NCBI RefSeq assembly: GCF_011397635.1
Contig: NC_064770.1
Span: 7,774,826 to 7,838,825 of the forward strand
Direction of reading: 5' to 3'
Source: Epinephelus fuscoguttatus
Taxonomy: Eukaryota; Chordata; Actinopteri; Perciformes; Serranidae
Length of the DNA stretch: 64,000 bases
A program made the position numbers and the translations under genes. Each line of letters opens with the position of its first letter. Positions within the stretch are counted from its first letter, which is position 1. The notes beneath the pieces are model-generated. The model did no database searches. It was not told where the DNA came from and saw only the letters and a list, made by a program, of their open reading frames with translations. This document shows, piece after piece, positions 1-64,000 of this stretch.

Positions 1-250
1 CTTTTGACAGTTCGGATTTATCTTTAACAGAAAGAAAGGTGTGACAGGATGAGACGTTGTAGTTAAAACATTTTTGCTTACATTAAAATTCCTCAGCTTT
101 CTTAGCAAAAAGAGGCGCTGTTGAGCCTTTTTGTAAATATAGCTGCTGTGGTCAGAGAAGGACAATGCCCTGTCTACATCAATGCCCAGGTATCTGAAAC
201 CCTCCACCTGCTCCACTACCTGCCCTTTGATCTCAACAATTAAGCAATCC
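1..250 (-). mobile_element. LINE reverse-transcriptase remnant
   Basis: Read on the minus strand from about 245 to 70, this encodes a stretch resembling the C-terminal part of fish non-LTR reverse transcriptases: a VEQVEGFRYLGIDVD-like segment followed by YKKAQQRLFLLRKL. The phrases F-K/R-YLG and KKAQQRL-LLRKL are typical of that region. The copy runs off the window edge and has no complete frame, so it is a truncated relic. The clade cannot be fixed from this piece. Confidence 0.7.
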
Positions 251-262
251 TTCTCCTCTTAC

Positions 263-1000
263 CTCAGCCCTGTGCTGAGCAGAAAACTCAGAATGTGAAC
301 ATGGCTGCGGTTTGCCACCATGGAATCCATTGTAAGGTTGGCCTGCTGCTGCTGAAGAACGTTTTTCATAGTTGATGCTAGTTTCAAAAGCAAGGCCTGT
401 CCTGTTCCCCCCACCTCCGGGTCCATGGCCCTCTGGAGGTGATCATACAGCTCAGCCACAGTGTTCATAGCTGCACAGGCCACTGCAGAGTGCAGGTTTT
501 TCCACCCGTATCTTAAGAATCAAAATCAGTGAAGACTGCAGTGTGCACACTGACAGATTTTAGTACATAAGAATGCATGAAACAAAAACAGGGAAATTCA
601 GATACCAAGAGGAAAGTTTATATGATACCTGCTCAATTAGGACAAAACACACTTCATCGAGTTTGGTCTTCAGGATCTCTGAGTGGTGCTGTGCCAAAGC
701 TTGAATGGTTTTCAGGCCCTAAATTTTCTTCATCTTCATCCTAAATTTTTTCATCCTGTAAATGATGTAAACAATGATATACTAATGAAAGTTACAGTCG
801 GCGACATATACTGACTCCTCACAGAAGTTTCATAGAATAGCTTCTGGCAGTGTGTATTGATTTGAAACAGACAACATGACTGACTTAAGATCAAGTATTT
901 GTTCATCTAAGGAGAGCAGTTTGAAGCAAGCAGACAGGCTCTCCACAGGGTTGGTCAGTGGCTGCAGCTCCATCTTCTTCACCTTTTTAACATTCGCTGT
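263..1000 (-). pseudogene. TOGARAM-like (TOG-array) gene remnant
   Basis: Three minus-strand blocks together resemble the C-terminal TOG repeat of TOGARAM/crescerin proteins, which act on axonemal microtubules. Block A (about 1000-880) reads KKMELQPLTNPVESLSACF. Block B (about 718-652) reads GLKTIQALAQHHSEILKTKL and ends at a CAG|gtatca donor-like site. Block C (about 502-263) contains SAVACAAMNTVAELYDHLQR and LTMDSMVANRSHV and ends at GAG|gtaaga. Just before block B an in-frame TAG (719-721) stands where the family usually has a glutamate (KKI-E-GL). Block C lacks an AG acceptor at the expected junction. The family call rests on remembered motifs. I infer a decayed duplicate; a fast-evolving live gene is less likely. 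Confidence 0.55.
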
Positions 1001-1053
1001 CTGAGGGCTGCAGGGCTGTCTTCTCATTCAAAACATTGTACTTACTGTAGGTA

Positions 1054-1555
1054 CTATAATTCTGTACATAATCTATAAGAAATCAGTGAGTAAAGTTTAC
1101 AGCTTCTACTACAGTTATTCAAGATGTGTATAGACAAACACCACCCAAACGCAGTCAAGGAAACACCAAAAACATGAGTCCATAGAAAACTTTTCTTCTT
1201 CCAAGGCAGGCTGTCTCCACTCCACCTGTGTTCCTCTTCCTTTTTCCCAAACAAAATCAAAAGGACCCTCCCCAAACAATTCCCTGCTCCTTTATCACCT
1301 ACCTGCCACACCCCTTCACCTGAGTGCAGCACACCTGAACACAGTTAACTAACAGGAGGGATCAGATTAAAGCAGGGGTGAGAGGGAGATACTGAAAGAC
1401 ACCTTAAGACTGTATTGGAAGGTCAATCTTTTTTAAAACCCTCTAGCAATCCTGTGCATGACTCTCCCCTCACCTTTGCGGCAGTGTCACAATGTGATCC
1501 AATGATTTTACTGTTACATACTTACCCACAGTATGTCCACACCCAATCAGAATAA
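1054..1555. other. No recognisable feature
   Basis: Nothing coding or structured is supported here. The open frame on the minus strand (1332-1054) has no family-like motif or coding character. Confidence 0.4.
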
Positions 1556-1564
1556 ATGTGGCAT

Positions 1565-1725
1565 TTTTTTCTTAGCATACTTCTACTCCACTACATCTCA
1601 GAGGGAAATATTATTCTCTTTACTCCACTATATTTATGTGAGAGCTTTAGTTACTTCACAAATAAAAGCATTTTACACATAACACATATAAAGTTTATAA
1701 AATGTGTTTTGTCATGTATTAAACT
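1565..1725 (+). repeat. AAGTA-rich dispersed repeat, partial copy
   Basis: The segment with 'cttctactccactacat' followed by 'cagagggaaatatt' and a second 'tactccact' recurs at 22561-22676 and, in related or inverted form, at 3373, 31240 and 48000. It is one copy of a family repeated in this window. Confidence 0.65.
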
Positions 1726-1809
1726 TTCCAGGAGTTTATGAATGTCCATTACTCAGTTAGCTGATGACAGAAAACTGGAAACTGTTTTGATGGTTAAAGT
1801 AATTCATGT

Positions 1810-2686
1810 AAAAACATTTCATGGTAATACAATTCAAAGTAATACACAGAATGCACTTCAGCAAAGCCAAACTAGTGAAGATTTTTCCCGGCACCAGTGA
1901 GACCTGTAATAGATGTGCCTCTGTCCCATCTGATCTAGCGCATACCTTCTGGTCATGCTCAAAGTTAACAGGATTCTGGAAGAACTTTTTCAAGATCATG
2001 TCTGAAGTTTTAGATACAGATATAACTCCCTGTCCACTTATTGCTATATTTGGAGTTCCCCTAAACCACTCTGAACTCAATAAACAGAAATTACATGTCT
2101 TAGCATTTGCCTCCCTGATTGCCCGCAGATTTATCCTTCTATACTGGAAATCGCCAAAACCCCCAGAAGATCAATCTTGGCAGACTGATTTAATGTCATT
2201 CCTTAAGCTAGAAAAGATCAAATTTTCACTTAGAGGGTCAACTGGGAAATTCTACAGTACATGGCAGCCTCTTCTCTCATATTTTGATAATGTAGCTATA
2301 ACCCCTACTACTACCCCTACTAACAAAACATCAGTATTTTCTTATCCAGTTGTACCATTCCAACACTGTCAATATATGGGTCAAAGCTGTTTGGTGTGAT
2401 ACATTGACATACAAGGGTGGACCAACTTTGGTAGGGAGACTAGGGTGGGTGGGTTAAGTTTTGTAAGATTTTATTATTTTTTTATTATTATTATTATTGT
2501 CATTATTATTATTATTATTATTTATTTGTTATTTAATTTTATTTTTTCTCTTTTGCTTAATTTTTGCCTGTTCTATATGTGTGTTTAGTTCAAAAAATGA
2601 TCACACATTTATCCATGCAAGATTTTTATGTAACATGATGTGATGTGTTCAAATAAACAAAGTTTAAAAAAAAAAAAAAAAAAAAT
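1810..2686 (+). mobile_element. 5'-truncated L1-like LINE, ORF2 3' end
   Basis: The frame 1821-2399 encodes the C-terminal region of an L1-type ORF2. It has HRMHFSKAKLVKIFPGTSETC, then a C-x2-C...H-x4-C knuckle (CNRC ... HTFWSC), GFWKNFF, a long helical stretch with LIARRFILLYWKSP, and a closing LEKIKFSLRG. A short AT-rich 3' UTR follows, with AATAAA near 2652 and a poly-A run at about 2668-2686. The orientation and tail are those of a reverse-transcribed, 5'-truncated insertion. No reverse-transcriptase or endonuclease domain remains, so it is dead. It is not a host gene. Confidence 0.85.
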
Positions 2687-2689
2687 CAT

Positions 2690-3370
2690 GGTTCAGCTTC
2701 AAGATTTGCTGCTTTTGCTTATAATAACTGTAGTGTATTAGTAATGACAGTATTTCACACTATTTTCACTTTTTTCCCTCCATTTTTTCACTCTTTTAAA
2801 CACATAAAGTTTATTACTCTAAAATATTACACCAGACAAAAGGGACACAGGTTAATTATCATCTTTATTTTCAGATTAAAACGTACAAAAGTGGGGATGA
2901 ACAAAATGATGAGAAACCAGATGATGTGTAAAATGTGAAGTGAAGCTTCAGGTTTTTAAAGTTTAAAGAACTGACGTGACTCAAACCATACACGTACCAT
3001 ACACTCGGTATGATTGTATCATGAACAGTGATGCAGTCCACTACAGAGAAACCAAAACTATTGTAAACCATATGTAAAACCAGTAAAATCTAAAGGGGAC
3101 ACCGCACAATTTAAAATGTGCACATCAACTGAACTCAAATGATTTATAAATTTTGAGAAGATGAAATTGAAACACTGAGTGTCCTAAAGTGTATTAAAAA
3201 AAACAATAAAGCTACAGTGTTTGTGACGTTTCACCTGAATGTTTGTTCCACAGATTTTCATCTATATAAAATCTATATCATCTAAATAAACAGAGCAGAT
3301 TCCACATTTCTTCAAAATTAAAACTCAACATAACAAACTCAAAATGTGGTCATTTTAAATTGTATTTCTC
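2690..3370. other. AT-rich spacer
   Basis: I see no coding, RNA or repeat signal in this AT-rich stretch apart from homopolymer runs. Confidence 0.4.
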
Positions 3371-3372
3371 AT

Positions 3373-3490
3373 CAGTGGAAAGTAATTAATTACATTTACT
3401 CGTGTACTTGAGGTACTTGTACTTTACTTGAGTAGGCTATTGCCATTTTATGCAACTTTCTACTTTACTTTGTAATTTTTACTGCACTAC
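3373..3490. repeat. AAGTA-rich dispersed repeat, partial copy
   Basis: Contains 'agtggaaagtaattaattac', 'tacttgaggtacttgtact' and 'tactttacttgagtaggc', all hallmarks of the family seen at five other places in the window. Confidence 0.65.
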
Positions 3491-3618
3491 GTTTGTCTAA
3501 CAGCATAATCACAACCAACTTTCATCAATATTTCACCAAAGAGCAAAGATTGGAGAAAAATACAAAAACAGAAAACAACTTTGTGTTGTCATACCATACC
3601 ACCAGATATATCACATAG

Positions 3619-4168
3619 CCTTTTTCCACCAATGTGGAGCCGGTTCCATTCTGGCTCCCCACACCTAAATTTGAACCATTAAGGGCATTTCCATCAAAAA
3701 AATATTGGTTCAGAACCTGAAAAGTTGGTTCTCTGCTAGAACCAAAAAATAATGGGTTTTCCTTGACTTGAAGTGCAAACCATGAGTCAGCGCTCAGTGA
3801 GCGTGTCATATTCAACAATTTGGAAAGAGAGGATGGAGAAGGCAACAATGAAGAAGTCAAGTGAGAAATTGTCAAAGATTGTGCAGTGGTCTCACTGATA
3901 GTCAGTTTATTCTTGTTTTTTGGGGAAAATATATCAATCCCAACAGAAGAAACGTTTGCTGGTAATTAGCGTAATCCACAATTTTTCTGCTATCGTTTAC
4001 TTTCATTGTGTCCTGTGCAACACCATCCATTGATGACACATCCGTGATTACAATGGCTCAACTCAAAACTTATGGAAATGCAGGGTGGTTCAGTGGATAG
4101 CAACAAAGTTCCTGGTATCATGAACGGAACCAGTTTAAGAACAAGAGCTAATTTGGTGGAAAAGAGGG
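3619..4168. mobile_element. MITE with CC(T)nCCACCAA inverted ends
   Basis: The left end cctttttccaccaa is matched by ttggtggaaaagaggg at the right end, giving a terminal inverted repeat of about 14 bp around 550 bp with no transposase. The subterminal text is full of 'ggttc'/'gaacc' motifs in both orientations. A related left end occurs at 26907. The superfamily is not assignable from what I see. Confidence 0.65.
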
Positions 4169-4183
4169 TATCAGAGAAGTGCT

Positions 4184-4189
4184 TTTATT
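4184..4189 (-). promoter_or_regulatory. Candidate poly(A) signal of the filament gene
   Basis: AATAAA on the minus strand, about 320 bp beyond the stop codon of the intermediate-filament gene. It is the first AATAAA I find downstream in that direction. This is positional inference only. Confidence 0.4.
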
Positions 4190-4509
4190 TTGATACTTTT
4201 TTTTTTAATTAATTTGTACTGATCATTTTTGTACTTTTACTCATGACAGATTTTGAATGTAAGACTTGCACTTATATTGAAGTGTTCTTGCATTGTTGTA
4301 TTGATACTTTTGCTAATGTAAATGATCAGAGTACCTTTTACACCACTGGTATTGTTTCTCTCTTCATTCAAAAAAAGACCTTTTTAAGACAGTTTGGCAT
4401 TAAACTAATTTTCTTTTTGTATTTGAGAATGTGTGCAGGTGTGTTCAGAGAAACGTAAATATGGCAGCCTTAAAGCATTATGTCATTCCGTTTCTTCCCA
4501 GTTATCCCG

Positions 4510-4656
4510 TTAGAGACGTATAATGTCATCAAGGCCATCAGATTCTGCACTCGTGACCCCGACACCTGTTGTCAGCCATCGCTGGACAAGAGGAGACACA
4601 GCTGCAAAAGAAGGATTGTTTTTTATTTTTATATACTGCAATACAACAACATATAC

Positions 4657-4705
<49 letters not shown>

Positions 4706-7700
4706 CATTCTAATATTTCTAAGCAACTCGTTGTTTTTCCCAATACTGTATATTAGCACTTTCATATTTTACACAGCCACCAGAGGTCACTGTCAGATCA
4801 TCATAAAACGCATATCATCATAAACGCATTTAAACAGTAAATACTTTCATTTCTTGTTGGGGACAGTCCCTGTGGGCTTAATTCCCTCAAATCTGGCACA
4901 AACATCTACTTGGACTGAAAGATGAACTGATTAAATTTTGGTGGTCAAAGGTCTTGGTCACTGTGAAAGACATTTTTGGCCGTAACTCAAGAATTCATAT
5001 GCTAATTATCACAAAACTTCAGACAAATGTCTAATACAATATAATGATGAAATGATGACATTTCATATCCAAAAGGTCAATGGTCAGTTTCACTGTGACA
5101 TCATAATGTTCTGAAAAAAATCATTGAAAAAAACTTTCCTGGCCCATTATTTGACACTGCCCATCTTGATTCTGTGTAACATTCATATTTGGAGCAGTGT
5201 TTGCTGGTCAGGTATGGATATTAACCACAAGTTGACTGGTTGTCGGAGGCATACAACTGCTAGGTGGTAATTCTAGTTTTTAAATTCCCAGTAAAACAGA
5301 AGTTTTAGTGTCTTTAGCTTCTGTACTGTGACGCATTACAATTTACAGGTACAAGAGGGATATAAATCAAATGCTTTACAATTGATTGGACAGCTCAGAG
5401 TGAGCAGGTTTCGAGTTTAGTGGAGTTGCAGTGGACTGGTGGCTCCATATGCACCCCCCCGGACATTACATTAGGAGGAGGATGAGGTAGAATGTTACCT
5501 ACCTACCTACCTACCTACCTAGATGTGGGTCAAAATGGTAACGTAAAGGCCCTTTGGTTCTGACCAAGTTAGCCCAGCAGCATAAGCTGCCATGGCGATC
5601 TAGCGAGGTTAAAAGAGAGCCACCTGTGTGAAACGTAAAACCCTGTCTTTAAGCGCAACATACCATGCTCACCCACTAATATCCCTTTGTGATATATCCC
5701 TTTGTGCTCACCTGTAACCTGTTGTTGCTGGGACCGCTGAGCTTGTCTTTGTCGGTCCTGACTTCTTTCTCTCCCCGCTGCAGAGATTGACAGTGCCGCC
5801 ATCTTGCAAACACTGATTCTGTCCTTGTTGCCTCCGGCTCCGCTACCAGTGCTCCTGACTGGCCGGTCACTGCTGCTGATGACCCTTCCCCCCGTGCTGT
5901 TGGTCCTCCCTGACCCAGAGGAGCTGCTGATCCTTCCACCAGCTTGGCTGCTAATTCTGTCACTGCTATCTGCACTACTAAGTCGAGACCCGCTCCCAGG
6001 GCTACTAATGCAATTCGCACCAGCTGTTGAACTGTTCAGCCACCCGCCACTACCCAAACTCATTCTCCCTCCAGGGCTCGGGGCTCTATTGTTGCTGGTC
6101 GTTCCCCCTCCGCCTGATCGCCCAGTACTTCCCGAAGTGCTCCTACGTCCACTAGCTGAGCTGTATACGGGCTTCCGTTCACCACTGCCAGTGCTGGTGA
6201 ATCTCCCAGAACTGCTAATCCTGTTGCTCCCAGATGAGCTGCTAAGCTTGTTGCCACTACTAGAGCTACTTAACCTACCACCACTACCTACACTGCTACT
6301 GCGCCGAACAACACCACCTGAGCTGAGCCTGCCACCACTACCAGTACTATTAAGTCTTGGTCCACTACTTGTATAGCTACTTGGTGGACTGATGACTTGG
6401 CCATAATTGGTGCTGACACCAACCTTGCCTGCATTACTGGCACTACTCAGACGTCCAGTACTCCCACCATAAACTCTCCACTCACCACTGTCTCCACTGC
6501 CAAACCTCCGTGGTCTTAATACTCCTGGTGGGCTTGTTGCCAGTTGCATAGCCACTGATGGGCTTTCTTTGCTGTCGACATTGGATAAGCTATTGCTGCC
6601 AGCCACATTGCTCACATATCCAGTACTCCCACCATAGACTCTCCACTCTCCACTTCTGCTGCTGAATCTCCCTGTTCCTGGGGGGCTTGTTGGCAGGTGC
6701 ATGGCTGTTGACTGGCTTTCTCTGCTTTCTGTGTTGGGTAAAATATCACTTCCATCCATGTTAATGTTACGTTTAAGACTGCCGCTGTTAACCATCCATT
6801 CTCCACTTCCTCCACTACCAAACTTCTTTGTGTCTGGTGGGCTTGTTGCACAGAACACTGACGGGCTTTCCTCTCTCCCTGTTCTGGGCAAGCTGTTCTT
6901 ACGTCCAAGACTGCCTCCATAAACCATCCACCCTTCACTCCCTCTACAGCTGAATCTCCCTGTTTCTTGTGGGCTTGTTGCAAGGTTTGTAGCCACTGAT
7001 GGGCCTTCCACTTTTCCTTCACTGGGTAAGCCAGGGCTACTATCCAGGCTGCTTTTACGTCCAAAACCGCCACTATAAACCACCCACTCCCCACTTCCTC
7101 TGCCGAACCTCCCTGTTTCTGGGTGACTTGTTGCAGGTAGAGTTGCTCCTGATGGACTTTCTTCACTTCCTGTTCTGGGTAAGTTTGTGCTTGTACGTCC
7201 TAGACTGCCACCATAAACCAACCAATCTCCACTGCCACACCTAAATCTGTCCCCTGCATCAACTGTATTACCACCAGCTGTACCTGATGAATTAGCAGCC
7301 ATGACACCAAAACAAGCTGCCACATCATTACCCATACCACTACCTCCTAATTTGGTAGCCACACCACTAAAGGTTGATCCTCCATTGGCAGGGACACCTC
7401 CAAAGCTAGATGACCTAACAAACAGTATTTCACCTTTAGCTGGCTTGTTGGTATTTAGCCAGTCATTGTTTTTCTGTCCCCTAACTACACTGTCAGTACT
7501 GGAAATCTCTTTCAAGCCTTCTGAGCCATACCTGCCTCCTGGACTGCCACTTGAATTCTGGACATCCTTGTTATGTGCAATGCCTCCTGTAACTTTGTAC
7601 CCGTCATTGGGAGTTCTTGCTTGACTTACACCTTTCTGATACAGGCCTCTAAAACCAAGCTGTTCCTCTTTGTCTGCTATGATACTACGGCCACCTGGAC

Positions 7701-10700
7701 TCCCAAACTTAAAGCTTCCATGACTGCTGCTCAGCTGAGGGTTGATCCCTTGACTGGTTGGTTCATTCACAGTACCTCTACTTCCTTTGTTGCCATCAAA
7801 TGATCCAAAACACAAACTGTTTCCATCTTCCACTGAAATGCTGACTTCTCTGTTTCTGTCCTCTCCTGGCAAAGCTTGATCACTGCTAAATGACAGAGAC
7901 TGGCCTTCCTCTTTCGTCGAGAGAATGTATTTCTCAACTGGTCTCACGTGTGTATTTGCCTCAGTTAGACTCAGACATACATCCTCGTCTTCTTCCTCAC
8001 CATTTGGACTCAGACACCCTTTAGCATCAACTGGACTCAAACATTTGTCTGAGTCATTTTGGCTGAGAAACATTTCTGGGTCATTTGGACTCAGGAGATA
8101 ATCAGGACTTCTAACATGTTCTTCCAGATCAACTGGGCAAAATACTTGATCTGTCATGCGCATTAACACCTCTGTCTCAATTGGGCTCAGGCATGTTTCT
8201 GAACTCAAGCATAGAAATGGCTTTGGCGTTGGGCTCATATATACATCAGCTTCACTTGGACTCAGGACCTCTTCTTGGTCAGAGGAACTCAAAGCCACAC
8301 CAGAATCTGTAAGACTTACAGACTTTTTTAACTTTGTGGTACTCTGCAATACTTCTTGACCTGCTATATAAACCATGTCATTGTCTGACTCAGGACGCTC
8401 CACCTTTACCTCATTGGTATCATGGAAACCATTGATAGCCTTCTCTTTGTTTATTTCTACTTCCACTTTCTTCAAAATCTCTGTACTTGTAGTTTTATTT
8501 TCAAGGTTCTCTTTGCTGTCTGGGCTCCCAAATGAGGCAGCGGGAATTCCAGACCCTGTACCTGCATCCTTCATGACTTTGTTGTGTTCGCTATTGGATG
8601 CTTTGAACAATGTAAATTCTACTTCCTCTACTCCCTTATTTTCTTCACTTCCTGCGTCCTTGTCATTGATCAGGGTCAACTCACCAGAGACCTTATCCTG
8701 AGCTTCCTCACACCTATGAATGTGAGATCCAGAGACAATTGATGCTGTAACAGCAACTCCCTCTGCATCCCTGACAGCCCCTGCTGGAGTCTCCAAACTC
8801 AAAGACACAACTTGTGCAGGATCCTGGTCCTTAGCCTGTATGGAGCCCTCAGTGCAATTCATTTTAGCTGAAATTACAATTTCTGTCTCTTTCTTCACTT
8901 CTGCAGCAGTGTCTTTGGCAGGATCCATTGTGGCTGTATGTGTTACAAAATGTAGTTCTTGATTCACTTCTGGTTCTGTACATAGAATTGTTTTGGTGAT
9001 CTCTGTCTGAATGTTTGTTCCTGTTTTGTTATCCTTCCATCCAGCTTCTACAGTAGTTTGTTCAGATGTAAATGTTTCTGTTTTTTCTTGAACAGCAGTA
9101 CTCCCAGCAGGCTGTGTGTAAGGAACTACTGTGGTGATTCCTTGTACAGTATTAATCTCTGGTATAGAAGCCTTGACAACAGCTCCCTCACCAGATACCT
9201 TGTTCTGAGCCTCCTCTGACCTAATACTTTGAGAATGAGAGACAACAGGTGCTGTAATGGCAACTTCCTCTGCATCCCTGACAACTTCTGCTGGAGTCTC
9301 CAAACTCAAAGACACAACTTGTGCAGGATCCTGGCTCTTAGCCTGGATGGAGCCCTCAGTGCAGTCCACGTGAGCTGAGATCACAGATTCTGTCACTGTC
9401 TTTACGTCTGCAGCAGTTTCCTTGGTGGGGTCAGTTGCAACTGTATGTGTAACACTATCTGGTCCTTGCTGTACTTCTGGTTCTGCACAAAGAATGGTTT
9501 TAGTAATCTCTGTTTGATCATTGGTCCCGGTTTTATTAGCCTGCAATCCAGCTTTGGTAGTAGTTTGTTCAGATGTACCTTCTATTATTTCCTGAACAGC
9601 ATTCATGGTAGGCTGTGTGTCAGGAACCACTGAAGTGATACCTTGTGTAGTATTAACCTCTGGTTTAGAGGCCTTGACAACAGCTCCCTCATCAGAGACC
9701 TTATCCTGAGCCTCCTCAGATCTAAAAATGTGAGATCCAGAGACAGTGGATGCTTTGACTTCAACTTCCACTGCATCCCCGACAGGCTCTGCTGGAGGGT
9801 CCAAACTCAAAGAAGCAACCTGTGTAGGATCCTGATTCTTAGCCTGGTTGGAGCCCCCAGTGCAGTCTATTTGAGCTGAGATCACAGTTTCTGTCACTTT
9901 TTTCACTTCTGAAGCAGTTTCTTTAGTGGGATCAGTTGTGGCTGTATGTGTTACAAAATCTCGTCCTTGCTTCACTTCTGGAATGGTTTTGGCTATCTCT
10001 GTTTGAACATTTGTGGCTGTTTTATTAGCCTGCAAACCAGCTTCTGTGGTCTCTGTTATTTCCTGAATAAAAGAGCTCGCATTCATGGCAGGTTTTGTGT
10101 CAGGAACTATTGTGGTGATACCTTGTGCAGTATTACTGTCTGGTTTAGAAGCCTTGACAACAGCTCCCTCACCAGAGACTTTGTCCTGAGCCTCCTCTGA
10201 CCTAATACCTTGAGATCCAGAGACAACAGGTGCTGTAGTAGTAACTTCCTCTGCATCCATGACAGCCTCTACTAGTGGATCCGAACTCAAAGACTCAACC
10301 TGTGCAGGATCCTGGTTGTTTGCCTGGTTGGAGCCCTCAGTGCAAACCATTTGAGCTGAGATTGTGGTTTTGGTCTCTTTCTTTACTTCAGCAGTTTCTT
10401 TGGTGGGATCAGTTGTGGCTGTTTGAACTTTGGTTGCTGTTTTACTTGATGCTGTAATAGCAGCTTCCTCTGCATTCTTTACAACTTCAGCTGAAACCTC
10501 CAAACTCAAAGACACAGTTTGTGCAGGATCCTGGTTCTTAGCCTGATTGGAGCCCCCAGTGCAGTCCTTTTGAGCTGTGATCATAGTTTGTGTCTCTGTC
10601 TTTATCTCTGCAGCAGTTTCCTTATTGCGATCAGTTGTGGTCAAATGTCTTGCAATGTGTGGTCCTTGCTTTACTTGTGGTTGTGCATAAAGAATGGCTT

Positions 10701-13700
10701 TGGTGATCTCTGTTTGAATGTGGGTGTCTGTTTTATTAGCCTGCAAACCAGCTTCTGCAGTAACTTGTTTGGAAGTATAAGTTTCAGGTTTGGCCTGAAG
10801 AGCGGCACTCTTGGCAGATTTTGTGTCAGGAACCAACGTGTTGATTACTTGTGCAGCATTTATCTGTGATTTAGAAGCCTGAAGAACAGCTCCCTTGTCT
10901 AAGCTTTGGCTAACCTTAGTACTAACAGTTGGTGAGTTCTTCAGATTACAGTCTTTAGAGTGGACTTTAGCCTCCACAGGGTTGCTCTGCCTGTTGACTG
11001 TCTCTTTAATGGTCATTGATTCTCCCCAAGTCTCTTCTGTTGTCTGCTTTTCAAGCTTGTGGAATGAGCCAGTTAGATTTGAAGTATTAATTGATGTTAC
11101 TGGTGAGTTCTTTGAATGATTTGAGAGTGGATTAACTACAGGTGTTTGTCTGACAGTGTGGACGTAGCCTCTAGAGACAGTCTGAACCCCCATCATCCGG
11201 TGATTTCCCCCGTGAACAGGGACTGTTTTGTTCGCTGAGATGTTTCTCCTGTGGGCAGAGGGGCTGGTTGTAGCATTGAAAGGTGTGAAGTTAGCTGCAG
11301 AGTTTGAGTGAAGACTTGAGAGCCTGTGAACAAAAGGACATATAAGTGCAAGAAGGAGAAGAACAGAGCTGAAAGGCACAAAGTTAGATAATAAAGCAAC
11401 ACCAACAAAGGGAAACCTTGTTAACAGTTCACTTTATGAGTCCTGTTTCAGTAATGTCTTGGGAATTTTCCAATGAAATTTGGTGCCACGTACTGGACAC
11501 CAGAGAAAGACCATGCATTGTGTAGTAAGTACCGAATCATTTATGAGAATTTAGAATTATATATGTTGTTGAATTTCTTTAAAAGAACTTTAAACCCATG
11601 TAAAAACAAACAAAAAAAAAGTGTGAGCACACAGACATTAAATATATTATTCATACCAATCTCCATATAATATTAATGTTGTCAGTTTGCTGGTTTAACC
11701 TGAGGGATAATTATCTTACAAAATGTAAAATACAAAAAATAAAAACATGGGTGTTTTGCAACATGCTTAGCAAATTAAATGAAATTTTCATTATTGTTAT
11801 CTTATACCCCTGTTGGCTCAGTCCATCCAGCAGCCTCCTGTAGTCCTCTATCTCAGTCTCCAGCCTGTTTTTGACATCTAGCAGGGTCTGATAGTCTGCA
11901 GCCTGCTGAGCTGTGGCCTGCAGCACTGAGTCCAGATCTCTGCACAGATCATCTGCTCTCTGCTGCAGGGCCTGCAGCTGCTGGACGACGGACTCTGTTT
12001 GCTCCAGACCAGAGGCCTCCAATCCCATGTTCTACACAGACAAATGCATACAATGCTTCATGTTAGGGTTGTGTAGATTGTGGTCCTTCAAGGGAAATCT
12101 CACCACCTTTAAAGGGACAGTGCACCCAAAAATGAAAATTCAGCCATTATCGCCTCACCCATATGTCGAGGGAGGCTCAGGTGAAGTTTTAGAGTCCTCA
12201 CATCCCTTGCAGAGATCCAAGGGGAGAGGGGGTAGCAGCACAACTCCACCTAATGGAGGCTTACAGCGCCCCAGATTCAAACGTCCAAAAACACGTAATT
12301 GGAACCACAAAATATCTCCATTCTGCTTCAAGTGTCCTGAAGCCCCAACATAAAAAGTTGTTTGGAAAAATGTTTGGAAAAAATTCGAACTCTGTTTTTA
12401 GCCTCATTGTAGCCTGTAGCTCTATCTGCCTCTCTGTGCACCGCGCTCACGTCCGTGAGACATGGGCACCGCGTTCATGTGTGTTCACGTACTTTCACTG
12501 CAAGCCCGCACACATGAGTGCGGCGTACACAGAAGCAGCTAGAGCTACAGGCTACACTGAGGCTAAAAACAGAGTTCAAATGACATTTTTCCAAACAACT
12601 TTTTATGTCGGGGCTTCAGGACACTTGGATCACTATGGACGAGCAGTATGGAGATATTCTGTGGTTTCAAATATGTGTTTTTGGACATTTGAATGTGGGG
12701 CGCCGTAAGCCTCCATTAGGTGGAGTTGTGCTGCTACCCCCTCTCCCCTTGGATCTCCGGAAGTGATGTGAGAACTCTAAAACGTCACCTGAGCCTCCAT
12801 CAGCGTATGGGTGAGTAGATAATGACTGAATTTTCTTTTTTGGATGCACTATCCCTTTAATGCAGATGTCCAATCAGTGTTGATGGTAAATGTAGTTAAT
12901 AGAAGCAATAAATTCCTCAGTGTTTGCATATCGACCGAGAAAGCGGAGTTCTTCTGCTCATATAGTTGTGCTGGCAATGCTCGAATGTACCAGGATGCAT
13001 TGTGCGCAGGCATAGTTGCAGTGTATAGCCACCCTAACCTATGCTATTATCTCTTGGCCAAAATAGCGCAAGGGGTAACAAAGATACTTGTCTAACCCAA
13101 TGTGTAATTTAGTTTCTCAAGTAAAGACTCACTGTGAGCAGGGTTTGAACCTGCGCGGGTAAACCCCATTTGATTTCAAGTCCAACGCCTTAACCACTCA
13201 GCCATCACAGCTCACATACCTGGAACTTTCAGTCGGTTAACAGAGATTTCCACATACAGAGTTTGGAGTTAATAAAATCTATATAAGTTGATCAGCAGTG
13301 GTGGTACAAGTACTGATATTCTTTTACTTAAAGCTCCAGTAGGCAACATTGTTTTGGTATAATTGAGTCAAAATTTTATAATATCCTCTAAGCATAATGT
13401 AAATCAAGTGGTCTGAGACAAACAATAGGTTTCTGCACCTCACCACGGCTCTGTGTTCAGCCTCTAAAGAATAAGTATCGTGCCGATGTGCATCAACCAA
13501 TCAAAGGTCAGCTCAGGCCACTGCATTCCTATTGGCTGTTCTACTGCATATGCGTGTTCCCATGCCGCCGGCAGAAGGGGAGAGCAAGTGGCAATGGCGA
13601 ACAGTGCACCAGGTAAAATAGCTATTCCAGCATTGGCTACAACTGCCTACACAGCTAAACAACCCAAAAAAAGGCAGACAGAACTCGGTTCCCTGGAGCC

Positions 13701-16700
13701 CTGGAGGGAGTGGAGGGTGAGGTGGGACCAGGCCCGGCCGGAGGGCGCGAGGGTTGGCCGTGGGAGCGGTACCGAGGGCTCTCTGCAGAGAGGGAGAGCC
13801 GAGCCTCAGGGGTATTTGCGGGGCCGCGAGGGAGGGATGGGGCGGGCTGCTGCACAGTGAGGGAGAGCCGAGGCTCGGGAATAAGTGCGGGGGCCGCGAG
13901 GGAGGGATGGGGCGGGCTGCTGCGTGGTGAGGGAGAGCCGAGGCTCCCAAAGAGGGAGAAATAAATTGTAGATATAGTTATTTAGACCTGCAACTGTACA
14001 AAATTAAATTATTGATATGTCAGCTTAGAATTCTAAATAGTAATAATGTACTTTCAGATATCTAGAATTGCATTTTAGATATCTGAAATGCATTTGTAAC
14101 TAATGAAATTATATTCATACTAGTAACAATTACATTTGAGATACATTTCCTTAGATATTAAAAAAAAAAAAAAAAAGAATTTCCACAGGTCAAAAATGTC
14201 ATTGTAGATATATTCGGGTAATGTATATCCAGAATTAGTATTTAATTTTGGCTACATATCTGAAATGAGTAATTTAAATGTCAATCAGTGACTTTAATCA
14301 TCAGAAATCCACATATCCAAATGGTTTATTGATATGGCAAACATATCAGAAATGAAGTTTTTGATATCTGAATTGAAAAATTACATTTCCACTAGGCACA
14401 TTTCTTTTTTTAACGTGAAAAATCAACTGTCAATATTTGTTTTTACTAGTGAAAAGGAATAACTGATATCTATAATCAAATAAAAGATATCTCTAAATCA
14501 GATTTGACTAGTCAAAATGTTATTTCTACATATGAAAACATATTTGTAACATGCCAAACTTTTTACAGATCTCTTAAATTAACATTTCAACAAAAAATGT
14601 CATTTTGACATTTTTAGATATAGTTTCCACTTGTTAAAAACTAAATCGCTATTAGTTAACCTTGTTGATTAAATGTTAAAAAGGGCTTGCCATAGTACCA
14701 CACTTGAAAATGTTTCAATGTTTCATTCATTCATTCATTCATCTTCTAACCGCTTCATCCTCTTGAGGGTCGCGGGGGGGCTGGAGCCTATCCCAGCTGA
14801 CATCGGGCGAGAGGCAGGGTACACCCTGGACAGGTCGCCAGACTATCGCAGGGCTGACACATAGAGACAAACAACCATTCACACTCACATTCACACCTAC
14901 AGACAATTTAGAGTTATCAATTAACCTAGTCCCCAATCTGCATGTCTTTGGACTGTGGGAGGAAGCCGGAGTGCCCGGAGAGAACCCATGCTGACACGGG
15001 GAGAACATGCAAACTCCGCACAGAAGGGCTCCCACGCCCAGGATCGAACCAGCAACCCTCTTGCTGTGAGGTGAGAGTGCTAACCACCACACCAATCTTT
15101 ATTGGTAAAAATCCTGAATGTAAGACCTTACTTAAGTAAAAGTAGGCTATTATCAATTAAGTTTACTTTAAGTACTTAACCTAAATGTATCCATTGTGCA
15201 ACTTTGAATGAATAAATCATAGTCACCGTGTCCCATTTCTTCCATTATGGAACTGTCCGGAGTTCATCTCCCTAACATTTTGGACTTTGTCCTCATAATT
15301 TAAGATGCTATATCAAAGGTGCTGTGAGCAGGGTTTGAACCTATATGTGGGGAAACACCACTAGAGTCCTAATCCAACTCCTTAATCACTTGGCCATCCC
15401 CAGCAATGAAAGGAACAGAGAAGTCCGCCATTGTGTCACTGGATTCAGGTTACTTTTACAAATAAATGCTACAGCATGTAATTCAGTGTTACTGATTGTA
15501 ATTTGATCTGATTATTATCAGCTTAAGTGTTTACTGTTTTACTCTCCTTGAACAATATCAGAGCTGGATTATCTTACTGCCGGAGCAAACATTTCCTACT
15601 GCTGGTGCTTCACATTGAAACATTTGTGAAACAAATGTGAGGATGCTTTTATTTTAAAGCAAACACAATGCATTTATCACTGAGGTTAGCTCTGGTCACT
15701 TTGATATTGTTATGTCTTGGCCCTAGAAGTAACAGTGGTTATGGTGAACTGACCCAAGAGCAGTTCCTCACCAATTGCTCTTGCAGTTTAGGTTTTGTAT
15801 TGACTGACAGTATCGCTTTCTCTCTACTACGGCTCCATACTCACTTATTTACTGTTGCTAAGCTATGCATGGAAAATCACTGTAGAGAGAGGTTTACCAA
15901 AATGGTAAGTTCTCCCTGTTTTTACTCTAAGGCTAGTTTTATCTTACCATAGCCTGCAGATGTGTCAGCTCTTCTTCCAGACTTGCTGCTGTTCTCCTCA
16001 GGTCCTCCAGCTCAGCCTGGACAACCTCAGAACCAGCTGGAGGGTTAAAGGTCACCTCCGGAGAACTCAACATGGACACCTGAACACAACGCAGCTGACA
16101 TTAAAAATCTACTAAAACGAGAACTGTGGTCACAGAGCATTATTTTAAAATAAGGGCGTGATGTAGATGTTTGTGTACCTGTGTGTTGAACAAGTACTCG
16201 TTCTGGTTCTTGCCGAGCAGTGTCACACTCGTCTGTCTCAGGTCGTCCAGCTGCTGAAGAAGGTCTGATGACCCAGCAGCTTGCATCTCCACGGTGACGC
16301 CCCCTGAAGCCTGGGCTAGGAGACCCTGCATGTCCTGGACAGGTAGATAGGGAACATGACGTAGACATTTATTTGAATAATCCAGGCAATTTTTATTGAA
16401 TTACCTGTTGGTGTTGTATCCGCAGCTCCATCAGCTGTTGTGTTTGATCTTCCAGCAGAGTCCGGAGCTCTGGCAGCGTGTGGACCTTCAGCACCTCCTC
16501 CAGCAGCCTGAGGTCGCTAACGTCCGTCTCCACACAACCACGACGCTCACGCTCCTTCTCACACCTGTTTACACAGCAGGGGGTTGGCGAGATATGTCTA
16601 TATGTGCTATGTATGTATGTGGAAGGTGAGTAGATCTACCTGGCCTTGAAGTCGAAGATAGTGAGCTCTGCACTGAGGAGCTGCAGCTTTACTTGAGCCT

Positions 16701-16730
16701 GGGACGAGAGACATTCACTGATCTGTAAGT

Positions 16731-16767
<37 letters not shown>

Positions 16768-19700
16768 CCTGAATGAGGTTTGACCTGTTTTTTTTTAACA
16801 AAGCTTAATTAGTCACACCACTTTTGGTACAACTTGTTAAAAGTTATACTGCTACTTTAGCAGTAGTAACAGCAGTAGTAGTTGTAGTAGTCAGAGGCTT
16901 AAGTTGACTTGGACTCAAGTCAGATTTGAGTTATGAATCAGAGGTTGACTTTGACTTAGATCCCAGTGACTTGTGCCCTCACTTGGACTTTGGCCTTTTT
17001 AATTAGAATGAACCGATATGCCCTGTAAGTTATGGAAAATGTTTGCAGCTAATCGAATTTTTATTGTTACTGACACAAACTTGAAAATTCAAATGGCATT
17101 CAATTTGGTGAAGGGCACCCAATGACTTGTTTTGGACTTGGACTTGATGTAGGACTTGTTGTTCTTGACTTGGAACTTGTTGATCTTGGTCAAGGTCTTG
17201 CTGGTTTTGACAGGTGTGAAATAGGACTTGGGACCTAACTCAAGGCCTGTTGGTCTTGAGTTGGGATTTGATTTGGGACTTGTTAGCGTAGGTCCTGGAC
17301 TTGGGACTTGATGGACTTGTCTTGGGGCATGTTGGTATTGTCTTGGAACTTAATTTCTTGACTTTGGACTTTTGCCTTGGTCATGACTTGGGTCTTGTTA
17401 GACTTGATGTGGGAGTTGTTTGTCATGACATGGGTCTTGACCCAGGATGTGTGGATCTTGTCTTGGGACTTGACCTAGAACTTATTACTCTTGTCTTGGG
17501 ACGTGTTGGTCTTAACTTGGGTCTTGTTGGTCTTGACAATAGGACTTCTTGGTCTTGGGCTGGGACCTGACTTCAGACCTGCTGGCCGTGAATTGGGACT
17601 TATTGTTCTTGATAAAGATCTTTAGACTTGTTGAACTTGACCTTGGATTTGATAGCCATGACATGAGATTCAGTTATGACTTGACTTTGTCCTCTGGTAG
17701 CAGAAACCATTTAGTCACGGTAGAAACACAGTAAACAGTCATGTAAATGGTGATTGATTTGAAAATATCTGTGCTGGACAGAACTGTAAAAGAGCATGTG
17801 GTGAGTATGTGCTGTGGTGGTTAAAAAAAGGAAAACCCTTTATTGTGTTAATTTTCATACACGTGATATGACAGTGGTGAAAATGGGTCAAGATGACTGA
17901 ATACAAGTAGTTGAATGTGAGTTATTATTGTGATCATGAAGTTACTAGAACAAATTAAATGTCAAGTCAGTCTCAGGCTTGTGGATGAAACCATCTGCAG
18001 AAACAGACTTTCAGAATAACCACAACTCTTTTGAAAGTTCAGAAATAAGTGTGTATTATTAAAATGATCTGTTGTGTTTCCGGGACATGCTGAAGTTCAG
18101 GTTTGATGTCTGACATTTAAATTGGTGACATTTTAGAGTCAGACTTGTCTCAACCTGTCTGACCTTCAAGCAGACGTTCAACTTCCAGACGAGTCAGAAC
18201 CGGTCTGATTTGCACCTCAGTTTGACATCATCTGTTTGCCAGCAGAGCTGCCTCTGGCCTCTATTTGGCCTACGCACAGCCTTTATCTGGCCCTGGTTGG
18301 CATTTAACTGGTTTTTATTTGGTCCTTATATGGGCTTTATCTGGGCTTCATCTGGGCTTTACTGATATTTAGCTGGTCTTTATTTAGCCTCATTGGCATT
18401 TATCTGGTCTTAATTTGTCCTTTATCTGTTTTTATGTGGCATGTAATCGATTGGCCCTTATCTGGTCTGTATTTGGCATTTATATGGTCTTCATTTGGTC
18501 TTTTTTTGCCTTTTTGTGGCCCAAGGACAAAAGTATTTTACTTTTTGTCATCTTTTCTTTTTTCAGGCTGTTGGTTATTGTTGATCATCATAATATCCAT
18601 AGTGTGGTTTGAGTCTGACTGCAGATCTCCTGTTGCACTGTAAATAAATATGAGTAAACCTTTTTTCCCTCTCCTCCTCCTTTAGTTGATGTTTGATCAG
18701 AGAATTTAAATTCTCAGTTGTTCAGAAGTAGAACCATACACTAAAACATTTTTCTCCGTATTTGTAACAGTGTTTTATTTTATTTAATTTTCTTTCTTTA
18801 TTTTTTTATTTGTGTATTTGTTTATATATTTTGTGTTTGGTTTTTTTTTTGTTATTTTATTTGTTTGTTTTATTGAATATTGTTTCATTTTTATTCTTTC
18901 TACTCTATTCAGTCTGGTTTAATGTTATTTTATAATGTATTTATTGTACTTATTCAATCATATTTTATTTTTTATATTACATTTGTTTTTTGCTTTTGTT
19001 CTTTAGGTTTTCATTGAGGTTAATCAAAGAAAGTCATTTAGACAGGATTATTAGTGGTCTCTCTATTTTTTTTTTTAAAATGTTGGTAAGCTCACCTGAT
19101 CATGCAACAGGGACGCTGTCCTCAGGTATCCATTCAGCTGTTTCAGCTCTCTGGGACACCTCCTGTTCAGCTTCTCTTGGATCTGACGCTCCAGCCTCTG
19201 ATTGGTCACTTCAAGATACTGGACCTGTATATCAGAGTTAACAATCAATTGATGAATTGTCAGTTGTGATAACCTAATAGATCCTAATGCTGCTGTGGCG
19301 ATAACAGAACAGTCAAGATGAGTTTTAAAATCCTCATGACAAAATAGATTTTTCATTTTGGACTGCTTCATTTTATTGATTTTTTTTTAGGTCTGAACAA
19401 GTATAAAATAAAATGTAATTCAAATACAAAAATTAGAAAAAGAAATCATGCATTTCCTCTGGAAATTGGCAACTACTTATAAACTCAACACAACTAAGTA
19501 AGCTAAAACAATTTTCAGATCTTTACCTGTCAGGTTTTTTTTTTTTTCCAATATAACAAGTACCAAATTACACAGAACTTAAGGTTCATTTCAAAAGGAT
19601 AAGAATCTGATGGAGAAATATTAAACTAATTTTTAAATGTAGATAATAAATCCCCTTAAGTTTGTTAAAACCCCCAAATACACCCACAATACAGAGGACA

Positions 19701-21641
19701 TCATCCATAGAAAAAGAATGACATTTTATTTTTATGATATGACTCCAGTGTCAATAGTGGTAGTTACAGCCCTGGATATTTCTATAGACCTTTGTGTTAA
19801 AGAGTAAGAATCTTTTTGTTTAATCAGAAACAGCCCCAAAATCACTTTTCTCAAATCCACCAGACCGCATTTAAATAAACTGTAATTTTATCAGTGTTCA
19901 ACAAACTTCATTAAAAGTTGACAAAAATAAAACTCACAAAAGCTGTTTTGGTTTGCCTTTTTTTTTACTGTTCCAACAATCACCCGCTCTAGTTTAGTTG
20001 AAATAAACACTAAATTAAACCACAGGATAGACGTGAAAATATGTTGGCTCTATACATGCTGAAATCACTGTTTATGTAGGTACAATCTGGTGGGTTTGAC
20101 AATATCTATTTCTGGGCTGTTTCTGGGTGACCAAAAAAGGTCTTTATCTGCAAGAGATCCTTTCCAGAGTGTTTAAGGACAGTTAGAATAATATCCTGAG
20201 CCAATCAGTACCAAAAACGAGCACTTTTAGTGGACAAATATTGTGACGGTCCAAAATTGCCCTGAGTGGTTACACTGGAGCCTTTTTTGTGGCAGCTGGC
20301 TGCAGCGGTCTCACTCAGTGCTGGACCAGTTTTAAAGTTGCATTGTTTCCATTAGTCACTAAGACACAAAACATTGGAAAATAGGATCCAGGTTAAAAAA
20401 ACACCAAAGTAACCATTTAATTGACCTTTTATCAGCTTTAGATGTCATGGAATTTTTTCAATACATGCAAAACTCCACTGAAAATTCTGCTATGTTTCTG
20501 TTCTCTTGCTCTTTAAATATAGTTTACAAAGCCACAAGCAAAAGTTTCCACCACATGCATTAGAGAAAAATAAGAGAAATAAGTGGCACACTGTACTCAG
20601 TCAAACTCCAATAAGAAATCTGATGTCTCACTTATAAACATTGCGTACACAGCATCCCATGCAAAAGCTGTGATCTATAAAGACAAACTTGATGGGAGAA
20701 ACTTTGACCCATGCTTACTTTTTGGAGAGGGTAAACACATGGTGAAGTAGAAGCCTGATTGTAGAAACTGTTGAATATTTTCTGGTGTAAGCCATTTCTG
20801 GATTTTGTCTGTATGTACACTTTTATGGATCTTATGGATCCCACATATTATTTTACAAATGAGGCCTGGTTATTTTATGTTTTCTGGCTCTTAAAACTAT
20901 AATTTCGAATCTGTGGGACAGGTAAAAGGAGTAGGAAGGATGCTGTGTGTTCCACCTCATACATCAAAAAATAAAAAGAGGATGTAAAGAAAAAACAAGA
21001 ACTCATACAACAAAACCGGCACCTGTTTAAGGCCATGCAAAACTCCACTAAAAAATCTGACTCTGCACTAAAAATCTCAGTTTAATTTTGAAATTGGTTT
21101 TCCTGCTCCTTACAACATTTATTCATCATTTATAAATCTCAGTTTAATGTTTCTGTGGAGTGAGAAAAGTAAGGAGGTCTTTGTGTGTTTCCATCTCATG
21201 CATCAAAGAATAGACAGTTAATGCAAGTAACTATCAGAAATGGGATATTAAGTGCTGCACTTGTTTCAGTCTATGCAAAACTGCATTGAGAAATCTGCTT
21301 TTTATATTCTCTTGTACTTAAAACATTTCAATCATCACTTATGAATCTTTGTTTCATTTTGGCATTTCTGTGCTGCTACTGGATCAATCTGGAATCTTTT
21401 TTTCCCCACATCATGCATCTCCTACCTGCTGCAGGTATGTGGCCAACCTCCGGTTGAGCTGCTGCAGGTCAAGTTTCTCTCTGGACAAACAGAAGGTCCT
21501 GCTGTTGTCCGTAGCCACAGCTGCAACTGACACATTAGGAGCTGTGCTGTAATGCACCAAAACTCCAGGTCCATGATGACCACGGTAACCCAAACCTGCA
21601 CGGGTCACTCTGTTTGCACGAAGAACCTGCCACGGCGTCAT
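4510..21641 (-). CDS. Type I keratin-like intermediate filament protein with giant repetitive tail
   Basis: Nine minus-strand exons: 21641-21426, 19224-19096, 16722-16640, 16564-16405, 16334-16179, 16079-15948, 12031-11808, 11323-5712 and 4601-4510. All introns are GT-AG and in phase; the sum is 6,804 nt, or 2,267 residues. Head 1-54. The rod, about 55-362, opens with LNRRLATYLQQVQYLE and closes with the helix-termination motif LETEIEDYRRLLDG. VEMQAAGSSDL at the linker before coil 2 is type I keratin-like. Exons 3-7 are 83, 160, 156, 132 and 224 nt, close to type I keratin gene exons. The tail, about 363-2267, has five TEITKTI...QDPAQVVSLSLE units, an Ser-Pro block, six GEWxVYGGS units, a Ser/Gly-rich zone and a basic end. 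The start is the first in-frame ATG after TAA. The likely role is a cytoplasmic filament needing a type II partner (inference). The orthologue is not recognised. Confidence 0.85.
4640..4703. repeat. (TA)n(TG)n microsatellite
   Basis: An (AT)n run passes into about 18 TG units. It lies in intron 8 of the filament gene, about 40 bp beyond the acceptor of its last exon. The open frames through it are repeat artefacts. Confidence 0.9.
4855..5290. repeat. Dispersed repeat with 'ggtcaaaggtc' core, copy 1
   Basis: Shares ordered blocks with 41221-41670: 'gcacaaac.t..acttgga', 'aactgattaaattttggtgg', 'tcaaaggtc' and, at the end, 'ttgactggtt' plus 'ggaggcatacaa'. The two copies have the same strand and block order, so this is an interspersed element of unknown class. 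Confidence 0.6.
5497..5521. repeat. (ACCT)n microsatellite
   Basis: Six tandem ACCT units in intron 8 of the filament gene, just beyond the in-frame TAA that would end a read-through form. Confidence 0.85.
5800..6440 (-). repeat. Tail zone C of the filament protein: Ser/Gly-rich low complexity
   Basis: Within exon 8, about 200 residues consist of degenerate SSGGRLSS / GSGGRLSSGG-type units rich in Ser, Gly and Arg. They resemble the glycine-loop composition of keratin ends but here lie after roughly 1,600 residues of other tail sequence. A basic stretch (SAAGRERSQDRQRQAQRSQ) then leads to the exon 8 donor. Confidence 0.8.
6440..7245 (-). repeat. Tail zone B: six GEWxVYGGS repeats
   Basis: Six tandem units of about 45-55 residues (135-165 bp) in exon 8. 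Each contains a GEW-x-V-Y/N-x-GS-x-GR core (the first reads GDWLVYGGSLGR), then a Ser-rich spacer and an ESPSVA...LATSPPETGRF segment. Cores lie near 7225, 7085, 6930, 6795, 6640 and 6480. Trp and Tyr are kept while the spacers diverge, which suggests selection on the aromatic core. Confidence 0.85.
7955..8295 (-). repeat. Tail acidic Ser-Pro block (CLSP/SPxE motifs)
   Basis: About 110 residues with repeated LSP-hydrophilic-acidic phrases (LSPSEADVYMSP, CLSPIETEV, YLLSPNDPEM, CLSPVDAKG, CLSPNGEEE). They are candidate proline-directed kinase sites, loosely comparable to the KSP repeats of neurofilament tails. The comparison is inference; no homology to neurofilaments is claimed. Confidence 0.75.
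8680..10920 (-). repeat. Tail zone A: five long tandem repeats
   Basis: Five units, each carrying in order a VVPDT-Q/K-P phrase, AGLQANKT, Q-TEI-KTI, TTDPTKETA-EVK, a CTEGS-QAK-QDPAQVVSLSLE phrase, a DAEE phrase and SEEAQDKVSGEGAVVKAS. The QDPAQ cores lie near 8810, 9310, 9810, 10300 and 10517, so three periods are about 0.5 kb and one unit is shortened to about 0.2 kb. The Thr/Lys/Glu-rich composition predicts an extended or disordered tail. Confidence 0.85.
11324..11807. other. Filament gene intron 7
   Basis: Apart from the acceptor's pyrimidine tract (minus strand, just upstream of 11323) and the gtataa donor beside 11808, this AT-rich intron shows no feature. Confidence 0.5.
12109..12860. 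mobile_element. Foldback (palindromic) element, copy 1
   Basis: Begins TTAAAGGGACAGTGCACCC and ends TGCACTATCCCTTTAA. Beyond the ends, the left arm (aaaatgaaaattcagcc, then cctcacatcccttgcagaga and cctgaagccccaacat) is met in reverse order and complement by the right arm. Only a short centre is unpaired, so nearly all of the 750 bp could fold on itself. Ends at TTAA are compatible with piggyBac-like mobilisation (inference). A second copy is at 55965-56751. No transposase is encoded. Confidence 0.85.
13131..13211 (-). tRNA. tRNA-Ser (anticodon UGA)
   Basis: An 81-nt class II tRNA on the minus strand. The acceptor arm GCTGTGA pairs with TCACAGT (first pair G-U). The A box is TGGCTGAGTGGTTAAGG, the anticodon loop is CTTGAAA giving UGA, there is a long variable arm GGGGTTTACCC, and the B box is GGTTCAAACCC. 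One anticodon-stem mismatch and the lack of a TTTT run close downstream leave doubt about activity. It sits in intron 6 of the filament gene, on the same strand. Confidence 0.75.
13335..13965. repeat. CpG-rich insertion with tandem repeats
   Basis: A GC- and CpG-rich stretch in an otherwise AT-rich intron. It opens with 'aaagctccagtaggcaaca', contains two inverted CCAAT-like sites near 13500-13540 and a short ATG frame followed by CAG|gtaaaa. From about 13775 it passes into two to three tandem units of about 70 bp built on gggagagccgaggctc and gccgcgagggagggatgggg. It could be the 5' end of a DNA transposon; the class is not determined. Confidence 0.6.
13970..14665. repeat. AT-rich degenerate array of ATATCTGAAAT palindromic motifs
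   Basis: The motif gatatctgaaatg and its variants (agatatct, catatcagaaatg, tgatatctgaattg) recurs roughly every 40-80 bp, mixed with 'actagt' and 'aattacattt' words, for almost 700 bp. No coding capacity. Confidence 0.6.
14723..15095 (-). mobile_element. tRNA-headed retroelement with (TGAA)n tail
   Basis: Read on the minus strand it starts ggtgtggtggttagcactct, has a Pol III B box-like ggttcgatcctgg and the phrases 'ttgcatgttctccccgtg' and 'cctcccacagtccaaagac', and ends in (GAATGAATG)n. This is a familiar high-copy teleost retroelement layout (tRNA-like head, LINE-type simple tail). The family name is left open. Confidence 0.75.
15321..15404 (-). pseudogene. tRNA-Ser-derived relic
   Basis: 84 nt on the minus strand aligning with the tRNA-Ser at 13131: GATGGCCAAGTGATTAAGG A box, GGTTCAAACCCTGCTCACAGC T arm and 3' end, and a long variable arm. 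The acceptor arm no longer pairs well, the anticodon stem is broken (TTGGA against TCTAG), and the loop would read AGG, which does not fit a serine body. It looks like a dead copy. Confidence 0.65.
15668..15952 (+). other. Small secreted-like open frame, doubtful
   Basis: The frame starts MHLSLRLALVTLILLCLG, which looks like a signal peptide, and has four cysteines before CRERFTKM, where a good donor (ATG|gtaagt, 15903) occurs. It lies antisense in intron 6 of the filament gene. I found no continuing exon and recognise no family, so it may be chance. Confidence 0.2.
16733..16764. repeat. (GA)n microsatellite
   Basis: About 15 GA units just upstream (in the minus sense) of the acceptor of filament-gene exon 3. 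Confidence 0.9.
16885..17690. repeat. Degenerate 'gacttgttggtcttgactt' minisatellite
   Basis: About 0.8 kb built from ctt-gg-gactt and ttggtcttgac words with a variable period, in intron 2 of the filament gene. The long plus-strand open frames at 17301-17734 (rich in L, D, V and G) are artefacts of this repeat. Confidence 0.8.
18235..18500. repeat. Degenerate 'tttatctggccttatttgg' minisatellite
   Basis: About fifteen imperfect units of 15-20 bp (tttatctgg, cttatttggc, tttatatggtc and similar) in tandem. This is a second, unrelated minisatellite in intron 2. Confidence 0.75.
18760..19000. repeat. T-rich low-complexity stretch
   Basis: Runs of ttttattt, tgtttg and ttattttatt words with no coding or element signature, in intron 2 of the filament gene. 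Confidence 0.6.
19380..21330. repeat. Intron 1 cassette repeats ('atgcaaaactccactgagaaatctgct')
   Basis: Related cassettes start near 20464, 21033 and 21263, with others at 22370 and 24960 outside the gene. Each has a 'catgcaaaactccact' phrase, then 'aaatctg' and usually a 'tctcttg' word and an 'aaatctcagtttaattttgg'-like phrase. Copies are diverged and unevenly spaced. The rest of the intron is AT-rich without features. Confidence 0.55.
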
Positions 21642-23219
21642 CTCACCACTCACTTATGTTTACTTTTTCACATCTGGTCATCACATATGGACTCATCTAT
21701 CCTCCCTAACAAGCACTCTTCCTTTAAAGCGTCCTTTTCTGCAGAACTGAAGATGTATGTGCAGGTTTTTCTGCACTACTCTACTCCTGCACTGCCAAAT
21801 CTCTTCTTTCAGCAGCTGTCTAAACTCCCTGCTGTGAATGTCAAGCCCTCAGGTGTCAAAGAGGATGTTTCTATCACAGGTGTGTCAGGACTCTAAGGAG
21901 CTCAGGTTTAATCTGCATTAACCTTTAAATCGTGAAATTACAAACAGGTTACGGCAGGGCAGGCCCTACCCTTTTAGAGTTATTTAGTGGAAAGCTCACA
22001 GCACACGTGAATCAAAAATTACAGTCAGGTTTTCACTTGCTCTGCAGATGTTCTGGATCAGCGAGCTCTGTAACCTTAAGGCCAAATGACAACTGTTCTT
22101 AATATATTATATTTTATATGCAGGTCTAATACTGCCAATGAGTCATCTGCAATAAAAAAATTATAAAACAGTTAAACTTTACAAGTGGAAAGGTTTTTTG
22201 TGTTTCATGCATGACCGAAGAAAAAGATGCAAATCAAAAGAAGTGGAACCACACAAATCTTCATTAAGAAACTGCAACTTTAGAATTTTTTTTACAATTA
22301 TAACTCTTCACTAACAAACCTTAGTTTAATTTTGGAATCATAAAACAAACCCTGTGCTCAGTCAATGCAAAACACCACTGAGAAATCTGCTACTTTTATT
22401 TTGTCTTGTTTTTCAAATACACATTAAATAACAATGTTATTTTTGAATTTGAAGACACAGATGGGAGTAGAGAGCGTGTGTTGTGCATCAGCACATTTTG
22501 CAAGAAAGTGGCTCATTTTTGCAAACACACTTTTTTTTAGCAATGTCAGAAAGTTACAAAGTATATTTACTCTGTACTTTTGCAATTTTGAAGTATTTGT
22601 ACTTGAGTACTTCTACTCCACTACATCTCAGAGGGAAATATTGCAGTTTTTACTCCATTACATGTTTCTAAGTATGACAAGGCCTGCACGATTGCCAGTT
22701 GCCAGACACAGCTGATGTGAGGTGATACCAAGGTGCATCAAAGCTGTCGTGATGATATGTGGTGGCCCAAAACTTTATTAAATAGAAACAAATAGATCCA
22801 CACACCAAGTAGCTCCTGTTAAAATGTTTTTAATGCTGTGTAACATTCTGAGCCTGCAGCTCTTCCTCAGACTTCTGATAAACCACAGAAAGATAGTAAT
22901 AGTAAAGAATACATTATACACTTATGGAAGAAAATATTGGTATACAAATAAAGGAGAAGACCAGTAGGCATATATGTACAAATCATGTATCCCCCACAAG
23001 TTAAGTGCTTCATAAAGGTCTATAGCTAAATAGGCCACAATATATTAATATATACTAAATGCATCTAATAAACACACCTGATATGTCACAACTGCTTCAA
23101 ATCATTGGTCACAATGCAGCAGGAAAATACATTTCAGTATTAAGCATAAACATAAATTCAAGCCACATAAATATATGAATAAAGGCACATGAAGAAAATC
23201 AGTTTATAGTATATACATA
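21642..23219. other. Intergenic region upstream of the filament gene
   Basis: This spacer holds the 5' flank of the minus-strand filament gene, where I find no convincing TATA box or CpG island. It also holds one cassette copy near 22370 and an AAGTA-type repeat at 22561-22676. Otherwise it is AT-rich. Confidence 0.5.
22561..22676 (+). repeat. AAGTA-rich dispersed repeat
   Basis: Contains 'agtatttgtacttgagtact', 'tctactccactacatctca' and 'gagggaaatatt'. Nearly the same text occurs at 1575-1620. Confidence 0.75.
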
Positions 23220-23221
23220 CA

Positions 23222-24480
23222 CAGATCAGCCACAACATTAAAACATTGATCATCTTGTTACAATGCAATGTTCTGCTGGGAAACCTTAGGTCCTGGCATT
23301 CATGTGGATGCCACTTGACACGCCCCACCCACCCAACACAGCATTACAGACCAAGTACCCCACTCTCCATGGCAACAGCGCTCCCCAATGGCAATGGTCC
23401 CCCAACAGAACAGCACAACATGCCACACCATAAAAACTGCTTAGAATGGCCCGAGGAACATGACAAAGAGCTCAAGATGTCAACCTGTGTTCAAAATTCC
23501 CCAGATACCTATCTGATCAAGCATCCGTGAGATGTGCTGGTACCCCACCTCACAACCCACAGGACTCAAAGGGTTCTCTGCCAACGTCCTGGTGCCAGAC
23601 ACCACAGGACAACCCCAGAGGTCCTGTGTTGACGCCTTGACAGGTCAGAGCCATGTCTGGTCCAAGGAGGTCCCAATGTGGACCTGGGGTACATCTGGGG
23701 TACCAGCACATCCCATGAATCCTTGATCAGACTGGGAACTGGGAACTTGGAGGCCAGGTCAATGCCTTGAGCTATTTGTCATGATCCTCAGGCCATTCCT
23801 GAGTAGTTTTTGCTGTGTGGCATGACGCATTGCCCTGCTGAAGGGCCGCTGCCATCTGGAGTACTGTAACATGACACTGCCTCCACCAAAAGATGTTATT
23901 CTATCGGTGCAGCAATCAGCAAATTTGGACTCATTGCTGAACATAACGTTCCTCTACATGTTCAGGTTCCAGTGCACGTGCTGCAGACACCACCACCGCC
24001 TGACGGTGAAGGGCAGTCATGGCAATCCTCCTGGCAGCCCTATGAGACCGGAAATTGGCTGCATGCAGTCCGTTCTAGATTGTCTGGGCAGAGAGCCGTC
24101 AGCCATATCGTCCTGCAAACTTTGACTGCAAACCTGTAGAAGATTGGCTATGGTTCCTAAGTGCTGACAGGATGAGGAAACAGTCTTCTTGGGGTGCTTT
24201 CTTCTTGGGACGCCCATTTCGCGGCCTGTCTCTGAAATCCCCCGTTATATGGAACTTGGCCTTCAGTTTGTAGATGGTGCTAGGGCTCACTCCAAATAAT
24301 GCCGCAACTTGGTTTTGCGGAACACCAGCTTGAAGTTGCCCTATCGCACGGGCCCTATCCAGATCAGTCAAACCTGGCATGCCGATTCTTGGAGCACCAA
24401 CTGACCACTGTAGAAGGGCCCATGCTCACAGGCTGGTGACAATCAGGTGCCAGTCAGGCACCTGGGGGTACCAGAAGCTC
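23222..24480 (-). mobile_element. Degenerate Tc1-like transposon
   Basis: The left end has acacagatcagccacaacattaaaac, a typical Tc1-type terminus. On the minus strand 24380-24099 encodes an N-terminal helix-turn-helix region (LDRARAIGQLQAGVPQNQVA, later FRDRPRNGRPKKK). Stops and frameshifts follow through 23700, where TAKTTQEWPEDHDK-like text marks the catalytic part. The same PEEHDKELK phrase is also found on the plus strand at about 23455, so a 3' coding segment exists in inverted duplicate. No right terminus is recognisable. The element is dead. Confidence 0.7.
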
Positions 24481-24529
24481 AGAACAAGAGTCAATAGCAA
24501 CAGCAAAAAAAAAAAGCTGTTTGTTCATC

Positions 24530-24551
24530 ATCATTATCATTATCTTTATTA

Positions 24552-24595
<44 letters not shown>

Positions 24596-24597
24596 TC
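24530..24597. repeat. (ATT)n microsatellite
   Basis: About 17 ATT/TTA units following 'catcattatcattatcttt'. Confidence 0.9.
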
Positions 24598-24599
24598 GG

Positions 24600-24830
24600 T
24601 TTAGGTTTATTTAGCATCCCTCCAGCAGCGGTCGCTGGCGAGCATACCGTCTAATCTAAAGTTTACACACGAAGTAGAGACGTCAGCCAATGAGAGATCA
24701 GCAGCCGCCGTCCCCGCGCCTGCGCCTTAGAAGTATGATAATTTTGTTGATATGTCTGCCTATGGTTTTTCATGATTATTTCTGCGGGTTTTAGTGTTTA
24801 AGTGAGAGTGTCCCCCCGCGGTCGGGTCTG
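24600..24830 (+). promoter_or_regulatory. l3mbtl2 promoter region and 5' UTR
   Basis: GC- and CpG-richer than its surroundings. It contains agcagcggtcgctggcg, a forward CCAAT box (24687-24691), and GCGCCTGCGC (24716-24725), one base from an NRF1 core. There is no TATA box. The layout fits a dispersed housekeeping promoter reading right into the l3mbtl2 start codon. The transcription start itself cannot be seen. Confidence 0.55.
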
Positions 24831-49976
<25,146 letters not shown>

Positions 49977-50654
49977 GCCTAATCCATCCCTCTCTGCCTC
50001 TATCTCTCCCTCCATCTGTCTCCATATTTAAGAGTTTCAAAACTCATCAAACTCATCTACTGTGATTAAATCAGATTTTTTGAAATCTGTTTGGACAAAC
50101 TTTAGACATGCTACATGTTGTTAGCTAAATGATGCACTTCACTTACAGTAAGTCAGCTTGGCTCACTTCTCCAAGCCCTCTCCTTTTTTGTTGTTACAGT
50201 ACTGGTGTTGAGTCATAGAGCTCCTGTTGCCCAAAGGCGGCAACAGACAGTTTCACAGCTCAGCATCACGCAGTTTTTTTGCTTAAGTTGAAACATTTCA
50301 ACGTCTATCCTTTGCATTTGGTCTGAACGCACCTTTTGACTCCTCAATGAGAAATGAGGGCAAAGAAAACCAGAATACAAAAACAAATACAGGTTAAAAC
50401 AAAGGAGGACAGGCATGTCCAAGACAGTAGCATTACTCACATTTTGTTCCTCTTAGGAAAAAAAAAACAGTCAACATGGGGGAAAAAAAGACAACACGAT
50501 AAGAAAACTTTTGTATTATGATTTTTCAACAGGAACATCTTTGTTGTTTGTAGGTGTTCATGTGGTGTGTTCGAGGGTCAGAACTCGACGTTAATATTAA
50601 TACAAGATGCTGTGTAATGTCATGTTGAGATTAGCAGTCATTTAAAAACTTTGT

Positions 50655-50656
<2 letters not shown>

Positions 50657-50714
<58 letters not shown>
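50657..50714. repeat. (GT)n microsatellite
   Basis: Nearly 30 GT units in the presumed 3' UTR of l3mbtl2. Confidence 0.95.
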
Positions 50715-50716
<2 letters not shown>

Positions 50717-51089
50717 ATGTGTGTGTGAGTGCTGTGGTTTAGATTCTGGATTGACGAGTTGTCAGGACGCCACAAGACAAGAAACCAGCCAACAAGAGCC
50801 ACGGCAGTTACTGGTTTTGTTTTTTGAACCAATGCTGAAAGTCTGTGACAAAGTCGTGTTGAGGAGGCCACATAATCTTGTAGCTGCATAGCTGCAGTAT
50901 ATTGTATATTGTTGTGTGTGCAGTATCAGTTTGGAGGAAAGTTTAAAAGCAGTCAAAAGTGAGTGTAGTTTGGCTTAAGGTGTTTTGCCAAAATTCTTTT
51001 TTACATCGACATCCTCCATGTCAGGAGAGATACACTTTGTTCCAAACACCAGTTCAGTCATAGCTACAGGGCTCTGTCACAGTAGTTGC

Positions 51090-51095
51090 AATAAA
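51090..51095 (+). promoter_or_regulatory. Candidate l3mbtl2 poly(A) signal
   Basis: AATAAA about 1.1 kb beyond the stop codon. It is the first canonical signal on this strand after the stop. Confidence 0.4.
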
Positions 51096-51458
51096 TGCAC
51101 GGTCAAATGATTGCAATAAGAGATTAACATCAGTCGAGTACTTCAAACTTTTCAATACTGGGGCCAATTCAATATTTGAGTTTCAGGACCAATGCCTTAT
51201 TAAATAATACCATTTTTTTGCCTTTTTTCACCACATTTTCAGAAGATTTTAGCTCTTCATTTTCTGCTCATATTGCTTATAATGGCAATACCACATGTGA
51301 AAGAAATGACCAATCAGAGCCAGAGTCTCTAATGCAGCTGTCAGTGATGACAGTCACTGCTTGTGAACTATGGTCAAACTAGGTAGCGCTGATCAAATAT
51401 GAATGAATTTTTTTTTATTGCATTGCCTATTTCTGGCCTTAAACATATTTAGAAACTT

Positions 51459-51645
51459 GGGGCGTCGGTTGCTTAGTGGATAGAGCAGGCACCCCATGTA
51501 CAAGGCTGTTGCCGCAGCAGCCTGGGTTCGACTCCAGCCTGTGGCCCTTTGCTGCATGTCAATCCCTCTCTCTCCCCCTTTCACACTCAGCTTTCCTATT
51601 GATTAAAGGCAAAAATGCCCCAAAAAATATCTTTAAAAAATATAT
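51459..51645 (+). mobile_element. tRNA-derived SINE, copy 2
   Basis: ggggcgtcggttgcttagtg, then agagcaggcaccccatgtac, B box gggttcgactcc and 'aaaatgccccaaaaaatatc' before an A-rich tail. Same family and strand as 29497-29672. Confidence 0.85.
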
Positions 51646-51649
51646 AGTT

Positions 51650-52940
51650 AGAAACTTATTTTAGTGTACTGTTTAACTTTAAAAGAAGAAAGTTTATAAC
51701 CCAGCTCAGAAACAGTCAAGCTGAAAGCTTAGCACTGCCCACAAGCTGGAGCACTGATGTGCACCATAAATTCACAGATTGTTCAAGAGATGTTTTGACT
51801 CCCAACTGTGTGAAAACCATGTCTCTGTTCTGGTAGCAGTTTATACTCTGACAGAAAAGTGAAATAAAACTGAATGTTAGCAACACAGCTAATAAGTTAC
51901 TTTAGCCTCCTGTTTTTGACTCTCCGGCTCTCAGTTCCCTCAAAGGTCAAAACTATAGTAAGACAGCTTGCAATTAGATAAAGGCACACAGTTGTTTGTC
52001 TATATAAATAAGTAGACCTACGCCTAGTATCGAAAATATCCCCTTGGTATCAGTCAGAAACTCAGGTATTGTCTGGTATTGAAAATTTTGCAGCATAATA
52101 TTTGACATTTTTTGATACTCAAACAAGATTTTTAGTTTAAGTTTTTGTAGCTGCTGCAGTGGGAAGTTAGAAAGTCAGACTCAAACTTTTTTTTTAAATA
52201 TCTAATTAAAAGTTGTACTGGGATGTATTCAGTAGTCACCAGCGTGTTTATACTGGGCAGCTCAGTGGTTACATGTGTGGAACTATATGAATATGAAGCA
52301 GGGTATTGATGAGGAAATGATATGTACAGAGTCAGACTGTGGACAAATAAAACACTTCATGGACTTGTTCAACAAACTGATAGCAGTTTAGCAGCTAAGA
52401 GTAATTATGTACGTCTTCTGTTGCTAACTATTGATACCTCACAAAAAGTTTATTAAATAATGATTTAAAGAATCTTCAGAATTTAAAAGTTGGAATACAA
52501 AATAGTATATTAAAGAATATTTAAAAAAAAAAAAAAGTTGTGGTAAAGATGATCACATTCTAAAAACAGATGGTAAACATAGAATAAGTGTGTAATAAAT
52601 TAATAAAATTAATTGAGCTAGACATTCATAAAGAGAAGAGAATAAATACATGTTTCAAATTTAACACTAACAACAATATTATTATACAAAAATATTTTTA
52701 TTTAAGTCATGTATCACCACAGGTTAATATTATTTCATGTTTGTGACTTCTGTTTAACATTGTTACTTTTGCCGAAGTTAGCTTGTTAACACCCATTTAA
52801 AACAAATATTAGATATACATGCTCATGGTTAGCATTAGGCATTAAGCTGGAAAAGGTTCAGTGATGTTCAGACCCAAACGGAATCTGACGATTTGAAAAA
52901 AAAAAAAAAAAAAGTTATGCTGTATTGTTTTGCTTGTAGT
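51650..52940. other. Intergenic AT-rich stretch
   Basis: No gene or defined element; A runs near 52530 and 52899. Confidence 0.4.
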
Positions 52941-52949
52941 GTGCTGGAC

Positions 52950-53208
52950 AAGTGACTCTCACCCTTTTACATGTGAAGGACCCCAAACTTGATACACGTT
53001 AGGCAATTCTGTACTTATGAACTATATGAGATAACCGTGGTGGAAGTGAAACCTGTGATCAGAAAAGTGACTCTCTCTGTCCTACTCACATTGGTCTCAC
53101 TTCTGTGGTGAAATGAACTGTAAAATTAACTATTCTCTATTTTTGGGGGGACCCCCTGAAACTCCCCCAAGAACCCCCGGGGGTCCTCAGACTGGGTGAG
53201 AACCACTG
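52950..53208. mobile_element. Short hAT-type MITE
   Basis: The ends aagtgactctcaccc and gggtgagaaccactg are imperfect inverted repeats over about 259 bp. They are flanked by tgctggac (52942-52949) and tgcttgac (53209-53216), a 7-of-8 match. It contains the C/G-run block 'gaacccccgggggtcc' near its right end. Confidence 0.7.
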
Positions 53209-53216
53209 TGCTTGAC

Positions 53217-54900
53217 TATATTCATTTAAAAAACTTTTAAAAAATCTGTGGAGATGTCGTCAGATTCAGCAGACACAGAATCCGTCCGGGCCTGGTCATG
53301 TTACACTTCTGTCCTGCATAGGGTCCATCACCCATTTGGTGAGCATACAGACAAGAATACGTTGCTTGTTTTGGTGCTATCTTTTCCCCAACTCTGGCAA
53401 AGTTTTTTATCCACATTTAAACTATCACATGATGTCCTGTTTGGGCGGGGTTAAGCGTGGGAAAGTTTTAGCAGACAGATGCTGCTAGTGTGTTAACATT
53501 GATATAACATTCTAGCATGGTAACATGGCTAGCACATTCATAAGTCCAATCTGATGCTCCACTCAGCATTCTATTTCTATGTGAATTAACCAGTGGTTAA
53601 GTTAAACACACTTGGTGCTCTGCTGCTCCGCTTCCCCAGAAAGAGTGCCCAGAGTACACTCTGCTGCTCCGAGAGGTGGTTCTCTGAATAACCAAATGGT
53701 AAATTCCTTCAGCACTCCAAATTTCTGAATAGTCTAGTTTGTGCCAGAGTGTGCTCCTGCACTTGAAGTGAGTATATCTGAACACACCCCATAGTAACAT
53801 GCTAACTTTGTAGCCTGGTAAAATGCAGAGTAACCTTCCCATATTTACATAACATCCATAGTAACATAATAAAATTGAGTATATTGGCAAGTTAGCAGCC
53901 TGTTTTTCAGGTATCATGTAGAAAAATGCTGACTGAGTGCAAATTTCGACCTCCCAGTTATGTTATGTGCTTTCACCAGAATTATTAGATTTCATCATGC
54001 TGGGATCATTCATGAATCTGTTTAACTGCATGGCAAACCATCAACATGTACAAAATGTTGCGACATAAGGCAACATGAGTAGACTGAGCTTGCAGGTAGT
54101 TTCTTCAAAGAAACAGCAGTTTGATCAAAAAAGTCTCAAAATGGGCTCCAACTTAATTGTTTTCAAAGCTGTCAACAGCTGTCCTGAGCTCACCAACTTA
54201 TCTCAGAAACAAGTAAAATGTGTTGAGAATTCTTTTGTCAAACACAAGTACAGTTCTTAGATTTTTCCCATTATGGAGAAAATTCTACAAAAGCTCAGTT
54301 GCAATGGAAATGCAGCCTCGATGTGTAGCAAGGGCCAAAATGAAGAGAAAAGATGCCTTTTAAAACTTAACTTAAATATTTGTGTTTGTGTAGACGTGGC
54401 TGAAGAAAGACTTCAGGGACCGTGATGTGTCAGATTGTGTTGGTGCTGACAGTAACAGCTCTACCATTGTCAGTATCTTGATTCAAGCTTTTTCTGTCTG
54501 TGATATTCAGTGTTGGTTTTGTCTAAACGTGTGTAAGTATCTGAAAATGTCAAGAGTTTGTACAGACAATATGATGGCAGTAATGTCATTTTTACATTAA
54601 GCGAGTGAGTTTTAATTACAATTCTGAATGTCCTTAGTTTGTGTGTTTGATTGAAGCCCCGGTCCAGCCTCATCATTTCAGCTCTCGGAATTGTTGTCAT
54701 TAGTTTACAGTAATATTAACCATAATCATAACCTCTCCAAAATCATTCCTGATGTGATTAATAGGTAGTCCAAGGGCCAAGCAGGGCCTTGAAGGTCCCC
54801 TGTGGCATCTAATATTAGTTAGTTCCTTGGCTAGTTAACACAAAGCTATCAATACAGGTACATCAGACCTTAGCAACTACGGTGTAAGTGACAGTCTCAT
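53217..54900. other. Intergenic, no feature
   Basis: Open frames here (for example 53917-53597 minus) show no family motif, start context or splice support. Confidence 0.4.
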
Positions 54901-54912
54901 CTAGGCTAATTA

Positions 54913-55503
54913 GTAGTGTTAATTTTGTCCATGAAAACTATGACCTTTCTGTCACTATGAAAATTAAACAATCTAAATAAAAGTAACTTTGAATATGGAG
55001 AAAATATGGCAAAATATATTACAATTGTGATAATAGCCATTTTAATGTAAAGTCATATTAAAAATCTGGTAAAACCATACTCATTACCATCCAAATATAT
55101 CTCTTCACAAGTTGTTTTAGCTGTATGACAATTTGCACTCAAATTTTCAGTTCTTCAGTTATCACGTCTAAGCTAGTAAAGTTAGCTATTTTGCCAGTCA
55201 TAGAAGAAAGAAATAAAAGATTTATGGACTAAATATTCAGTCGTCGGGAAAATTAGACAAGAAGCAGCAACAAAGCTGCTGAGATGAACCATAAAAGCAG
55301 GTTACATTTAAAAACTATGTTTAAAAACAGCTACGCTAATGTGAGGAGCCTCCGAATGTTGGGATAAATTAAAAAGCACGACAAATAGCCTGAGATGTAA
55401 TTGGCTTTTAGTGGCTAAAATCAACAATAACCAAACCAAAAGATGAACTAAAATGTAACTAAAGCCAACAATCTTTAGAAAACTAGGTGCCAAAATTAAC
55501 ACT
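54913..55503. mobile_element. MITE with AGTGTTAATTTTG ends
   Basis: The left tip agtgttaattttgtcc and the right tip ggtgccaaaattaacact are inverted repeats. gctaatta occurs on both sides (54905-54912 and 55504-55511), consistent with an 8-bp hAT target duplication, although two extra bases (gt) sit beside the left copy. No transposase. Confidence 0.7.
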
Positions 55504-55589
55504 GCTAATTACATTCTTATTTAAACTTATCTGTTTGAATCTAGTTAGATGTAATCTTAACTATGGATGCCCTTTTCTGCCAAGATATG

Positions 55590-57190
55590 AAAAAAGATAA
55601 ACAAATTTAGACATGGCAAAAATTAAAATACTCAAGGTAAGTCAATTTTACATAAAACTGTGATTTGTTATCTAATAATTTGGACTTAACCAATGATTTT
55701 GTAATCTTGGCGACCTATAGCCTACTGTGTGTTTTCTTTTTTTATAGTAACCTAGGAATCGTATTCTATTTGTGTTATTATTTTAAAATATAGCAGAGTA
55801 TTTTGACTAATTTACTACTCATTGACTCATCTAGTAATATTTTTCACGCAAGAAATTTTTTTTGACTTGTTCTGACATAGTTCTGAATTGCTATCATATA
55901 ATGTCAACTTTGCCATAATTTAGCTTTTTTTCATATTTCTGACCTAATATCTCATACTTTTGGCTTAAAGGGATAGTGCACCCAAAAATGAAAATTCAGC
56001 CATTGTCTACTCACCCATATGCCGAGGGAGGCTCAGGTGAAGTTTTAGAGTCCTCACATCCCTTGCAGAGATCCCAGGGGAAAGGGGGTAGCAGCACAAC
56101 TCCACCTAATGGAGGCTGGGCGCCCCGCATTAAAACGTCTAAAAAACACCTAATTGAAACCACAGAATATCTCCATACTGCTTGTCCATAGTGATCCAAG
56201 TGTCCTGAAGCCCCGACATAATTTTTTGGGGGGGAAAAAACGTCATTTGAACTCTGTTTTTAGCCTCACTGTAGCCTGTAGCTCTAACTGCCTCTCTGTG
56301 GACCGCACTCACGTGTGTGCACTTGTGCAAGACCGTGGAACATGGGCACCGCCTTCATGTGTGTTCACGTGCTTTCACTGGACTCGTGCGCAAGCACGCA
56401 CACACACGTGAGCTCGGTGTAAACAGAAACAGTCAGAGCTACAGGCTACAATGAAGCTAAAAACAGTTAAAATGACGTTTTTCCAAACAACTTTTTATGT
56501 CGGGGCTTCAGGACACTTGGATCACTATGGACAAGCAGTATGGAGATATTCTGTGGTTTCAATTAGCTGTTTTTTGGATGTTTTAATCTGGGGCGCCCAG
56601 CCTGCATTAGGTGGAGTTGTGCTGCTACCCCCTCTCCCCTGGGATCTCTGCAAGGGATGTGAGGACTCTAAAACTTCACCTGAGCCTCCCTCAGCATATG
56701 GGTGAGTAGATAATGGCTGAATTTTCATTTTTGGGTGCACTATCCTTTTAATATCTCATCATTATGACTTTGACTTACCTTATTATTTTGAATTATCTTA
56801 TACTTTTAACTGGTAGTTACTGTTCCATAGCATTGAATTAGTTTAGTACAGTTTTGACTTAATATCTCAACATTTGGACTTATCTCATAAGACTGTTTAA
56901 CTGTGCCATAGTATTGAATTAATATGATATAATTTTGACTTAATATCTCATAATTTTGACTAATTTTATAATTCTGACTTTATATCATATAACTTTGGCT
57001 TATTTCATTTTAACTTGAAATCTCATATTTATGATTTGTGTCATGCTTTTGACTTATCTCATAAGATTTACCGTCCTGTAGTAATAATTAGTATTGTATA
57101 AATTTGACTTAATATCTCCTCATTCTTACTTAGTGGAATTTTCAAGTTAGATTTTTTGACTTGATATCTCATGATTTTATCTGCAGGAGT
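55590..57190. repeat. Degenerate 'ttttgacttaatatctcat' array
   Basis: Variants of ttttgacttaatatctcata and gacttatctcataag recur about every 30-60 bp on both sides of the foldback element at 55965-56751, which has split the array. Confidence 0.65.
55965..56751. mobile_element. Foldback (palindromic) element, copy 2
   Basis: TTAAAGGGATAGTGCACCC on the left and GGTGCACTATCCTTTTAA on the right. The long arms pair across nearly the whole length, as in the copy at 12109-12860, to which it is closely similar. TTAA lies at both outer edges. The two mirror-image open frames within it are products of the palindrome. Confidence 0.85.
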
Positions 57191-57194
57191 ATTT

Positions 57195-59140
57195 TTTTTT
57201 TTTCCTATGTTTAGGTTTTCAGCTATTTATTGTATAGTGGGCTTCCAGACTGACCTAATGTAGATGCCTGTTTTCCTGGAAGGAAAGGCATGATAACAAC
57301 GCACAAATCAAATGTTATAGGGCTCGCTGTGTTGAGTGTGTGTGTGTGTTTTAAACTCAAGTGTGTGCATGCATCAATTTGAGCATCTTGTTCAGTAATC
57401 TAGTGCTGATTTCTTAAATTTCACACTTGTTACTCTCATTACTGTGTGTGTGTACTGTATGTCATTTGTTTGTTGTCTTTTTGTACATGAATCTCAAATA
57501 ATGTCCGACTGTCTTATTTGTATAATGGTGCTATCTCGTGATACAAGTTTGATAAAGTTTTTATGGAATGATTTTGACAGACTGTCTGTGAACAGCTAAG
57601 GAAGACGTATTTTGAACGCAACTGCTTCAGACAATTTTTGTATATGAAGAAAATGATTGATGTGTGTTTAAACGTGACAGTATCTCAGTTCAAGGATTCA
57701 TGTATGCTGTGACGCAATCAATGATTTAAATCCTTGAATTCTGCGATCTTCCTTGTCAGGTTTTGATGTTCTGTGTGTACATCAGCAATGGGCAGGAGGA
57801 TGTCATGGGTTTTATAGGTTTTCAGTGGGTTTAAAGTGACTTACTTAACCGGCAGTGTTTTCGTAGACTGTGGTTTGGGACCCAAAGAAAAAAATAATGT
57901 TGCAGTGAGTCTGGAAACCAAGATCAGCTGTGGTTGCTTTTCAGTTTTTGACTGAATCCTGTATGTATTCCAACGTTTTCTGTATTTATCAAAGATAGTG
58001 TAACGGTGATCATCATTTTCAGTCTTCATGGAGTTGTTCCATTCAGTCCAGTCATAGTCAAGAGTTCAAAGTTATAATGTTAGAGATCTTGGATTGGGTA
58101 AAAAGTTTGGACTTGAGTCAGGTACAAGGTCATGAATTGTCTTGATGAAAGGAGTCTTAGACAAGTCTTGGGTACAAAATTGGAAAAGTTTGTTTAGTCA
58201 GAGTCGTGAGTTTATTATTTTAGGATTAGTAGTTTGAGCAGTTACTAATTGTTAGATTCAAGCCAAAACTAGATCAGGTTTGGCTCTGGGACAGAATTAT
58301 GAACCCGATCGCAAACAGACCTGTGGAAAACCAACCCACTCTTGATCAGTGCATAGATTAATTTTCAGACAAAGAAATCCATGATTTGTATCCTAGAACT
58401 CAAAAAGTTTGCAGATGATTCGTGATCTCAAAAAAAAAAAAAAGATGAAATCATGATCAGAGAAAAGTTTTTACTTGACATCACAGGATGTTTTACAAAC
58501 CTGACAAAACTGTCAGGAGCCACGGCTAATCTTGGGTTCTCATGGCGACTTGAGTTTTTACATTATTTGAATTTGATCTTCCTGTGATACAGCTCTCATG
58601 TTAAAATGGTAAAATTATCAAGCTTTTGTCGTTTTTTCTTGTTACAGACATTTCCAATGTGTAAATGCAGATTTTACATTACTTCACAGGTAGCCTTCTA
58701 AACCTGCTGGACAGAGCCAACAAAAATAAAAATAAAAAGATCATTTTCATTGAGCCTAAAGCTAAGCAAGTTTTATTTATGTATGTTTTAAATACACATG
58801 CCATTGGATAAAAAGAAGTTGATAATGGAATCTGTGTGTCCCACACTGATGAGATTTATGGAAACTTGCCAGTACTGTAAATGTCCATTTGATCCTCATG
58901 TTCGTGCTGTGGACACGACGTACTGAGCTCATTAAAACACACAAATGTTTTTTTTAAAAAAAAAATCTCTATATAGATAGACATCTATATACTGTAAGTG
59001 TATGACAAAAGAAATGTAGTTATGTAATGATGTTAACTTTCATGAAGCTTTTTTTAATACATTGTGCAATTTTTGGCAGCATGATTGTGAAGAAATTATT
59101 ACATTTAGATGACTCACTTTACATTTTTATGCAATAAAGA
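57195..59140 (+). other. Non-coding stretch ending in AATAAA, possible distal 3' UTR
   Basis: Unlike its surroundings this shows no mobile-element signature. It ends with gcaataaagacatt (AATAAA 59133-59138) after an AT-rich run. It could be a distal 3' UTR or an unlinked non-coding transcript. No direct evidence. Confidence 0.25.
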
Positions 59141-59734
59141 CATTATAAGAAAATAATGGGGGGTTTTTTCAAGTTATTGTTTTACTTTTAGGATTGATTA
59201 TATGTTTTATTTTAGTATGAAGTTTCAGCTAAAATGTTCGGGGATTGTTCTATTGTCACCTTGTGTGATTGCCAATACCTGATACAATTTTGCAGCAATG
59301 GTGAAGCCAGTATTAAACAAATGCACAACAATAAATTTATGAATGATGGGAGTTGACAAATCAATAGCCAACAGTGTCAGGGTCATTAATAACAAATAAC
59401 TGTAATGCTTATACTAAGAAAAAAGCGTGGACATTTTTTCTTTGCTTTTTTTTTTTCCTTAGGACAATAATGACAAAAATCAATGTCTTTTTTAACAGAC
59501 CCCACAGTCTTTTAAATATAGGCCTCTACCAAATGGTTGAGATGTCATTTGATGTCACAAGAAAAAATGTAAATTACAAAGTATGTACTGATATAATGCT
59601 TGTAATATGTTAGTATACCAACATGTATCAGTTCATTACCATGGAATTAGTGGTCTTACCAGTATAAGTATTATTTCCACGCATTTATTCTAAATATTTA
59701 CCATTACATTTCATTTCAATAAATCTCAGAAATG

Positions 59735-59736
<2 letters not shown>

Positions 59737-59788
<52 letters not shown>

Positions 59789-59790
59789 CA
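59737..59790. repeat. (TA)n microsatellite
   Basis: About 26 TA units with one interruption. Confidence 0.9.
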
Positions 59791-59799
59791 TACTGATCA

Positions 59800-61060
59800 T
59801 CAAATATATAATGGAATAACTTAACAACAGTGAGTATTCATCCTTTCATAATTTAATAAAGAATGTAAATGTATTCACCATAAAATGACAAATGAACCAT
59901 TTGGTGGAGCATGTTTTTTTGAAACATTATTTGACCCTTATTAGACTTTATTTTTGTATAAGATTACATAAATCTGTTCAGTAAGACTTCTGACACTAGG
60001 CTTACCTTTGAAAATCCCACCACACACCACATGCCTGGAGTGACTTTTTTGTTACTAACTTCCTGAAGGAGGCAAGCTGCAAAAGCATACTATTTAAAGA
60101 CATCTAATGGATTTTTTATTTTGTTTTGTTCTGTTTTGTATTTTTAGGATAACACACCTAAACCGAATGGTAGAGGTAGCTCAATCAGGCTGAGTTAAGG
60201 TCAACACAATTTCATTTAGATTCAAATTCAAAATGTGCTCCACCGAACGGTTGAGTAGAGCATTAAAGGGATTTATGGGAGACATTATTTTTATTTTCTT
60301 TTGTATTATGCCTGTATTTCTCAAGAGTGTTTGACAAAGCCTAGCACAAATCTTTGCTTAAATGCCAGTCAGTTGTACACGGTACGTGTGTGCATGCATA
60401 TGTTGGCGTCATAAGTGTCGGTCATGTATGGGGGATGCGTGCATGAAACTATAGCCCTTTTTACAAAGAGATCACCGAACACAACAACGTCGGCCTCTAG
60501 TGTGACATATAACATATGCGTGTGCAGGGCTTTATTTACAATAACAATGGCATAACATGGCAATAACAATCATTTACCATCCATGTTATATGGCAGTCAA
60601 TCTCGTCCTCTGCTAGGAGGGTAAGGAGCTCCCAGACCTCATTGTTTCCCAATTTGTGGACATTTTTGGTTCTTTGTCTCTGAGTTAGCTGCTAACAGCT
60701 AACAGCTACTTTTAAAAACTCCTGCAGTGGGTCATACGCATAATCAGAATGTCATACCCTTGCCGCCCATGATCCTGTCCTTCCGGCTGTCCCCTTTATA
60801 CAGACATTGTTTCATTGCTGTTCCTTGTTGCTTATAACAGGGAAATTACAATTTAATATTAATTTGATACTACTACTGATAATGATAATAACGAAAAATA
60901 TTTAATACATTAGTGGGTAAATGAGGCATATCGTTAAGATATTTGCAAAGGCAAGGGCTATTGGCTACCAGTTTGAACATCCTCGGTCTCCAAGATCATT
61001 GCCTTTCGGTATAACCTTAGTGCCTTGTGGTTAACTCAGTGACTGTATATACAGATGGGC
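59800..61060. other. Intergenic, no feature
   Basis: No supported gene, RNA or element. Confidence 0.4.
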
Positions 61061-61069
61061 AATTGTTTC

Positions 61070-61460
61070 CACTTCCTCACACTGTACAAAAATGAAGCCA
61101 AAGTATCTCAGATGCAGCCACTGCCATCTTGTGCTGGTGACATCATTTAGAGCTAGAGTCTGCGCAGTAGCAGTCTCTGCGGTATCAAGTTCCTGCTATA
61201 TGACCAGTCGCTAGTTACAACATTGATCATGAGCACACCAAGCTGGCAGTCAAACCCCTTTCTGAAGCATCAAATAACTAATTATGACCAAACTTATCAA
61301 AAAATTAGATGTCTTATTTTGGCCCACGTCCTACTGTATCTGCAAACATGGGTCGGTGGGCGGTTTGTGAGCTATACTGCAGCCAGCCACCAGGGGCCGA
61401 TCCAGACGTTTTGGCTTCATTTTTGGGGAGCTGTCATATCGTCCATCTTTATCATACAGT
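61070..61460. mobile_element. MITE with inverted 'aaaatgaagccaaa' ends
   Basis: ctgtacaaaaatgaagccaaagt on the left is mirrored by acgttttggcttcatttttgg on the right. The boundaries are approximate and no target duplication was confirmed. Confidence 0.5.
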
Positions 61461-61775
61461 CCACAGGTTAACTCCATCCAAACATATTGTATAGTTATTA
61501 ACATCTTAGCTTTTGGTAAAACATGTTAAACACTGCTGACAGAGTGAGATGTTTTGTTCTTTAGTTCTCAAAATAATATAATTAGTTTTAAGAATTTCGT
61601 TGGATGAAGTGTCATTTCTTTGATAATATTTTTTCTCTATATTGTTTTAATTGTTTTTACATATAGCCTTGTTTCAGGAAAAATCTCAGGACAGGTAACA
61701 CTGCACTAGGACAATTAAATCATCTTTAAATTATCTTCAACAGTTTTGTTTTTTAGCATTTCACAAAATTACTTG

Positions 61776-62895
61776 TTAACCCTTAGATGCATGACCTACC
61801 AATACCTACACTCTTCCACGAGTGGGGTCAAAAATGACCCCATTTAGAATCAATGCGTTTTATGCTGTAAACTTAAGAAATTTCTTTCATTTTGGTTAAA
61901 GATGATCATTTTTATTATATTTTGGTCAACAAAAGAATTATGTCATGTTTGACATGTTCATTTATCACTTTTTATTAACATTTTATCACAAAACAGCTTT
62001 TAAAAAGGTCAAAAAAGGTAAACATCCAAAAATGATCTCAATTAGAATCAATGCGTTTAATACAATATTTCTTCATTTTGGTTTTAAAATGATGATTCTT
62101 ATTATATTTTGGTCAACACAAGAATGATTTCATGTTTTACATGTTCATTTATCACCTTATTTCATTTGATCACAAAACTGCTATCATTACAGCTACAGTA
62201 TCAAAACGTCAACTTTCATTGTTTGTGTGTCCGTCTGTCTATGCACGTCCACTCACAAGAACATGCGCGTCTTCGCTCTTCTCACTGTGAGCAGCTGTTA
62301 CAAACTACTTGTTTCTGGCTGTGAGCATTGTACACAGGGTCACTGCATTTCCAACAACTATTGCTGGCTTTGCGATCTTTGTTTCTTGGACACATCTTAC
62401 ACCTCTTTCTCTTCTGTTGGCCTTGTCTGCTTCTCTCCTGTGGCTGGATTGCAGCTTTTGTCATTCCACACCTTCCCATTGCTTCAGTGATGTAGGCTGG
62501 GAGGCATGGGTTACCTTCCAGTCGACTTCTCATGTAAGGTGTCACAAGTTCGCTTGAGAGCTCTGTGAGAAAGCGCTGCTGTGCGCTGGTGATACCTGCA
62601 TAAAATTCCGGGTGCTGAGCCTTGAAAATGTCCATAAATTACTACGAAGTAGTAATTTGATGATAATAAAACTACACTTTATCACACAAAAATCATGGAT
62701 GTGGAAAATAAGTTCATATTTTATAGAAGCATATGTATTCTGAGGTAAAAAAAAAAAAAGATAATACTTACATGTATGTTGCTGTGTAAAAGTAACCTTC
62801 AGGGTGGTGAGACTGCTGGCATTAGATGTGTGGGTCGACAGTAAATGTATACCTGACAGTCACAGCTGATAAAAATCGAAGGTTCCTAGGGTTAA
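61776..62895 (-). mobile_element. piggyBac-type element remnant
   Basis: TTAA (61776-61779) followed by CCCTTAGATGCATGACC, and on the right GGTTCCTAGGG before TTAA (62892-62895). These short inverted tips and TTAA targets are the piggyBac hallmark. A ggggtcaaaaatgacccc hairpin lies near the left end. It encloses the transposase relic at 62282-62635. At about 1.1 kb it is internally deleted. Confidence 0.8.
62282..62635 (-). pseudogene. piggyBac transposase C-terminal fragment
   Basis: The 117-residue frame has QRFLTELSSELVTPYMRSRL and then a cysteine-rich end with three C-x2-C pairs (KRCKMCP, SCWKCS, VVCNSC) and a histidine (NAHSQ), as in the C-terminal zinc-binding domain of piggyBac-derived proteins. 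The catalytic DDD region is missing. The frame's ATG is internal and not a true start. Confidence 0.8.
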
Positions 62896-64000
62896 CCCTT
62901 AACATTCCATAGAAAATGGAAAAGTCTGGTACTGATACAAAAAATGCAATTACTTAAAAAATATAACAATTAGACACAAATCCAAATGGCCTCATGTCAA
63001 AGACAACCTATATTAGGAATACATGGAAGATTAAATGATAAAAATTTAAAATTACAAAGACATTGCAAAAAAACAACCACTGGGGTAATTTATGACCCCA
63101 CTAGATAGATACTTTCTAAACATTTGCATGTTGTTCAAAAGGCCTTTTTAACTTGACAACCGCAGGAAACACTGAAAACTGGTTTACATTTTATATATGG
63201 CAATATATGGATACCAGGCTGTCCAGATGCTAATGGGAGTTAGCTCATTACTTACAAAGGTAAGTGTAACTAACATCAGTAAAGCTACATTATCGAATGT
63301 CAACTGGAAAAATCACCAAAACCTTTTCTTTGCTGTCTTTGCTCCACACATCCAGGCCTCTAAAAGTAAATGAGTCTCAGCTGGTAGTCTGGACCTGAGC
63401 CAAAGGCGGATGTATTTCCCTCCTAGACCTCTGGACTCCACCCAGCAGATCTGAGGTCAGCAGGGTCACCTGAGGTTTGGGATGATCCGGTCAGCTGCTG
63501 TGGAGGGTAAAATTCAGCTGATGTTTCTGTTTGAGTGCTTTTTTTAATTTGAAGCCAGATGAGTAGAGCTCACATTACTGATATTCAGCCAGAAACATGT
63601 ATGTCTCTGCCTTCTACAGAAGTAGACATGGGATACACACTCAGTATGTCAACCAAGCAGCAGTGTCTTAACATAATCAGATTCTACAGTGGGTTTATAT
63701 CCCACATACACCATATTTCCTCCTGTTTGTACATGAGGCCGTCACTGTTGTTTTTAATCAGAGACCTGCGTGGATTTCCTACTGAAACATGGCGTACGCT
63801 TAAATCCAGAAAACGTGGTACGCACAAAACCATCCAGATGTATGAATCTGTGTATGCATGAATCCAAGCACATTTCCTTTGTACATCCCAATCAACGTGG
63901 AATTGAGCGCACATGTTGGAGTACCCGACCCCTCCCTATCCACGCTCCATTTAAATATGCAAATCATATTTAAATGAACCCTGCACCTGAGATCCCCCTC
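62896..64000. other. Window end, no gene
   Basis: Holds a further gaccccact/ggggtaat mirrored phrase near 63080 and, at the very end, 'atttaaatatgcaaatcata', which may be the edge of another element running past the window. No coding support. Confidence 0.35.

Follow-up and report, generated by a model that had tools for sequence, protein, structure and literature searches.

A predicted giant-tailed type I keratin-lineage gene bordering a type I cluster in Epinephelus fuscoguttatus

Giant tails on intermediate-filament proteins are known from the neurofilament and type VI branch, that is, from filament proteins of nerve and muscle, and nestin and synemin are thought to space or bridge other filaments. 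Filament bridging is otherwise carried out by separate linkers such as the plakins. Type I keratins pair obligately with a type II keratin, and they usually have short tails and rod helices free of prolines outside the linkers, both features being usual and not strictly defining. Tanabin has been described as having a giant tail exon of 4848 bp and a tiny last exon of 71 bp, and type VI rods as being encoded by three exons with two intron positions as in neurofilament genes (PMC2075511). Furthermore, thread keratin gamma has been reported to be the sister of type I and to occur in teleosts (PMC10005773), and in mammals KRT222 is described as flanking KRT24 where the type I cluster ends on one side (PMC6662840).

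We have analysed a window of 64,000 nucleotides of the E. fuscoguttatus genome (NC_064770.1, positions 7,774,826 to 7,838,825). Rebuilding the minus strand from the genomic sequence gave nine exons (216, 129, 83, 160, 156, 132, 224, 5612, and 92 nt, from first to last) that encode 2,267 residues followed by a stop, with an open frame throughout and eight of eight introns GT-AG and in phase, in agreement with the preliminary description of this DNA; the computed mass of the predicted protein is ∼240 kDa. Exon 1 (21426..21641, minus strand, as for all features given below) encodes a 54-residue head and the start of coil 1A, the first ATG in its stop-to-stop frame lying at 21641 and its donor being CAG/GTAGGA, and exon 2 (19096..19224) encodes the remainder of coil 1A, linker L1, and the start of coil 1B. 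Coil 1B continues through exons 3 (16640..16722; 83 nt, a length also present in the type I series of the paralogues) and 4 (16405..16564; 160 nt, 157 nt in paralogues), linker L12 and the start of coil 2 lie in exon 5 (16179..16334; 156 nt, 162-165 nt in paralogues), and coil 2 extends through exon 6 (15948..16079; 132 nt, 126 nt in paralogues), which includes the proline-containing break SSPEVTFNPPAG, to exon 7 (11808..12031; 224 nt), which ends the coil with the helix termination motif. Exon 8 (5712..11323), the 5,612-nt tail exon, has the acceptor TTTTGTTCACAG/G and an uninterrupted frame, the stop-free frame around it reaching 1,954 codons, far above chance expectation, and exon 9 (4510..4601) provides the final 30 codons and the stop, the protein ending in DGLDDIIRL. 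A candidate polyadenylation signal, AATAAA (4184..4189), begins 321 nt beyond the stop and a candidate core promoter element, TATAAA (22113..22118), was also found, both being consensus matches only. Intron 6 contains a single tRNA, the only match of Rfam (gathering thresholds) and ARAGORN in the whole window.

Residues 55-362 match the Pfam Filament profile nearly end to end (positions 2-309 of 313, E 5.9e-44), and six PDB matches were obtained at E up to 0.001, five of them to K14 or K10 and one to vimentin, the top three being type I keratins. The rod is acidic (pI 4.7), keeps the end motif, and, counted from the residue before EK as far as LLDG, is 309 residues long, compared with 307-309 in intact paralogues. 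The type I exon series of 83, 157, 162-165, and 126 nt is exact in 10 of the 13 type I loci (L022-L034), and the candidate presents 83, 160, 156, 132, and 224 nt with the phases of type I, whose last rod exon is about 221 nt, plus one extra intron; it does not fit the type II/III series of 61, 96, 162-165, and 126 nt. The extra intron, which separates exons 1 and 2 within coil 1A, is absent from 12 paralogues, and the 57 + 129 = 186 nt that it divides, counted from the residue before EK, correspond to 186 unsplit nt in eight of these and to 183 nt in four. Exon 7 reaches LLDG after 210 nt, the same distance as in 10 of 12 paralogues, and its donor lies 14 nt further on in phase 2, so that the tail intron stands directly beyond the rod, likewise in phase 2 in 10/12 paralogues.

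All eight rod matches outside the gene itself fell in loci with the type I exon pattern. Three trees grouped the rod with type I with 100/100 support, its exact position within the group being unsure on so long a branch, and the AU test rejected its grouping with type III/IV rows (p 0.0007) and with type II rows (p 0.0008). These trees excluded L027 and L034, whose spliced rods are incomplete, took in only L002, L004, L007, and L008 from L001-L008, and used L040 and L041 as the only outgroup among the loci that look lamin-like (L040, L041, L049, L052); the KRT222 row (L054, 30% of columns) entered one tree only. The nearest gene of the type I cluster is ∼30 kb away on the same strand. The rod thus belongs to the type I keratin lineage by its exon signature and tree, as had been proposed from its motifs. 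The gene appears to be a fast-evolving member of this lineage that borders a type I cluster and, within the searches made, has a single copy.

The giant penultimate exon followed by a tiny last one (5612 and 92 nt) is shared with tanabin, as would be expected if the gene were a long-tailed type VI protein of the nestin, tanabin, and synemin line. We find this hardly credible, and have rejected it on the exon plan, because the rod is encoded by seven exons at type I positions and not by the three, with intron positions common to neurofilament genes, that are described for type VI (PMC2075511). The rejection of the type III/IV grouping also argues against it, these rows being not known to include nestin or synemin.

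It is also improbable that the gene represents, in fish, one of the known divergent genes of type I-like character, namely thread keratin gamma, phakinin, or KRT222. In favour of this, thread keratin gamma is reported to be a sister of type I that teleosts have (PMC10005773), the AU test does not reject the grouping of the rod with phakinin (p 0.106 and 0.174 in two trees), and the highest identity of the rod to any row is to that of KRT222 (40%, over the 95 columns available). However, a KRT222 query had its best genome match at C3:14626784-14626996 (75% over 71 aa), which we take to be KRT222, the window locus reaching only E 0.12, and the grouping of the rod with KRT222 was rejected (p 0.02, on 30% of columns). 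Among the loci compared, a phakinin query matched L048 on C15, presumably phakinin (BFSP2), with 51% over 168 aa as against 27% over 287 aa for the window gene. We have therefore rejected both identities, that of KRT222, considered as a flank of the mammalian type I cluster, because KRT222 itself is on C3, and that of phakinin because it is on C15, though the AU test allows a sister grouping. Human KRT222 is 30% identical to the window rod, inside the 29-42% range for 11 type I rods, and its tail aligned to the window tail no better than shuffles did (113/300 as high). As for thread keratin gamma, L051 on C6 is a candidate for it, being a basal type I-like gene whose strand has no ORF of at least 150 aa within 17 kb, and the grouping of the rod with L051 was rejected at p 0.035, a marginal value uncorrected for several tests. 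The claim that a type I rod with a tail of nestin or synemin size stands outside the known long-tailed families has thus held, since the type VI exon plan is absent, type III/IV is rejected, and KRT222 and phakinin are elsewhere.

The rod had also been called ordinary, and this was not borne out. Four of its prolines lie outside the linkers (residues 174, 255, 261, and 262), whereas 10 type I paralogues lack prolines at comparable sites (L025, whose spliced alignment has a 1-nt exon, was omitted from this count and kept in the trees). It also has a crude coil-1B heptad score of 0.56 compared with 0.69-0.81 in 11 paralogues, and the longest branch among the rods examined (2.2 changes per site); its identity to seven aligned type I paralogue rows is only 30-34%. 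The prolines and the weak coil-1B score could block normal dimers. The prolines, the coil-1B score, and the long branch, together with the 54-residue head, would agree with a protein made as modelled whose kinked rod lies outside filaments and serves for dimerising only, as a soluble or junction-bound scaffold. We consider this unlikely, as the rod retains its full length and end motif and its coil 2B score (0.71) is within the paralogue range of 0.69-0.80.

The tail comprises residues 363-2267, that is, 1,905 residues or 6.2 times the rod length, mostly from the single 5.6-kb exon as previously noted; in the 1.1-1.5 kb that follow the rod in 12 paralogues, sense ORFs reach at most 146 aa, exons farther off being outside that scope. 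The tail of the window gene contains repeats A1-A4 (8680..10893, residues 511-1248), of 160-169 residues each except A1, which has 242 with an internal duplication, and the net charge of residues 501-1280 is -48. An acidic region with repeated LSP motifs, read by eye, follows (7744..8583, residues 1281-1560, net charge -27), then repeats B1-B6 with a core like SGEWxVYGGSxGR (6355..7254, residues 1724-2023), and exon 8 ends in a basic stretch rich in serine, glycine, and arginine (5712..6393, about residues 2011-2238, net charge +23). In an AlphaFold prediction based on a shallow alignment of four rows, the pLDDT of repeat A3 averaged 32. Pfam and PDB searches with the exon 8 translation returned no significant match, no second copy was found in this genome for the tail parts searched, and pattern scans for tail relatives gave 14 stretches in viral contigs and 33 in prokaryotic contigs, none of them confirmed as a relative, as expected there. 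In the open-access literature, which leaves most subscription journals outside its scope, we found no description of a keratin with a tail of such size.

Exon 8 is probably translated, because its repeat units, short as they are, differ mostly at dN/dS below 1: 0.44-0.73 in six of six A-repeat pairs and 0.27-0.65 in 13 of the 15 B-repeat pairs, with one at 1.03 and one not computable. Codon changes among A2-A4 number 119 at the third position vs 73 at the first and 73 at the second. The exon appears to have grown to 5.6 kb in part through tandem duplication within it. That we are dealing with a decaying pseudogene or a recent single-species oddity, as the very fast rod evolution and the unusual composition could indicate, is decidedly improbable given these ratios and the splice sites and 2,267 codons that are all intact despite about 2.2 changes per site. 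Alternatively, exon 8 could be part of a separate transcript, leaving the keratin part with a short tail; the donor of exon 7 (GGG/GTATAA) appears by eye the weakest of the eight, and methionines occur early in exon 8, at residues 410 and 411. This we regard as very improbable, as the position and phase of that donor are those of type I, the acceptor looks good and matches in phase, the frame opens just ∼37 codons ahead of it, skipping of exon 8 would shift the frame, and intron 7 has just 484 nt.

We see about an even chance that the product is a diverged subunit of type I, with a flexible tail that stands out from keratin filaments and may bridge them. The acidic rod of such a subunit would pair with a type II keratin, chiefly via its conserved end and coil 2B, and could by this pairing enter keratin filaments as a minor component. 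The predicted disordered tail would then form a side arm off the filament, running from an acidic repeat spacer through the acidic LSP region, possibly phosphorylated, to the basic Ser/Gly/Arg-rich end. This end may stick to adjacent acidic filaments or to other surfaces, and keratin filaments would therefore be spaced or bridged, in a manner similar to the role proposed for nestin and synemin with other filaments. What points to such bridging is the charge pattern of the tail together with analogy. With somewhat less than even confidence, we further propose that the type I lineage has independently yielded a nestin-like giant-tail protein, a keratin-class cross-linker of ∼240 kDa in which the rod is kinked, acidic repeats form a spacer, and the tip is basic and rich in Ser, Gly, and Arg; in the epithelium of fish it would link keratin filaments with one another or with the cell cortex. 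If this is true, a nestin-like plan on a keratin rod would represent an independent origin of giant tails, and would suggest that keratin networks can carry their own built-in cross-bridges. Moreover, a rod with four extra prolines would be a clear test case for joining, or failing to join, a filament.

With the type I keratins of the same genome the gene has in common the rod length (309 vs 307-309), the end motif, the exon plan and phases, the acidic rod, the cluster neighbourhood, and the tree position, whereas the 1,905-residue tail, the extra coil 1A intron, and the prolines in the coils set it apart. KRT222 and phakinin likewise have divergent rods of the type I lineage, but they are located elsewhere in this genome. 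Thread keratin gamma is, like this gene, a divergent type I-like filament gene reported from fish (PMC10005773, PMC6778804), and another candidate for it, L051 on C6, is present. Finally, nestin, tanabin, transitin, and synemin resemble the window gene in their long tail with repeated motifs, but differ from it in the class of the rod and in the exon plan, and the repeats described for them, the heptad LQVEHGD or 11-residue units (PMC2075511), are by eye unlike the A and B repeats of this tail.

The nine exons that the preliminary description gives for the type I keratin-like gene (4510..21641) could be rebuilt on the minus strand with GT-AG ends in 8/8 introns, consistent phases and 2,267 residues followed by a stop, and the tail of about 1,900 residues that it reported comes to 1,905 (residues 363-2267), behind a head of 54 residues. 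The exon 8 region (5712..11323) lies in an open frame of 1,954 codons, the donor of exon 7 (11808..12031) is weak-looking, and a candidate AATAAA begins 321 nt beyond the stop. Intron 6 holds a tRNA-Ser call (anticodon TGA, 13130-13211, minus strand), which may be a tRNA-derived repeat because a decayed stretch resembling it is visible by eye near 15400-15320. Upstream of the gene there is a transposase-type helix-turn-helix fragment (24102-24425, minus strand), and farther on an FCS zinc finger (32240-32632, plus strand) and an MBT repeat (46446-46841, plus strand), which we take to belong to one MBTD1-like gene at about 32240-46841. Between these two stretches, an uninterrupted 317-aa transposase frame (33524-34474, plus strand) carries HTH_Tnp_Tc3_2 and DDE_3 domains. 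One unitig of Asian seabass is listed with both krt13 and mbtd1 (PMC10413685).

Judged from its sequence matches, its exon series and the phase of the exon 7 donor, this gene has the rod of a type I keratin gene, and its tail starts where a type I tail does. Residues 55-362 match the Pfam Filament profile (positions 2-309 of 313, E 5.9e-44), and at E up to 0.001 the rod has six PDB matches, five to keratin 14 or 10 and one to vimentin, the best three being type I keratins. The genome has 1.05 Gb in 26 contigs, with the window at G000:C19:7774826-7838825; searched at the same E limit, it yielded 15 matches to the rod, seven on the rod's own exons and eight inside loci with the type I exon pattern. 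We took 13 type I loci (L022-L034) from this genome and spliced them with a protein-to-DNA alignment script, which on the window gene recovered 7/7 rod exons, with the last end one base off. The exon series 83, 157, 162 or 165, and 126 nt is exact in 10 of the 13, partial in L025 and L034 and broken up in L027; the type II and III loci that were resolved, seven in all (L035-L038, L039, L050 and L053), have 61, 96, 162 or 165, and 126 nt. The window gene shows 83, 160, 156, 132 and 224 nt with type I phases, and its exons 5 and 6 total 288 nt, the sum of 162 and 126. From the residue before the rod-start landmark EK to the 83-nt exon there are 186 nt, as in 8/12 paralogues (183 in 4/12); here an intron, found by the script in 0/12 paralogues, divides the stretch into 57+129 nt. 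In exon 7 the rod-end landmark LLDG is reached after 210 nt, likewise in 10/12 paralogues, and the donor follows in phase 2, 14 nt past it, compared with a phase 2 donor 5-14 nt past it in 10/12 paralogues (six flagged by the script and four read off the printed sequence). As for L027 (G000:C19:7735500-7740500, minus strand), a type I gene of the cluster, its spliced alignment fragments in coil 2, and it is perhaps a damaged copy or else a failure of the script.

In a 23-row tree the window rod groups with 11 type I rows (100/100) and in 28- and 27-row trees it falls in the type I-like group (100/100 each). Exon series, phases and trees uphold the type I class first proposed. In the two larger trees the window rod falls among eight type I genes marked as a starred set (96/99 and 97/99), the remaining three type I rows (L023, L032 and L033) being presumably K18-like. 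A long branch (2.2 changes per site) and an unusual composition leave its exact position unsure. AU tests, with p values uncorrected for the number of tests, gave 0.0007 for a grouping with types III/IV, 0.0008 with type II, 0.02 with KRT222 and 0.035 with the basal type I-like L051, as well as 0.030 for a position outside the other 11 type I genes and 0.044 outside these plus L051 and phakinin. Grouping with phakinin gave 0.106 (28-row set) and 0.174 (27-row set), and phakinin is therefore still a possible sister; the phakinin gene itself sits on another contig. Identity to seven aligned type I rows is 30-34%, and the highest in the 28-row set, 40% to the KRT222 row, covers only 95 columns.

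The window gene was rejected as KRT222 itself, since a human KRT222 query has its best matches on C3 (14626784-14626996, 75% over 71 aa; 14634610-14634867, 55% over 86 aa) and reaches the window gene only at E 0.12. The C3 locus (L054/L055, G000:C3:14626784-14634867, minus strand) is the KRT222 orthologue, about 40 kb from the type I gene L022, and the first of these matches makes the KRT222 tail strongly alike between the human sequence and the fish. A phakinin query aligns at 51% over 168 aa with L048 on C15 and at 27% over 287 aa with the window, and this identity was rejected too; L048 (G000:C15:42611000-42616000, minus strand) is the phakinin orthologue, and its aligned coil-2 exons measure 162 and 126, as in type I genes. 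Thread keratin gamma has been described as a type I sister (PMC10005773), and a zebrafish survey separates it, and also krt222, from type I (PMC6778804). In L051/L056 (G000:C6:35399825-35405349, minus strand) the type I-like rod is complete and placed at the base of type I; no long tail exon is seen, and 17 kb contain no same-strand ORF of at least 150 aa. This locus is an unproven candidate for thread keratin gamma.

The tail is modular. Four tandem A units occupy residues 511-1248; three measure 160-169 aa, and A1, which is internally duplicated, 242 aa. They are followed by an acidic region containing LSP motifs and then, at residues 1724-2023, by six B units (44-54 aa each) that carry an SGEWxVYGGS-like core; a basic stretch rich in Ser, Gly and Arg and the last exon complete the tail. 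Its exon 8 part has no significant Pfam match (CN_hydrolase is listed weakly, E 0.073, below its cut-off), and a PDB search at E up to 0.1 returned nothing for the tail. Against the genome, with a tool that scores best candidates only, residues 368-2000 (E up to 0.001) and 2159-2267 (E up to 1) returned only self-matches. In 12 type I paralogues, the 1.1-1.5 kb past the rod contained sense ORFs of at most 146 aa; a long exon may lie farther away. Searches of an open-access library found no description of a keratin with such a tail; annotation databases may well list a fish orthologue under a generic name. Pairwise dN/dS is 0.44-0.73 in 6/6 A-unit pairs and below 1 in 13/15 B-unit pairs (1.03 in one, non-computable in one); calculated by the Nei-Gojobori method from short units, the values are only suggestive. 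Changes among A2-A4 at codon positions 1, 2 and 3 number 73, 73 and 119. AlphaFold gave one A unit a mean pLDDT of 32, consistent with disorder on a thin alignment of four rows.

The rod, first called ordinary, departs from the keratin pattern in its off-position prolines and its coil 1B as well as its branch length. All prolines of 10 paralogue rods fall at rod positions 41-51 or 160-164 (0-based), and those of the window rod at 41, 119, 200, 206 and 207 (residues 96, 174, 255, 261 and 262). By a crude heptad score, coil 1B reaches 0.56 vs 0.69-0.81 in 11 paralogues, and coil 2B 0.71 vs 0.69-0.80. The acidic rod, with its end motif and coil 2B intact, suggests that the protein would pair with a type II keratin and enter filaments as a minor subunit. 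It may instead dimerise without entering filaments, the main ground for this doubt being the rod broken by prolines. As a minor filament subunit, it would let its tail project; since the charge runs from acidic to basic (net -48 in 501-1280, -27 in 1281-1560 and +23 in 2011-2238), the tail could form a side arm in which an acidic spacer leads to a basic tip that could attach to other filaments. In zebrafish periderm keratin is linked to actin by plakins (PMC7535935), so it would be unusual for a keratin to carry a linking arm itself. The type VI protein tanabin has exons of 804, 125, 65, 4848 and 71 bp, with its rod across three exons (PMC2075511); it shares with the window gene a giant exon and a tiny last exon, but the rods differ, and from these exon plans we take the likeness as probable convergence.
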